Origin: Candidatus Gastranaerophilales bacterium
Lineage (GTDB): Bacteria; Cyanobacteriota; Vampirovibrionia; Gastranaerophilales; Gastranaerophilaceae
NCBI GenBank assembly: GCA_947630045.1
Contig: CANRGC010000012.1
Coordinates: 1-55,582, forward strand
DNA length: 55,582 nt
Direction of reading: 5' to 3'
Under the pieces are notes generated by a model that saw nothing but the letters and a program-made list of their open reading frames with translations, searched no databases and was not told the origin of the DNA. The position numbers and the translations under genes were made by a program. Shown one piece after another: positions 1 through 55,582 of the stretch. Position 1 is the stretch's first letter, and the number at the start of each line of letters is the position of its first letter.

Positions 1-57
1 GCAAAGTCAGAAACGAAGTTTCTGCGTGCCGTTTAGCAAAAAACAAAACGACAGCAC

Positions 58-455
58 GTAGGGTGGACTTTAGTCCATCAATCATTGTTTAAACTACTTA
101 AACAATAACCGGTAGGCTAAAGCCTACCCTACAAGCTGCAGTCTTACACATCTAAACGCCATAAAAGAATGTAGGGTGGACTTCAGTCCACCAATTATTG
201 CTTAAACTATAAAAACTTTTCTCTCGTGCACTTAATGAAATGCTATTGAATAGAAAGCAATCGGTAGGCTAAAGCCTACCCTACAAGCTAAAAACTTTTC
301 TCTCGTGTACTTAATGAAATGTTGCTGCATAGAAAGCAATCGGTAGGCTAAAGCCTACCCTACAAGCTGAAACAAGTTCAGGGTGACAGTCACACAGGGT
401 GGACTTCAATGCGAAGAATGTAGCAATCGGTAGGCTAAAGCCTACCCTACAAGCT
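58..455. repeat. Cluster of palindromic repeats (REP/MITE-like)
   Basis: This gene-free left edge is filled with short interspersed palindromes. A 27-bp unit containing GGTAGGCTAAAGCCTACC (8-bp stem, AA loop) followed by CTACAAGCT occurs at 111-137, 263-289, 342-368 and 429-455. A partner palindrome of the form GTAGGGTGGACTTYAGTCCA occurs at 58-82 and 171-193, with a decayed copy near 392-410. GTAGGGT at the start of the partner can pair with ACCCTAC in the 27-bp unit, so a pair could fold as one larger two-armed structure. The last copy runs into the stop codon of the neighbouring activase gene. No coding sequence is visible in 1-453. Confidence 0.85.
211..368. repeat. 79-bp tandem duplication inside the palindrome cluster
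   Basis: Positions 211-289 and 290-368 are two head-to-tail copies of a 79-bp segment beginning AAAAACTTTTCTCTCGTG and ending with the 27-bp palindromic unit. They differ at only a few positions in the middle, which suggests a recent duplication of the palindrome with its flank. Confidence 0.8.
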
Positions 456-1461
456 AATTAATATCCCATCTTCCGCAGGTTCCGCCCCAACGAGCAATGA
501 TTTTGCCCTTAACATCGGTTACTTTGTGTTCCTGATGAGGGGGAAGCGGTTCAATTTCGCCTTCAACAATAGAAATAACTTCACAGTTGTTTGAACAGCC
601 GTGGCATGTGCAAGTTACCGAATTAAAGCTTATATCTTTTGTTTCCCAGCCTTTAAACTTTGTTTTTGCGTTTGTATACTGGTGATTTTCCATAGCAAGA
701 TATGCCGCCCCGATTGCGCCCATTGTCTGATGATTTTCTGGGACCACAACCTTTGTGCCGAGGGCTTCTTCAAACGCTTTTACCATTCCTTTGTTTGTTG
801 CAACTCCGCCTTGGAAAGTTATTGTCGGAAGAAGCTCTTTTCCAAGAGCAAGATTAGAAAGATAATTTCTGACTAAAGCCTGACAAAGCCCGTATAAAAG
901 GTCTTCTACGGGATAGCCCAACTGTTGTTTGTGAATAAGGTCAGATTCCGCAAAAACGCCGCACCTTCCCGCTATTCTTGCTGGAGAAGTTGATTGAAGG
1001 GCAATATCACCAAAGTTTTCAATTTTGACATTCAATCTGCCCGCCTGTTGGTCAAGAAAACTTCCCGTGCCTGCGGCGCAAACGGTGTTCATTGCAAAGT
1101 CTGTAACTATGCCGTCTCTCAAAATTATTATTTTGGAATCTTGTCCGCCAATTTCTAAAATTGTTTGAACTCCGGGGACGGTAATTGAAGCCGCAACAGC
1201 GTGAGCGGTAATTTCATTTTTAATAACGTCTGCCCCGACAAGTGCGCCCGCAAGGTTTCTTCCCGAGCCTGTTGTCCCAACCTGACAAACTTCCCAGTCG
1301 GTTGTTGCCTTGTTTAAAAGCTCACCCAAACCTTTTTGTACGGCTTTTGTCGGCTGACCCGACGTTCTCAGCATGTAACTTTCAACATATTTGCCGTTTT
1401 CATCAACAACGGCAAGTTTTGTTGTGACTGATCCTACATCAATTCCTAAATAAACTTTCAT
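454..1461 (-). CDS. 2-hydroxyacyl-CoA dehydratase activase (BcrAD/BadFG, HgdC type)
   Basis: ATP-dependent activator of the ASKHA fold. In the family, a homodimer holds one [4Fe-4S] cluster and injects a high-energy electron into a radical dehydratase or related reductase. The sequence shows the phosphate-1 motif GIDVGSVTTK (residues about 6-15), EIGGQDSK (about 103-110), and the two cluster cysteines in NTVCAAGTG (Cys128) and AGRCGVF (Cys167). Length is 335 aa; HgdC is about 260. The extra carboxy-terminal part carries a CTCHGCSNNC cysteine cluster, like the linker found in long fused activases. It lies 34 bp downstream of rubrerythrin and is probably co-transcribed with it. Its stop codon overlaps a palindromic repeat. 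No dehydratase subunit is in the window; a DUF2229 partner lies at 7483-8526. The physiological substrate is unknown. Confidence 0.88.
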   Translation of the reverse strand: MKVYLGIDVGSVTTKLAVVDENGKYVESYMLRTSGQPTKAVQKGLGELLNKATTDWEVCQVGTTGSGRNLAGALVGADVIKNEITAHAVAASITVPGVQTILEIGGQDSKIIILRDGIVTDFAMNTVCAAGTGSFLDQQAGRLNVKIENFGDIALQSTSPARIAGRCGVFAESDLIHKQQLGYPVEDLLYGLCQALVRNYLSNLALGKELLPTITFQGGVATNKGMVKAFEEALGTKVVVPENHQTMGAIGAAYLAMENHQYTNAKTKFKGWETKDISFNSVTCTCHGCSNNCEVISIVEGEIEPLPPHQEHKVTDVKGKIIARWGGTCGRWDIN

Positions 1462-1495
1462 AACAAGTTTATTTTTCTATAAACAAGAATTATTT

Positions 1496-2083
1496 TCAAT
1501 AATTTTGACAAAAGAGTTCAAAATATTTCATTGGGTGTTTGCAAGAAGGGCAAATAAGAGGTGCCTCTTTTCCTTTGTGGTGATATCCGCAGTTTCTGCA
1601 TTTCCATATAACTTCTTTATCTTTTTTAAAGACGTTATCATTTTGAAGATTTTCTAAAAGTTTTGCAAACCTTTTTTCATGTACTTCTTCAACCTCAATA
1701 ATTTCATGAAAGCTTGCGGCTATTTCCGTATAGCCTTCTTCTTTGGCAATTTTTTCAAAAGAAGGATATAAAATCTGATTTTCTTCATGTTCACCGTTTA
1801 CCGCATATAAAAGGTTGTCTTTTGTCAAATCTGAAAGCCCGATTGGGTATGAAATGTTGTTAATTTCAACGCTGTCAAAGTTTTCGCCAAGATATTTATA
1901 AAAAATTTCAGCATGTTCCTTTTCGTTATCTGCGGTTTCCGTAAAAATAGCGGAAATTTGCTCAAACCCTTCCTTTTTTGCTCTGGAAGCAAAGTATGTG
2001 TATCTGTTTCTTGCCATACCTTCCCCCGCAAAGGCTTTTATAAGGCATTCTCTCGTTTTTGATTTTTTGTCTAAGTTTTTCAT
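1496..2083 (-). CDS. Rubrerythrin
   Basis: Non-haem di-iron peroxidase that reduces hydrogen peroxide in the cytoplasm of anaerobes, taking electrons through its own rubredoxin-like domain. The first part is a ferritin-like four-helix bundle with iron ligands visible as Glu21, Glu54 and His57 (ETADNEKEH) and a second set in HEENQ and EVEEVHEKR. The carboxy-terminal 35 residues hold the FeS4 rubredoxin site, CRNCGYH and CPSCKHP. Length 195 aa is normal for the family. The ATG is preceded by AAGGA at good spacing. It ends with TGA, showing that TGA is a normal stop here. It is divergent from the CHAP-domain gene and precedes the activase, so both may serve oxygen-sensitive iron-sulphur chemistry. 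Confidence 0.93.
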   Translation of the reverse strand: MKNLDKKSKTRECLIKAFAGEGMARNRYTYFASRAKKEGFEQISAIFTETADNEKEHAEIFYKYLGENFDSVEINNISYPIGLSDLTKDNLLYAVNGEHEENQILYPSFEKIAKEEGYTEIAASFHEIIEVEEVHEKRFAKLLENLQNDNVFKKDKEVIWKCRNCGYHHKGKEAPLICPSCKHPMKYFELFCQNY

Positions 2084-2125
2084 ATTTTTTCCTTAACTTT
2101 TGTAAACATTTTTTAAGATAAATCA

Positions 2126-2152
2126 TAAAGTTTTAATTTCAATTGCCGATTA
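2126..2152 (+). promoter_or_regulatory. Sigma-28 (FliA)-type promoter of the CHAP-domain gene
   Basis: TAAAGTTT (2126-2133), an 11-bp spacer, then GCCGATTA (2145-2152). The FliA consensus is TAAAGTTT-N11-GCCGATAA, so this is a 15/16 match with exact spacing, about 40 bp before the GTG start. Seen directly; activity is inferred. Confidence 0.72.
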
Positions 2153-2190
2153 ATATAGATAGGAAGGTAAAATTTGGAGACTAAGGAAAA

Positions 2191-3180
2191 GTGACTTTTA
2201 AGATTGGTAATTTCACAATTGAAACCAAAGAAATCTTTGACGCTCTGAAAGAAGTCGGTATTACAAAAGAAGATCAGCTCAAACAGTTTGACAAAGACGA
2301 CGACAAAATTTTGACAGAAGATGAGCTTACGGAAGTTCTTCTTCAAGATGAAGAAGAAAACGAAGATGATAAGGAAACTTCTTCAACCTCGTCTTCTTCG
2401 GCGTCATCAGGTACATCAGGCTCAACGGGTGACGGCACTTCCGTTGAAGAACAAATTCAGATGTATGAAGAAATGAATGCCAGCTTGAGAGAACAGTTAA
2501 ACAGGCTTTGTTCTTCAATGGGCACAAGCGTTGATATGTCTGCAATTGACAACGCTCTATCCAGCATTCAAAATATTAAAGACCAAATTGCCGCAAATGA
2601 CTCCAACATTTATAAGCTTTTATTACAAGCGGAAGGCAAACTTACAACATCTTCTTTATCCGGCGTAAACGGTCTGACTTCCACGGGAAGTTCATCACTC
2701 GTTTCTTCTTCAGGCTCTGCTTCGGGCATTGCAAACTATGCACTGCAATATGACGGCAAAACGCAAGCCGAAATGCAATCTATTATGACAGGAAAAGGAT
2801 ACAGATTTGACTGGGGCGTATGGTGTGCAGATTTCGTTTCTTTCTGTACAAAAGAAGTGTATGGCGAAAACGCCCTCAGCGGTTGTTCAAACACGGCTTC
2901 ATGCTGGGGAATTGGTACATGGGCGGAAGATAACGGAATTCTTATGGATTCAAGACGCGGCACTACTGTCGATGTAAGTAAATTGAAGCCCGGCGATTAT
3001 ATTCTCTATAACGCAAGTGGCGGCGAATGGTATCATGTCGGCATTGTTACTGGCGTTAACAGTGACGGCACGGTTAACACGATTGAAGGAAATACAACGG
3101 GCGGCAACTGTGCTTCTCATAGCCATGTATCCCCGAACGGCGCTTCATTTGTATTAATTCATAATAAATACGGAACTTAA
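2191..3180 (+). CDS. CHAP-domain peptidoglycan hydrolase-like protein with EF-hand-like amino-terminus
   Basis: Probable cell-wall amidase/endopeptidase. The GTG start is supported by AAGGA at 2184-2188. Residues about 34-46 (FDKDDDKILTEDE) form an acidic EF-hand-like loop, followed by an acidic run and a Ser/Thr/Gly-rich linker (about 65-85). A helical segment rich in Gln and Asn follows. The carboxy-terminal CHAP domain has the catalytic Cys in WCADFVSFC and His in WYHVGIV, with an Asn-containing EGNT as likely third residue. No classical signal peptide is visible, so export would need another route. The preceding near-consensus sigma-28 promoter suggests co-regulation with a flagellar-type system, where wall hydrolases such as FlgJ act. 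It is convergent with dgt and the ends overlap by 4 bp. Confidence 0.82.
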   Translation: MTFKIGNFTIETKEIFDALKEVGITKEDQLKQFDKDDDKILTEDELTEVLLQDEEENEDDKETSSTSSSSASSGTSGSTGDGTSVEEQIQMYEEMNASLREQLNRLCSSMGTSVDMSAIDNALSSIQNIKDQIAANDSNIYKLLLQAEGKLTTSSLSGVNGLTSTGSSSLVSSSGSASGIANYALQYDGKTQAEMQSIMTGKGYRFDWGVWCADFVSFCTKEVYGENALSGCSNTASCWGIGTWAEDNGILMDSRRGTTVDVSKLKPGDYILYNASGGEWYHVGIVTGVNSDGTVNTIEGNTTGGNCASHSHVSPNGASFVLIHNKYGT

Positions 3181-4430
3181 AACGTAATTATTTCATTAAA
3201 CATTTTTATTGCAAAACTGTCCGTCATTCCTGAAATAAAGTCAATGACGGCAGTTTCGTAATCTCTCTTTGAATTTATATCGTATATGATTTTATTTATA
3301 AAGCCACGATTTGCTCTGTGTTCGGGTGCAACGTTTGAATATTTAATAAGCCAATCGCAAAAAGTTGAACACAAAAGCGGATAAAAAGTTTCATCAGATT
3401 TTATTTTATAAATTGAATTGGCTCCATCAAAATATCCGAGTAATGTTGATGAAATTGTTTCAATTATAAGCCCCGCATAGCTGTGAAATGTTGTCAATCT
3501 TTTATGATTATATATATTTTCATAGTTAAAGTCTTTGATTAATTTCATAATTTCATAATATTCCTGTGAAAAATTCAGACCTTTGTCGGGGTTAGAATTT
3601 TTGCAGATATCTATTGTGAAAAGATGTACGAGGTTAGAAGTGTTAATATCGGTCAATTTTTTATGAGAGAACAAATTTTTTATGATGTATTCAAACTCGT
3701 TTTTTTGTTCTTCGGATAAAATTTTCTTTGAAAGAGCGTCTTCAATATCCCTTCCCAAATATGCAATTTTATCCGCAACTTTAACGACAAGCCCTTCCCA
3801 GCTATAGCTTTGAACTTGATTTGCGCCTTCAATTGTTGACAGGTCAATAAATTCTTCTCTGGGTTTTAGTGCGTTTTCGACAACTTCTCCGCAATGGCAT
3901 ATAATTCCGTCACGAACGGCATAAGTTAAGTTTAAATTTCTTTCTTTTCCTTCGGCATCAGCCAAAGTTTCAATATTGTCAATAAATCTGAGGCTGTTTT
4001 TTTCATGCCAGAAATTTGTTCCTATTCCAAGCTTTATAATCGTGTCTTTTAAAATTCTTTCGCCCGTGTGCCCAAATGGCGGATGACCAAGGTCATGACC
4101 CGTTGCAATTGTTCTTACAAGCTCGCAATTCAAACCTAAATATTTTGCGATTGTTTCCCCCGCCGATGAAACGTGGTTAACATGTTCAATTCTTGTGCAA
4201 ATGTGGTCATTATTTGTTGCAAAGAAAACCTGTGTTTTATGTTTAAGTCTTCTGTAGGCGTTTGAATAAAGTATTCTGTGGTAATCTCTTTCAAAATCGC
4301 TTCTAAGGTCATCGCTTTTTTTATAAATTGAATTTTGTCTTGAAATTGCGTTTTGATATTTCGGATTTTTTTCCGTCATTGCAAAGTCAACAAAAATATT
4401 TTTAGCATTTTTATACGAAAGGTTTGCCAT
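3177..4430 (-). CDS. dgt: dGTPase, deoxyguanosinetriphosphate triphosphohydrolase
   Basis: HD-superfamily enzyme that hydrolyses dGTP (or other dNTPs) to the nucleoside and tripolyphosphate, helping to set dNTP pools. The metal-binding motif is clear: His83 in RIEHVNHVS, His112-Asp113 in GHDLGHPPFGH, and a distal Asp in KVADKIAYLGRDIEDAL. The amino-terminal RSDFERDYHRIL and RRLKHKTQVF are typical of the family, and 417 aa fits the shorter Dgt-like class. It starts 21 bp after the stop of the large M16 peptidase gene, so the two probably share a transcript. The exact dNTP preference cannot be read from the sequence. Confidence 0.92.
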   Translation of the reverse strand: MANLSYKNAKNIFVDFAMTEKNPKYQNAISRQNSIYKKSDDLRSDFERDYHRILYSNAYRRLKHKTQVFFATNNDHICTRIEHVNHVSSAGETIAKYLGLNCELVRTIATGHDLGHPPFGHTGERILKDTIIKLGIGTNFWHEKNSLRFIDNIETLADAEGKERNLNLTYAVRDGIICHCGEVVENALKPREEFIDLSTIEGANQVQSYSWEGLVVKVADKIAYLGRDIEDALSKKILSEEQKNEFEYIIKNLFSHKKLTDINTSNLVHLFTIDICKNSNPDKGLNFSQEYYEIMKLIKDFNYENIYNHKRLTTFHSYAGLIIETISSTLLGYFDGANSIYKIKSDETFYPLLCSTFCDWLIKYSNVAPEHRANRGFINKIIYDINSKRDYETAVIDFISGMTDSFAIKMFNEIITF

Positions 4431-4451
4431 AACAGGTTTATTTTAGCCCAT

Positions 4452-7340
4452 TCAGACGTTTACAACTTCCCCTAAATTGCTGATATATTGACTTTGATTG
4501 TTAATTGTGTCTTTGCTTGCAAGAATTGAATATACCGGCTTGTTTGAAAATATATGGTTTGCGGCTTCTTTAATGTCTTCTTTTGTAATTTTATCAATTG
4601 CCGCAATGTATTCATCAATTCTTTTTATTCCGTAAGGCTGGGTTAAATTCATTGCAATAAGGTCTGTTTTTGACACCGCAGACTGAAGTTGTGCTGTTAT
4701 ATCCTGTTTAAGGGTCATTTTTGCAGCTTCAAGTTCTTCATCTGTTACAAGTTCTTGCATAAGTTTGTTTGTGTGTTTTTCAAACCCGTCAATTGATTTT
4801 TGCAAGTTGTCATATTTTATATCATTTTGTTTTTTGTCGTCTGTGGTTGTTAAAATTTTCATGGTCAATATGCCGGAATTTTCAAAAGATTGAATTGTGC
4901 TTGATGTAGTGTAAGCAAGCTTTTCTTTTTCCCTTAAATCTTGGAACAGTCTGCTGTTTGGACCGCCGCCAAGAATGGTGTTTAAAAGTTCAAACTTAAC
5001 TTCATCTTCTATGTTTCCTGAAATTTTAAACGAATAATTTTTATATATTTGAGCCTGATTTCTTTCTTCGGAATCGAGAAGCACGGTGGTTTTTTCGTTT
5101 GGCACAAAAGAGTTTAAAAGCTCGGGCTTATAAGGCTTATAAAGATGTCCTGACGTAGCAAAACCGTTTGTAATTATTCCTTCAAGTTCCGGATGTTGTT
5201 GAACGGGGGCACTTATTGAAATATTGGATGCAGAATTGAAAATCAAATTATTATAATGTTCTCTGACATCGTTTAAGGTAAGTGATTTTAAACCTTCCAT
5301 AATTTGTTTCGGCGAAGGGAAATACTTTCCGTATAGTTTTGCAAGAAGGTTTGTTGAGGCGTCTTTATCCATTTGTTTACAATAAGTTTCTATTTTTTTA
5401 ACCGCCTTGTCAAAATCTTCCTGAGTAAATCTCGGGTTAAAAAGAGCCTCTTTTGTTAAATTAATTGTATCTTGAAGGTTGCCATAAAGGCAGTTCCCGT
5501 CCACCGCAATTTGAAAACCGTTTGTGTCTATATTAATCGATGCCGACTTGTTTTCTTTTTCCAAAGCAAAAACCTCTTTGCTTTTGGTTTGTGTTCCGTC
5601 ATTTAACATTTGCGTTAAAACATAAGCACAGGCAGGGTTATTTGGAATGTTATCTTTAGAAATTAATCTCCAGTTAAAATAACAGTTATCAGAAGTTGAA
5701 TTCATTTTTGCAAGTCTGGAATTATCTGAAAGCGTATATTCCTGAACATCGTTTGCGGAAACTCTGTTTCCCGTGAAAGACAAATTAGCTGTGGTAAGGT
5801 TTTTATTATAATTTTGCTGAATTTCTTTTTCCGTTGTGCCTTTGGGGTGAACAACCGAAACCGCCATTTTGTCAAAGTCTAAATATTTGTTGGCTGCGTT
5901 TACTATATCTTGTGCGGTTAGATTTTCTATAATTTTCTTATCTTCCGATATGTTTGAAAAATCTCCGCTTAAAAGGGAAGTTCCGATTATATCGTTTATG
6001 GAATGACTGTTTTCATAATTTAAACTTGTGAGTTTTAAAAGCTTGCTTTTAACGGCGGTCATTTCTTCTTCCGTCGGCGGGTTTGATTCCATATATTTAA
6101 CGGCGTCATAGAACATATTCATTACTTTTGATTCGTCGCCTTTTTGTGCGCTGAATTGATATATAAGGGCGTTCGGGTCATTTTTATCAAGACCGACTTT
6201 TTCCGTCATAAAGTTCCCCTGAGAGTATATTGAATTAAGATTTTTTGAGAGTCTTGAAAAATCGTTGCCCATAAGAAGCAAACTGAGAGCTTCAAGCGCA
6301 GCGGCATCTTTTTTATTGTCAGGCGTGGTGCCGCAAAATCCGCAAAGAACCGTTGTTGAACTATCTTTTGGCGAAATAAAATCGTTTCTTGTCGAATGGT
6401 CTGTCGGGGTTAATTTTTCTTGCGTACGTTCGTTTTTGGCGTTTAAATCGGCAGGGGTTGTGAAATTTTTACTTATTATGTCGATTGCCTCATTGGGGTC
6501 AAAATCTCCCGTAAGAACGGTATACATATTATCCGGCGTAAAGTGTTTTTTCCAATGGTTGTATACATCATCTCTCGTTATGTTGCTTACGGTTTCAAGA
6601 GAGCCTGCAATCAAGTCTTCCGAGGTTGAATTAATTTGGAATAAGTTTTTTATAAGTGAATTGAGTGCAATATTTGAGGGGTTGTCATTACACATACTGA
6701 TTTCTGATGTAACGGGTCCTTTCTCTTTTTCCACCATTTCTTCCGGAAACAGCGGATTTGTTAGCATATCAGCATGCATTTCTATCATGTTTTTAAAGCT
6801 TTTTGCGTCCGTCATGGGCGATTCTATATAAAAGTCCGTTTGAGCAAAACTTGTTGAAGCGTTAACGTCGGCGCCCATTTTCCCTGCCTCTGTAAAAAAG
6901 GTTCCGGGGGCTATTTTTTTGCTTCCGTTAAAAACGTTATGTTCGTTAAAGTGACTAATGCCTCTGTTTTTGTCATTTTCGTTCATAGAACCTGCGTTAA
7001 CAAAGGTTTTTATAACGGTTGAAGTGTTTGCTTTAGGCATAAGAGCTACAATTTGCCCGTTTTTTAATTGATATTTATAAATGTTATCTTTAAAAGGCGT
7101 TTGTTCAACTTCAATAAGTTTCCAGCCCGCATTTTCGTCCTGAAGTTTGATTTCGGGCGGAATTATAACATTATCGGTGTTTTTTATCCCGTTATTAATA
7201 TAATAATTTGAGGGGTATGAAAAGTTTGGATATGGCGCATAAGTTTGAGCCACAACACCTTGAAAGGGCGCTATGGGCTGCGCTTGAACTATATTATAAT
7301 TTTGATTTGCCTGATATATAGGTATAGAAAAATTGTTCAC
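4452..7340 (-). CDS. Large two-part M16 (insulinase-type) metallopeptidase
   Basis: Zinc peptidase of the M16 clan, 962 aa, with two tandem M16 halves as in pitrilysin. The inverted zinc motif is HFNEH (His130, Glu133, His134) with the distal Glu in VTSEISM (about 213). The second half has the conserved Arg/Tyr region LREKEKLAYTTSS. The start is GTG with an AAGAAGG-like ribosome site. Before the first M16 domain lie about 70 residues rich in Pro, Tyr, Asn and Gln, containing PFQG at 25-28. There is no signal peptide, but the leader resembles the tags on two other proteins here (31588-32529, 37238-39184). It is upstream of dgt and divergent from the DUF2229 gene. It is one of three M16 proteins in the window. 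Confidence 0.9.
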   Translation of the reverse strand: MNNFSIPIYQANQNYNIVQAQPIAPFQGVVAQTYAPYPNFSYPSNYYINNGIKNTDNVIIPPEIKLQDENAGWKLIEVEQTPFKDNIYKYQLKNGQIVALMPKANTSTVIKTFVNAGSMNENDKNRGISHFNEHNVFNGSKKIAPGTFFTEAGKMGADVNASTSFAQTDFYIESPMTDAKSFKNMIEMHADMLTNPLFPEEMVEKEKGPVTSEISMCNDNPSNIALNSLIKNLFQINSTSEDLIAGSLETVSNITRDDVYNHWKKHFTPDNMYTVLTGDFDPNEAIDIISKNFTTPADLNAKNERTQEKLTPTDHSTRNDFISPKDSSTTVLCGFCGTTPDNKKDAAALEALSLLLMGNDFSRLSKNLNSIYSQGNFMTEKVGLDKNDPNALIYQFSAQKGDESKVMNMFYDAVKYMESNPPTEEEMTAVKSKLLKLTSLNYENSHSINDIIGTSLLSGDFSNISEDKKIIENLTAQDIVNAANKYLDFDKMAVSVVHPKGTTEKEIQQNYNKNLTTANLSFTGNRVSANDVQEYTLSDNSRLAKMNSTSDNCYFNWRLISKDNIPNNPACAYVLTQMLNDGTQTKSKEVFALEKENKSASINIDTNGFQIAVDGNCLYGNLQDTINLTKEALFNPRFTQEDFDKAVKKIETYCKQMDKDASTNLLAKLYGKYFPSPKQIMEGLKSLTLNDVREHYNNLIFNSASNISISAPVQQHPELEGIITNGFATSGHLYKPYKPELLNSFVPNEKTTVLLDSEERNQAQIYKNYSFKISGNIEDEVKFELLNTILGGGPNSRLFQDLREKEKLAYTTSSTIQSFENSGILTMKILTTTDDKKQNDIKYDNLQKSIDGFEKHTNKLMQELVTDEELEAAKMTLKQDITAQLQSAVSKTDLIAMNLTQPYGIKRIDEYIAAIDKITKEDIKEAANHIFSNKPVYSILASKDTINNQSQYISNLGEVVNV

Positions 7341-7420
7341 TTACTTCAACCTTCTTATATTTTAGAAAGACTTCTAAGCACAAAAAATTGCCATTTTTAA
7401 TTCATTTGTTTAAGATTATG

Positions 7421-7448
7421 TTACAAAAAATTTTATTTAATGTATGAT
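7421..7448 (+). promoter_or_regulatory. Sigma-70-type promoter for the DUF2229 gene
   Basis: TTACAA (7421-7426), 16-bp spacer, TATGAT (7443-7448) preceded by TG (extended -10). It sits 35 bp before the ATG at 7483, with AAAGG before the start. Confidence 0.5.
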
Positions 7449-7482
7449 TTAATTGTAGGCTAATAAAAAGGTTATTTTTGTT

Positions 7483-8526
7483 ATGGTTATAAAAGAAAAA
7501 GTTATTGGTATACCAAGAGCCCTTATTTATTACAATTACATTGCTTTTTTATCAGCCTTTTTTGAAAATCTCGGTTTTGAGATTGTATATTCAGATTATA
7601 CAACCAAAAAAACATTGTCCGAGGGCGCTTCTCTTGTGGTAACAGAAACCTGTCTTCCGATTAAAGTTTATGTCGGGCATGTACTTAATTTGCTCGAAAA
7701 GGGTGTAAAAAACATTTTTGTTCCCTCAATTCAGTCAATAGCGCCAAAAATTTATAATTGTTCAAAAATCAGAGGGCTTCCCGATTTAATAAGAAATGTA
7801 GTTAAAGGTGATTATAAAATAATTGAAGCTACGCTTGATAAATCTCAAGGAATTGGCTTGAGACAATTTTTAACCGATATTGTTAAACCTTTTGGCATAA
7901 AAGACCCAAACAAGATTGAAGAAGCCATGAAAGCGGCTTTTGTTCATTATAATAACTTCAAAGTTATGATTCAAAACAGAATACCTTTTGAAAAGGCGCT
8001 TAGTTATGCAAAACAGGGCAAAGTGGTTATTAATGGCGACATTCCAAAAAAAGACATAAACATCGCTCTTTTGGCGCATGGTTATAATATTTACGATAAA
8101 AAAGTCTGTATGGATGTATTTAAAAAACTCGACAGTCTTGGTGTTTCGGTTTTAAGTGCGTATAATTTGACCGACGAACAATTAAAAGACGGGCTTCACA
8201 CACTTGGTGTCGACTTATACTGGGCAAATCAATATGAAATGTCCGGCGCCGCAGGATACTTTCTAAGATCGCCCTTAATTGACGGAATAGTTACAATAAC
8301 CGCATTTGGGTGCGGACCTGATTCCTTAATGATAGAAGACATTAAAAGAAAAACAAAAAATTTCAACAAGCCGATTTTAAATCTTACAATTGATGAGCAT
8401 ACGGGCGAAGCCGGCTTTGTAACAAGACTTGAGGCTTTTTGTGATATGCTCTACAGAAAAAAACGTGCAAAAGGCTCGGAAGAAGAAATTGAGCTTGTGG
8501 AAGATTACACCATAAATTTAAGATAG
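7483..8526 (+). CDS. DUF2229 acyl-CoA dehydratase activase-related protein
   Basis: Member of the HgdB-like/DUF2229 family often fused to, or encoded beside, BcrAD/BadFG activases. Exact biochemical role is unsettled. The sequence shows the family opening GIPRALIYYN, the cysteine motif VVTETCLPIKVYVGHV (about 51-66), NCSKIRGLPD, and the later FGCGPDSL and DEHTGEAG motifs. The cysteines may bind an iron-sulphur cluster. Length 347 aa corresponds to one segment of the long fused proteins, and the matching ASKHA segment is encoded separately at 454-1461 on the other strand. It has its own promoter and ends one base before the convergent nagA stop. Confidence 0.84.
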   Translation: MVIKEKVIGIPRALIYYNYIAFLSAFFENLGFEIVYSDYTTKKTLSEGASLVVTETCLPIKVYVGHVLNLLEKGVKNIFVPSIQSIAPKIYNCSKIRGLPDLIRNVVKGDYKIIEATLDKSQGIGLRQFLTDIVKPFGIKDPNKIEEAMKAAFVHYNNFKVMIQNRIPFEKALSYAKQGKVVINGDIPKKDINIALLAHGYNIYDKKVCMDVFKKLDSLGVSVLSAYNLTDEQLKDGLHTLGVDLYWANQYEMSGAAGYFLRSPLIDGIVTITAFGCGPDSLMIEDIKRKTKNFNKPILNLTIDEHTGEAGFVTRLEAFCDMLYRKKRAKGSEEEIELVEDYTINLR

Positions 8527-9399
8527 CTAGATGTCGAGTTTTAAATATTCTATCTGGTTTTGATAAGCAAGTTTTTTTGCAATATCGGCGGTTATAAACC
8601 CTTTTGCAATTAAATTTTCGACTATTTCGGGCAAAAGCTTACATGACCCGCCCAACGTTCCTTTTTCATCAAGCCCGTTATTAAAAACTTTTTTGCCGCA
8701 AAATTCCACAAAATCAAGCCCGCTTTTTGCAACGGGAAGTGCGTCTGAAATTAAGAGAATTTTGTCCAACGGTCTAATTTTAAAAGTTAATTTTAAGATA
8801 TCTTCCGTTACATGAACCGTATCGGCGATTAATTCGGTATAAACATTTTTATCGTTAAGCGCAGATGAAGCAAGAGTTTTATGTTTGTGGGTTAACTGTT
8901 CCATGGCGTTAAAAAGGTGACAAATTCCGTCAGCCCCTTCGGTGGAATTTGTCATTGTGTGACCGAAATGCACCTTAATTTCTCTTGCTTTCAGATAATT
9001 TATAAGTTCTTTTGAATTTCCTGTTTCAGGCGCAATTACAACGATTTTTACAATATCTTCATGGTCTTTTGCTATTTTTTTAAAGTTTTCAACGGAAGGG
9101 CTCATAAAAACTTTCGGGTTTTGAACTCCTGATTTTTCTTTGCTTAAAAATGTGCCTTCCAAATTTGCGCCGATTATTAAAGCCTCATTTTCTTTTTGTT
9201 TTGATTTTGCCTCTTTAATGACTTCAAGTCTTTCATAAAGATATTCGGGGGTGTTTCCCGTTAATGTCGGGCAAAAAGCCCTTATGCCGTTTTTATTGGC
9301 AAGTTCGGCAAATTCATTTATTTCTTTCGGGCTTGCAAAATCAAAGTTTATTCCAAAGCCGCCGTGGATATGTATGTCTATTGTTTCCATAAAAATCAT
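8527..9399 (-). CDS. nagA: N-acetylglucosamine-6-phosphate deacetylase, short form
   Basis: Cytoplasmic amidohydrolase that removes acetate from GlcNAc-6-phosphate, feeding aminosugar recycling. Visible motifs are DIHIHGG at the start, the metal Glu in GANLEG, His in HFGHTMTN and CHLFNAM, and the catalytic Asp in LLISDALP. From the preferred start the protein is 290 aa, whereas NagA is usually near 380. It lacks the amino-terminal beta-sandwich segment and begins directly at the barrel. The ATG at 9399 is chosen because AAAGG lies about 11 bp upstream; ATG at 9390 is also possible, and the longer extension to 9438 has no support. No nagB or other aminosugar gene is adjacent. Confidence 0.85.
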   Translation of the reverse strand: MIFMETIDIHIHGGFGINFDFASPKEINEFAELANKNGIRAFCPTLTGNTPEYLYERLEVIKEAKSKQKENEALIIGANLEGTFLSKEKSGVQNPKVFMSPSVENFKKIAKDHEDIVKIVVIAPETGNSKELINYLKAREIKVHFGHTMTNSTEGADGICHLFNAMEQLTHKHKTLASSALNDKNVYTELIADTVHVTEDILKLTFKIRPLDKILLISDALPVAKSGLDFVEFCGKKVFNNGLDEKGTLGGSCKLLPEIVENLIAKGFITADIAKKLAYQNQIEYLKLDI

Positions 9400-9510
9400 T
9401 ATATATTTTTTGCCTTTTTCTTTCAAATCATTAAGCATGTATCAGGTTAGATTTGAACATAGTTTTAAAACTTTTTGTTAACAATTGTAAAGGCGATTTT
9501 TAATAAATAC

Positions 9511-9538
9511 TAAAGCATTGACTTCATATTGTCGATAA
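9511..9538 (+). promoter_or_regulatory. Sigma-28-type promoter of MGMAASQAR gene 1
   Basis: TAAA (9511-9514), 16-bp spacer, GTCGATAA (9531-9538), 30 bp before the ATG. The -10 matches FliA GCCGATAA at 7/8. The same layout precedes the paralogue at 30484. A competing sigma-70 reading (TTGACT at 9518) lacks a good -10. Confidence 0.6.
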
Positions 9539-9568
9539 ATAAAGTGTCAAAACTATGGAGAAACGATT

Positions 9569-10885
9569 ATGGGTATGGCAGCAAGCCAAGCAAGGTTTTT
9601 AACCTTGACGGCAAGAAAAACAAACGTTGAATGGGAAGGTCAGCAGGTTAACCAGCAGAGAACTGCGTTAGCTAATGAAAGTGCAAACCTGTTTAATCAA
9701 TTGTCTGCACTTGAAGTGCCTACTCCGCCTTCTGTTAAAGACTATACTAAAACAGTTTATAAATTTTCAACTTCCGATTTGGATACTTCTTCTCAAACGG
9801 GAGAAACGGAATATAAAATCGTTGATTTATACTCAACCCCCGCAGGTCGTTACGCAAGAGTTGAACATACAAAATATACTTGGACTTCAGGCATAACATC
9901 TTCTTATGCGGGCGCTGTTTCTAAAGATGAACAGGGTAATTATAGCGTTTCTATTACGGGAACTGGTTTAACCGCTCCTGCAAGAGAATATGTCTTTACT
10001 CCGGACAGCATTCAATTTGAAACCCAACTTGAACCTGATACAAAACTTAAAATCGGCGATGTTGAATTTTCGCTCGACGGTGCGGGAAGAAACATTGTCG
10101 GCGAAAAAGACGGCAAAACATACAGATATGAAGCCGAAGACCTCGGAAACGGAAAATATAGAATTAAAATTCAAACAGACGCTATTAAAGCGGGCGAAAA
10201 AGATTCACAAATTCCTGATACTGATATCCCCGGTGGCGCAAAAGTAACATATGACGAAAAAACAGGCGAATATACGGTTACCTTGAATGGTTCAGAGTCA
10301 ACACAAGACTTAGATTTGAATGTTGCAGGACTTTACACAAACGGTCAAAGTACTCTTTCACCTTCAATTTTTGAAGACGGCTTTTTCAACTCTGGTCAAG
10401 CGGAAGGAACAAAATATAATCAGCCCGTTCTTTCTTATGTTTTAAACGGCGTAACATATTATGTTTCCGCACAAGAACTTGCTAACAATTATTTCAACGC
10501 TTCTTACACAATTTATCAAAAAGCCGAAACCGTAACGGAAGACTTCCCTTGCGAATATTCCACAGCAGCGTCGGGTCGTGTTCAAACAATTACCCTTGTT
10601 GATGGCAGAGGCGAACAACATACATACGATCTTTCCGTTGAAAGCGAAGAAGATGAAGCAAGTTACAAAGAAGCAATGCTTGATTATGAATATAACAAAT
10701 CTTTATACGAACAGGAAGTAACAAGAATAAACGCAAAAACCGAAAAAATTCAGGAAGAAGACAGAACTCTTGAATTGAGGTTGAAACAGCTTGATACTGA
10801 ACAAAGCGCTCTTAAAACAGAAATGGACGCCGTATCTAAAGTTATTGAAGATAACATTGAAGCTACATTTAAGACGTTTGCTTAA
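9569..10885 (+). CDS. MGMAASQAR-family protein 1 (conserved ends, variable middle)
   Basis: Function unknown; 438 aa. Residues 1-70 and the last 80 are nearly the same as in the protein at 29102-30484, while the central 280 or so differ. The amino-terminal block (MGMAASQARFLTLTARK, then GQQVNQQR and LANESANLF) looks helical. The carboxy-terminal block is a long coiled coil with LRLKQLDTEQSALKTEMDAV and ends in TFKTFA. The middle is rich in Thr, Tyr, Gly and Asp, as in beta-rich surface domains. There is no signal peptide. Conserved helical termini around a variable centre is the architecture of flagellar axial proteins, so export by a flagellar-type apparatus is a hypothesis only. It has GGAGA before the ATG, a sigma-28-like promoter and a terminator, so it is probably monocistronic. 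Confidence 0.8.
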   Translation: MGMAASQARFLTLTARKTNVEWEGQQVNQQRTALANESANLFNQLSALEVPTPPSVKDYTKTVYKFSTSDLDTSSQTGETEYKIVDLYSTPAGRYARVEHTKYTWTSGITSSYAGAVSKDEQGNYSVSITGTGLTAPAREYVFTPDSIQFETQLEPDTKLKIGDVEFSLDGAGRNIVGEKDGKTYRYEAEDLGNGKYRIKIQTDAIKAGEKDSQIPDTDIPGGAKVTYDEKTGEYTVTLNGSESTQDLDLNVAGLYTNGQSTLSPSIFEDGFFNSGQAEGTKYNQPVLSYVLNGVTYYVSAQELANNYFNASYTIYQKAETVTEDFPCEYSTAASGRVQTITLVDGRGEQHTYDLSVESEEDEASYKEAMLDYEYNKSLYEQEVTRINAKTEKIQEEDRTLELRLKQLDTEQSALKTEMDAVSKVIEDNIEATFKTFA

Positions 10886-10917
10886 TTTAAATTGTCACCT
10901 TAGTTACGTTAATATAA

Positions 10918-10944
10918 AACCTGAGCTTTTTGCTCAGGTTTTTT
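10918..10944 (+). terminator. Rho-independent terminator after MGMAASQAR gene 1
   Basis: Inverted repeat AACCTGAGC / GCTCAGGTT with a 5-base T loop, followed by TTTT, 33 bp after the stop codon. Confidence 0.9.
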
Positions 10945-11072
10945 GACTTTTTTATAAAAAAAATTAATAAAAAACTGTGTGATTTAATTTGGTTTCTATA
11001 CTTTATACGGTTGATTTAAACAGAACAAAAATAACATAAAATATCAATAAAAGACTTATATTGAGGTAGCTT

Positions 11073-11876
11073 ATGTCTTACAAAAATGACCATGAATTAG
11101 TTATTGCAAATAAATACGGCGCAGCAAGTTCACTTGCAAAAGCGCAGATGTATGAAACATATGACAGATTGCGTGATATTACGGTTTCAGGCTCCACAGC
11201 CACAGGTTCGGGCTTTGGCACCGCAGGAGGCTTTTTGTGGCAGCTTGCAAGCATGTTTTCACCTTCTTCGTTTTCATCTGTTTTTGGCGGCAATTCTTTT
11301 ATGAATATCCCCGGAACCTCATATTGGTCACCTGTTACTGGCGCTACTTCTTCTTTTTACGGTGCAAATAATTCGTTTGGTATTGGAAATCTTGGTTCTT
11401 ATTCCGGCTTTCCCTCGGGCGCAGCTTCCGTCAAATCAGGTTTAACCGGTGCAGCCGCAGGCGTTCCCACGGGCTTTGCAACAAGCGCCTCATCCATTGC
11501 GGGGTTATCATCTGCCGCATACGGGCTTGGGCTTGCAAGCACGGGCTTTAACTTTGGTGAGTCTTTCCTTTTACCTACGGCGGGCTTAATTGCGGGTTTG
11601 GGCGGAATTATGCAGTCCATGGCTCCGTATCTTGGAACTTCGGGGCTTGCTGCCATACTTGCGGGTAATATTTTTGAAGGCACGGGCTCTGCCGCTTTGA
11701 GTGCATATCAAAATTTAACGGGACGTGTCACGACAAATGCTGATGCTATTCTTTCAAATAAAGTAAGAAATATTGAAACTGTGGTTAAAATGCTTGATAC
11801 ACAGGCAGATATCGTAAGACAATCTCTGAAAGACAGTATTGAAAGCGACAACGAAGCTATTTCCGACATTAAATAA
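11073..11876 (+). CDS. Gly/Ser/Ala-rich protein with LDT-type carboxy-terminal coil, function unknown
   Basis: Not recognised. It has 267 aa, ATG start with TTGAGG upstream. The amino-terminus (about 1-38) is helical and polar with YGAASSLAKAQ. Residues about 40-200 are low-complexity, dominated by Gly, Ser, Ala, Thr, Phe and Tyr. They contain hydrophobic stretches such as GLIAGLGGIM and GLAAILAGNIF that could be membrane-inserting or translocator-like. The last 45 residues form a charged helix including ETVVKMLDTQADIV, which lines up with ELRLKQLDTEQSAL in the MGMAASQAR proteins. That similarity and the location between two members suggest it belongs to the same system. No signal peptide and no sigma-28-type site are seen upstream. 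Confidence 0.7.
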   Translation: MSYKNDHELVIANKYGAASSLAKAQMYETYDRLRDITVSGSTATGSGFGTAGGFLWQLASMFSPSSFSSVFGGNSFMNIPGTSYWSPVTGATSSFYGANNSFGIGNLGSYSGFPSGAASVKSGLTGAAAGVPTGFATSASSIAGLSSAAYGLGLASTGFNFGESFLLPTAGLIAGLGGIMQSMAPYLGTSGLAAILAGNIFEGTGSAALSAYQNLTGRVTTNADAILSNKVRNIETVVKMLDTQADIVRQSLKDSIESDNEAISDIK

Positions 11877-11919
11877 CTTTATTCCTTAAGTTAAAAAATG
11901 TAACAAATAGTTTTTTTGC

Positions 11920-11946
11920 TAAAGAGAACTGTTTTTTTTCCGATAT
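11920..11946 (+). promoter_or_regulatory. Possible sigma-28-type promoter of the 12056 operon
   Basis: TAAA (11920-11923), 15-bp spacer, TCCGATAT (11939-11946), so the -10 matches GCCGATAA at 6/8 with exact FliA spacing. The leader would be about 100 bp. The overlapping TATACT could instead be a sigma-70 -10. Confidence 0.4.
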
Positions 11947-12055
11947 ATACTAATGTTAGGAATGTCGTTTTTACATTTCTTAACAATTCAGGCAATTTTT
12001 ACCTTTGAGAAGTTTTATATAATCAGGTTTGCCACCTGAATAAAGGAGTAAACCA

Positions 12056-12325
12056 TTGCAGGACCTTATTTCTGAACATATCAAACGAATGAGAAATTTT
12101 CTCAACTTTACGAAAAATTATTTCATTCGCCATAATCCGATAGAAAGCTTTATCAAAAGCACGGTTGCTTCTCTGAAAGATATGCTTTCTCTCAGAAAAA
12201 AGAAAAGGTTGGTCCAATACCGTTTAAATTACCAACTTGGTAAGCTTAAACAAATGGAAAAACTGATTGCTGCGAACAACGATCACGTTTTCCTGAAGGG
12301 ACGAAAATTTAACGAAACAAGGTAA
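12056..12325 (+). CDS. Small basic helical protein, function unknown
   Basis: 89 aa, not recognised. The TTG start is fixed by a strong AAAGGAG at 12043-12049, seven bases upstream, and no ATG fits better. The protein is Lys/Arg-rich and predicted helical, with no signal peptide and no transmembrane segment. It is followed 4 bp later by the minimal MGxxxxxAR protein, so the two are translated from one message and may act as partners, perhaps a chaperone-like or scaffold role. That role is inference from size and position only. Confidence 0.66.
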   Translation: MQDLISEHIKRMRNFLNFTKNYFIRHNPIESFIKSTVASLKDMLSLRKKKRLVQYRLNYQLGKLKQMEKLIAANNDHVFLKGRKFNETR

Positions 12326-12329
12326 AATT

Positions 12330-12653
12330 ATGGGTCTTCTACTTGCCATTGCCAGAAAAGCTCAACTTAAATCGGAACTGTTTATGTATGAACACAAAAT
12401 GGTTCTCATTTCTCGTGCAAAATCTGATTTGGCGCTCAAAATTTCTGATTATGAAATGATAAGAAGCAACTATGACCCAAATTCGCCTGAGATGAAAACT
12501 TTTAACGAACGTATTGAAAGGCTTAATCAAGTCGATAAAAGGCTTGATGAACAGTATAATAAACTTCAAACTCAAATTCAGCTTTTGGAAGCTGAATATA
12601 ACTCCTGTGAAGAAATGTTTAAGTCTAATTTACAAAGAATGTACGGACATTAA
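12330..12653 (+). CDS. Minimal MGxxxxxAR coiled-coil protein, same family without central insert
   Basis: 107 aa, mostly coiled coil. Without gaps its start matches the two large family members at M1, G2, A8, R9, L13, E21, L34 and A35. Its end, RLDEQYNKLQTQIQLLEAE then MFKSNLQRMYG, lines up with the LELRLKQLDTEQ...TFKTF end of those proteins. It therefore looks like the two conserved termini joined directly with no variable domain. Flagellar-type rod and hook proteins vary in this way, but homology to them is not shown. It sits 4 bp after the TTG-start gene and its end overlaps the convergent GerMN gene by 4 bp. Confidence 0.7.
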   Translation: MGLLLAIARKAQLKSELFMYEHKMVLISRAKSDLALKISDYEMIRSNYDPNSPEMKTFNERIERLNQVDKRLDEQYNKLQTQIQLLEAEYNSCEEMFKSNLQRMYGH

Positions 12654-13216
12654 TGTTTGAGGCTTTCTTCATTTAAGGGCTGTTCTACATAAATGCCTTC
12701 CCCGCCAAGATATTCAACTTTTTTGCCTTCTATATAAAGGTAAACGGGTTTGTTTTGTTTATATCTGTTGACGGTTTTTACAAGTTGTAAAAGCCTTTGT
12801 TGTATTGATTCGGCGCCGCCGCCTTCTTCAAATTCTTTTGAAAGGTTTATCGCAATTGAATTTTTATCTTCTTTGTATGATAAAAGCCTTGTTCCTTTCG
12901 GAATTTCGGTGTAATCGCCCTGAAGTCTTTCCTGACGTTTTGAACCTGAAAGAAGCTCTTTGAGCGCATTTTCAAGGTTGTCTTCCTTCACCCTTCTTTG
13001 TGTGGTGACAAGCTTTCCGTCGGGGTTTACAAGATAAATTGAAGCAACGGTTTCTTTTTCGACTTTTGTCGGTTGTTTAACTTCGGCAGGTTTATTTATT
13101 GATTCTTTGTTAACTTCTAAATTCGGGGAATAGCTTTCTTTTCCAACCAGTGCATAAAAATAATATCCGATACAAATAATAAGCGTTACAATGAGTGTTC
13201 TTATAAAAATGCCCAT
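12650..13216 (-). CDS. GerMN-domain membrane-anchored protein
   Basis: 188 aa with one amino-terminal transmembrane anchor (about residues 5-23), then a polar linker rich in Lys, Pro and Val, then a GerMN (sporulation/spore germination) domain from about 55 to 175. Recognisable elements are VYLVNPDGKLV-like ASIYLVNPDGKLV, NALKELLSG, IPKGTRLLS and IAINLSKEF. Such domains are common in non-sporulating bacteria as periplasmic or envelope proteins with unclear function. Here no sporulation genes are present. It begins directly after the truB stop and is the last gene of the long minus-strand run. Confidence 0.82.
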   Translation of the reverse strand: MGIFIRTLIVTLIICIGYYFYALVGKESYSPNLEVNKESINKPAEVKQPTKVEKETVASIYLVNPDGKLVTTQRRVKEDNLENALKELLSGSKRQERLQGDYTEIPKGTRLLSYKEDKNSIAINLSKEFEEGGGAESIQQRLLQLVKTVNRYKQNKPVYLYIEGKKVEYLGGEGIYVEQPLNEESLKH

Positions 13217-14089
13217 TTATTCTTCCCCGTCAAATTCAAAATATTTTTTTATTTTTATTATATTATCCTCTAAAACCCCGATTGATACAAGAAAATTTTT
13301 ATAAATAAGTGATATATAACCCTGTTTTAATTCGGTTTTGTTTTTTATCGGGCTTCCGTTTTTTACAAATTTAAATTCTTCGGGCGAAATTTCATATTTC
13401 GGTAAAAAAAGCGCATTTTGAGGCAAAATAGCATGAAGTTTCGGGTTAATTTCATCAATTTTGATTGAATTTCGAATCTCAAAATTTCCGATTTTAGTTC
13501 TTTCAAGTTTGGTCAAATAGGCGTCAGTTCCAAGAGAAACGGCAATGTCAGAGGCAAGAGTTCTTATATATGTCCCTTTTGAACAGCTGACTCTGATTTT
13601 TGCTTTTGAAGCTTCATAAGAAAGAAGCTCAAGCTTGTAGATTTCAACTTCTCTTTTTGGAATTTCTATCTCTTGTTTCGGGTTTTTTCTTGCAATGTCG
13701 CAAAGTTTTTTGCCGTTAACCTTTATTGCGGAATAGATTGGGGGCGTTTGGGTAATTTTTCCTTCAAAATTTTTCATAGCTTGAATTAAGTCTTGTTGTG
13801 TGAAATTTACGGGCGTACTTTCCGTAATTTCGCCCTCTAAATCAAGCGTGGTTGATTTATAACCGAATTGAATTTCGGCCGTATATTCTTTATCTGAAGG
13901 CAGATATTCAAGAAGCCTTGCCGCCTTTCCGACAGCCACTTGCATAACCCCTTCCGCCATGGGGTCAAGTGTTCCCGAGTGACCTATTTGTTTGATGTTT
14001 AAAAGCTTTCTAAGCTTATAAATAACATCAAAAGAGGTTATTCCCTTCGGTTTAAAAACATTTAAAAAATAAAACGGTTTTATACACAT
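13217..14089 (-). CDS. truB: tRNA pseudouridine-55 synthase
   Basis: Converts U55 in the T-loop of tRNAs to pseudouridine. The family signature GHSGTLDPMAEGVM contains the catalytic Asp, and KPKGITSFDV, PPIYSAIKVNGK and SKGTYIRTLA are the other conserved blocks. From the ATG at 14089 the protein is 290 aa, normal for bacterial TruB. A TTG at 14125 would add 12 residues but lies inside rbfA, so the ATG eight bases after the rbfA stop is preferred; neither start has a strong ribosome site. The infB-rbfA-truB order is the classical translation operon. Confidence 0.94.
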   Translation of the reverse strand: MCIKPFYFLNVFKPKGITSFDVIYKLRKLLNIKQIGHSGTLDPMAEGVMQVAVGKAARLLEYLPSDKEYTAEIQFGYKSTTLDLEGEITESTPVNFTQQDLIQAMKNFEGKITQTPPIYSAIKVNGKKLCDIARKNPKQEIEIPKREVEIYKLELLSYEASKAKIRVSCSKGTYIRTLASDIAVSLGTDAYLTKLERTKIGNFEIRNSIKIDEINPKLHAILPQNALFLPKYEISPEEFKFVKNGSPIKNKTELKQGYISLIYKNFLVSIGVLEDNIIKIKKYFEFDGEE

Positions 14090-14096
14090 TTTGAGC

Positions 14097-14447
14097 TTAT
14101 ATTTCGCCCTTAGAAATTTTATCAATCAAATCTGTTATTCTGGCGCCTCTTTCAAGTGATTCGTCAAGAATAAACTTTAATTCGGGCGTAAGTCTTAGCC
14201 TTATTCTTTTTCCGACTTCATATCTTATTTTTGGAGTGTTTTTCTCGATTGCTTCAACAATTTCGTCTTTGTTGTCGTTATTTGATAAAACGCTGTAGAA
14301 AACCTTTGCATAAGAATTGTCATGAGAAACTTCAACGTCCGTAATTGAAACAAGTCCCGTGATTTTAGGGTCTCTTATTTCTTTTAACAGAATGTCCGAA
14401 ATTTCTTTCATAAGGGTTTTTCTGACACGTTCATTTCTTAAGCTCAT
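14097..14447 (-). CDS. rbfA: Ribosome-binding factor A
   Basis: Small KH-fold factor that binds the 30S subunit during late 16S rRNA maturation. The 116-aa length and the sequence RVRKTLMKEISDILLKEIRDPKI near the start, VSITDVEVSHDNSYAKVF, and the end LRLTPELKFILDES are typical of RbfA. It lies 18 bp after infB and just before truB, the conserved order, so co-transcription and coordinated ribosome biogenesis are expected. Confidence 0.95.
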   Translation of the reverse strand: MSLRNERVRKTLMKEISDILLKEIRDPKITGLVSITDVEVSHDNSYAKVFYSVLSNNDNKDEIVEAIEKNTPKIRYEVGKRIRLRLTPELKFILDESLERGARITDLIDKISKGEI

Positions 14448-14465
14448 GGGTAAAATCCTTATAAA

Positions 14466-16985
14466 TTAGTCCAGACTAACTCTTTCAACTTCTTTAGTTG
14501 TTGAAACCTGTATTATATCGCCTTCTTGAATGTCGTTAAACTTAAAGAAAGAAATTCCGCATTCAAAACCTGTTGAAACCTCTTTAACGTCGTCTTTAAA
14601 GCGTTTCAATTGGTCAATTTCGCCTTCAAAAATTTCTTTGCCGTCCCTGATTACAACAGCATGCTTTGAGCGGACAATTTTTCCTTCAGTAACGTAACAG
14701 CCGGCAATTCTGGTTGTTTTGCCAATTGTAAAGACTTGTCTGACTTCGGCTTTACCGAGTTCAACTTCTTCAATCACGGGTGCCAAAAGTGAAAGCATTG
14801 TTTTTTCAACATCTTCAAGAACCTGATAGATTATGTCGTATTTCTTGATTTTTACGCCTTCTTTTTCTGCAATCATAAGGGCGTTAGGGTCTTCTTTAAC
14901 GGTAAAGCCTAGAATAAATGCGTCTGAAGCTGAAGCCAGCATAACGTCCGCCTCTGAAATGTCGCCGACACCGACATGGATAATTTTTGGTATAATTTTC
15001 GACGACTTAACGTTTTGAATTGCCTGTGAAACGGCTTCCGCAGAACCGTTAGTGTTCGCTTTAATAATAAGATTTAAGTTTTTAATCTCGTCATTGTTCA
15101 AGGTTTCTTTTGTAACGTGAGAAACCGCCATAGCTTCAAGACGGGTAATTCTGTCTTTTTGTTTTCTTTCGTTTACAAGCTGTTTCATTTCACGCTCGTT
15201 TTTAACGGCTTCAAGCCTGTCACCCGCTTGAGGAACCTCATTTAGTCCTAAAATTTCAACGGGGGTTGAAGGGCCTGCGGCTTTTATTCTTCTTCCCGAA
15301 TCGTCAATCAAAGCTCTTGCCTTGCCGCCGACACTTCCCACAACAATGGCGTCTCCGACATGTAAAGTTCCGTTTTGAATTAAAATATGCGCAACCGGAC
15401 CTTTTCCCTTGTCGAGATTTGCCTCAATAACAATTCCCATTGCGGGGCAATCTTCAACGGCTTTTAATTCTTGCATATCGGCAACAAGAAGAATATATTC
15501 AAGTAATTCGTCTATTCCTTTTCCTTGAATAGCTGAAACCGGCACAGATATTGTATCGCCACCCCATGTTTCAGGAATAAGTCCGTGTTCGGTTAACTGT
15601 TGAAGAACCTTATCCGGATTAGCGTCAGGCTTGTCAATCTTGTTTACCGCAACAATAATGGGAACGCCCGCCGATTTTGCGTGATTTATGGCTTCAATTG
15701 TTTGCGGCATAACGCCGTCATCGGCAGCAACAACCAGAATTGCAATATCAGTTGATTGTGCGCCTCTTGCCCTCATTTGAGTAAAAGCTTCGTGACCCGG
15801 AGTGTCGATAAAGACAATTTTTCTGTCTTTTAGCCAAACGGTATAAGCACCAATGCTCTGTGTAATTCCGCCCACTTCGGTTGAAACTATCTTGTGTTTT
15901 GAAGCTCTGATACTGTCTAAAAGCGTAGTCTTACCGTGGTCAACGTGTCCCATAATCGTAACAACCGGAGCACGCTTTACAACCTTGCTTTCGTCGGCAT
16001 TTTCAATTATTTTTGAAAGTTCTTCTTTTTCGATTTCTTCTTCAATAAATGACTCTAAATCTTCTTCAAGAACATTTATTTCAAAGTTTTGAGCAACTTT
16101 TTTTGCCGTATCTACGTCAATCGGCGAGTTTACGGTTACTAAAATTCCTTGCATCATAAGGAATTTTATAATATCCGCCGGCGATTTTCTTATTTTTTCG
16201 GAAAGTTCGTTAATTGTCATTGGCCTGTTTATGACAACTTCAGTGACATCTTCAAGCTGAGCGGTAGCCTGAGTGTGTTTCTTATGCTTTTGCTGAACCG
16301 CTTTTTCAAGACTTATTCTTTCCTGTTCTTCTTCTTTGTTTTTATAATTTTTTTCTTTTTTCTTTTTCTTGCCGCCTCTAAAGCCTTGATTTTGGTAAAT
16401 ATCTTGTGAAATTATATGTCTTACGACAGGCGGTTTTTTACTTTCATCCTGAGCTTCTTTCGGTTTTTTTTCAGCTTTCTTTTCGGAAGTTTTTTCTTCC
16501 TTCTTTTCGATATTTTTGTTTGCAAAATTCTTTTTTGTCATTGAAGGAATATCGGGAGTTTTTTGATATTCAACTTCTTTTTTGGTTTCTTTTTGGGTTT
16601 TTTTGTCTTCTTTTACAGTCTTTGCAGTGCTTACGGGGGCGGGACGAACAATTTCCAGCCTTGATTTCATTTTGGGCTGTTCTAAGATTTTTGGTTTTTG
16701 TTGTTCGGTTTGTGCGGGCTCAACTTGCTGCGGGGTTTCTTCTTTTGCTTTTTCTTTAACCTCGCTTGCTTCTTTCGGTTTGTCTTTTGCTTTTTTAACA
16801 ATAAAAGCCTTTGGCTTAGCCTTTTTCTCGCCGCCTTGTTCCATGTGTTTTTTAATCTTTAAAGCGGCATCGGGCGTAACTGTGGAACTGTGAGATTTAA
16901 ATGTAATTCCAAGTTCGCTTTCAGCCTTTGCCATAAGCTCTTTTGCGCTAAGTTTAAGTTCTTCTGCAAGTTCGTGTACTCTCAT
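14466..16985 (-). CDS. infB: Translation initiation factor IF-2
   Basis: GTPase that brings fMet-tRNA to the 30S P-site and promotes subunit joining. It has 839 aa. Residues 1-50 form an IF2_N-like domain, followed by a long Lys/Glu/Pro-rich linker (about 55-240) and a second IF2_N domain (about 255-305). The G domain has GHVDHGKT (346-353), DTPGHEAF and NKID. The carboxy-terminal part ends with the fMet-tRNA-binding C2 domain. The Lys-rich linker produces phenylalanine-rich open frames on the opposite strand that are not genes. Unusually, nusA and rimP are not upstream; the preceding gene is MgtC-like, 70 bp away. Confidence 0.97.
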   Translation of the reverse strand: MRVHELAEELKLSAKELMAKAESELGITFKSHSSTVTPDAALKIKKHMEQGGEKKAKPKAFIVKKAKDKPKEASEVKEKAKEETPQQVEPAQTEQQKPKILEQPKMKSRLEIVRPAPVSTAKTVKEDKKTQKETKKEVEYQKTPDIPSMTKKNFANKNIEKKEEKTSEKKAEKKPKEAQDESKKPPVVRHIISQDIYQNQGFRGGKKKKKEKNYKNKEEEQERISLEKAVQQKHKKHTQATAQLEDVTEVVINRPMTINELSEKIRKSPADIIKFLMMQGILVTVNSPIDVDTAKKVAQNFEINVLEEDLESFIEEEIEKEELSKIIENADESKVVKRAPVVTIMGHVDHGKTTLLDSIRASKHKIVSTEVGGITQSIGAYTVWLKDRKIVFIDTPGHEAFTQMRARGAQSTDIAILVVAADDGVMPQTIEAINHAKSAGVPIIVAVNKIDKPDANPDKVLQQLTEHGLIPETWGGDTISVPVSAIQGKGIDELLEYILLVADMQELKAVEDCPAMGIVIEANLDKGKGPVAHILIQNGTLHVGDAIVVGSVGGKARALIDDSGRRIKAAGPSTPVEILGLNEVPQAGDRLEAVKNEREMKQLVNERKQKDRITRLEAMAVSHVTKETLNNDEIKNLNLIIKANTNGSAEAVSQAIQNVKSSKIIPKIIHVGVGDISEADVMLASASDAFILGFTVKEDPNALMIAEKEGVKIKKYDIIYQVLEDVEKTMLSLLAPVIEEVELGKAEVRQVFTIGKTTRIAGCYVTEGKIVRSKHAVVIRDGKEIFEGEIDQLKRFKDDVKEVSTGFECGISFFKFNDIQEGDIIQVSTTKEVERVSLD

Positions 16986-17055
16986 TGTGCCCTAAAATTT
17001 ACTCCTTTACAAATAAATTTAACACAAGCATAAATATTAGTACAGTTTTTAAACT

Positions 17056-17775
17056 TTATTCATAAATTTCTTGAATATCAATCTTGTTTATTGAGTTTGA
17101 CTTCTTGAAAATTTCGTTAATTGTAAGCAAACTTCGCTTTGTCGTTACATAAAGCTTGATTACAAATTCATTGTCATTGCCCAGTTTTTCTTCAATTTTT
17201 GTTATATGGTTAAAATGTTCGTTTATAATTTCTTCAACCGAGCTTACGTTTTTAACGTTACATGAAATACTGATTTTAATATTTCTGTATTTTTTTAAGT
17301 GGTCAGACAAAACTTTTTTTTCAAACTGTCTTATTAAAATTAAGACAAAAAGTGTTAAAAGTGTTGCGACAATGCCGATTGAAAACAGCCCGCAGCCGCA
17401 TGCCATACCGATTGCAGCCGCCATCCACAATGTTGCCGCAGTTGTTATTCCGAGAATATTTGAACCGTTTCTCATAATTGTTCCGGCGCCTATAAAACCA
17501 ATACCGGTTATTATCTGAGCCCCGATTCTGGCAGGGTCATTCACCCCTGAAAGCCCTTCCGTTACATGCATTCTAAAACCGTATAAAGATAAAAGCGTAA
17601 ACACGCATGCGCCCGAGCAAACCAAGATATGAGTTCTGAGCCCCGCAACCTTTCCTGTCAGCTCTCTTTCTATCCCAAAAAGGGAAGCAAGAAAGATTGA
17701 GGCAAAAAGCCTTATAAAAACAGACGTATAAAAATCAACATTTTGATAATAGACGTTGGCAAAATTGTCAAACAT
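17056..17775 (-). CDS. MgtC/SapB family membrane protein
   Basis: 239 aa, with four or five amino-terminal transmembrane segments (to about residue 150) and a cytoplasmic ACT-like carboxy-terminal domain. The family signature is clear: FGIERELTGKVAGLRTH with the conserved Arg/Glu, ARIGAQIITGIGFIGAGTI, and TTAATLWMAAAIG. MgtC proteins affect magnesium homeostasis, and in pathogens also ATP synthase and survival in macrophages; a transport function is not established. The start is one base after the upstream ABC permease stop, so it belongs to that operon. No magnesium riboswitch is seen. Confidence 0.92.
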   Translation of the reverse strand: MFDNFANVYYQNVDFYTSVFIRLFASIFLASLFGIERELTGKVAGLRTHILVCSGACVFTLLSLYGFRMHVTEGLSGVNDPARIGAQIITGIGFIGAGTIMRNGSNILGITTAATLWMAAAIGMACGCGLFSIGIVATLLTLFVLILIRQFEKKVLSDHLKKYRNIKISISCNVKNVSSVEEIINEHFNHITKIEEKLGNDNEFVIKLYVTTKRSLLTINEIFKKSNSINKIDIQEIYE

Positions 17776-17776
17776 A

Positions 17777-18838
17777 TTAATTTACCTTACTTTTAGGGTC
17801 TAATATATCTCTTATTGTATCGCCTATGACGTTATAAGACAAAACTGCAATAAAAATTAAAAATCCGGGAGTTAAAAGCCAAGGTCTGTACATAATGTTT
17901 GCAAATTCCTGCGCTTCTTTGAGCATATTTCCCCAGCTTGCGTCAGGCTGCTGAATTCCAAGCCCCAAAAAACTCAAGCCCGATTCGGCAAGAATAAATG
18001 AAGGCACGGATAAGGCTATTGCAATTATCACGTAACTTGAAGTTTGGGGAAGAATATGCTTTGTGATTATTTTAAAATCTGTCTGCCCCATACTTTTTGC
18101 GGCTTTAACGTAGTCTTCATTTTTAATTGACAGAACCATTCCCCTTACAACTCTTGCAAAGCCTGCCCAGCCTATAAAAGCTAAAATTACCGTAATTAAG
18201 GCAAACCTCTGCGCACTTGTCATGCCCGAAGGCAAAATTGCGGCAAGAATAATCAAAAGATAAAAAGTCGGAACGGACATAACGGCTTCCGCCACCCTCA
18301 TTAAAACGTTATCGGTAATTCCTCCGAAATAGCCTGAAATTCCGCCATAAATAAGTCCTATCGGAAATGAAATTAAAAGGGCAAGAAAACCTATGGTAAG
18401 TGAAATTCTTCCGCCGTATAGAAGTCTTGAAAAATTATCTCTGCCGTTTATATCACACCCCAAAAGGTGCAATTCGCCTTGTTTATCTGTGCCGAACAGG
18501 TGTCTTGATGTTTTAAAAAGCCCGAACAGCCTATATTCAAACCCTTTATTAAACAAATAAATATAATGTCTTTGGCTTCTGTCTTCTCTGAATTCCACGC
18601 CCAAAGTGTGCGGGTTGAAGCTTCTTATAAGGTTATAGGTGTAAGGTCTGGATAATTTTCCTTCGGGTGTTATTGTATAAATTTTACTCGGCGGAGCGTA
18701 AGAAAGACTTCTGTTTGAATAATTTTTTTCGTAAGGAGAAAGAAAACTTGCGAGAAAAATGCCCAAATATAATATTATAAGGACAAAAAAGGCAATTATG
18801 CTGATTTTATCTTTTTTAAATTTTTTAATTAAATCCAT
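17777..18838 (-). CDS. OppC/DppC-type ABC transporter permease
   Basis: Inner-membrane subunit of a peptide/nickel-type importer, 353 aa with about six transmembrane segments. After the first membrane helix (about 13-32) there is an enlarged periplasmic region before GCDINGRDNFSRLLYGGRIS, the typical start of the permease core. The ABC-coupling EAA loop is seen near YVKAAKSMGQTDFKII, and ESGLSFLGLGIQQPDASWG marks the carboxy-terminus of this class. Its first codon overlaps the stop of the OppB-type gene. No ATPase or substrate-binding protein gene is in the window, so the substrate is unknown and the rest of the transporter must be encoded elsewhere. Confidence 0.92.
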   Translation of the reverse strand: MDLIKKFKKDKISIIAFFVLIILYLGIFLASFLSPYEKNYSNRSLSYAPPSKIYTITPEGKLSRPYTYNLIRSFNPHTLGVEFREDRSQRHYIYLFNKGFEYRLFGLFKTSRHLFGTDKQGELHLLGCDINGRDNFSRLLYGGRISLTIGFLALLISFPIGLIYGGISGYFGGITDNVLMRVAEAVMSVPTFYLLIILAAILPSGMTSAQRFALITVILAFIGWAGFARVVRGMVLSIKNEDYVKAAKSMGQTDFKIITKHILPQTSSYVIIAIALSVPSFILAESGLSFLGLGIQQPDASWGNMLKEAQEFANIMYRPWLLTPGFLIFIAVLSYNVIGDTIRDILDPKSKVN

Positions 18839-19806
18839 CAGTTTGCCCCCACTCTCGGGTCTACAAGCCTTAATAAAATGTCTGATATAATATTTCCGAC
18901 AACAAGCATGAATGACCCGATAACAAGCCCCGCCATAACCAGATTTATGTCAGATTTCATGACCGCCTCTAATATTAAGCGTCCAAGCCCCGGATATTGA
19001 AAAACGTATTCCGTAAGCGCAGCCCCCGATAAAAGCCCTGCAAACTCAAACCCTAACATAGTTACAAGCGGGTTTACGGCATTTCTTAAGGCGTGTTTTA
19101 AAACAACTTTTCTTTTTGAAAGCCCTTTTGAAATTGCATATTTAACATAGTCCGAATCAAGAGTATCAAGCAAATTTGCTCTCATTTGCCTTGACAAACC
19201 CGCAAGAGAGAGCGTTGTTAAAACAAACGTCGGTAAAACAAGATGATGGGCAATATCCGCTATTTTTTGAAATGTTCCCATTGTGTTAAAATCTGCCGAA
19301 GTTAAACCGCCAATCGGGAAAAGCCCCGTTTTTTGAGCAAAAATTAACATTAAAACCGCAAAGAAAAAAGAAGGAATAGCCATGCCGGCGCTTGAAAAGG
19401 CGGTTAACAGCCTGTCAAATTTGCTTCTGTAGTTTAAGGCGGCAATTATTCCGATTGGAATGCCTATTATCCAAGTCCAAAAAATGACACAAAATGATAA
19501 TAAAAGGGTGTTTAAGGCACGCTCTTTTATTTTAACGGAAACCCTTTCCCCCGTTGTTGTGGTGCCCATATCCCCCTTAATAAAGTTTTTTGCCCAGTAA
19601 AAATATTGGACAACAATCGGTTTATCAAGCCCGAGGCGTTTTTGTTCGGCTTCAAGAGTTTGTTTTGAAATTGCGGGGTTTAATTTTAATTCGCCGAGCG
19701 GGTCAACGGGCGATAATCTAATCAGAAAAAAGCTTATGATTGTGACAAGTATCATAATCGGCAAGCTTTGAAATATTCTTTTAAATATGTATATCCAAAT
19801 CGGCAT
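18838..19806 (-). CDS. OppB/DppB-type ABC transporter permease
   Basis: 322 aa, six predicted transmembrane segments. The amino-terminus (RIFQSLPIMILVTIISFFLI) and RLSPVDPLGELKLNP are standard for OppB/DppB, where the first helix is followed by a small periplasmic domain. The EAA coupling loop is DSDYVKYAISKGLSKRKVVL, and FPIGGL, GLSRQMRAN and the end VDPRVGAN complete the match. It pairs with the OppC-type gene by a one-base overlap. It follows a TPR gene by about 50 bp in the long minus-strand operon. The lack of adjacent OppA, OppD and OppF is unusual for these transporters. Confidence 0.93.
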   Translation of the reverse strand: MPIWIYIFKRIFQSLPIMILVTIISFFLIRLSPVDPLGELKLNPAISKQTLEAEQKRLGLDKPIVVQYFYWAKNFIKGDMGTTTTGERVSVKIKERALNTLLLSFCVIFWTWIIGIPIGIIAALNYRSKFDRLLTAFSSAGMAIPSFFFAVLMLIFAQKTGLFPIGGLTSADFNTMGTFQKIADIAHHLVLPTFVLTTLSLAGLSRQMRANLLDTLDSDYVKYAISKGLSKRKVVLKHALRNAVNPLVTMLGFEFAGLLSGAALTEYVFQYPGLGRLILEAVMKSDINLVMAGLVIGSFMLVVGNIISDILLRLVDPRVGAN

Positions 19807-19856
19807 AAAATTAATTCTATTTGAAAATTTATTTTTTTAAATTGTGATATCAGGCA

Positions 19857-21449
19857 TTATTCAAAAAGACCGTTTAATCTTTCCTGAATTTCCGCAGAGT
19901 CCATTTCTTTTGTTAAAACATTTATATCAAGGGCGGTTCTGTAATATTTAGCCGCCTCAACTTTTTCGCCTTTAATCGCAAGACATCTCGCATAGTTGTA
20001 ATGCGCAAGCGCATAATTCGGGTCAAACTCGAGAGCCGCCTTAAAACAGTCGGCAGCCTTTTGAATTTGGGCTAAGTCGTCAAGGTAAATTACACCCAGA
20101 TTGTTGTGTGCAATTGCATAATCAGGGGCATATTTTATTGAAAGTTCATATTCTTTGATAGCTTCCGTTAAATCGCCCAGACCCCACAACAAAAAGCCCA
20201 GATTACAGTGAATTTTGGCATTTGTGGGCTGAAGTTCGATTGCACGCCTGTACACTTTAAGCGCATTTTCATAATCTTCCTTTTCATAAAATGCGGCGCC
20301 AAGCCCGATATAAATGTCCATATTTACGTTATCCAAAACGTATGCCGTTAAAAACGAAATGACGGCAGCTTCATCGTTTTCGGTAAAATGCTGCAAAAGG
20401 AAGCCCATTGTTTGAGCGACTTCCGACGCTCTTGAGTTGTTGGGGTCAAGCAAAAGGGCGCTCTGGTAATATGAAACCGCCCTGTTGTATTCGCCTTTCA
20501 TAAAGTATAAATTTGCAATCTGGCTGTGCAAGACAGGGTTATTCGGGTGAATAGCGATAAATTTGTGATAGGTGTCTATTGCCTGTTCATAATCGCCCAT
20601 TTCTTCATATGCCTGAACCAGTCCGTAATATGCCGGAAGATAGAGCGAATCTATCCAGCGAGCCATTTTATATTCAATAACGGCTTCTTCATGTCTGCCC
20701 ATAATTCTGTATACATCACCCAAAACGCAATATAAAACAGGGAACCCCGGCATTTTGTCAATTGCTTCCGAATAATATTTAACCGCAAGAAGGTAATCGC
20801 CCTTTACTCTTGCGGCTTTGGCAAGAAAAAGTTCTCTTGTGATTAAAAATATTTTGAATTTTTTAGCAAGTGATTTTTGAGACTCTTTATCGAAAGGCAA
20901 GGTTAAAAGAGAAAGGATAAGCTCTTTTTTGCTTTCTTTTTTTGAATTTTTGTTTGAGAAAAATGCCGTTCTTATGAGTTTGTGTTTAAGGTAGTGAATT
21001 CTTGAGGTTTTTAAAAAAGTTGATTTTAAAGCTAAATCAGCTTCTTTAAGGGCGTCGGCATAATGTTCTTTTTTGTTGTAACAGTTTGCAATCATAAAGT
21101 GACACTGCGCCTTGTCGCCCCCATGTTCAAGCGACATTTCAAAATAATTTTGAGCCCTGTCCAGCTCTCCTTTGTGATAAAACGCAAAACCGATTTTATA
21201 GTATATTTCGGGGTTATCAATGAGGTTTTCACTGGCTTTTTGATATTGAATAATTGCCTCATCTATATACTGTTTTGCCTGATAAACATCAAGGTGCCAG
21301 TCCATATATAAATCGCCCAGTTTTATGTTTAACTCGGGATTTGTCGGTTCTTCAATAAGGACCGATTGGCAATATTCAATTGCCTTTTGTACTTCACCGT
21401 TTTGTTTGAATTTATTTATTTTTTTGTCTATTTCTTTTATGTTTATCAA
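19857..21449 (-). CDS. Tetratricopeptide-repeat protein
   Basis: 530 aa composed almost entirely of TPR units (about twelve), with the usual pattern of W/Y, G, Y, A and P at fixed positions, for example AEYYRKALELDPN-like NALKVYRRAIELQPTNA and AADCFKAALEFDPNYA. A less regular helical section lies around residues 160-215. No signal peptide or membrane helix is visible, so a cytoplasmic scaffold role is likely. TPRs bind partner proteins; the partner is not identifiable. It lies between the paired M16 peptidases and the ABC permeases. Confidence 0.9.
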   Translation of the reverse strand: MINIKEIDKKINKFKQNGEVQKAIEYCQSVLIEEPTNPELNIKLGDLYMDWHLDVYQAKQYIDEAIIQYQKASENLIDNPEIYYKIGFAFYHKGELDRAQNYFEMSLEHGGDKAQCHFMIANCYNKKEHYADALKEADLALKSTFLKTSRIHYLKHKLIRTAFFSNKNSKKESKKELILSLLTLPFDKESQKSLAKKFKIFLITRELFLAKAARVKGDYLLAVKYYSEAIDKMPGFPVLYCVLGDVYRIMGRHEEAVIEYKMARWIDSLYLPAYYGLVQAYEEMGDYEQAIDTYHKFIAIHPNNPVLHSQIANLYFMKGEYNRAVSYYQSALLLDPNNSRASEVAQTMGFLLQHFTENDEAAVISFLTAYVLDNVNMDIYIGLGAAFYEKEDYENALKVYRRAIELQPTNAKIHCNLGFLLWGLGDLTEAIKEYELSIKYAPDYAIAHNNLGVIYLDDLAQIQKAADCFKAALEFDPNYALAHYNYARCLAIKGEKVEAAKYYRTALDINVLTKEMDSAEIQERLNGLFE

Positions 21450-21495
21450 AACAAATACTTCCTTACTCTGTAAGATTTTACAATATTGAGGTTAA

Positions 21496-22734
21496 CTATG
21501 CAAATATATTAAAATTAAGATGTTTTTCGGGCGCAAGAACAACCGTGACGGGTTCTTTCAAAAGATATTTTTTAACAACACCGACAACATCTTCGGAAGT
21601 TACATTTTTAATTTCTTCGTTTAATTTATCGTTATAGTCAAAATCAAGCCCCGATATCCACATCCAGCCGTTAGTGCCGGCAATTTGCGCATTTGTCTGG
21701 GTGTAAAAATATTTAAACTTTCCGATATGGTTTTCAATTCCGCCTTTTAATTCTTCAATATCGGGCGGATTGGATATCATTTTTTCGATTTCGATTTTGA
21801 AACCTTTTAGAGATTTTTCAATGTTTGAAGGGTCTGTTCCGATATACAAAACAAAAGAAGCCCCCTCTTTTAAAGGTTTATAAGCGCTTCTTACCGTATA
21901 TGCCAGCCCTTGTTTATCTCTGAGCTCAAGGAAAAGCCTTGATGACAGTCCGCTTGCGCCGAGAATTCTGTTTAAAACATTCAAAGCTGCGCAATCTTTG
22001 CTTGTTAAGCCTTCAACAAGCCAGCCCTGAAAGATTTGAGCCTGCTTTGCGTCGTTTTTTACAATTTTATAAAGACCGCTTTTTGTGTGGGGCAAATTTT
22101 TTAAAGTGATTTTTTCATCACTTTCATCTTTCATAAATAAAAACTTTTCGGAAATTTTGCCTAAAAGCTCATCTTCATTTTTAATATCGCCCGCAACCGA
22201 GATAATTTTTCTTCCCGACATGAGGTTTTTATAATATTGAACAACATGTTCCATTTTCATATCATCAATGGTTTCAAGAATTTTTGTGTTAACAATTCCA
22301 TATTTATGCCCTTCAAAAAGTTTTGCATAAAAAGTGTCGGAAGCCTTTCTGGCAGGTGCGTCTAACAGGGCTTGAACTTCGCCTTTAAATTTAAACACTT
22401 CCTTATCGAAAGTTTTAAAGTTTGATTTTGTCATGAAATGTTCCACAAGGTTAAGTGCGTCATCGACATTTTCATTAAGACAAATGATTGCAACTTTAAG
22501 GTAATCTTCGTTTGAATCTATGCTGACTTCAATTCCGAGATTTTCAAGTTCAACCGCAATTTCTTCCGCCGTTTTGGTGCCTGTTCCCTGAAGGAGTAAA
22601 TTTCCGAGTATGACGCCCGCCCCGTTAAAAGGCGAAGGTTTTGCAGTTGAAAGATAAAGATAAATTGCCATTCTTGGCGTATCTTCAACATTTTCCAAAA
22701 CAAAATTTATGTCGTTCATTTTTTTAAATTTCAT
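21496..22734 (-). CDS. M16 peptidase-like subunit lacking the zinc motif
   Basis: 412 aa, the non-catalytic partner type of bacterial M16B peptidase pairs. Where the active subunit has HxxEH, this protein has GVILGNLLLQGTGTKT, so zinc ligands are absent. The carboxy-terminal half retains the Arg/Tyr substrate-clamping motif in LELRDKQGLAYTVRS. In heterodimeric M16B enzymes the inactive chain contributes these residues to the active site of its partner. The active partner is encoded immediately upstream with stop and start directly adjacent, which fits a 1:1 complex. Confidence 0.9.
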   Translation of the reverse strand: MKFKKMNDINFVLENVEDTPRMAIYLYLSTAKPSPFNGAGVILGNLLLQGTGTKTAEEIAVELENLGIEVSIDSNEDYLKVAIICLNENVDDALNLVEHFMTKSNFKTFDKEVFKFKGEVQALLDAPARKASDTFYAKLFEGHKYGIVNTKILETIDDMKMEHVVQYYKNLMSGRKIISVAGDIKNEDELLGKISEKFLFMKDESDEKITLKNLPHTKSGLYKIVKNDAKQAQIFQGWLVEGLTSKDCAALNVLNRILGASGLSSRLFLELRDKQGLAYTVRSAYKPLKEGASFVLYIGTDPSNIEKSLKGFKIEIEKMISNPPDIEELKGGIENHIGKFKYFYTQTNAQIAGTNGWMWISGLDFDYNDKLNEEIKNVTSEDVVGVVKKYLLKEPVTVVLAPEKHLNFNIFA

Positions 22735-24063
22735 TTAATCACTCTCCTTTTTGGGAATTAAAATGCTTTTTGAGGCATATTCTTTTAAAAGATATTTTTT
22801 AACTATTCCCGACAAATAATCGCAATCAATTTCATCTAAAATTTGAAGATATTTATCCGCAAGTGAAAGGTCATTGAACACAACCATAAAGTTTCCTATC
22901 ATATCTCCGATTGAAGAAACGGTTTCCGCTTCCTGAGCAAAATTAACCCTTGCAAACTGTTTCGCTTTTTTAAGTTCATCTTCTTTGATGTTTGCAATAT
23001 TATCGAGTTCTTTTTCAATTTCTTTTTGTGTTTCTTCAAGCTTTGAGGGGTGGAAGTTTGCAAAAACAAAAAAGTTGTCCCCGTCTTTAAGCTGATAGTG
23101 AAAGGCTTCCGTTGAATATACAAAAGGTTCTTCGACATTTTCGATTAAATCGGTATTGAGTCTTGAACTTTTGCCGTCCCCCAAAATTGTTGCAATTAAA
23201 TCAAGAGAAATTGTTTCTTTAAGATTATAGGGTCTGTCTGCAAGAAAGCCGTACATTATGTATCCCGTATTAATATGGGCGGTATCAACAACGGTTTTCG
23301 GGTTTTTTATTCTTGTTTCAACCACCATTTCATCGGGGGTTAATTTGTCAAAGTTTCCGAAATCTTGAAATTTGAATTCTTTTTGAACTTTTGTTATAAC
23401 TTCCTGTGAGTTAAAATCGCCTACAACAACGGTTGTCATATTTTTTGGCGTGTAAAAGCTTTTGTAATAGCGCATAATTTCTTCTTGAGAAATAGATGAA
23501 ATTATTTCGGGAGTGCCTATAACGTTTCTTTTATAAGGGTGTTTTTCATACATAATTTCGTTTAAGCCGTTATAAAGCCTTCTCCAGTTGCTATCCTGCC
23601 CCATTCTTATTTCTTCTATAACAACACACCTTTCCCTTTTGTCTTTTGGCTCTTTGCCGTTTATATCAAAAGGAGAACCGATTTCTTCTTTCGGAAGCAC
23701 AGGGTCAATCATCATATCGGCATGCATATGAAGGGCGATATCAAAGTGTTCTGACGGAATGGTTACATAATAAAAAGTGTAATCTTTCCAAGTGGCGGCG
23801 TTAATTATTCCGCCTTTTCTTTCAAGTGTTCTGTCAAATTCGCCCGCCTTATATTGGTGAGTTCCTTTAAACATAAGATGTTCCAAAAAGTGTGAAACGC
23901 CGTTGTTGTGGTTATTTTCGTTAATTGAACCCGTATTTACCCAAGTGCTTATATTTATCATCGTACTTTTTTTATGAGCAAGAACAAGTTTGTGTCCGTT
24001 TTCAAAAGTTATGATTTCAACGGGTTTTGTAAGATAAGGATATTTAACACTTTCCGTTTTCAT
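22735..24063 (-). CDS. M16 zinc metallopeptidase, catalytic subunit
   Basis: 442 aa from the preferred ATG at 24063, which is placed by AAAGGAC nine bases upstream and follows the aroH stop directly. An extension to 24108 would run into aroH and is not supported. The zinc motif HFLEH lies in NGVSHFLEHLMFKGT, and the distal Glu is in CVVIEEIRM, the standard spacing for M16B. In the second half, LNTDLIENVEEPFVYSTEA takes the place of the Arg/Tyr clamp. Likely degrades peptides together with the inactive partner encoded next; substrates are unknown. No signal peptide, so probably cytoplasmic. Confidence 0.92.
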   Translation of the reverse strand: MKTESVKYPYLTKPVEIITFENGHKLVLAHKKSTMINISTWVNTGSINENNHNNGVSHFLEHLMFKGTHQYKAGEFDRTLERKGGIINAATWKDYTFYYVTIPSEHFDIALHMHADMMIDPVLPKEEIGSPFDINGKEPKDKRERCVVIEEIRMGQDSNWRRLYNGLNEIMYEKHPYKRNVIGTPEIISSISQEEIMRYYKSFYTPKNMTTVVVGDFNSQEVITKVQKEFKFQDFGNFDKLTPDEMVVETRIKNPKTVVDTAHINTGYIMYGFLADRPYNLKETISLDLIATILGDGKSSRLNTDLIENVEEPFVYSTEAFHYQLKDGDNFFVFANFHPSKLEETQKEIEKELDNIANIKEDELKKAKQFARVNFAQEAETVSSIGDMIGNFMVVFNDLSLADKYLQILDEIDCDYLSGIVKKYLLKEYASKSILIPKKESD

Positions 24064-24065
24064 TG

Positions 24066-24425
24066 TTACAAGTCCTTTCTTAAAGCTTTTGCGCCTTTTA
24101 GATAGCAATGTTTAATTTCTTTTTGAGTTTTTTCCGTATTAATGGTGACAAGCGCCCTTAAACAAAGGGGAATTGAGCCTTGAACTTCCATTTCTCTGTA
24201 ACACATCATAGGAACGGTATCAAACCCAAGTTCCAATCTTGCGTATTTTGCGGGAAAATCAGCATTAATATCAGCTGTTACGGTAAAAATTATAAATGCG
24301 ATGTCTTCTTTTTGAATTGAGTTCGTTTTCATAATTTCTTTAACAAGCTCCACCGTTGCCGTTTTTATTTCTTCTTTGGAATTTGAATTCAAGGTGGTTG
24401 CGCCTCTTATCCCTCTTGTTTGCAT
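24066..24425 (-). CDS. aroH: Chorismate mutase, monofunctional AroH type
   Basis: Rearranges chorismate to prephenate for Phe and Tyr synthesis. The 119-aa protein has the AroH trimeric-barrel fold signature: TRGIRGATTLNSNSKEEI at the start (active-site Arg in RGIRGATT), FTVTADINADFPAKYAR, and the carboxy-terminal CYLKGAKALRKDL, where the conserved Arg and Leu close the active site. It overlaps fmt by 19 bp and is followed directly by the M16 gene. An AroH gene inside a def-fmt operon is not a usual arrangement. Confidence 0.93.
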   Translation of the reverse strand: MQTRGIRGATTLNSNSKEEIKTATVELVKEIMKTNSIQKEDIAFIIFTVTADINADFPAKYARLELGFDTVPMMCYREMEVQGSIPLCLRALVTINTEKTQKEIKHCYLKGAKALRKDL

Positions 24426-25369
24426 GAAATAATATCCCCCCTTTTAATTTTTGCCCCAAGGCTCCAATCGTAAGCGCTCATGAGGTTTTTTCCCTCGGGT
24501 TTAACCTTTTCTATTAATACCGCATTTTGCATGCAGCCGATTAAGACCCCTTCTTTAGTAATATCAAGCACTTCGCCTGAAATTTTTGTATTTTTATATT
24601 CTCTCTCCGAAGATTTAAAAACCTTTATCAGTTTGCCGTTAAAATAAAAGTGAGTGGTGTTAACCCCGCACATAGCCCTTATCTTGTTGTGTACATCAAT
24701 TGCGCAGCAATTAAAATCAAGGCTTTTATCCTCTTTCTTTATTTTTTTTGTAAACGTTGCCGAATTTTCATCTTGTTTTTTTGGGGTTAAAGTCTTATCG
24801 TAAAGCCCTTTTAAGGTCTTTTTTATAATATCGGGAGAAATATCGGAAATTCGTTCGGATAATTCCTCAAAGTTTGTGTCTTTTGTGAGGGGAATTTCTT
24901 CCGTTAAACATAAATCGCCCGCATCAAGTGCCAAAACCGTTATCATTGTTGTAACGCCGGTTTTTTCATCTCCGTTTAAAAGGCAGGCGCATATCGGGTT
25001 TGAGCCTCTATACTTAGGAAGAAGGCTGGCATGGAGATTTATCGTTTCAAATTTTGGAATTTTTAAAACTTCTTCGCTCAAAATTTGTCCGAAAGCAAAT
25101 GTCACGAAAAAATCGGGGTTTAATTTTTTAATTTCTTCAATGACAAAGCTGTCCGTTGAGATTTTTTCAGGCTCAAAAACTTTAATGTTTTTTTCAAGCG
25201 CAAGCTGTTTTATTTTTGAATCAACAATTTTTTTTCCTCTGCCCGAAGGTCTTTGGGGCTGGGTTACAAGGGCAAGCACGTCAAAATTTTCATCTTCGAT
25301 TAACGATTTAAAAGATTTTAGCGCAATATCGGGCGTTGCAAAAAATATTAAACTGATTTTACTCATCAT
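24407..25369 (-). CDS. fmt: Methionyl-tRNA formyltransferase
   Basis: Formylates initiator Met-tRNA with 10-formyltetrahydrofolate. The catalytic region is INLHASLLPKYRG (Asn and His) with the downstream Asp in LALDAGDLC. The amino-terminal IFFATPDIALKSF and QPQRPSGRGKK are typical, and the carboxy-terminal OB-like domain follows. About 320 aa from the ATGATG at 25369/25366, preceded by AAGGCGG; the longer reading to 25387 is less likely. It overlaps the end of def by a few bases, the usual def-fmt coupling, and overlaps aroH at its other end. Confidence 0.95.
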   Translation of the reverse strand: MMSKISLIFFATPDIALKSFKSLIEDENFDVLALVTQPQRPSGRGKKIVDSKIKQLALEKNIKVFEPEKISTDSFVIEEIKKLNPDFFVTFAFGQILSEEVLKIPKFETINLHASLLPKYRGSNPICACLLNGDEKTGVTTMITVLALDAGDLCLTEEIPLTKDTNFEELSERISDISPDIIKKTLKGLYDKTLTPKKQDENSATFTKKIKKEDKSLDFNCCAIDVHNKIRAMCGVNTTHFYFNGKLIKVFKSSEREYKNTKISGEVLDITKEGVLIGCMQNAVLIEKVKPEGKNLMSAYDWSLGAKIKRGDIISCKQEG

Positions 25370-25937
25370 TATCCGCCTTATTGGCAAGAATTTCTTCTAT
25401 TTCGGGTTCATCGAGAAGTTTCGATTTATCAATTTCGGGAAGCTTGTTTTCTTCAAGCGCCTGTATTGTTTCAAAAATATTTCTTGAATGGTCAATGAAC
25501 AGTATACCGTCCAAATGGTCGTTTTCATGCTGAATTGCCCTTGCAAGAAGTGAGCCCTCTTTTGCTTCGATTATAAAAGGTTTTCCCGACAAATCAAGCG
25601 CTTTGACTTTAACATAAGAATATCTTCTGACATCCACAAAAGCGTTCGGAAAGCTAAGACATCCTTCTTTGGCATGTGCCGCCCCTTCTTTTTTGATAAT
25701 TTTCGGATTGATAAAAACAATGGGGTTATAAGGCTCATTCGCCTCTGACACGTCGATAACAAACATTCTTATGTTTTCACCGACTTGTGGCGCCGCAAGA
25801 CCGACACCATTGTTTTTGTACATTGTATCTATCATATTTTCGGCAAGTATTTTTATTTTTTTGGAAATTTTTGAAATTTCTTTAGATTTCTGCCGAAGTG
25901 AGGTTTCACCGTATTTAACTATTTTTAAAATTGCCAT
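25359..25937 (-). CDS. def: Peptide deformylase
   Basis: Removes the formyl group from the first methionine of nascent proteins. All three motifs are present: GVGLAAPQVG (motif 1), EGCLSFP with the metal Cys (motif 2), and QHENDHLDG with the two metal His and the catalytic Glu (motif 3). The 192-aa length includes an acidic carboxy-terminal tail (about 165-192) beyond the catalytic core. It heads the long minus-strand gene run and overlaps fmt. Confidence 0.96.
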   Translation of the reverse strand: MAILKIVKYGETSLRQKSKEISKISKKIKILAENMIDTMYKNNGVGLAAPQVGENIRMFVIDVSEANEPYNPIVFINPKIIKKEGAAHAKEGCLSFPNAFVDVRRYSYVKVKALDLSGKPFIIEAKEGSLLARAIQHENDHLDGILFIDHSRNIFETIQALEENKLPEIDKSKLLDEPEIEEILANKADNDE

Positions 25938-25982
25938 ACAAAAATTATAGCAAATAGTTTGAATGGGGGCAATTTTTGTTTT

Positions 25983-26020
25983 AAAAAAATACGCCCCCGT
26001 TATAAAACAAAGGGCGTATT
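25983..26020 (-). terminator. Rho-independent terminator after the GGGtGRT gene
   Basis: On the minus strand AATACGCCC and GGGCGTATT form a 9-bp stem, followed by a run of seven T. It is 18 bp after the GGGtGRT gene stop and separates that operon from def. Confidence 0.9.
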
Positions 26021-26037
26021 TTGGTTATTTAAAAAAA

Positions 26038-27036
26038 CTATTTTAAAGCTTTTTCAACTGCAACCGCACATGCAACGGTAGCGCCTACCATAGGATTGTT
26101 CCCCATGCCGATAACACCCATCATTTCAACGTGTGCCGGCACTGAAGACGAACCTGCAAATTGAGCATCTCCATGCATTCTTCCCATAGTATCCGTCATG
26201 CCGTAGCTTGCAGGGCCCGCAGCAACGTTGTCGGGGTGAAGCGTTCTTCCCGTTCCGCCGCCTGAAGCAACTGAGAAATATTTTCTTCCGTTTTCAATTG
26301 CCCATTTTTTATAAGTGCCTGCAACGGGGTGTTGGAAACGTGTCGGGTTGGTTGAGTTACCTGTAATGGAAACGTCAACGCCTTCCTTTTTCATAATTGC
26401 AACACCTTCTGAAACATCATCTGCGCCGTAGCATTTAACTTTTGCTCTTTCGCCGTCAGAAAAAGGCGTTTCTTTAATAACTTTTAATTCGCCCGTTTTA
26501 TAGTCATATTCGGTTTCAACGTGTGTAAAGCCGTTTATTCTTGAAATAACGTAAGCTGCGTCTTTGCCCAAGCCGTTTAAAATAACTTTGAGAGGTTCTT
26601 TTCTGACTTTATTTGCGTTTCTTGCAATACCAATTGCGCCTTCAGCCGCTGCAAATGATTCATGACCGGCTAAGAAACAGAAACATTTTGTTTCTTCTCT
26701 TAAAAGCATTGCACCCAAGTTGCCATGACCAAGACCAACTTTTCTTGTGTCGCCAACAGACCCCGGAACCGCAAAAGCTTGTAAGCCTTCGCCGATAGCT
26801 TCCGCAGCATCAGCTGCATTTTTAGCACCTTTTTTTATTGCAATTGCACAGCCTAAAGTATATGCCCATGAAGCGTTATCAAAAGCAATAGGCTGAATTC
26901 CTTTTACTATTTCATCGACGTTAATGCCTTTCGATAAGCAAAGTTCATTAGCTTCATCAAGCGTTTTGAAGCCGTATTGTTCAAGAACTTTAGCTAAAGT
27001 TTTTTCACGTCTGTCCTGTCCTTCAAATTTTGCCAT
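26038..27036 (-). CDS. GGGtGRT protein (uncharacterised iron-sulphur-linked family)
   Basis: 332 aa, a conserved family named for its own motif, seen here as SVASGGGTGRTLHP (about residues 257-270). Other conserved blocks are GDTRKVGLGHGNLGAMLL, CFCFLAGHESFAAAEGAIG and the carboxy-terminal GMGNNPMVGATVACAVAVE. No known enzyme fold can be assigned by eye; the Gly-rich motif might bind phosphate. It is encoded 30 bp after the NifU-like scaffold protein, the pairing always described for this family, and followed by a strong terminator. The pair therefore forms a two-gene operon. Function is unknown; an iron-sulphur or metal-cofactor process in anaerobes is the usual guess. Confidence 0.93.
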   Translation of the reverse strand: MAKFEGQDRREKTLAKVLEQYGFKTLDEANELCLSKGINVDEIVKGIQPIAFDNASWAYTLGCAIAIKKGAKNAADAAEAIGEGLQAFAVPGSVGDTRKVGLGHGNLGAMLLREETKCFCFLAGHESFAAAEGAIGIARNANKVRKEPLKVILNGLGKDAAYVISRINGFTHVETEYDYKTGELKVIKETPFSDGERAKVKCYGADDVSEGVAIMKKEGVDVSITGNSTNPTRFQHPVAGTYKKWAIENGRKYFSVASGGGTGRTLHPDNVAAGPASYGMTDTMGRMHGDAQFAGSSSVPAHVEMMGVIGMGNNPMVGATVACAVAVEKALK

Positions 27037-27066
27037 AGTTTTATTTCCTTTAAATTAATTCTACTC

Positions 27067-27768
27067 TTACTCTTTTCTCGGGTCGATATATTTAACGGCG
27101 TCGTTATATCTGCCGTATGTTCCGATATTTTTCTCATAAGCTTCTTTTGGATCAACGCCTTTTTTGATTGCGTCCATAACTTTTCCGAGGTTAACAAACT
27201 TATATCCGATAACTTCGTCATTTTTATCAAGACCGAGTTCCAAAATATAACCTTCGGTTAAAGAAAGATATCTTACACCCTTTTGTTTTGTAGAATGGAT
27301 AGTTCCAACCATTGAGCATAAGCCTTTTCCTAAGTCTTCAAGACCTGCGCCGACAGGAAGTCCGCCTTCCGAGAATGCGGTTTGTGTTCTTCCGTAAACG
27401 ATTTGCAAGAATAACTCTCTCATTGCAACGTTAATTGCGTCGCAAACAAGGTCGGTATTTAACGCTTCAAGAATTGTTTTTCCGGGGAGTATTTCGCCTG
27501 CCATTGCAGCCGAATGGGTCATGCCCGAACAGCCCACGGTTTCTACAAGCGCTTCTTGAATAATTCCGTTTTTAACATTTAATGTAAGTTTGCAAGTTCC
27601 CTGTTGAGGTGCGCAGCAACCGCAACCGTGGGTAAGGCCCGAAATATCTTTAATTTCTTTTGCTTTTGTCCAGAGCCCTTCTTGAGGAATTGGTGCGGGT
27701 TCGCCTTTAACGCCCCTTTTAACACAACACATTTGTTCAACTTCATGCGTAACTTGTATTGAATCCAT
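27067..27768 (-). CDS. NifU/IscU-like iron-sulphur cluster scaffold, GGGtGRT-linked type
   Basis: 233 aa. A perfect AAAGGAG (27775-27781 region) precedes the ATG. Candidate cluster ligands are Cys-rich: MCCVKRG near the start, HGCGCCAPQQGTC (about 47-59), ETVGCSGMTH, and LVCDAIN, which sit where IscU has its three cysteines. The extended amino- and carboxy-terminal parts (LDKNDEVIGYKFV, PKEAYEKNIGTYGRYNDAV) distinguish it from housekeeping IscU. It is the first gene of the operon with the GGGtGRT protein. It probably assembles or delivers a cluster to that protein; this is inference from linkage. Confidence 0.9.
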   Translation of the reverse strand: MDSIQVTHEVEQMCCVKRGVKGEPAPIPQEGLWTKAKEIKDISGLTHGCGCCAPQQGTCKLTLNVKNGIIQEALVETVGCSGMTHSAAMAGEILPGKTILEALNTDLVCDAINVAMRELFLQIVYGRTQTAFSEGGLPVGAGLEDLGKGLCSMVGTIHSTKQKGVRYLSLTEGYILELGLDKNDEVIGYKFVNLGKVMDAIKKGVDPKEAYEKNIGTYGRYNDAVKYIDPRKE

Positions 27769-27873
27769 TTGTTACTCCTTTTTGTAGTGTAATAAAGTAT
27801 CTTCTTCCAATTTATACCAAACAAAAAGGAAAGTAAAATATTTGGTTTCAAACGTTATCTAAATAATAAACCC

Positions 27874-28956
27874 TTAACCGAGATTAACTTCAAGGCTGTC
27901 AATTATTTCTTGCGGGGTTTTCCATTTTTCTTTTAATTCCGATTTCAAGAAATTGTAAGATTTTCTGTAATAAAGCCCTTCCGAATAATTTTCATGCGTA
28001 ATGCCGCTCAAATCTGTTAAATAGCTTCCTACCATTGAATTTTGACTTGTTCCTCTGTTTACAAGTCCATATTTCTTGGTCCAATCTTTCCATGATATCC
28101 CAAACCCTACAGGTTTGCTTTCTTCATCTATGTTTTCGCTTATGAGCCATTCTTCATCCTGATATCTTGTTCCGTCTTTGTCAATTCTGTAGTTTGCGAC
28201 GTTTGCCATATAAAATTCGGGAATATCATTAACCCCGTCCGCCTTCATTTGTTTGAATAGGGCAATTTCTGTTTCACCGTTATTTTTTGCAATGTTGTTT
28301 GTATATTTTTTTAATATGACACTATTGTTTTCATCGTCATAGAGCATGTATATTTCCGCAATCGGGGTGCTTTTTTGATATCTGATATACATATCTTTAT
28401 TTTCGAGAACAAAATGTCCCACTATATTTGCATTCCCTTTTACGGTCTTATCAATTTTGCTTAACAACACTCTTATTTTTTTAGCTATGTAATATTTATC
28501 CAGACCTTCAAAAATTAAAGCTTTTTTGTCTGAAAACAAAAGTGCGCTGCCTTCTTTTTTGATTGTGTTATCTGCCGCCAGAACCATAATTTTTGATATG
28601 TCAAATTCTCTTTTTTCAATTCCTTCAAAAATGTTTTTGCCGATATTTAAATCAAGAATTTTATTTCTTTTTAAAAATTCGGAAAGATTTTTTCTTGACT
28701 TTGCGGCTTCTTTGGTTGTGCTCATTAAATAAAGATTTTCAAAATCCAAGCTGTTTTTTATGGGCGAAAGAACTTTTTTATCTTCAAAATCTAAATCAAT
28801 AAAGATTTCTTTTATAATGCCATTTTTAAATGTTGAGCCAAAAAAGGACGATTTTTTAGCGCTTTCATCATAAAATTCCCTTGTGGAGCAAAATCTCATC
28901 AGCCCGACATAGGCATCGTTCATGTCGTATTTGTTTCTTTTTGATGTGCTTATCAT
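27874..28956 (-). CDS. Hypothetical protein, 360 aa
   Basis: Not recognised. It is a soluble mixed-fold protein rich in Lys, Asn and Ile, with no signal peptide or membrane helix. The amino-terminus has MRFCSTREFYDES. The middle has ISKIMVLAADNT and NIVGHFVLENKDMYIRYQKS. The carboxy-terminal 90 residues contain VGFGISWKDWTKKYG and LSGITHENYSEGLYYRKSY. It stands alone between the NifU-like operon and the second MGMAASQAR gene, with intergenic gaps of about 105 and 145 bp. Codon use resembles its neighbours. Probably lineage-specific. Confidence 0.75.
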   Translation of the reverse strand: MISTSKRNKYDMNDAYVGLMRFCSTREFYDESAKKSSFFGSTFKNGIIKEIFIDLDFEDKKVLSPIKNSLDFENLYLMSTTKEAAKSRKNLSEFLKRNKILDLNIGKNIFEGIEKREFDISKIMVLAADNTIKKEGSALLFSDKKALIFEGLDKYYIAKKIRVLLSKIDKTVKGNANIVGHFVLENKDMYIRYQKSTPIAEIYMLYDDENNSVILKKYTNNIAKNNGETEIALFKQMKADGVNDIPEFYMANVANYRIDKDGTRYQDEEWLISENIDEESKPVGFGISWKDWTKKYGLVNRGTSQNSMVGSYLTDLSGITHENYSEGLYYRKSYNFLKSELKEKWKTPQEIIDSLEVNLG

Positions 28957-29034
28957 ATCTACAAAAATTATAAATTTTCTTCGTTAACTAACTTTATAAA
29001 AACATTTTCTTTTGAAAAATTGCTCTTTTATTTT

Positions 29035-29065
29035 AAAAAAAACCGCAAAGAGTAATCTTTGCGGT
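29035..29065 (-). terminator. Rho-independent terminator after MGMAASQAR gene 2
   Basis: Perfect 10-bp stem ACCGCAAAGA / TCTTTGCGGT with a 4-base loop, followed on the minus strand by a run of T, 37 bp after the stop codon. Confidence 0.92.
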
Positions 29066-29101
29066 AAGCTTTAACTAACTATGGAGATTTAAGAAAATTT
29101 A

Positions 29102-30484
29102 TTATCCGAATGTTTTGAAGGTAGATTCCGTATTGTCTTCAATAACTTTTTGAACTGCGTCCATTTCGGTCTTGATTGCGCTTTGTTCAGTATCTAACTG
29201 TTTCAAGTGAAGTTCAAGCTGTTTATCCTGTTGTTGGATAGTTTCAGTTTTAGAGTTCAAGTCAGATGTTTGTTTTTCATATTGAGCTTTTTGATATTCG
29301 TAATCTAACATTGCTTGATTATATGCTTCTTCGTCTTGAACACTGCTTACGGTAACTTCAAACTCTTTGTCTATTCCGTCAACGTTAACAACAAGAGAGT
29401 TAATTCTGCCGTTATCGCTTTTGCCGTAGCTTGATACTTTAAATATGTCAGTTTGTGTTTTTGGATTGTTTACAACGTGATATGAAGTCATATTGTTGTC
29501 TTTGCTTGAAATTGTGCTGTCTATGCCTTCTTCATCACTTGGCGTATGTCCGGAATAGATTGATAAGTTGCCTTGAGCATCATATACAATCTGGTGATAT
29601 CTGCTATTACTTCCATCATTTAATCTGATTTCAGTGCCTGCAAGTTCGGGGCAGCTTTTTGGTATATATTTCAAAAAATCGTCACGGTCAGCTTTTGTCG
29701 GAACTGTAACATATACGCTCTTTTCGTATCCGTTTTGTGCTGCGTTTTCTTTATTTTTTGAAACCATTGTGCAGTTAATTGTTTCGCCGTTAAGTGATGA
29801 TAAACCTTTAATCGGTTCGTTGATTGCCGTATTAGGATCGTCTAATGCAGCGCCCAATTTTGATAAAAAGTCAGTAACTGCAAGTTTTTGTTTGTCTTCG
29901 TCTGAAAGTTGAAGAACGTGTTTTTCGCCGCCTTCCATATAATAGTAAACGTATGCGTCTTTATTAATTGACCCGTTTTCGCCTCTTATTGAGTCAGCAA
30001 AATCTTTGTTGCTTGCAGCGAGTGTTTCATATGTTCCGGGGTCATTTTTAACTTGTTGTGAGAAAACTTGATAGCTTCTGCCACTAATTGTAATATATGA
30101 GCCGTTAGCTCTGTCTTCGTTTGAGCCTTTGGTTGAAATAGCTGCGCTTGAGTTTTTAACCCAGCTGTCAACGGAAGCTTGATAGTTGTCTTCATCCCAT
30201 GACAAGCTTACTTGGTCACCTGAAGGTGCGCTTTGAATGTCATTAAAGGTGTAAGTTCTTTGTGTTCCGTCAACTTCCGAAGTTGAGAAGCTGTACTCTG
30301 TTTTGTTAAAATCTTGTACACGTGGAGGGGTTGGAACGTCTAATTGGCTTAATTGTGTGAAAATGTTAGCACTTTCATTTGCCAATTGTAACCTCTCCTG
30401 ATTGACTTGTTGTCCTTGGTATTCAACGTTTGACTTTCTGCCGGTCAAAGTTAAAAACCTTGCTTGCGATGCTGCCATACCCAT
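29102..30484 (-). CDS. MGMAASQAR-family protein 2 (conserved ends, variable middle)
   Basis: 460 aa, paralogue of 9569-10885 in the opposite orientation 19 kb away. Residues 1-70 (MGMAASQARFLTLTGRKSN, GQQVNQERLQLANESANIF, VPTPPRVQDF) and the last 80 (MLDYEYQKAQYEKQ, LHLKQLDTEQSAIKTEMDAV, ending TFKTFG) are almost unchanged. The middle 300 residues share little and are rich in Ser, Asn, Gly and Asp. Strong selection on both ends with divergence in the centre suggests that the ends make a common assembly while the centre is exposed. AAGGAGA precedes the ATG; the gene has its own sigma-28-like promoter and a terminator, so it is monocistronic. No signal peptide. Function unknown. Confidence 0.8.
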   Translation of the reverse strand: MGMAASQARFLTLTGRKSNVEYQGQQVNQERLQLANESANIFTQLSQLDVPTPPRVQDFNKTEYSFSTSEVDGTQRTYTFNDIQSAPSGDQVSLSWDEDNYQASVDSWVKNSSAAISTKGSNEDRANGSYITISGRSYQVFSQQVKNDPGTYETLAASNKDFADSIRGENGSINKDAYVYYYMEGGEKHVLQLSDEDKQKLAVTDFLSKLGAALDDPNTAINEPIKGLSSLNGETINCTMVSKNKENAAQNGYEKSVYVTVPTKADRDDFLKYIPKSCPELAGTEIRLNDGSNSRYHQIVYDAQGNLSIYSGHTPSDEEGIDSTISSKDNNMTSYHVVNNPKTQTDIFKVSSYGKSDNGRINSLVVNVDGIDKEFEVTVSSVQDEEAYNQAMLDYEYQKAQYEKQTSDLNSKTETIQQQDKQLELHLKQLDTEQSAIKTEMDAVQKVIEDNTESTFKTFG

Positions 30485-30520
30485 AGTTCATGTCTCCTTA
30501 GTTAGTTACTTATGTAACCT

Positions 30521-30548
30521 TTATCGGACGACTTTTATTTTTTCTTTA
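30521..30548 (-). promoter_or_regulatory. Sigma-28-type promoter of MGMAASQAR gene 2
   Basis: On the minus strand TAAA (30548-30545), 16-bp spacer, TCCGATAA (30528-30521). The -10 matches FliA GCCGATAA at 7/8 and the spacing equals that of the paralogue at 9511-9538, 37 bp before the ATG. Confidence 0.6.
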
Positions 30549-30642
30549 ATTTTAAGGCAGTTTTGCGTTTACATTTTGTTACAAAAGCTCAAAAACACCG
30601 TTAATTAAGGGTTTTAGCTAAGGCGAATTTTTATGATTTTTT

Positions 30643-31128
30643 CTAAGTCTTGCCCAGAGAGAGTCTTGCCATTTCGGAAGCACAAAAAGATGAGCGTATA
30701 GAATTTATTTTTTCAATTGCAACTTTTTTTGGAAGGTCAATTTGGGTATGAACCGCTTGAATAAAGGCTTTTGATATTCCTATAGGCATTTTACAGGTTT
30801 GATTTACAAAAAGTTTTCCGGTGTTTGAATTTGCAAGGAGAATTGTGCAAGGAAAGTTATCCTCATCCGAAAAGAAATGATTTTTCGTATTTTTGGTAAA
30901 AATACAAGGAATATCGACCCATTTTAATTCTTTAAATTTCAAAAGAAGAAACATTATATCGTTTTTAAAATAAAGTTGAAAAAACGGCGTTTGATTGAAA
31001 CATTGCACAATATGTTCATCAGGATTTTTCCACAAAAATTTTAAAGTAAGCCCGTCCGGTTTTAAATTGGCAAGTATTACTTCTCTGTTTGAGATAAATT
31101 CTTTGTAACAATTGTTTATTTTATACAT
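30643..31128 (-). CDS. Hypothetical protein, 161 aa
   Basis: Not recognised. Its ATG overlaps the stop of the parvulin gene in TAATG, so translation is coupled. The protein is soluble, with hydrophobic beta-like segments (MFLLLKFKELKWVDIP, CTILLANSNTGKLFV) and a carboxy-terminal helical part with several Cys. The shape suggests a small beta-sheet domain, perhaps binding a partner. No signal peptide is present although the upstream gene encodes an exported protein. Confidence 0.7.
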   Translation of the reverse strand: MYKINNCYKEFISNREVILANLKPDGLTLKFLWKNPDEHIVQCFNQTPFFQLYFKNDIMFLLLKFKELKWVDIPCIFTKNTKNHFFSDEDNFPCTILLANSNTGKLFVNQTCKMPIGISKAFIQAVHTQIDLPKKVAIEKINSIRSSFCASEMARLSLGKT

Positions 31129-31493
31129 TATCTTTTGTCAATAACCTTAATAACATGCCAGCCAAAATCTGTTTGAACGGGGTCTGACACTTCTCCGACA
31201 GGAGTTTCAAATGCGGCTTTTTCAAACTCGGGAACCATTTGACCTCTGCCAAAATATCCTAAATCGCCGCCGACTTTCCCCGAAGGACAGTTTGAAAATT
31301 GTTTTGCAAGCTGTTTAAAGCTCTCTCCGTTATTTAATCTCATTTTTATGGCACGAGCCTGATTTTTGGTTTTGGTTAAAATATGAAGTGCGTGAACTTC
31401 CGTGTAACTGTTCGCATTGGGGTCAATATTTTGAGCTAAAGCGCCCATAAAAATTCCTGTAAATAAAATTAAAACGGATAAAAGCTTTTTCAT
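31128..31493 (-). CDS. Exported parvulin-type peptidyl-prolyl isomerase
   Basis: 121 aa. A signal peptide (residues about 1-20, ending GALAQ) is followed by a single parvulin/rotamase domain. The domain shows HALHILTKTKNQA, FKQLAKQFSNCPSGKVGGDLG, FGRGQMVPEFEKAAF and the closing FGWHVIKVIDKR, with conserved His, Phe and Met residues of the active site. It is a minimal protein with none of the chaperone domains of SurA or PrsA, so it probably assists folding of exported proteins in the periplasm. AAAGGAG lies before the ATG. It is coupled to the downstream hypothetical gene. Confidence 0.93.
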   Translation of the reverse strand: MKKLLSVLILFTGIFMGALAQNIDPNANSYTEVHALHILTKTKNQARAIKMRLNNGESFKQLAKQFSNCPSGKVGGDLGYFGRGQMVPEFEKAAFETPVGEVSDPVQTDFGWHVIKVIDKR

Positions 31494-31587
31494 TTAATTT
31501 TCTCCTTTTTAATTACATTTTAACCGCAAAATTTTATTTTAGTATTATTTTTTATAAAAAAATACCGTCTGTTGGGCAAAAATTAGT

Positions 31588-32529
31588 CTATGCAGATTTT
31601 TTTGCAATCAGAAGTCCAAGATTTAAAATTCGGTCTTTATAGCTGATATCTTCGTTATCGTATTTTATTTTATCCGAAAAGTTTAAATATAATTCTTTGG
31701 TTTCAGGCGTTTGATTGCAAAAATTTTCAAAATCTTCAATATATTGCGCATCAATTAAAAATTTTCTGAGCCTTATGCCTTCACAGTATGCTTCTTTATT
31801 GTCAGAAGGTTTATATATGCTCTTTGCAATCGACTTAAAACTTTCAAGCGTGCGCTCATATATTTTATGTTTTTCGGTTGATTTTGCATATTCATCCGCA
31901 TCTTTAAAAACGGCTTTTGCGCTCTCATCTTCTTCAAGTGAAATTGCTTTATCCAAGTGTATTCTGTATGTACTAACCGCAGATTGCAAATCATGTATGA
32001 GTTCGTTTTTTGTTTTGCCTAAATCTTCAACATCAACACCGCTTTTAGCGTCCTCATAAATTTCTTTTCTTGATTGAATAAGTCCTTTTGTAAATTTGCC
32101 GGGTTTTGAACTTTGGACATTTTCTAAAACGCTCTTTATTATCGGGTTTTCTGATTGTTCTTTATAATAAAGATTTTTGGCTTTAACAATTCCTTCAAGA
32201 TAATTAACCTCGGTTGCTTGAGCGGCTTTTAAAGCGTCTTTTTTATCTTTGTCGCTGCCCTCAAGAGAAGCTTTTTCAAAGTAATCTTTTGCTTTCATTA
32301 AACCGTCTTTAAGACCGTTTGAGTCCATATATCCTGCAATATAGTTGTTTAATGAGGTAAGAACTTCATATCCTCCGGGGGTGCGCATAAATTCTCTTGT
32401 TTCAAGTTCAGATTGCATAAATTCGGCTTTTAAATAACTTTTTTGAAATTTTAAAACCTCATCGCCTGTTGCTTTTTTGCCGAATGAAGGTCTGTTATAA
32501 GAATAAGCGGATATTTTAGATATTTTCAT
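31588..32529 (-). CDS. Hypothetical protein with MKIxxI...SFG amino-terminal tag
   Basis: About 313 aa from the ATG at 32529, which has AAAGG eight bases upstream; ten extra upstream residues are unlikely. Function not recognised. The first 20 residues, MKISKISAYSYNRPSFGKK, resemble the start of the GH77 protein at 37238-39184. The rest is alpha-helical and highly charged, with KAKDYFEKASLEGSDKD resembling Sel1/TPR-type helices, and no membrane segments. The tag may be a secretion or targeting signal, which is inference. It is divergent from the ferritin-like gene at 32665. Confidence 0.72.
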   Translation of the reverse strand: MKISKISAYSYNRPSFGKKATGDEVLKFQKSYLKAEFMQSELETREFMRTPGGYEVLTSLNNYIAGYMDSNGLKDGLMKAKDYFEKASLEGSDKDKKDALKAAQATEVNYLEGIVKAKNLYYKEQSENPIIKSVLENVQSSKPGKFTKGLIQSRKEIYEDAKSGVDVEDLGKTKNELIHDLQSAVSTYRIHLDKAISLEEDESAKAVFKDADEYAKSTEKHKIYERTLESFKSIAKSIYKPSDNKEAYCEGIRLRKFLIDAQYIEDFENFCNQTPETKELYLNFSDKIKYDNEDISYKDRILNLGLLIAKKSA

Positions 32530-32581
32530 TTTAATGCCTTTTATTTTTATATGATGCAATAAAACGTGTAAAAAAAATATT

Positions 32582-32611
32582 TTGCACTAAAGAATTATAT
32601 CAAAGGATAAT
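32582..32611 (+). promoter_or_regulatory. Sigma-70-type promoter of the ferritin-like gene
   Basis: TTGCAC (32582-32587), 18-bp spacer, GATAAT (32606-32611). AGAAAGGA lies just before the ATG at 32665. Confidence 0.55.
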
Positions 32612-32664
32612 GCATGTTTCATTCTTTTTAATTAACTTTCTTAAAAAAAGAAAGGAATAAAATT

Positions 32665-33966
32665 ATGACATTTAATCCGCTTAAAGAAAAAGGAATTTCT
32701 CTTGATAAACAGCTTAGAAGCTGGGACAAAGTTTCAGGATGTCCTTTTAAAAGAGAACTTGTTGACTGTTACACAAGAACAAGACAAATCTTAATGAACG
32801 GCATTGAAATTGAAGGTTGGAACTTTAAACACAATTTTTTAAGAATGACGGACGAGCCCGAAATTAAAAAACTTGTTGCACAAACAAGACATATTGAAAC
32901 AACTCAGCAAATCACCGTTAACTGGATGTCGCCCCCAAATCAATCTGTTTTAGACACAACTTTGGGCTATGAACAGGTTGCGGTTGATCTTACCGCTTGG
33001 CTCAGCCAGAATGAGCCCGATGATTATGTTAAAGAAACATACGACTTTGGGCTTTTGGAAGATTTTGATCATCTTTACAGATATTCTCAATTTGCTTATT
33101 TGATTGAAGGAACAGACCCTAACGAAATTGTTCAATATAAAACAAATGTCATGTTTGCAAGGCCAACACAATATCACCACAATGAAAACTTTGTTCGAAT
33201 GAGAAAGGCTTATGATAAAGATAAAGCCTCTTTTCAGACAAAAGCAAACATTTTGACTTTGCTTGCAGGCGAACAACAAACTCATAATTTCTACGCAGAA
33301 CACGGTTTTATGTACGGTTCACCCGATTTGAAAAAGCTTTATGCCGAAATTTGCGACGTGGAAGAAGAACATGTAACCATGTATGAAACCCTGATTGACC
33401 CTAATGAAACTCCTCTTGAAAAACTTCTTTTAAGAGAATTTATGGAAGTTTGTTGTTACCATAACTGTTACAAAGATGAGGTTGACCCGAAAATTAAGCT
33501 TGTTTGGGAAGAATTCCTTGCAATGGAAATCGAACATCTTCAAATTGCGGCAAAACTCCTTGAAAAATATGAAAAGAAAGACGCCGAAGAAGTTATCGGA
33601 ACCGAAGTTTATGATACGTGCCACTTTGAATCTCAAAAAGAGTATGTAAACAAAGTTATTTTAGACGAAGTTGACAAGCGCTTGGACGGAAAACCCGAAA
33701 TGGGATATTGTAAAATAGACGAGCTTGACGAAAATTGGCCAAGCTATAAAGCTCAAAAAGACACCTGCAAAACGGGAGCTCCTTCCGAAGGTTCAATCAG
33801 AATGTCCGTTGTTTCAATTAATTCTGACGTTATGAGCGCAGACAACGTTATTTTAAAAGACAGAGAAAAACTTTTGGAACGTTCTCTTGAAGATAAATAT
33901 AAAGCGCCGAACACGGTTATGCCTGATGAGTACGCTTCTTTTTCAAAAGAAGAACTTTTCAAATAA
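32665..33966 (+). CDS. Ferritin-like di-iron protein (unassigned family)
   Basis: 433 aa. The central region (about 190-310) has four helices carrying a carboxylate/His pattern typical of ferritin-like di-iron proteins: AGEQQTHNFYAEHG, VEEEHVTMYE (ExxH), REFMEVCCYHNCY and AMEIEHLQIA (ExxH). The preceding 190 residues are also helical and contain GLLEDFDHLYRYSQF, which may be further ligands. The last 90 are less structured with SVVSINSDVMSADNV. No signal peptide. Oxygen or peroxide handling, or an oxidase reaction, would fit; the true substrate is unknown. It has its own promoter and terminator, so it is a single-gene unit. Confidence 0.68.
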   Translation: MTFNPLKEKGISLDKQLRSWDKVSGCPFKRELVDCYTRTRQILMNGIEIEGWNFKHNFLRMTDEPEIKKLVAQTRHIETTQQITVNWMSPPNQSVLDTTLGYEQVAVDLTAWLSQNEPDDYVKETYDFGLLEDFDHLYRYSQFAYLIEGTDPNEIVQYKTNVMFARPTQYHHNENFVRMRKAYDKDKASFQTKANILTLLAGEQQTHNFYAEHGFMYGSPDLKKLYAEICDVEEEHVTMYETLIDPNETPLEKLLLREFMEVCCYHNCYKDEVDPKIKLVWEEFLAMEIEHLQIAAKLLEKYEKKDAEEVIGTEVYDTCHFESQKEYVNKVILDEVDKRLDGKPEMGYCKIDELDENWPSYKAQKDTCKTGAPSEGSIRMSVVSINSDVMSADNVILKDREKLLERSLEDKYKAPNTVMPDEYASFSKEELFK

Positions 33967-33973
33967 ACAATTT

Positions 33974-34003
33974 AAAGCCCGTTTTTTGCGGGCTTTATTT
34001 TTT
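33974..34003 (+). terminator. Rho-independent terminator after the ferritin-like gene
   Basis: AAAGCCCG / CGGGCTTT stem with a T-rich loop (33974-33996), followed by ATTTTTT, 8 bp after the stop codon. Confidence 0.9.
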
Positions 34004-34047
34004 ATCTGTGTTATAATTTTTTAAAAAATATTATAGGGGTGAGGTTT

Positions 34048-37000
34048 ATGAAGAATAATATATTTTTAAAAATCTTAATTTTTATTGCGGCATTTTTTAT
34101 GATTTTATATCTTTTGTTTTTATTGCTTCCGCTATTTTTTGCTCCGTTTTCGGATAAATTGCTTGAAACAATTTCAAGTGAAGTTTCAAAAACGGGCTTT
34201 AAGGTTGATATTAACGAATTAAAACTTATAACCACCCCAAAATTAACGGCCGGCGTTAAAGTCGGCGAGATTAAAGTTTTTCAGCCTGACGGCAAAGAAC
34301 TTTTTTTGGGAGAAAATTTTAAGGCAAAAATGTCTTTAATTCCTCTTTTGTTTGGCAAAATTGAAGCTGATGTCGTTTCTGCGGACAGCATTAATTTAAA
34401 TTTAATTGTTAAAAAAGACGGCACATATAAAATTGCAGATTTTATTCAAAATATCGAACAGGATGAAAAAACTTCTGAAACCCCGCAAAATCAGACAAGT
34501 TTGCTTCCTTTTAATTTAAAACTTTCAAATAAATTGCCTGATATCAGGGTAAAATCTCATAACATTTCTTTTACGGATGAAACTACGGGCAAAAGATATT
34601 CTCTGACAGGCTCAAATACTGATATTACGGGAATTGTATTTAATAAAAAAATAAAAATTTCTTCCGTCGGAAAACTCACCCTTGACGGATATGAAGCGTT
34701 TACTTATGATGTAAAACTTTTAAATAAAATCATGCCGGATATCGACATAAACGATTTTATTGCCCTTCAAGGCGAAGCTGTTGAAGAAACAAAGCCTGAA
34801 AATAACATTCAATTTAATATAACAGACGCATTTAAAGCACTTAAACAAAACGGAGTTAAAGCTAACCTTATTGCGGATGTTACTTCATTCGGCACGGCTG
34901 ATAATGTTAACCTTAAAGGTAAACTTGTTTTAGATAAAATGACCCTGATTTCGGGCGGAAAACCCCTGCCTGAAAGCAATATGTCTTTTGACTTTAATAA
35001 CAACAAGTCTAAACTTGACCTTAATTTTTATACCGCAGCCAATGAGAACACAAAGCTTGCAGGAACAATTGTTTCAGGCAAAAACCCGAATATTGATTTA
35101 AACTGTAAATCGAATGCAACGCTGAACAGCATTTTTAATCTGGTTGGCGTTTTTGCAAAGGTTGCGGGAATTAAAGAGCTTGAAACACTGACCGGTAACG
35201 GAAAATTGGATGTTGATTTTAACATTAAGTCTAATCTTAAAAAACTTGCTTCAAGCGGCTATTTAAAACTTTCTGACGGCTATATAAATTACGGGCTTTA
35301 TAATGTAAAAATTGACAACATAAAATCTGATATTTCTATTGATAACAATAACATTCTTATAAATAATCTCGGTTTTTCGGTTTCAAACACCCCTCTTACC
35401 GTTAAAGGAAAAATTTCTTCTGATGCCGTTGCCGATATAGCCGTAAATACTTCAAAGCTTCCTATTAAAGGACTTCTTATTTCTTTCGGTCAAGGCGCTC
35501 TTTTAAAAGATAATAAATTTAATTCGGGGGATATTTCCCTTCAGGTTAACGTTAAAGATAAACTTACCGCCCCAAAAATTACGGGAAAAGTTAGTGTAAC
35601 AGACTTAAACTTGAAAAATGTTCCGTCTGACACCTCAATTCTCTTAAATCCGCTTTCGATTGATTTAGCCTCTGCAAAAAGCGGCTTTCAGGGCGACATA
35701 AAGTCTTCGGACGTAAAAATTGTTAACCCCGCTCTGACGGCAGTTTTATATTCACCTGCCTTTAAGATTGATGAAAAGAAAATCACCATGAACAAAACAA
35801 AAGTTCTTTTCGGAAAAAATAACCTTACTCTTTCGGGCGAAATCACTGACTATATGAGTCCGAAAGTTGTTTTAAATTTCCTTACCGAAGGAGCTCTTAA
35901 TTCTACTTTGACTGGAAATGTCGATCTTTCAAAATCAAATTTAAACTTAAAATATTCCGTTTTAAACGAGGGAAGCATTGTAATTCCGATGTTTGACAAG
36001 TCTAAAGCTGTGTTTACGGGCGGAATTGATATTCTGGGCAGAATGGAAAACCCTGTTTTAAAAGGGACTTTAAATCTGTCTTCGGTCAATATTCCCGAAA
36101 TACCCGTAAGTATGAAAAACACCCTTTTAAACCTGAACGGAACAATTTTAAAAGGAAACGCCAACGTTGCGCAATTTACATCGGGAACAATCGTTGCAAA
36201 CGATATTAAGACAGATTTAAAACTTATCGGAAACGATTTTTATCTTAACAACCTTAAAGGTTCGGCATTTGGTGGTAACTTTGCGGGAGATGTCATTTAT
36301 AACATTGTTTCCGGCGCTTGCAAAGTTAAATTTGGCGGAAAAAATATGGACGCACTTAAGGCTATTGAAGGGGCGGCAGGAATTAAAAATGCTCTGACAG
36401 GCACTCTCGGCTTTAATGCGGACATTTCTTTCAAGGGTGTTGAATATAACGACATGATGAAAACCTTGAAAGGAAGCGCCGATTTTGATGTTGAAAAAGG
36501 TTATCTTGCAAATTTAGGCGGGCTAAACAAACTTCTTTTTGCACAAAATATTGTTAAAAATGCGCTTTTAAGTGCGGCGGCGCAGTCTGTTTCCAATAGC
36601 GCCCCGATTAAAAATGCTTCAAAATTTGAATATATTAAGGGTAACATGACATTTTCAGGCGGGAATGCCAATATTTCAAAAATTCTTCTTTCGGGAAACT
36701 CAATGGCATATTATGTAAGCGGAAGATATAATCTTTTAAACGGCACGACAAACGTTACAATTTTGGGCAGACTTTCCGAGTCGATTGTTTCAGGGCTTGG
36801 CAATATCGGAAATCTTGCCGTGAGCAAGGTCACTTCTTTAATTCCTTCTCTGGGCAATTTGACCTCATCTTTGCTTAAGGCAATGAATGAATCTCCAAAA
36901 AATTACAATCTTTCTTTAATTCCGCCCTTAACTCCGAATGCGTCTTCTAAGCCGTTTGTTGTTCTTTTTAACGGCGGAATTGATTCGTCAAGTTCAGTTA

Positions 37001-37245
37001 AGTCTTTTAAATGGCTGAATGATGTTGATACATCCGCTCTTGACACTCAAAATGCAGCAATTCAAGAGAAAGTTCAATCTGTTCAAAATCAAATTAACCA
37101 AACAAAAGACACCCTTAAAAACACGGTGAATGCCGTTAAATCGGTTGACAAAGAACAGGTGAAAGAAAAGTTAAAAGAGGGGGCGAAAAATCAGGCAAAA
37201 GATTTCATGAAATCGCTTTTGACCCAGCCTCAAGCCTCTAACTGA
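34048..37245 (+). CDS. AsmA-like envelope protein 1
   Basis: About 1065 aa. An amino-terminal membrane anchor (residues about 6-32) is followed by an AsmA-type beta-rich chain. VKVGEIKVFQPDGKELFLGE and repeated beta-strands of the DUF748/TamB/YhdP style fill the middle, and an AsmA C-terminal domain is visible around KVKFGGKNMDALKAIEGAAG and GSADFDVEKGYLANLGGL. A coiled-coil Lys-rich tail ends the protein. AsmA-superfamily proteins bridge inner and outer membranes and are thought to carry phospholipids, which supports a diderm envelope. The ATG at 34048 is preferred, with AGGGGTGAGG upstream; a GTG at 34039 is possible. It ends in TGA and overlaps the GH77 stop region by 8 bp. Confidence 0.85.
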   Translation: MKNNIFLKILIFIAAFFMILYLLFLLLPLFFAPFSDKLLETISSEVSKTGFKVDINELKLITTPKLTAGVKVGEIKVFQPDGKELFLGENFKAKMSLIPLLFGKIEADVVSADSINLNLIVKKDGTYKIADFIQNIEQDEKTSETPQNQTSLLPFNLKLSNKLPDIRVKSHNISFTDETTGKRYSLTGSNTDITGIVFNKKIKISSVGKLTLDGYEAFTYDVKLLNKIMPDIDINDFIALQGEAVEETKPENNIQFNITDAFKALKQNGVKANLIADVTSFGTADNVNLKGKLVLDKMTLISGGKPLPESNMSFDFNNNKSKLDLNFYTAANENTKLAGTIVSGKNPNIDLNCKSNATLNSIFNLVGVFAKVAGIKELETLTGNGKLDVDFNIKSNLKKLASSGYLKLSDGYINYGLYNVKIDNIKSDISIDNNNILINNLGFSVSNTPLTVKGKISSDAVADIAVNTSKLPIKGLLISFGQGALLKDNKFNSGDISLQVNVKDKLTAPKITGKVSVTDLNLKNVPSDTSILLNPLSIDLASAKSGFQGDIKSSDVKIVNPALTAVLYSPAFKIDEKKITMNKTKVLFGKNNLTLSGEITDYMSPKVVLNFLTEGALNSTLTGNVDLSKSNLNLKYSVLNEGSIVIPMFDKSKAVFTGGIDILGRMENPVLKGTLNLSSVNIPEIPVSMKNTLLNLNGTILKGNANVAQFTSGTIVANDIKTDLKLIGNDFYLNNLKGSAFGGNFAGDVIYNIVSGACKVKFGGKNMDALKAIEGAAGIKNALTGTLGFNADISFKGVEYNDMMKTLKGSADFDVEKGYLANLGGLNKLLFAQNIVKNALLSAAAQSVSNSAPIKNASKFEYIKGNMTFSGGNANISKILLSGNSMAYYVSGRYNLLNGTTNVTILGRLSESIVSGLGNIGNLAVSKVTSLIPSLGNLTSSLLKAMNESPKNYNLSLIPPLTPNASSKPFVVLFNGGIDSSSSVKSFKWLNDVDTSALDTQNAAIQEKVQSVQNQINQTKDTLKNTVNAVKSVDKEQVKEKLKEGAKNQAKDFMKSLLTQPQASN

Positions 37246-39184
37246 GAATATTCAGGCGCTCTTGTTCATCGGCTTCTTTGGTCGTAAGGGCGCCTTTTTT
37301 GCGCAATATGTCCGCAAAATGACCCAATCTGTTTATAAGATAAGTGTTTTTTGAATTTTTTGCGCCGAGTGCAACTTGATACGCCTTTGGAATATTAATT
37401 CCGTATCCTTTTTGAATTTGTGAATAGTAAAATTTTTCATAGTTTTCGGGCATTCTGATTGTCCAGTTTTTATCATCGGTAATGCCTGAAATATTAATTC
37501 TTTCGCTCATACCGAAAAAGTCGGGCAAGGTGTAATACTGTTTTTTTGTGGTGAAAATTTCAGAGAATTTTGCCGTTCTGAAATCTTCTTCCTCTTTTTC
37601 GGAATTTGAAAGCTTTTTGTATTCTTCCGTGTTATACCCGATGTTTTTGTATCCTTCGCCAAGATTTCTTTTTAAAATCTTTTCATGAAGATTTCTTCTT
37701 TCTTCATCTCTTGATATATTTACAAGGGTGTCGTTATCATGGTTTGTTGCCCCTATTGTAAAGGCACCGTCATTATATCCGCATTTTTCAATTAAATCTC
37801 TCGGGTTTTCGTTATATTCGGCATATGCCGTTGAATAAACGTGCGGATATTTGTTTTTTGTAAGCGCCTTTCCTTTTTCGGTATTATACCCGACAAGTTC
37901 AAGCACAAAACTCTCGGGGTCAACTTTTCCTTTGGCGTCCGCTGAGGCTTTTTCCATTATTTTTAAAATTTTATTTCCGATATCTTTAATGTTTTTGCCT
38001 TCAAGATTTTGATTATAGATAAACGGGCTGACGTACTGCCAAAAGGCGTCCATTCGTATTCCGTCATATAATTCCATAAAATGCTTAAATTTTCTGTAAA
38101 GAAGTTCTCCCGTTTTATCAAGAGAAATTATATTTCCCTCATCATCAAATTTTCCAAGCTTATCATAGTTAAGAGCGGGTGAATTCCAAGCTTGTATTCC
38201 GTTTGTATCGGAACAATTCGGGTCAATTCCCCCCGTATACCAGTCATTTAAAAAACATTCGGGCGATGCCCAAGCTTCCTTTTGCGAAAAACAAACAAGA
38301 CAATCTCCGAAAAGTTCTATCCCCTTTTTGTTCAGTTCGTCTTTTGTTTCCATATGTTGTTTTTTTGCAATAAACCGTATAAATTTATAAAACTCAATTT
38401 CGTCTTTAAACTCATTTATTCTTTTTTCTCTGGTTTTGTTATCAACTTTATTTGAAAAAAGATATCTGTCCGTATAACTCCAATCTTCAAGATTTACGGA
38501 GTCTTTTCCCTCTTTATGATAGTTGTGCGCAAGAATATCAAATAAAATGTCTTTTTTATAATCTTCGGTTAAGTTCTTTTTAAATTCCTCAAATTCACCG
38601 TTTAATTTAAAAACAATCGGGTCATTGTTTGCAACTTTATCTTTAAAATTTTTATACGCAATTTCCAGCCCCTTATATAAAACCCCGTCTTTATTCCAAC
38701 CTAAAAGATAGTCATAATCAGCTCTGTATGACCTTTCTTGTTTTGAGTTCGGATAGTTTTCGTCGTAGTTTTTTATTGTGTCTAAGTCAATAATTTTTCC
38801 GTATTTTTCACATGAAAGCTTTTCCAAATCTATCGTATGGGTGCCGAGAGAAAATGTTGAGCCTGAATATGGTGATTTTTGCGGCTTAAAATATCCGAAT
38901 TTTCCCTTATACGAAAGTTCTGATTGCGGACCTGTTTGAATTTTTGTAATTCCCGAAAGTTCCTTTAAAAAATCAACAAAATCTTCAGCGGAAGCTGAAT
39001 TAAGCGTGCCAATGCCAATATTACGACCTTTTTGTGAAGGAGCGTTGAAATCGAATATGATTGCGCCCGTTTCCTCAATGCCAAGTTCTTTTCTTGCATC
39101 GGCGGTCAGTTTTGAATATTCTTTCTTTTCTTTTGTTGATAAAGCCCTTTGAAAGCTCAAGGAACTTATATTGTTAATCTTCAT
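37238..39184 (-). CDS. GH77 (MalQ/amylomaltase-like) 4-alpha-glucanotransferase with amino-terminal tag
   Basis: 648 aa, divergent GH77. Family features in order: a FVDFLKELSGITKIQTGPQ block (the usual LPL replaced), SPYSGSTFSLG, FSQKEAWASPECFLND, YDGIRMDAFWQY with the nucleophile Asp, LELVGYNTEKG with the acid/base Glu, and ATNHDNDTL for the third carboxylate. These enzymes transfer alpha-1,4-glucan segments, linking to glycogen or maltodextrin metabolism. The protein begins MKINNISSLSFQRA, a short tag not found on ordinary MalQ, shared in style with 31588-32529. No signal peptide. No other glycogen gene is nearby; it sits between two AsmA-like genes. Confidence 0.78.
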   Translation of the reverse strand: MKINNISSLSFQRALSTKEKKEYSKLTADARKELGIEETGAIIFDFNAPSQKGRNIGIGTLNSASAEDFVDFLKELSGITKIQTGPQSELSYKGKFGYFKPQKSPYSGSTFSLGTHTIDLEKLSCEKYGKIIDLDTIKNYDENYPNSKQERSYRADYDYLLGWNKDGVLYKGLEIAYKNFKDKVANNDPIVFKLNGEFEEFKKNLTEDYKKDILFDILAHNYHKEGKDSVNLEDWSYTDRYLFSNKVDNKTREKRINEFKDEIEFYKFIRFIAKKQHMETKDELNKKGIELFGDCLVCFSQKEAWASPECFLNDWYTGGIDPNCSDTNGIQAWNSPALNYDKLGKFDDEGNIISLDKTGELLYRKFKHFMELYDGIRMDAFWQYVSPFIYNQNLEGKNIKDIGNKILKIMEKASADAKGKVDPESFVLELVGYNTEKGKALTKNKYPHVYSTAYAEYNENPRDLIEKCGYNDGAFTIGATNHDNDTLVNISRDEERRNLHEKILKRNLGEGYKNIGYNTEEYKKLSNSEKEEEDFRTAKFSEIFTTKKQYYTLPDFFGMSERINISGITDDKNWTIRMPENYEKFYYSQIQKGYGINIPKAYQVALGAKNSKNTYLINRLGHFADILRKKGALTTKEADEQERLNILS

Positions 39185-39287
39185 GATGTCTCCGCACGGG
39201 TTTAATAAGGTAAAACGTATAAATTTAAAAATTTGCTTTTATTCTTTACAGTTTGTGTAAAATTAAAACTTTAAGTATTATGTTTTT

Positions 39288-41876
39288 ATGAAACTTTTTA
39301 TAAAAATTTCTGCTGTCGTTTTTTTGATTTTGGCGTTTTTTTATTTCTCTGCCATTGTACTTTTGCCGCAGGTTTTTAATATTGAATATATCAGAAATTA
39401 CGTTATTTCAAAACTTGAAGAAAAAACGGGTGTTGATATAGAGGCTGATAACCCGAAATTTTTACTTTCTTATAATTTAAAAATTCATTTTTCAGCCGAT
39501 GAATTTTCCGCAAAAAAAGACGGGGTCGAATTTATAAAAGTTGAAAACCTTTCTTTTTCATCTTTTCCGTTTGATTTTTCAAAAGGAACACTATTTGTAG
39601 ATAAAATTTACTTTAAACGCATAAATGAAAAAACCGATAAAAAAAGAAGTGTAGATTTTTTGCCTGTTGTTTTAAAGTTTCCTCAAGCCGAGATAAAATA
39701 TGCGGAACTCAAGCTTGGCGAAAATGAAGATATAATTGCGCAAAACATTTCTTTTTCGGGCGAAAACGAAAGAAAACTTTCGCTTGATTTAACTTGCAAA
39801 CTTAAAAACATTCCATATCAAGCAAACATTAAAAAAGACAGTTTAATATCGGTCAAAAAAAACGAGATAAAGACGGATAATCTTTCAGTATATTTCGGGA
39901 ACTCAAAACTTGATTTAAACGGAGTTTTATATTCTAAAAAAGGCGCCGATATTATCATTGAGGGGTCTGATGTTCCGTTTTCATTGTTGGAAAAGTTTTT
40001 TGTTTCAATATACAGATTTAAGAAAAATAAGAAGTGTTTTATTGAAAACTTTCAAGACTTTAACGGAAAAACCGACATTAACTTAAGATATAATAATGAA
40101 GGCTTTTTTGGAACGGTTGTTGTCAAAAATCTCTATGCCCGTGCGTTTTCGTTTTTAATTCCCATGGAATTTAAAAATGTTATATTTAACTTTGATAATA
40201 AAGATGTTTTAATGACTTCTAAAGGGAAAGTAAACGGCGAAGACGCCATTTGGAATTTTTATCTTACGGGTCTTTTAACAAATAAGCTTGAAGTGTCGGG
40301 CAGCTTAAAGACTTTTGCCACAAACGAACTTGCCAAAAACTGTATTAAAAACCTCAAAATCAAAAATAAAATCGGGCTCAATGTTGAATATCTGACTAAA
40401 GACGGCACAACAAACGTAATTTATACCGCAATGCTTCCGCATGGTGCCGACATTTCTTATTTTACAACCGCACTCGGACTTATTGACAAAGAAAGAGTTT
40501 TCGAGCTTACAACGAGCAAAAATGGCGACATTATGGATATTCTCGACTATTCTTATTCCGTTTTATCTTCAACAGGCAAGGAAGAAATTATTTTCGGGGA
40601 CGGCAAAATTAAGAAAATCGGCGGAAAATTCAGACCCGAAATTTTATCTTTAAAAACAATGAAAGATGCACCCGTTTCTCTTTTGGGTTTTTTGGATGAT
40701 AGGCTTGACGGCGGATATTTTAACGGTGATTTTATTTATAACTTTTTTACAAAAGAACTCTCAGGCAGCGTTATTCTTCAAGAAACAGGGTTTAAGGGCT
40801 TTAAAATCGATAATGCAGCCGTTTTCGGGAACGGCAAAAAACTTTCAATTTTATCTGACGGAACTTATAAAAATGAGCCCTTTACATGCGAAATTGAACT
40901 TTCAAACTCTATTGCAAGAAAGCTTTTTATAGAAAACCTTTCTTTAACCTTAAAGTCGTTTATTTATGTACACTCAAACAACAAAAACAAGGGTTTCAGC
41001 CTTGATAAAATTGAAGAAATTAAAACAGGGCGCATTATAAACGCAAAAAATATTGATTTACACCTCGGCACTTTTAAAAAAGGTAACATTTTAATTCAAA
41101 ATATAAACCTTAAGGGTAAAGTTGTAAACAATTTGCTTGATTTTACAATGAGTGATGTTGATTTTGCAAAAGGTAAACTTTCCGCAACAGGAAAGGTTGA
41201 CTTTGATAAAAAGAAAATAGACGCATACTTTTATGCGCAAAATATTGACTCAAATATTGCCGCATATCAGGTTTTTAACTTAAAAGAACAGTTTGCGGGG
41301 TCTGCTTCCGCCTTTTTACATGCAAAACTAAACGGCACGTTTGATTCCGTTGAAGGTAACGGCGGGTTCAGCATAAAAGGCGGTGCGCTTCCAAAACTTG
41401 GAAATACGGAGTTTGTAATTAAAAAAACAAAAAAGAAAAAGCCTTATAAATTTTCTCTTTCAGATATTGTAAAAATTGACAAATCTGTTGATATTGACCA
41501 AAAATCTGACATTCAGGGGCTTTTTGATTTTACTGACGATAAAATTTATAACGCTCAAATTTTTCTTGATAATAAAATTTTATCCTTGCTTTTTGAAGGC
41601 GACTTCAATGTTAAATCGGAAAAAGTTAACCTCTATGTTTCGGGCAATTATGATGATGACACCGCAAGAAAAATTACAATTTTTCATATTCCCTTATATT
41701 GGCTCACAAAAGCTGCGGCAAAGACCCATGATGTTGCGACAATTTGTTTAAGAAAACTAAAAAGAACAGAAATTCAAAATGACGCTCAAAGTGAAAAATG
41801 GAGATTTAAAATCAAATTAAAAGGAAATATCAACAACCCGAAAACCTTTGTTCATGAAGTTTTATGGATTAGGTAA
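39288..41876 (+). CDS. AsmA-like envelope protein 2
   Basis: 862 aa. An amino-terminal hydrophobic anchor (about 3-27) leads into an AsmA-like beginning (IRNYVISKLEEKTGVDIEA, VEFIKVENLSFSSFPFDFSKG), followed by long beta-rich repeats and a region like the AsmA/TamB carboxy-terminal part (KGKLSATGKVDFDKKKID, GSASAFLHAKLNGTFDSV). It is expected to span the periplasm from the inner membrane. It is divergent from the GH77 gene, about 100 bp away, and convergent with the SGNH hydrolase gene with a 15-bp overlap. It is shorter than AsmA-like protein 1 and only distantly similar. Confidence 0.8.
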   Translation: MKLFIKISAVVFLILAFFYFSAIVLLPQVFNIEYIRNYVISKLEEKTGVDIEADNPKFLLSYNLKIHFSADEFSAKKDGVEFIKVENLSFSSFPFDFSKGTLFVDKIYFKRINEKTDKKRSVDFLPVVLKFPQAEIKYAELKLGENEDIIAQNISFSGENERKLSLDLTCKLKNIPYQANIKKDSLISVKKNEIKTDNLSVYFGNSKLDLNGVLYSKKGADIIIEGSDVPFSLLEKFFVSIYRFKKNKKCFIENFQDFNGKTDINLRYNNEGFFGTVVVKNLYARAFSFLIPMEFKNVIFNFDNKDVLMTSKGKVNGEDAIWNFYLTGLLTNKLEVSGSLKTFATNELAKNCIKNLKIKNKIGLNVEYLTKDGTTNVIYTAMLPHGADISYFTTALGLIDKERVFELTTSKNGDIMDILDYSYSVLSSTGKEEIIFGDGKIKKIGGKFRPEILSLKTMKDAPVSLLGFLDDRLDGGYFNGDFIYNFFTKELSGSVILQETGFKGFKIDNAAVFGNGKKLSILSDGTYKNEPFTCEIELSNSIARKLFIENLSLTLKSFIYVHSNNKNKGFSLDKIEEIKTGRIINAKNIDLHLGTFKKGNILIQNINLKGKVVNNLLDFTMSDVDFAKGKLSATGKVDFDKKKIDAYFYAQNIDSNIAAYQVFNLKEQFAGSASAFLHAKLNGTFDSVEGNGGFSIKGGALPKLGNTEFVIKKTKKKKPYKFSLSDIVKIDKSVDIDQKSDIQGLFDFTDDKIYNAQIFLDNKILSLLFEGDFNVKSEKVNLYVSGNYDDDTARKITIFHIPLYWLTKAAAKTHDVATICLRKLKRTEIQNDAQSEKWRFKIKLKGNINNPKTFVHEVLWIR

Positions 41877-42485
41877 AATTTCTTTTATAAGATTAAACAC
41901 CCTGTTTGCGATTTTTTTGTGTTCACTCGGTTCGAAATGAAGCCCGTCTTCTTTTGAAACGACGGCAAATTCATCCAAATTTATGTAAAAAACACCCAAA
42001 TCTTCCGACACTTTTTTATAAATTTTTTGAATTTTTTTGGAATATTCAATAGAATTTTCATCAAACTGGAATGAAAAATATCCTTTCAAAACGTTTTCAT
42101 CCAGCCTTGCGGGCGCAACTATAACAATTTTTGCATTCGGAAGTTTTTCTTTTGTAATTTTTACAAGGTTTACTATCCCGTTTTCAATTTTTTCGCATGA
42201 ATGACCGTATTGCTTTTGCAAGTCATTAATTCCAAGCGCCAACAAAACGCAATCGGGAATTGATTTTAAATATTTAAAAATAACCTTATCTCCGTTCATC
42301 TCAAGGCTTTGGCTATTTTCTTCGTAACAGTTTCTGTTATTGCACCCGCCTTCTATAACATGGAAATTATCACCGAGAAGGTCTTGTAATATCCCCGTCC
42401 ACCTTGTTGATTTATCAAACCTTGTGCCGTCTTTCGGGTTGAAACCAAAAGTGTTGCTGTCTCCGTAACATAAAATCTTTTTCAT
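41862..42485 (-). CDS. SGNH/GDSL-family hydrolase
   Basis: 207 aa. Block I is CYGDSNTFGF (nucleophile Ser), block II/III shows GGCNNRN and LALGINDLQ (oxyanion Gly and Asn), and block V is EDGLHFEPSEH with the catalytic Asp-x-x-His. No signal peptide is visible, so it is probably cytoplasmic. The family contains esterases, acyl-CoA thioesterases and carbohydrate acetyl-esterases; the substrate cannot be assigned. The neighbouring glycolipid cluster starts on the opposite strand 81 bp away, so a role in carbohydrate acyl removal is possible but unproven. Confidence 0.88.
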   Translation of the reverse strand: MKKILCYGDSNTFGFNPKDGTRFDKSTRWTGILQDLLGDNFHVIEGGCNNRNCYEENSQSLEMNGDKVIFKYLKSIPDCVLLALGINDLQKQYGHSCEKIENGIVNLVKITKEKLPNAKIVIVAPARLDENVLKGYFSFQFDENSIEYSKKIQKIYKKVSEDLGVFYINLDEFAVVSKEDGLHFEPSEHKKIANRVFNLIKEILPNP

Positions 42486-42566
42486 TTTTAGATAATAACA
42501 TTTTTCCTAACAAAAAACTAATAAAACTTTTTTATGCTTATTTATGTACATACTTGGCGGAGTTTT

Positions 42567-44180
42567 ATGACTAAAAAAGTTTTTTATCTTTATATATTTC
42601 TTTTTGCGATTTTTTTATCGGCATACATTCTTTTTCTGGGTGCCTACCCGCTTCTTGACATTGATGAAACAAGATATGTTTCCATGGCGTCAGATATGTT
42701 TGCTGACAAAAACTATATGACCCTTATATTAAACGGTGAATTCTTTTTTGAAAAACCGCCTCTATTTTTCTGGCTTGAAATTCTCTCGTTTAAGCTCTTG
42801 GGAGTTTCGGAGTTTTCGGCAAGGCTGCCCGTGGTTTTAATCTCTCTTTTGCCGCTTTTTCTTTTAATTTCTCTTTCAAAAAAAGTTAAAGACGACAGAT
42901 TTGCTTTTGCATCAGGCGCTTCGCTTCTTACCTTTCTTGAATATATGATAATTACAAAACTTGCGATTTTGGACGGTGTTTTTGCAAGTCTTGTTTCGGC
43001 TTCAATTTTTTTCTATTTTTATACCTTTTTTTGCACTGAAAAATATAAAAAATATTTCTGGATTTTAGCATATCTTTTTTCGGGACTGGCTGTTCTTGCG
43101 AAAGGAATTCCGGGGGCGATACTTCCGTTTATTGTCGTTTTTATATCTTCAATTGTTTTTAAAACTTATAAAGAAACCTTTAAATATCTTTGGGCGGTTG
43201 TCTTTTTCTTTCTTGCAATTTTACCGTGGCATATATTTATGATGATAAATTACGGTGATTATTTTTTCGCCGAATATATTATAAAACACCATATATTGCG
43301 CTTTTTGGGGTCTGATATAATTCATAGAAACGAGCCTTTTTCTTTTTATTTTATTGTGCTTCTATGGGGGCTTTTCCCGCACATATTTGTTATTATTCCA
43401 AAAACTATAGAAACTTTTAAACAATTTTTTGCTTCAAAAAAATTTGAGTTTGATTATAAAAAAGACGACTTTTCAAAATTTTTAGCCTTAAATTTTATTG
43501 CTGTCTTATCAATTCTTCTTTTCTTTTCAACCTCTCAAGCAAAGCTTATTACATATATTCTGCCCGTTTATCCTTTTATCGCTCCGCTTTGCGCATATAT
43601 TTGGCTTAAATATATTGATTTTGGCTCTAAGCTCACTGATAAATTTTTGTATGCCTTTTCCTTTTTGCTTGTTTTTTGTGCGGTATTCTCTCCGCTTGCC
43701 GGATTTTTTATGGATAAAACGCTATATTCAAGCTTTTTTAATGTTCAATTAACGGCTCAAATTATTTTTCTGATTTATGCACTTTTTGGCACCTTTTTCT
43801 TGTATAAAAAAGACAGGTTTAAACTTTTTATATCTTTTCTTTTGTTCTCATCTTTGCTGTTCGGGTTTTTAACCGTCAGAATATATCAATTTAACTATAC
43901 TTTCGGTCAAAACGATTTAATGAAATTTGCTTCATTAGCAAAGGAAAATAATTTAAAGATTGCAGCTTTTGGCACGGGATATAAATATTCTCTTTTGTAT
44001 TACGGAGATAAGCGAGAGGTTCTTTTCCTCGGGAAAAACGAAATATCAAAACTGCATAAAGCTTTAGAAAACCAAAACTATATAGTTATAGTAAAAAACA
44101 AATTTTTAAAAAATATTCCCTTAAAAACAAAAATAAAAGGGTATAAATATTCGATTTTAGAGGGTTCTTATGTCAAATAA
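42567..44180 (+). CDS. GT39 (ArnT/FlmK-like) lipid-linked sugar transferase
   Basis: About 537 aa with 10-12 predicted transmembrane segments. The first periplasmic loop has the Asp-Glu motif LLDIDETRYVSMASDM and FFEKPPLFFWLE, both characteristic of the ArnT/FlmK/PMT family, which transfers a sugar from polyprenyl phosphate to lipid A or protein. The ATG at 42567 has GGCGGAG upstream and is preferred over the in-frame start at 42534. The gene overlaps the next one (GT2) by 11 bp. With the GT2 synthase and the YdjC-type deacetylase it forms a cluster like Francisella flmF2-naxD-flmK, so lipid A modification with an amino sugar is the best guess. Confidence 0.88.
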   Translation: MTKKVFYLYIFLFAIFLSAYILFLGAYPLLDIDETRYVSMASDMFADKNYMTLILNGEFFFEKPPLFFWLEILSFKLLGVSEFSARLPVVLISLLPLFLLISLSKKVKDDRFAFASGASLLTFLEYMIITKLAILDGVFASLVSASIFFYFYTFFCTEKYKKYFWILAYLFSGLAVLAKGIPGAILPFIVVFISSIVFKTYKETFKYLWAVVFFFLAILPWHIFMMINYGDYFFAEYIIKHHILRFLGSDIIHRNEPFSFYFIVLLWGLFPHIFVIIPKTIETFKQFFASKKFEFDYKKDDFSKFLALNFIAVLSILLFFSTSQAKLITYILPVYPFIAPLCAYIWLKYIDFGSKLTDKFLYAFSFLLVFCAVFSPLAGFFMDKTLYSSFFNVQLTAQIIFLIYALFGTFFLYKKDRFKLFISFLLFSSLLFGFLTVRIYQFNYTFGQNDLMKFASLAKENNLKIAAFGTGYKYSLLYYGDKREVLFLGKNEISKLHKALENQNYIVIVKNKFLKNIPLKTKIKGYKYSILEGSYVK

Positions 44181-45114
44181 TAAACTTGTTATCATTGCTC
44201 CTTGCTATAATGAAGAAGAAATCATCGGATATTCCGTTGAACAGCTCTCTATGCTTCTTGATATTATGATTAATGACGGCATTATTTCTTCAGACAGTCG
44301 GGTTTGTTTTGTAAACGACGGCAGTAAAGATAAAACCGCCGAAATAATAATTAATTGTTCAAAGAAAAATAAAAAAGTTGCACTCATTGATTTAACCAGA
44401 AACTTTGGACAGCAGTATGCGCTTCTTGCGGGGCTTAATTTAAACGAAGCTGATTATTACGTTACGATTGACGCTGACTTGCAGGACGATTATATGCTGA
44501 TAGCAGATATGGTTAAAAAAGCAAAAGAAGACTGTGATATTGTATACGGCTGTCGAAAAAGACGAGATACGGACACTTTTTTTAAGAGGTTTACTGCCCG
44601 ACTCTTTTATAAGCTTATGAATTTAATGGGAATAAATATACGTGAAAATCATTCGGAATTCAGGCTTTTAACAAAAAATGCCGTTTCTAAACTCAAAGAA
44701 TTCGGCGAAAGGACAATATTTTTAAGAGGAATTGTTCAAAATATCGGGCTTAAGTCTGCGGATATCTATTACGATTGTACGGAAAGACTTGCCGGAAAAA
44801 CAAAGTATACCCTTCCGAAACTTATCGGGCTTGCTTGGACTGCGATTACAAGCTTTTCGGTTTTGCCTCTAAGGTTTATAACAATCACAGGCTTTTTAAC
44901 TTCAATAATAAGCGCCTCAATTTTAATTTACGCAATAAGAAGCTATTTAAAACATTACTCTATCCCCGGTTGGACATCAATTATAATGACGATTGCATTT
45001 TTCTGCGGAATTATTATTATGTCACTTGGTATAATAGGGGAATATCTGAGCATGATTTTAATTGAAGTAAAGGGAAGACCTTTGTATCAAATTAATAAGA
45101 CCGTGAACCTGTAA
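44170..45114 (+). CDS. GT2 polyprenyl-phosphate sugar transferase (GtrB/FlmF2/ArnC-like)
   Basis: 314 aa. A dolichol-phosphate-mannose-synthase-like catalytic domain (about 1-220) starts APCYNEEE, with FVNDGSKDKTAE and the metal-binding IDADLQDD. Two carboxy-terminal transmembrane helices (about 230-255 and 265-295) anchor it, as in GtrB. It would load a nucleotide-activated sugar onto undecaprenyl phosphate at the inner face of the membrane. It overlaps the GT39 gene by 11 bp and precedes the deacetylase gene by 9 bp, so the three form an operon. Which sugar is used cannot be read, but a following deacetylase implies an N-acetyl sugar. Confidence 0.93.
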   Translation: MSNNKLVIIAPCYNEEEIIGYSVEQLSMLLDIMINDGIISSDSRVCFVNDGSKDKTAEIIINCSKKNKKVALIDLTRNFGQQYALLAGLNLNEADYYVTIDADLQDDYMLIADMVKKAKEDCDIVYGCRKRRDTDTFFKRFTARLFYKLMNLMGINIRENHSEFRLLTKNAVSKLKEFGERTIFLRGIVQNIGLKSADIYYDCTERLAGKTKYTLPKLIGLAWTAITSFSVLPLRFITITGFLTSIISASILIYAIRSYLKHYSIPGWTSIIMTIAFFCGIIIMSLGIIGEYLSMILIEVKGRPLYQINKTVNL

Positions 45115-45123
45115 GGAAAAAAT

Positions 45124-45957
45124 ATGTCGAAAAAATTTATATTAAACGCCGATGATTTCGGAATGGATAAGTATCATAACAGGGCGGTTCTTCTTGCCTT
45201 CAATGCGGGCAACCTTTCGGGCGCAAGCTTGCTTGTTAATTTTAAAGACGCTTTTCTTGAGGCTGTAAATGAAATTATTCCGAAATGTTCCGGACTTGGA
45301 ATCGGGGTTCATCTTAATATTATGGAAGGGAAATCTTTAACTAACCCTTCACTTCTCACTGATGAAAACGGATATTTTAATAAGAGTTATCTTTATCTTC
45401 TTTTAAATCAGGCAAACCCCGTTCTTTTATCTCAAATTGAGGATGAATTCAGAGCTCAAATTCTTCTTGCTAAAAAATATGCAAATATTGTTCACATTGA
45501 TTCTCATGTTCACGTTCATGCCATTCCTTCAATTTTTAAAATTGTATGCCGACTTGCCATGGTTTATAAAATTCACTATGTAAGAACCCAGTATGAAAAT
45601 CTTTATTTTGTTCCCGAAAAAGGGCTTTCGGTTAAATATTTTATAAACCTTATAAAAGTTTTACTTCTTAACTTTTTTACTTTAATAAACAGAAACTCTC
45701 TAAACGGCTTCGGGCTTATTTCAAATGACAGCATTATCGGGGTTGGATATACCGGAATGATGGATATATTTGCTCTTAAAGGCGGTCTTAGCGCTTCTAA
45801 AAATAACAAAATAGTCGAAGGCGTTATTCACCCCGCAAACTATGATGACGGTGAAATTTCTCCCCGAGAAACAGAATTTCGCCTTACTCAAAAGGAACAC
45901 TTAAAAGAAGAAATTCAAAAACTCGGGTTTATTCTGGGCGATTATTCCCTTCTTTAA
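45124..45957 (+). CDS. YdjC/ChbG-type carbohydrate deacetylase (NaxD/HpnK-like)
   Basis: 277 aa. The metal centre motifs are clear: NADDFGM near the start (Asp ligand), GVHLNIMEG, and HIDSHVHVHAIP with the His pair. The family includes chito-oligosaccharide deacetylase ChbG, hopanoid HpnK and Francisella NaxD, which removes acetate from undecaprenyl-phosphate-GalNAc. Position after a polyprenyl-phosphate sugar synthase and a GT39 transferase favours the NaxD role. The carboxy-terminus overlaps the convergent gtrA-like gene by 29 bp. Not NagA-like; no signal peptide, so deacetylation would be on the cytoplasmic side, as for NaxD. Confidence 0.9.
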   Translation: MSKKFILNADDFGMDKYHNRAVLLAFNAGNLSGASLLVNFKDAFLEAVNEIIPKCSGLGIGVHLNIMEGKSLTNPSLLTDENGYFNKSYLYLLLNQANPVLLSQIEDEFRAQILLAKKYANIVHIDSHVHVHAIPSIFKIVCRLAMVYKIHYVRTQYENLYFVPEKGLSVKYFINLIKVLLLNFFTLINRNSLNGFGLISNDSIIGVGYTGMMDIFALKGGLSASKNNKIVEGVIHPANYDDGEISPRETEFRLTQKEHLKEEIQKLGFILGDYSLL

Positions 45958-46339
45958 AAGCAAAATATTTAAAAAGAATGTAAGTAAAAACGGCGGTTAT
46001 ACCGGTTGCAAAAAACTGGGAAAGATAAATATTTATGTTTAAAACGCTCACAAAAATTTCAAGCAAAAGGGCGTTGATTGCGTAACTTATAAGCCAGCTT
46101 GTGCAGCATTTCAGATATTCTTTTAAAAAGTTGCCTTTGCTTTGAAAAACAAAGTGTTTTTGCATATTAAACGAAACAACGGATGACAGTGCAAAGGAAA
46201 GCGCAAGCGAAAGCTGATAATATTCGCTTCCCAAAATCAGACAAAGCAGAGAATAAATTAAATAAGAAAAAAGAGCATTAAAGCTGCCTATGATAAGAAA
46301 TCTTATTTTTGCGGAAAGTTTAAACCAGAAATTATACAA
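45929..46339 (-). CDS. GtrA-family membrane protein (putative flippase)
   Basis: 136 aa with four transmembrane segments, the GtrA size. Conserved features include RFLIIGSFNALFSYLIYSLL at the start and SFNMQKHFVFQS between helices 2 and 3, with a basic FAFKEGNN tail. GtrA-like proteins are thought to flip undecaprenyl-phosphate-linked sugars. Here it should serve the GT2-deacetylase-GT39 set that converges on it. It starts inside the end of the histidine kinase gene (8-bp overlap), so it is translationally coupled to the two-component operon, not to the enzymes. Confidence 0.9.
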   Translation of the reverse strand: MYNFWFKLSAKIRFLIIGSFNALFSYLIYSLLCLILGSEYYQLSLALSFALSSVVSFNMQKHFVFQSKGNFLKEYLKCCTSWLISYAINALLLEIFVSVLNINIYLSQFFATGITAVFTYILFKYFAFKEGNNRPE

Positions 46340-47738
46340 GACTGTTCTCCAACGGTAAAATTATTATAAATTCGGAACCTTTGCCTTCTTCGCTTTCGAC
46401 ACTTACCGTTCCGCCGTGAAGTTCCGCAATATTCTTTACGATTGCAAGCCCAAGCCCCGTTCCCCCGAGAGCACGGCTTCTGGCTTTATCAACCCTGTAA
46501 AACCTTTCAAAAATATTATTAATATGTTCGCCTGAAATTCCAATTCCGTAGTCTTTTACGGAAATAACCGCATTTGTGCCTCTTTTGGATAATTTTACGT
46601 CAATTTTGTCTGTCTTAGCATATTTTTCCGCATTTATAATAAGGTTTGTTATTGCGGTTGAAATAAGGTCTTCATCTCCGTTAATTTCAAGCTCGTCTTC
46701 CTTTTTAAACGAAATTTTAACATCGGGGCAGATAAGTAAATCTGTTAAATTTTCTATTGTTTTATTCAAAGAAAAGGTTTTAAAATTCTTTTTTTCATCA
46801 ACTTTTTTAGCTTCAATTTCAGAAAGGCTTAAAATGTCGTTTACAAGCTTGTTTATGGCTTCAACCTGATGTTTTATAATTTCGAAACATTCTTCATCTT
46901 CATCAGAGATTGAATTTTTGCTCTCTAAAAGTTCAATTGCCGAATTAATTGCCGTAATCGGAGTTTTAATCTCGTGAGTTATATTTTGTAAAAATTCCGA
47001 TTTATACTTTTCAAGCTGTGAAAGCCTTTTTATTTGCATTTTCAACCTTTGAACCATTTTGTTAACGGATATGGCAAGTTCTTCAAGAAGTTCGCTTTTT
47101 GGTATGTCAATATATTTGTCTAAATTTCCGTTTGCAATTTGTATAACACTGTCCTCAAGCTTGCTGAAAGACTTTCTTATTGAATAAAACACTCTTATAA
47201 AGGCAATAATGCCAAGAAATGTCCATATAACAAGAAAAACAAAAACGCTCGCCTTTGCATCCAAGATAGACTTCATAACGTCGGCTTGAGAGATTACAAT
47301 TTCAAGGTAATAGTCTTCATTTCCGCTTGAAAGACCGTATATCAACCCGATTTTTTTATCATGATTTGAATGTTTGTAAATTCTTAATTTTTTATCCCCG
47401 TCGTCAGAAATATACGCTTCGTTGTCTAAAAGCCCGCTTTCGTTGTTTTTGTCTGATGTTGCAAGCAGTTCATCTTTAGAGTTAAAAATTCTAAACACAA
47501 CATCTTCATTTTTAAGGTCGTCACAATATTTTTGAAGCATATTATAGTTTTTTTCTTTCAAAAAAGGCTTAATTGCCCATTCAATATGCTTTTTTGTCAT
47601 TTCAAGTTCTTCATATTCTTCTTCCATATAGGAATTGTTGAACTGCAAAATGTTAAAAAGCGACACGCCTATAAAAACCAAAATTAATATAACCAAAACC
47701 AAAAGTTGATTTAACCAAAATCTGTCACGTTTTCTCAA
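46332..47738 (-). CDS. Sensor histidine kinase
   Basis: 468 aa. Two transmembrane helices (about 11-31 and 157-180) enclose a periplasmic sensor domain of about 125 residues. A HAMP domain follows, then HisKA with the phospho-acceptor in FLQNITHEIKTPITA, and HATPase_c with NLIINAEKYA (N box), DYGIGIS (G1), FERFYRVD (F box) and GGTGLGLAIV (G2). It phosphorylates the response regulator encoded just upstream, whose stop overlaps its start as ATGA. The ligand is unknown; linkage to glycolipid genes suggests an envelope signal. Confidence 0.94.
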   Translation of the reverse strand: MRKRDRFWLNQLLVLVILILVFIGVSLFNILQFNNSYMEEEYEELEMTKKHIEWAIKPFLKEKNYNMLQKYCDDLKNEDVVFRIFNSKDELLATSDKNNESGLLDNEAYISDDGDKKLRIYKHSNHDKKIGLIYGLSSGNEDYYLEIVISQADVMKSILDAKASVFVFLVIWTFLGIIAFIRVFYSIRKSFSKLEDSVIQIANGNLDKYIDIPKSELLEELAISVNKMVQRLKMQIKRLSQLEKYKSEFLQNITHEIKTPITAINSAIELLESKNSISDEDEECFEIIKHQVEAINKLVNDILSLSEIEAKKVDEKKNFKTFSLNKTIENLTDLLICPDVKISFKKEDELEINGDEDLISTAITNLIINAEKYAKTDKIDVKLSKRGTNAVISVKDYGIGISGEHINNIFERFYRVDKARSRALGGTGLGLAIVKNIAELHGGTVSVESEEGKGSEFIIILPLENSLV

Positions 47739-48430
47739 TTTTCTTCTTCCTTTAATCTATATCCCATTCCTCTTACCGTTTCTATATAAGAGCCAAATTC
47801 TCCGAGTTTTTTTCTTAAGTTAACAATATGAAAATCTACGGCACGTTCCGAAATGTCAAAACCGCCGTCAATTCTAAGATATGAAAGCAAATTTGAGCGT
47901 GAAAAAGTCATTCCTATGTTTGACATGAAGGTTTCAAAAATTTCAAACTCAAATTTGGTAAGTTCAATCTGAACCCCTTTTATATAAGCCGCTTTTTTTG
48001 TTCTGTCAAGCGTAATGTCCTTATATTTTTGTATTGCGGAACTTTTTCCGCCAAGGTGCGCCTTTATTCTTGCGACAAGAATTTTGTTGCTGAAAGGCTT
48101 TGATATATAATCAACGGCGCCGCATTCAAAGCCTTTTAAAATATCTTCTTCCATTTTTTTTGCCGTCAGCATTATAACTTTACTTGAATTTAAACTGTTA
48201 TTTTCTTTAATCATTTTGCAAAGGCTGTAACCGTCAATTTCGGGTATCATTACATCAAGAAGAATTAAATCGGGCTTGTTTGCTTTTATTTTTTCAAGCG
48301 CCTCATATCCGCCGTAAGCTTTTTCAATGTTGCAAAAACCTTCGGAAAGTAAAACCAGCTCAATAAGCCTGTTTATTTGGGGCTCATCGTCCACAATTAA
48401 AATTTTTGAATTTATCTTATTCCCTTCCAT
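47735..48430 (-). CDS. OmpR/PhoB-family response regulator
   Basis: 231 aa from the ATG at 48430, the usual family length. A start at 48523 would add 31 residues with no domain and no ribosome site. The receiver domain starts ILIVDDEPQ and has the phospho-acceptor in LILLDVMIPEIDG, Thr in VIMLTAKK and Lys in YISKPF. The winged-helix DNA-binding domain carries LTKFEFEIFETF and RAVDFHIVNLRKKLG with VRGMGYRL at the end. A TATAAT lies 7 bp before the ATG, suggesting a leaderless message. It is divergent from the broken autotransporter gene and may control it. Confidence 0.93.
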   Translation of the reverse strand: MEGNKINSKILIVDDEPQINRLIELVLLSEGFCNIEKAYGGYEALEKIKANKPDLILLDVMIPEIDGYSLCKMIKENNSLNSSKVIMLTAKKMEEDILKGFECGAVDYISKPFSNKILVARIKAHLGGKSSAIQKYKDITLDRTKKAAYIKGVQIELTKFEFEIFETFMSNIGMTFSRSNLLSYLRIDGGFDISERAVDFHIVNLRKKLGEFGSYIETVRGMGYRLKEEEN

Positions 48431-48437
48431 TCCATAA

Positions 48438-48443
48438 ATTATA
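48438..48443 (-). promoter_or_regulatory. -10 element for the response regulator, possibly leaderless
   Basis: TATAAT on the minus strand, seven bases before the preferred ATG (48430), so transcription would begin at or next to the start codon. No convincing -35 is seen; GGGAG just upstream could alternatively act as a distant ribosome site. Confidence 0.4.
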
Positions 48444-48542
48444 CTCCCTGATTTTTTGTTATAAAGATTTTCATATTTTGCCTGTTCGGCATAAAGAAGT
48501 GTCCAATTGTTAACATTAATCATAGATTGTATTTATTGATAA

Positions 48543-50963
48543 ATGAGGATTTTTCTTATATTGCTTTTATTTCAACAGGCAGTTTTCGCTTTTGACGCAG
48601 ATTGTTGCGAAAAGCTGAAAGAGGGGCTTAAAAACGGTGAAGAAGAAATTGAGCTTACGGGAGATATTGTGCTTGAAAATGACAGCCTGCCCTCACCTTC
48701 GCCCAAGGCAAATATTGAAGGCTTTGGAAAAGAAATAAACGGAAGCAATAATTCAAGCGGCTTCACGTTAAACGGCGGTCAGACCCTCGGAGTTGATAAT
48801 GTTAAGGTTAAAAATTTCTCGGGCAACCTCTGAGGCTTTATTGATAACGAAGAAGGAACGATAGAAAATCTTCAGGGCGAATTTATGAATAATACTGCGG
48901 CTGATTCGGGCGGTGTTGTATCAAACAGAGGGCATATTGATAAAATTCAGGGGGAATTTCATAATAACACCTCTGTCAATAATGGCGGAGTTTTGTTCAA
49001 TTTAACGGACGGCAAAGTGGACAGCATAAAGGGCAATTTTTCAAAAAATTCAACCGAAACGGGTCTTGGCGGAGCAATTTATAATACGGGCAAGATTGGT
49101 GAAATTGAAGGAAATTTTTCCGAAAACACGGGTAATTTCCTTGGTGGCGGCGCAATATATAATAACGGTGATATAAAAAAAGTAAGCGGAAATTTTGAAA
49201 ATAATCATGCCGAAACTGATTATTTCGGGGGCGGAGGAGCAATTTTTAACTCGGGCAATATAAAAAATTTATCGGGAAAATTCACTAATAACACAGCCGC
49301 AAACCTTGGCGGGGCGGTTCATAATATGTACGGAACAATAACCTTTTCTTCCGATGAAGAGGAAGTTGAATTTACGGGAAACAGTGATTCTACAGGCTCA
49401 AATGCCATATTTAACGGCGGGGGCGAAATTAATTTTAACGCAGGAAAATATGATATTACAATTAACGACGGAATTTCAGGAGAAATACATGACTATCCCA
49501 ATTCGGTTATGAACCTAAACAAAGACGGAAGCGGCACCATAAACATAAATAATAACGTCTCCGATAACACGATTTATCTATATCAGGGAACTTTAAAATT
49601 CGGAAACAGCAATCAAGGTGAAAACACCTATTTCGGAAATTTTTTAAACTCGGTAAATTTCTTTTATAACGGCGGTATTTTAGACTTTAGAAACGATTAT
49701 TTGCAAAATACAACTCTCGGCAACTTAACCTTAAACAACGATATGGAAATATATCTTGATATTGATTTTGAAAAAAATCTTTCTGATACATTCGGTCTGA
49801 GCGGTTTTTCGCCCTCGGGACATTATATTGATATTTACGGCTTTAACAGGCTATCTCCCGCTGTTGAAAAAAGTTACAGCTTTAATCTTTTTGATTTGGA
49901 TATGAAAGATAACTTAAGAAATCTTTTGAAAGAGGCGTTCAGATATAAGGGCGAAAGCGTTGTAAACCTTCCAATTTACAAGTATAGTGTTTTTTATGAT
50001 AAAAATTCGGGAAGTTTAAACTTTAACAGAATTGACAATGAATTTAACCCTTCCGTGTTATCGGGCGGGGTTGCAGCTCAAGTCGGCGGATATTTAACTC
50101 AAATTAACTCTTATGAATATGTTTTTAGAAATATGGATATGTATTACCTTTCAAAAAACTTTCCAAACAGATATGCCTACAATGAAAGAAAAGTTTATAA
50201 ACTTGAAAACGGTAATTTGTGGATTATGCCTTATGCCGTTTTTGAAAATGTTCCTCTGAAAAATGCGCCCAAAGTTTCAAACTTTGCATACGGAAGTTTT
50301 TTCGGACACGAATTTGAGCCTTTAAAATTAAAAAGAGGCTGGACTTTGGTTTATGGAAATTACGGCGCCTATAACGGTTCTCATCAAGAATTTGAAGGAA
50401 TTGATATTTATCAAAACGGCGGAACCATAGGCGGGGTTGCCATGGCATATAAAGGAAAATTTTTTGCCGGATTTACCGCAAACGTTAGTGCAAACGCTTG
50501 CAAAAGTGAAGGGGTGACTTTTCCGATGATTATGACGGGCGGGGCGGTAAAAAGCGGATATAACCTTCATATAAAAGGTGAAAAATTTATAATTCAGCCA
50601 AGCTGCCTTCTTTCTTACACTTTTGTAAATACATTTAATTTTAATAACGAATATAACGTTAAAATTAAATCATCGCCTTTAAATGCTATACAAATATTCC
50701 CTGCGGTCAGAATTTTTGCAAATTTAGATAACCAATATCAACCTTATATAAATGTCGGAATGATTTGGAACTTAATTGATAAAGCAAAATTTTTTGCAAA
50801 TGACGTTTCGCTTCCGATTTTAAGCGTCAAACCTTTTGTTTTATATGGTGCGGGCGTAAGAAAGAGTGTGCCCGATAAATACAGCTGTTTTGGACAAACA
50901 TATTTAACAGGGGGCGGCAGAAACGGTGTCGGGCTTCAATTCGGGGTAAGCTGGGATATATAG
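48543..50963 (+). pseudogene. Autotransporter (type Va) gene interrupted by one in-frame TGA
   Basis: Two open segments, 48543-48833 and 48885-50963, lie in the same frame and read as one protein of about 806 codons, broken by a TGA at 48831-48833. The first has a signal peptide (MRIFLILLLFQQAVFA). The passenger has repeated GG[AV][IVF]xNxGxIxxIxGxF units typical of a beta-helix. The carboxy-terminal 270 residues form an autotransporter beta-barrel ending GVQFGVSWDI-like GLQFGVSWDI. The TGA stands where the repeat expects Gly (GGFIDNEEG), so it probably arose from GGA by one change. Translation from an internal ATG (48885) would lack the signal peptide. It could be a true pseudogene, a subpopulation mutation or an assembly error. 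Confidence 0.85.
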
Positions 50964-50964
50964 C

Positions 50965-52065
50965 TTAAAAAACGCTTTCAATAATTCCCCCGCCAAGGAC
51001 AACGTCACCAAGATAAAACACCGCAGATTGACCCGTTGCGATTGGGTCTTGCAAATCTGTAAAATTTACCTCGATTTTGTCGCCAACAGGCTTTATAACA
51101 GCTTCTCTCGGCTCTTGAGATGACCTAATTTTTACCTTACATTCAATTTCGTCTTTAATTTCATTAACGGCGCTAAGCTTTATGTCACTTGCGATTAAGC
51201 CTTTATTCATTGATTCAATCTTATATGCCACAACGACTTCATTCGTGTCTTTTCTGAGTTCTTTTACATATAAAGGCTCCGGCGCAGCAATTCCTATTCC
51301 TTTTCTTTGCCCGATTGTATAGTTCCAAAAACCGTTATGAGTGCCTAAAATCTTGCCGTTAATATCGACAAAATTACCTTTTTTGGGCGCTTGGTCCAAA
51401 ATGTCATTATAATCTCCGTTGTAAAAATCTTGGCTGTCAGGTTTATCCGCAACTTCAAGCCCGTTTTTTCTTGCTATTTCACGAATTTCTTCTTTTGTAT
51501 AGCTTCCGAGAGGCGTCATGGTCATTTTGAGTTGTTCTTGCGAAAGTCCGTATAAAAAGTAAGACTGGTCTTTTTTTGGATTAATTCCACGTTTTAGAAG
51601 GTATCTTCCGTTTTCAAATTCAATTCTGGCATAATGTCCCGTTGCAAATTTATCAAACGAAATTCCTGATTTTTTTGCAAGGGTGGGAAACGCCCCGAAT
51701 TTAATGTTTTGATTGCACTTGACACAAGGGTTCGGGGTTCTTCCTTTAAGATATTCATTTTTAAAATAATTTATAACAATTTCTTCGTAATCTTTGGAAC
51801 AGTCTATTACATGGAATTCTATGCCGATTTTTTCAGCAATTTTTGCCGCTTCGTCAACGTCTTCATCTTCGTTCGGACAAAGACATGCGCCATGGGTAAA
51901 CTTTTTTTCTTCTTTTGAGCTGATTTTTTCTTCCAAGTTTTTAAAAAAGTCGCTTTTGCCCCAAGTAAGCATTGTTGCGCCAACAACATCGTAACCTTTT
52001 TCTTTTAATAAAAGCGCCGCAACCGAGGAATCAACCCCGCCCGACATTCCGACAAGAACTCTCAT
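50965..52065 (-). CDS. mnmA: tRNA-specific 2-thiouridylase MnmA, lacking the second catalytic cysteine
   Basis: Makes 2-thiouridine at position 34 of tRNAs for Lys, Glu and Gln. The PP-loop GMSGGVDSSVA (6-16), NPCVKCNQNIKFG (Cys114 and Cys117) and GHYAR are clear, and 366 aa is normal. However, the usual DSQ(D/E)ICF motif with the second Cys is DSQDFYNGD (about 210-218), two residues shorter and with no Cys. An extra CLC motif (Cys61, Cys63) is present instead. The enzyme may use other cysteines or an iron-sulphur cluster. It has its own promoter. A tRNA-Gln(TTG), a natural substrate, is encoded about 0.9 kb upstream on the same strand. Confidence 0.92.
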   Translation of the reverse strand: MRVLVGMSGGVDSSVAALLLKEKGYDVVGATMLTWGKSDFFKNLEEKISSKEEKKFTHGACLCPNEDEDVDEAAKIAEKIGIEFHVIDCSKDYEEIVINYFKNEYLKGRTPNPCVKCNQNIKFGAFPTLAKKSGISFDKFATGHYARIEFENGRYLLKRGINPKKDQSYFLYGLSQEQLKMTMTPLGSYTKEEIREIARKNGLEVADKPDSQDFYNGDYNDILDQAPKKGNFVDINGKILGTHNGFWNYTIGQRKGIGIAAPEPLYVKELRKDTNEVVVAYKIESMNKGLIASDIKLSAVNEIKDEIECKVKIRSSQEPREAVIKPVGDKIEVNFTDLQDPIATGQSAVFYLGDVVLGGGIIESVF

Positions 52066-52092
52066 TTATTCTCCAACTTTTTTGCACAAAAT

Positions 52093-52120
52093 ATAATACC
52101 ATATCAAATCTTTCGGGCAA
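52093..52120 (-). promoter_or_regulatory. Sigma-70-type promoter of mnmA
   Basis: Minus strand TTGCCC (52120-52115), 16-bp spacer, TATTAT (52098-52093) within GGTATTAT; GGAG lies before the ATG at 52065. Confidence 0.6.
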
Positions 52121-52122
52121 GT

Positions 52123-52932
52123 TTATTTATTTACAAACCAGTTTACAAATAGCGACATTATAGGGTGTTTTGAGTCATAAAATAAAAGCCCTTCTTCTTG
52201 AGTTGGTGCATCTGATTTTTTCATAGCTCTTTCATTATGTTCTAAAACTTTTCTGTTGTGTTCTTCAATATCACTAATCATTCTTTCTCTTGACTCGGCT
52301 ATTTTTAGAGCAAGGTTTCTGCGTTCCTCTTTGGTTAAACCGTCATCAGGACGAGTCGGAAACTCGGTTTTTAATTTGTTGTTTAGAATGTTGTCTACAA
52401 CGTCTGACAGCCCCGAAACTTTATCTTCAAGAGATTTTATGACCGCATTATAATTTCGATTATTAAACGCCTCAACTTCTTTTTTGCCGTCTAAAAAATT
52501 TTCATATAAGAAATTATTCATCATAAGAATTTGTTTTATTGAAAGCTTTTTGCCCGCAATAAATTCAACATACGAGGCTAAATCAAATTTATTTTCTTCA
52601 TTTAATTCTTCTATTTCAATTCCAAGCTCTCTGCACCTTGCGTATAGAGCTTTAAACCCGAAACCGTCAGAATTCATATTCCAATGGATAAGATAGGGTT
52701 TTTTGCCGATAAACTCGGCAAAGTTTTTTAAGGTTTCAACCTCTGCAAAATGAAGGTCATCTTGGGAAAAATGGTCAAGATACACTTCTTTTAATGTGTT
52801 TTCTTTAAAATCATTAACAACAATGCAGTAAACTCTCGGGGCAGAGCCATATCCCGTATAAAACCCGTCACAAGCGTAGTGAATTAAATAACAATTGTCA
52901 TTTAGAAGAAAATTTTTCAGTTTATTTTCCAT
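52123..52932 (-). CDS. Hypothetical protein, possible RNase H-fold
   Basis: About 269 aa from the ATG at 52932. A longer open frame to 53103 is rejected because it runs through tRNA-Gln and its terminator. Function is not recognised. The amino-terminal half has CDGFYTGYGSAPRVYCIVVND, a FAEVETLKNFAEFIGKKP stretch and HWNMNSDGFGFKALYARCRE followed by LGIEIEEL, which recalls DEDD-type 3'-5' exonucleases. The acidic residues are not convincing enough to assign activity. The carboxy-terminal half is helical and charged. A TGGTATAAT sits seven bases before the ATG, so the message may be leaderless. Confidence 0.7.
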   Translation of the reverse strand: MENKLKNFLLNDNCYLIHYACDGFYTGYGSAPRVYCIVVNDFKENTLKEVYLDHFSQDDLHFAEVETLKNFAEFIGKKPYLIHWNMNSDGFGFKALYARCRELGIEIEELNEENKFDLASYVEFIAGKKLSIKQILMMNNFLYENFLDGKKEVEAFNNRNYNAVIKSLEDKVSGLSDVVDNILNNKLKTEFPTRPDDGLTKEERRNLALKIAESRERMISDIEEHNRKVLEHNERAMKKSDAPTQEEGLLFYDSKHPIMSLFVNWFVNK

Positions 52933-52939
52933 AAGTCGG

Positions 52940-52945
52940 ATTATA
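52940..52945 (-). promoter_or_regulatory. Extended -10 of the 52932 gene, leaderless candidate
   Basis: Minus-strand TGGTATAAT with TATAAT at 52945-52940, ending seven bases before ATG (52932). No ribosome site can fit between, so a leaderless message is predicted. Confidence 0.5.
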
Positions 52946-52950
52946 CCATG

Positions 52951-52976
52951 AAAAAAACTCCTGAAATTCAGGAGTT
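52951..52976 (-). terminator. Rho-independent terminator after tRNA-Gln
   Basis: AACTCCTGA / TCAGGAGTT stem with a 3-base loop and a run of T on the minus strand, a few bases after the encoded CCA end. Confidence 0.92.
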
Positions 52977-52981
52977 TTAAT

Positions 52982-53057
52982 TGGCTGGGGCGGAAGGACT
53001 CGAACCTCCGAAATGCCTGGACCAAAACCAGGTGCCTTACCACTTGGCGACGCCCCA
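52982..53057 (-). tRNA. tRNA-Gln (anticodon TTG)
   Basis: 76-nt cloverleaf. The acceptor stem is TGGGGCG / CGCCCCA with discriminator G and an encoded CCA. The anticodon stem is CCTGG / CCAGG around loop TTTTGGT, giving anticodon TTG. The T-arm contains GGTTCGAGTCC. It has its own strong promoter and terminator, and TTG tRNA-Gln is an MnmA substrate. Confidence 0.97.
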
Positions 53058-53074
53058 ATATCGGAACAATAGTT

Positions 53075-53103
53075 ATAATATTATGATAAAAGAAGATTGT
53101 CAA
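53075..53103 (-). promoter_or_regulatory. Consensus sigma-70 promoter of tRNA-Gln
   Basis: Minus strand TTGACA (53103-53098), 17-bp spacer, TATTAT (53080-53075). The -35 overlaps the last codons of the uridine-kinase-like gene. Confidence 0.85.
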
Positions 53104-53933
53104 ATACTATTTGCTGTTTGTTTAACTTCCTTTAGAACGGACGTAACGGCGAATATAAGCTTGTTTGCAACTTCTTCAATGTATTCATGCGTTGTAAGAC
53201 CGTTAATAACAATATCGGAAATTTCCATGGTCGGTCTTATATATCGAAATGCGGTCTGGTTAACATCATGGAATTGCATTTGTGCGGCTTTACCGATTTT
53301 ACCTCTTGAAGCGGCACGGGCAAACCAGCGCTCTTTAATGATTTCAAAAGGCGTGTAAACAAATATTTTGACGTCAACAATATCTCTTAAAGACTCGTTT
53401 AAAACGTATAAACCTTCATTTAGAATGATTTTTGAAGCTTTTTTTTCAACGGCATTTTTTATGCTCTCACAGGTAACAAAATTGTAAGAAGGGCAGAACA
53501 CGTTTTCGCCCGCTTTTAATTTAATCAGATGTTCTTTCATAAGGTCTAAATCAATGGCATCAGGCGTGTCGAAGGTGAAACCGGAAGCAAAAAGCGCCTC
53601 ATAGCTTCCCGCTTTTTTAAGCTCATCTGAAGCGTCTTTGTAATAATCATCACAGCAAACAACGGTGTAAAAATCGTTTGTTTCGTTTTTAAGGCAAGCT
53701 TTTGCGGTGTTTTTAACAAGAGTCGTTTTTCCTGAAGCCGATTCACCCGCAATTGACATTAAAAAGCGTGAATTCGATTCAAGAATAGCTTTTCTCGCCA
53801 CTTTAAAAATAAATGCCTCATTAACTCTTAAAATTAGGGGTTGTTTTTGTTTTGAGTCCCATTCTATGACATCCCTAATGTTTTGAAGAATTTTTGCTAT
53901 GTAGGGCATGTCTTTATATGAGTTAGCTTCCAT
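53100..53933 (-). CDS. Uridine kinase-like P-loop phosphotransferase
   Basis: About 277 aa from the ATG at 53933 (CAGGA eight bases upstream). The Walker A motif is GESASGKTT, preceded by FLMSIA. CCDDYYKDA, FTFDTPDAIDLDLM and CPSYNFVT are the usual uridine kinase/phosphoribulokinase motifs, and EGLYVLNES and RWFARAASRGK complete the lid region. An amino-terminal helical extension of about 60 residues precedes the kinase core. Probable nucleoside phosphorylation or a related small-molecule kinase; the exact substrate is uncertain. The end overlaps the tRNA-Gln -35 by a few bases. Confidence 0.85.
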   Translation of the reverse strand: MEANSYKDMPYIAKILQNIRDVIEWDSKQKQPLILRVNEAFIFKVARKAILESNSRFLMSIAGESASGKTTLVKNTAKACLKNETNDFYTVVCCDDYYKDASDELKKAGSYEALFASGFTFDTPDAIDLDLMKEHLIKLKAGENVFCPSYNFVTCESIKNAVEKKASKIILNEGLYVLNESLRDIVDVKIFVYTPFEIIKERWFARAASRGKIGKAAQMQFHDVNQTAFRYIRPTMEISDIVINGLTTHEYIEEVANKLIFAVTSVLKEVKQTANSI

Positions 53934-54019
53934 TTTAATTCCTGATTTACTAGATGATAACAATATTTTACACTAAATTAAAAGTAAAAACCCTTTAAAA
54001 TAAACAAATGTAACAAAAA

Positions 54020-54271
54020 TTAGTCTTCATCATCTTTAATGAAGGCTTGTTCCTCAAAGGCATGTTCCAACATTTTATAAACAGCATATGCGCCTGTGGC
54101 AACAGCTTTTGGATCAAGATTAGTTGATTGTGCCAATTGAACAATGGCACTGTTTACTTCGGGATTGTCTTCTTTGATATAGTGTATCATTGACTTTCGC
54201 CAGTTTGGAAGGTCATTTAAAACTTCACTGATGACAACTTGATAATTTTCTTCACTTATAACAGGTAACAT
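54020..54271 (-). CDS. Small acidic helical protein, 83 aa
   Basis: Not recognised. The ATG at 54271 (MLPVISEENYQ) is preferred; the 12-residue extension to 54307 is basic and low in complexity. The protein is helical, with EVLNDLPNWRKSMIHYI, an AQSTNLDPKAVATGAYAVYKML segment and an acidic tail KDDED. No cysteine, no membrane segment. No ribosome site is evident. Separated from the uridine-kinase-like gene by about 85 bp and from the downstream terminator of the repeat protein by about 70 bp. Confidence 0.6.
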   Translation of the reverse strand: MLPVISEENYQVVISEVLNDLPNWRKSMIHYIKEDNPEVNSAIVQLAQSTNLDPKAVATGAYAVYKMLEHAFEEQAFIKDDED

Positions 54272-54343
54272 AGTTTTTATAATAATTTTTTTTATTTTAA
54301 AAGTCAAATTTTAAGAGGGCATTTAAAATAATTTTAACAAAAC

Positions 54344-54375
54344 AAAAAACGCACCTTGTTAAAAAGTGCGTTTTT
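54344..54375 (-). terminator. Rho-independent terminator after the repeat protein
   Basis: AAAAACGCAC / GTGCGTTTTT inverted repeat followed by T-rich sequence on the minus strand, about 20 bp after the stop at 54395. Its orientation supports the minus-strand reading of the repeat region. Confidence 0.88.
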
Positions 54376-54394
54376 CGTTAGATTTAATTTCTGA

Positions 54395-55582
54395 TTAGAT
54401 TCCAAAGAACCATTCCCAATCATCTTTTTCGGTATCTTCGCCCATATCGGGTTCAAGATCGTCTTCAGGCTCACAATCAGGATCACTTGGGATAGTCGGA
54501 TCTGTAGGATCTGACGGATCAGGAGTATCCGGTTCACTAGGTGTTGTCGGATCACTTGGTCCTGTCGGGTCTGTCGGATCCGGAGTGTCAGGTTCGCTCG
54601 GTCCTGTCGGATCTGTTTCACTTGGAGTGGTTGGATCTGTTTCACTAGGTGTAGTAGGATCTGTTTCACTAGGTGTTGTCGGATCTGTTTCACTCGGAGT
54701 GGTCGGATCTGTTTCACTAGGTGTTGTCGGATCTGTTTCGCTCGGAGTGGTTGGATCTGTTTCGCTAGGTGTAGTTGGATCGGTTTCACTCGGTGTGGTC
54801 GGATCTGTTTCGCTAGGTGTAGTTGGATCGGTTTCACTAGGTGTTGTCGGATCTGTTTCACTCGGTGTAGTCGGATCTGTTTCACTTGGAACAGTGGGCT
54901 CAGTTTCGCTAGGTCCTGTAGGTATATCAGGATCCGGATTTGGGTTATCTGTCGGATCTGTTGGGTCCGTAGGATCAGGATCTATAGGATCGCTAGGCGT
55001 TGTTGGCTCAGGATCTGTTGGATCACTTGGCGTTGTTGGCTCAGGATCTGTTGGATCGATAGGATCTGTCGGGTCACTTGGTCCTGTAGGATCGCTCGGT
55101 GTTGTCGGATCCGGATCTGAAGGCCCTGTAGGTATTGGAGGATCCGGATTTGGATTGTCTGTCGGATCTGTTGGCTCTGTAGGATCTGTTACAGGAGGAT
55201 TTGTCGGATCTGTTTCACTCGGTTCTGTAGGATCTGTTACAGGAGGATTTGTCGGATCTGTTTCGCTCGGTTCTGTAGGATCTGTTACAGGAGGATTTGT
55301 CGGATCTGTTTCGCTTGGCTCTGTAGGATCTGTTACAGGAGGATTTGTCGGATCTGTTTCACTCGGTTCTGTAGGATCTGTTTCACTCGGAGTGGTCGGA
55401 TCTGTTTCACTCGGCTCTGTAGGATCTGTTTCACTAGGTCCTGTTGGATCTGTTTCACTCGGTTCTGTAGGATCTGTTACAGGAGGATTTGTCGGATCTG
55501 TTTCGCTCGGTTCTGTAGGATCTGTTACAGGAGGATTTGTCGGATCTGTTTCACTCGGTTCTGTAGGATCTGTTACAGGAGG
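54395..55582 (-). CDS. Partial Pro/Thr/Asp/Glu-repeat protein (runs off the right edge)
   Basis: 395 codons of one open minus-strand frame with no stop from the edge to TAA at 54395-54397; the start lies outside. Almost all of it is repeats of the form DPTTPSET, with a 16-residue unit TNPPVTDPTEPSETDP further in. The end changes to an acidic tail with EPEDDLEPDMGEDTE and KDDWEWFFGI. The composition (Pro, Thr, Ser, Asp, Glu; very low pI) is that of an extended linker or stalk in secreted or surface proteins. Attached domains, if any, are beyond the window. A KQIRxHxVKQ-like open frame on the same strand is an out-of-frame shadow. Confidence 0.82.
   Translation of the reverse strand, partial: PPVTDPTEPSETDPTNPPVTDPTEPSETDPTNPPVTDPTEPSETDPTGPSETDPTEPSETDPTTPSETDPTEPSETDPTNPPVTDPTEPSETDPTNPPVTDPTEPSETDPTNPPVTDPTEPSETDPTNPPVTDPTEPTDPTDNPNPDPPIPTGPSDPDPTTPSDPTGPSDPTDPIDPTDPEPTTPSDPTDPEPTTPSDPIDPDPTDPTDPTDNPNPDPDIPTGPSETEPTVPSETDPTTPSETDPTTPSETDPTTPSETDPTTPSETDPTTPSETDPTTPSETDPTTPSETDPTTPSETDPTTPSETDPTTPSETDPTTPSETDPTGPSEPDTPDPTDPTGPSDPTTPSEPDTPDPSDPTDPTIPSDPDCEPEDDLEPDMGEDTEKDDWEWFFGI
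54609..54896 (-). repeat. 24-bp tandem array, 12 units
   Basis: Twelve head-to-tail 24-bp units of the type GGATCTGTTTCACTNGGNGT plus four bases, starting at 54609 and continuing at exact 24-bp intervals to 54873. Each encodes one octapeptide of the DPTTPSET type on the minus strand. Units differ mainly at third codon positions. Confidence 0.9.
55182..55582 (-). repeat. 48-bp tandem arrays
   Basis: Units starting GGATCTGTTACAGGAGGATT recur every 48 bp at 55182, 55230, 55278 and 55326, are interrupted by 24-bp-type units (about 55374-55469), and resume at 55470, 55518 and 55566 to the edge. Each encodes 16 residues combining TNPPVTDP and TEPSETDP. Several units are identical in sequence, suggesting recent expansion. 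Confidence 0.88.

Follow-up and report, generated by a model that had tools for sequence, protein, structure and literature searches.

Here we describe a family of proteins with a predicted flagellin-like fold in a 55,582-nucleotide stretch of DNA from a Candidatus Gastranaerophilales bacterium (the whole stretch is called the window below), together with the export machine that appears to serve it. The full-length window proteins P0001 and P0003 and their paralogues probably serve a second flagellar-type type III export system as axial-type structural substrates, and it is likely that this system is kept by all sampled Gastranaerophilales, flagellum-less ones included. Type III export and axial proteins are already known kinds of thing; that flagellum-less gut relatives of the Cyanobacteria keep both a second export machine and a flagellin-like-fold family suggests a secreted surface structure that has so far gone undescribed, and we infer that the family proteins are exported, polymerise and are exposed at the surface. 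Gastranaerophilales occur widely in the guts of humans and animals, and if the family is displayed on the cell, a diverse flagellin-like surface protein would be shown to the host without flagellation. The system would, in addition, be a fresh point of comparison for how flagellar export machines lose motility and gain other functions.

P0001 (438 aa, 9569..10885, plus strand) and its second full-length paralogue in the window, P0003 (460 aa, 29102..30484, minus strand), are intact open reading frames with the same type of ends around different middles. In a global alignment of the two, 52/70 of residues 1-70 (74%) and 53/80 of the last 80 residues (66%) are identical, against 61/262 aligned residues (23%) in the middle; the z-scores against shuffled sequence are 31 for the N-terminal part, 23.5 for the C-terminal part and 4.1 for the middle, and the pair was also compared by BLASTP. 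An earlier note on this DNA had called the ends almost unchanged, which is slightly too strong for identities of this order, but the contrast it drew between ends and middle holds and lies far above chance. Its suggestion that the middle is the variable part is borne out by 57 family members, in which the ends are conserved and the middles vary in sequence and length. A genome-wide count of paralogues adds two full members to P0001 and P0003, on other contigs (C5:57072 and C1:91184), both of which align with P0001 in the motif MGxAASQARxLxLTA and in the C-terminal pattern D..LE..L.Q; a 179-aa protein on contig C3 matches P0002 weakly.

P0002 (107 aa, 12330..12653, plus strand), also an intact reading frame, is homologous to the joined P0001 termini and has no middle domain. 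It carries the residues M1, G2, A8, R9, L13, E21, L34 and A35 named in the earlier note, and a profile-profile comparison with the joined family ends (hhalign) gives 98% probability and E 1e-12 over 106-109 columns; BLASTP, a comparison of two sequences, gives a weak match at 1e-5. None of P0001, P0002 and P0003 has a signal peptide, just as had been observed: hydrophobic N-terminal segments are absent, the maximum 15-residue Kyte-Doolittle mean at the three N-termini being 0.57-0.85. Between P0001 and P0002, on the same plus strand, lie a 267-aa Gly/Ser/Ala-rich protein (11073..11876) with helical-looking ends, a hydrophobic Gly/Ala-rich middle and no match in Pfam or NCBIfam, and an 89-aa protein (12056..12325); together the four types of gene are called the module. 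Searches of Pfam, NCBIfam and PHROGs with five window proteins returned chance or coiled-coil matches only, so a phage structural origin is unsupported, and we rejected it.

An AlphaFold model of P0001, built with 57 family sequences (mean pLDDT 83, pTM 0.61), predicts an N-terminal helix at residues 2-47, a variable, beta-rich middle at 60-361 and a C-terminal helix at 363-437. The best 1000 chains of its Foldseek list were re-aligned structurally with VIA. Each of the 24 top-ranking PDB entries was then a flagellar axial protein, of the hook-filament junction, flagellin, FlgL, FliD, hook or rod (Z 10.0 down to 5.8), and an unrelated entry first appeared after them, at Z 5.1. Many of the top axial rows have an rmsd of 1.6-3 Å over 100-120 residues that include both P0001 termini; in several of the rows for flagellin the alignment covers 103-114 residues at 1.6-2.6 Å, again with both ends of the model, and the alignments to flagellin, FlgL and FlgK span model residues 1-438. 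The predicted structure of P0001 has the D1-type pairing of N- and C-terminal helices around a variable middle, and as a pair the two helices fit onto the D1 region of flagellin, FlgL and FlgK, so that the termini pack as the earlier note had supposed. The Foldseek E-values of the model are themselves not significant (best 3e-3, with an Achromobacter flagellin third at 7.5e-3), and flagellins are frequent in that list. For a predicted model of this kind the weight would seem to lie in the uniform identity of the top rows; middling Z values alone would not convince.

Like flagellin (FliC), FlgL and FlgK, the family combines conserved helical ends, a variable and presumably exposed middle and the lack of a signal peptide. 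The family differs from flagellin in its alignments, which begin near flagellin residue 49, so that D1 is matched and D0 left unmatched; it is present in genomes that have no flagellin; and it lacks axial matches in Pfam, Flagellin_N and Flagellin_C finding nothing in P0001, P0002 or P0003, and the flagellin, hook and needle families finding nothing in any of the 57 members at E 0.01. The likeness to axial proteins that had been proposed therefore stands in predicted structure and fails in sequence, and we say of the family that it works like flagellin, not that it is a flagellin. The model of P0002 is a helical hairpin (3-45 and 53-105) with a Pro-rich turn, for which Foldseek returns generic helical hairpins (the IpaB coiled coil, YscO, HP0958 and occludin), and such a fold appears too simple to classify as needle, chaperone or substrate. 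Sequence searches of the PDB with the family, with the P0002 hairpin and with the FliG-position protein described below gave nothing relevant.

The genome of the host, a gut bacterium, has no match to flagellin (PF00669), and FlhA, FliP, FliQ, FliR, FliF, FliE and FliH are all present in it. An operon on contig C9 runs SLT-FliE-FliF-(FliG position)-FliH-FlhA, with confident Pfam matches for FliE, FliF (YscJ_FliF plus YscJ_FliF_C) and FliH and with the full FHIPEP protein (E about 3e-217) last, while FliO, FliP, FliQ, FliR and a FliN/SctQ-like protein form a cluster on contig C13, adjoining ATP synthase. Like the flagellar export apparatus, the second system has homologues of FHIPEP, FliP, FliQ, FliR, FliO, FliH, FliE and FliF and, in several families, rod proteins of the FlgB/C/F/G kind; in the basal families its operon opens with two FlgF/G-like proteins, FlgB and FlgC, and weak rod-protein matches occur in 115/117 genomes of the order. 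Unlike the flagellar apparatus, its FlhA scores below the NCBIfam FlhA cut-off in the host (691.7 vs 772.1) and forms a separate clade, and neither Pfam, NCBIfam, a PDB sequence search nor a comparison with E. coli FliG identified the protein in the FliG position as a FliG. With the injectisome (SctV/SctR/SctJ) it shares the export-gate families, and the host FliQ scores equally against the SctS model; unlike the injectisome, it has rod proteins, FliE and a FliF that is full-length and includes the C-terminal domain, and its FlhA falls below the SctV cut-off (594 vs 692) and outside SctV in the tree described below. The host FliR is below both the flagellar and the injectisome cut-offs, and FliP and FliE are above the flagellar ones. 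In several relatives FliI follows the divergent FlhA. The FliG-position protein (L018:12221-13207) is conserved across the order.

Across the 117 genomes of the order, FHIPEP is found in all and FliP in 116. Flagellin is present in 43 of them; unlike the flagellum, the second system therefore occurs without flagellin in 74/117 (PF00669). FliP comes in two or three copies in 39/43 genomes with flagellin and in 0/74 without. Flagellin-bearing genomes usually have two kinds of FlhA and two kinds of FliP, both FlhA kinds being full-length, and the genomes without flagellin have the divergent kind of FlhA and FliP only. In a midpoint-rooted FHIPEP tree of 49 proteins, some of whose deep branches are long, the divergent proteins of the order and that of G361, a relative from the same class, form one group with 100/100 support, its sisters being the single FHIPEP of family f8 and that of f10; the order's canonical FlhA makes up a second group (100/99), and SctV stands apart from the divergent FlhA with 100/100 support. 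The eight sampled f8 genomes have no flagellin. Tree and distribution together indicate that the divergent system is older than the order and not simply the leftover of a decayed flagellum, and they suggest that the set retained in non-motile members is mostly a separate machine with its own FlhA and FliP.

The flagellar late genes are transcribed by sigma28 (FliA) from the consensus TAAAGTTT-N11-GCCGATAA, and like those genes the family has sigma28-like promoters, with a spacer that is usually one base longer than in the consensus. The pattern TAAAG-N14/15-(G/T)(C/T)CGA lies upstream of P0001, P0003, the C5 and C1 members (in the C1 member far off, about 180 bp upstream), all four of which are first in their units, and of the pair of 89-aa and 107-aa genes. 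Before P0001 the site is TAAAG-N15-GTCGATAA (9511..9538, plus strand), which ends 30 bp before the start codon and whose first base, 9511, is where the interval singled out by the earlier note begins; before P0003 it is TAAAG-N15-TCCGATAA (30521..30548, minus strand), ending 36 bp before the start; and upstream of the 89-aa and 107-aa genes it is TAAAG-N14-TCCGATAT (11920..11946, plus strand). Judged by TAAAG-N14/15-GCCGATAA, P0001 and P0003 match 7/8 in the -10 element. Counted over all loci examined, among which relatives are not independent, 39/147 family genes vs 12/1454 others have a site 20-125 bp upstream of the start (Fisher 1.5e-32); a stricter pattern is found before 30/149 family genes and in 0/149 on the reverse strand, which served as the control. 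Upstream of the 89-aa gene the site is present in 5/50. A search of the whole window with one mismatch allowed gave 4 matches where 2.87 were expected, which is not above chance, so only the position-aware counts are informative. In genomes of the genus-g2 type the upstream regions more often have a sigma70-like TTGACTTT...ATTA pattern, and sigma28 control accordingly does not extend to the whole family. A sigma28-like motif occurs at one rod operon of the second system as well (L100:7833).

A further site of this type in the window, TAAAG-N14-GCCGATTA (2126..2152, plus strand), lies 38 bp before the gene at 2191..3180 (plus strand), which encodes a 329-aa protein with an EF-hand-like N-terminus, a C-terminal CHAP amidase domain and no signal peptide. 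This gene is a possible member of a sigma28-like regulon, and its product is a candidate for export by the second system as well. A homologue at L113:2572 likewise has a sigma28-like promoter.

A profile search found the family in 117/117 Gastranaerophilales genomes, spread over 37 genera and commonly with 5 to at least 14 matches per genome among the matches listed. Outside the order it is nearly absent: members turned up in 1/10 further genomes of the class (G361), and about two hundred genomes from elsewhere in the phylum gave a single marginal case. Nearly all relatives that carry a name are Candidatus Gastranaerophilales of animal guts. G361, of family f9, is a single-contig genome outside the order that holds flagellin, canonical FlhA, divergent FlhA and family members together. 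In the sister lineage f8 the divergent FlhA is present and no family member is detectable. One genome of the order, G045, rated 99% complete, has FliP, no full FHIPEP match and only weak family matches, for which either a gap in the assembly or a loss may be responsible. A record in a phage collection, MW495066 (L224, 126602-138928), encodes a 109-aa member whose N-terminal block runs through a LEPDSDEA turn into the C-terminal block, so that the family can be seen as a helical hairpin with different domains inserted; homologues of the 267-aa and apparently the 89-aa window proteins come after it. The record is named Microcystis phage MaAM05, has 53% GC and carries smc, scpA, scpB, secDF and acpS. 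It looks like a mislabelled bacterial contig, and on account of those genes we rejected it as a phage home of the family.

In relatives, the module lies within about 10 kb upstream of FliE-FliF-FliH-FlhA. Module and FliE-FlhA operon share the same 20 kb in 17/20 sampled genomes of the main family, which were chosen by handle order and not by result, and one of the 3 exceptions is a truncated contig. The module is near the operon in 0/19 further regions from other families and genera; it does not adjoin the operon in other families or in several genera of the host's own family, and in the host genome the two are apart. The genes between module and operon are conserved too, so the linkage is one inherited arrangement, and the linked genomes, to which this gene order is common, are not independent of each other. 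As evidence for a link between family and machine it is moderate.

We envisage that family members, made from sigma28-like promoters as late flagellar proteins are and having no Sec signal, would pass through the FlhA-FliPQR gate and the rod of a machine consisting of FliE, a FliF-like MS ring, the FliG-position protein, FliH, the divergent FlhA, FliO/P/Q/R and the FliN/SctQ-like protein, with rod proteins of the FlgB/C/F/G type in several families. Once outside, the terminal helices would pack with those of their neighbours as flagellin D1 helices do, and the variable beta middle would be exposed. The P0002-type hairpin, having no middle, could be a cap, a junction, a seed or a minimal subunit, and the 267-aa protein, at a guess, a cap or a membrane-contacting partner. 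More tentatively, we put forward that this may be a type III machine of a third kind, distinct from flagellum and injectisome alike and common to the whole class of non-photosynthetic cyanobacterial relatives, in which a flagellar-type gate and rod, acting independently of the flagellum, build a surface appendage from their own flagellin-like proteins with swappable outer domains.

Export through the second system could also deliver proteins that do not assemble. The family might be secreted in soluble or host-binding form, in the manner of effectors or adhesins, with the flagellin-like ends acting as an export module for variable cargo; this we regard as unlikely. It would suit the number of paralogues, from several to over a dozen in a genome, and their unrelated middles, the scattering of the family loci and the fact that genes with the same promoter include the CHAP amidase (2191-3180) and several others whose products have no obvious structural role. 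However, the best structural matches are to proteins that form filament, hook and rod, with both terminal helices superposed, and an export tag alone would leave the cargo-free minimal form (P0002 and the MW495066 protein) unexplained. It seems more improbable still that the export genes are a decaying flagellar remnant, the family an unrelated cytoplasmic coiled-coil protein and the linkage mere inherited gene order, even though the linkage block includes unrelated purH-like and deaminase-like genes and the family does not adjoin the operon in the host genome. Practically all 117 genomes have an intact apparatus, which in the flagellated ones is a second copy, both kinds of FlhA are full-length, and sigma28-like promoters combined with an axial fold would be unexpected for unrelated coiled coils. 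The axial-protein reading, which the earlier note had suggested from the arrangement of ends and middle, is supported by the predicted fold, by a type III export apparatus in a genome without flagellin and by the sigma28-like promoters.

In the literature covered, subscription papers being outside its scope, no type III system other than the flagellum is described in these bacteria. According to the published view, part of the flagellar gene set is retained in non-motile members (PMC4040986), and flagellar gene reduction in the group may be ongoing (Di Rienzi et al., PMC3787301). The gene list behind the "flagellum" phylogeny of the latter study has two flhA entries and the order flgG-flgG-flgC-fliF-fliH-flhA-fliI (PMC3787301), which matches the second system; the conclusion from that phylogeny may therefore need re-reading. 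Among systems known elsewhere, the "Myxo" NF-T3SS of Myxococcales, which has neither filament, secretin nor recognised needle and whose function is unknown (Abby and Rocha 2012, PMC3459982), resembles the second system in being a flagellum-derived export system without a filament. The Myxo systems lack FlgBCDEK and FliEG (PMC3459982), whereas the second system keeps FliE and rod proteins of the FlgB/C/F/G type and, unlike them, has an axial-type protein family of its own. The abstract of a report on non-flagellated Lysobacter enzymogenes describes flagellar export components linked to twitching motility (PMC7277350), which like the second system are kept without a flagellum; it mentions no axial-type protein family, unlike what is seen in Gastranaerophilales.

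Some further genes of these bacteria touch on the same subjects. Two proteins, one in the host genome (contig C2, L019:8542-9993) and one at L227:15539-17020, have of FlhA the cytoplasmic domain only, preceded by an N-terminal domain of another kind. Most genomes of the order contain a second, partial FHIPEP match like these, and in G013 such a protein is near FlgE- and FlgD-like genes. In other relatives, sigma28-like promoters precede genes at L127:13665, L132:8154, L140:5218, L161:13288, L129:4845 and L166:6878, which are possible additional secreted proteins. The L161 and L129 genes encode related small proteins, and the product of the L166 gene has, by eye, a lysozyme/transglycosylase-like stretch.
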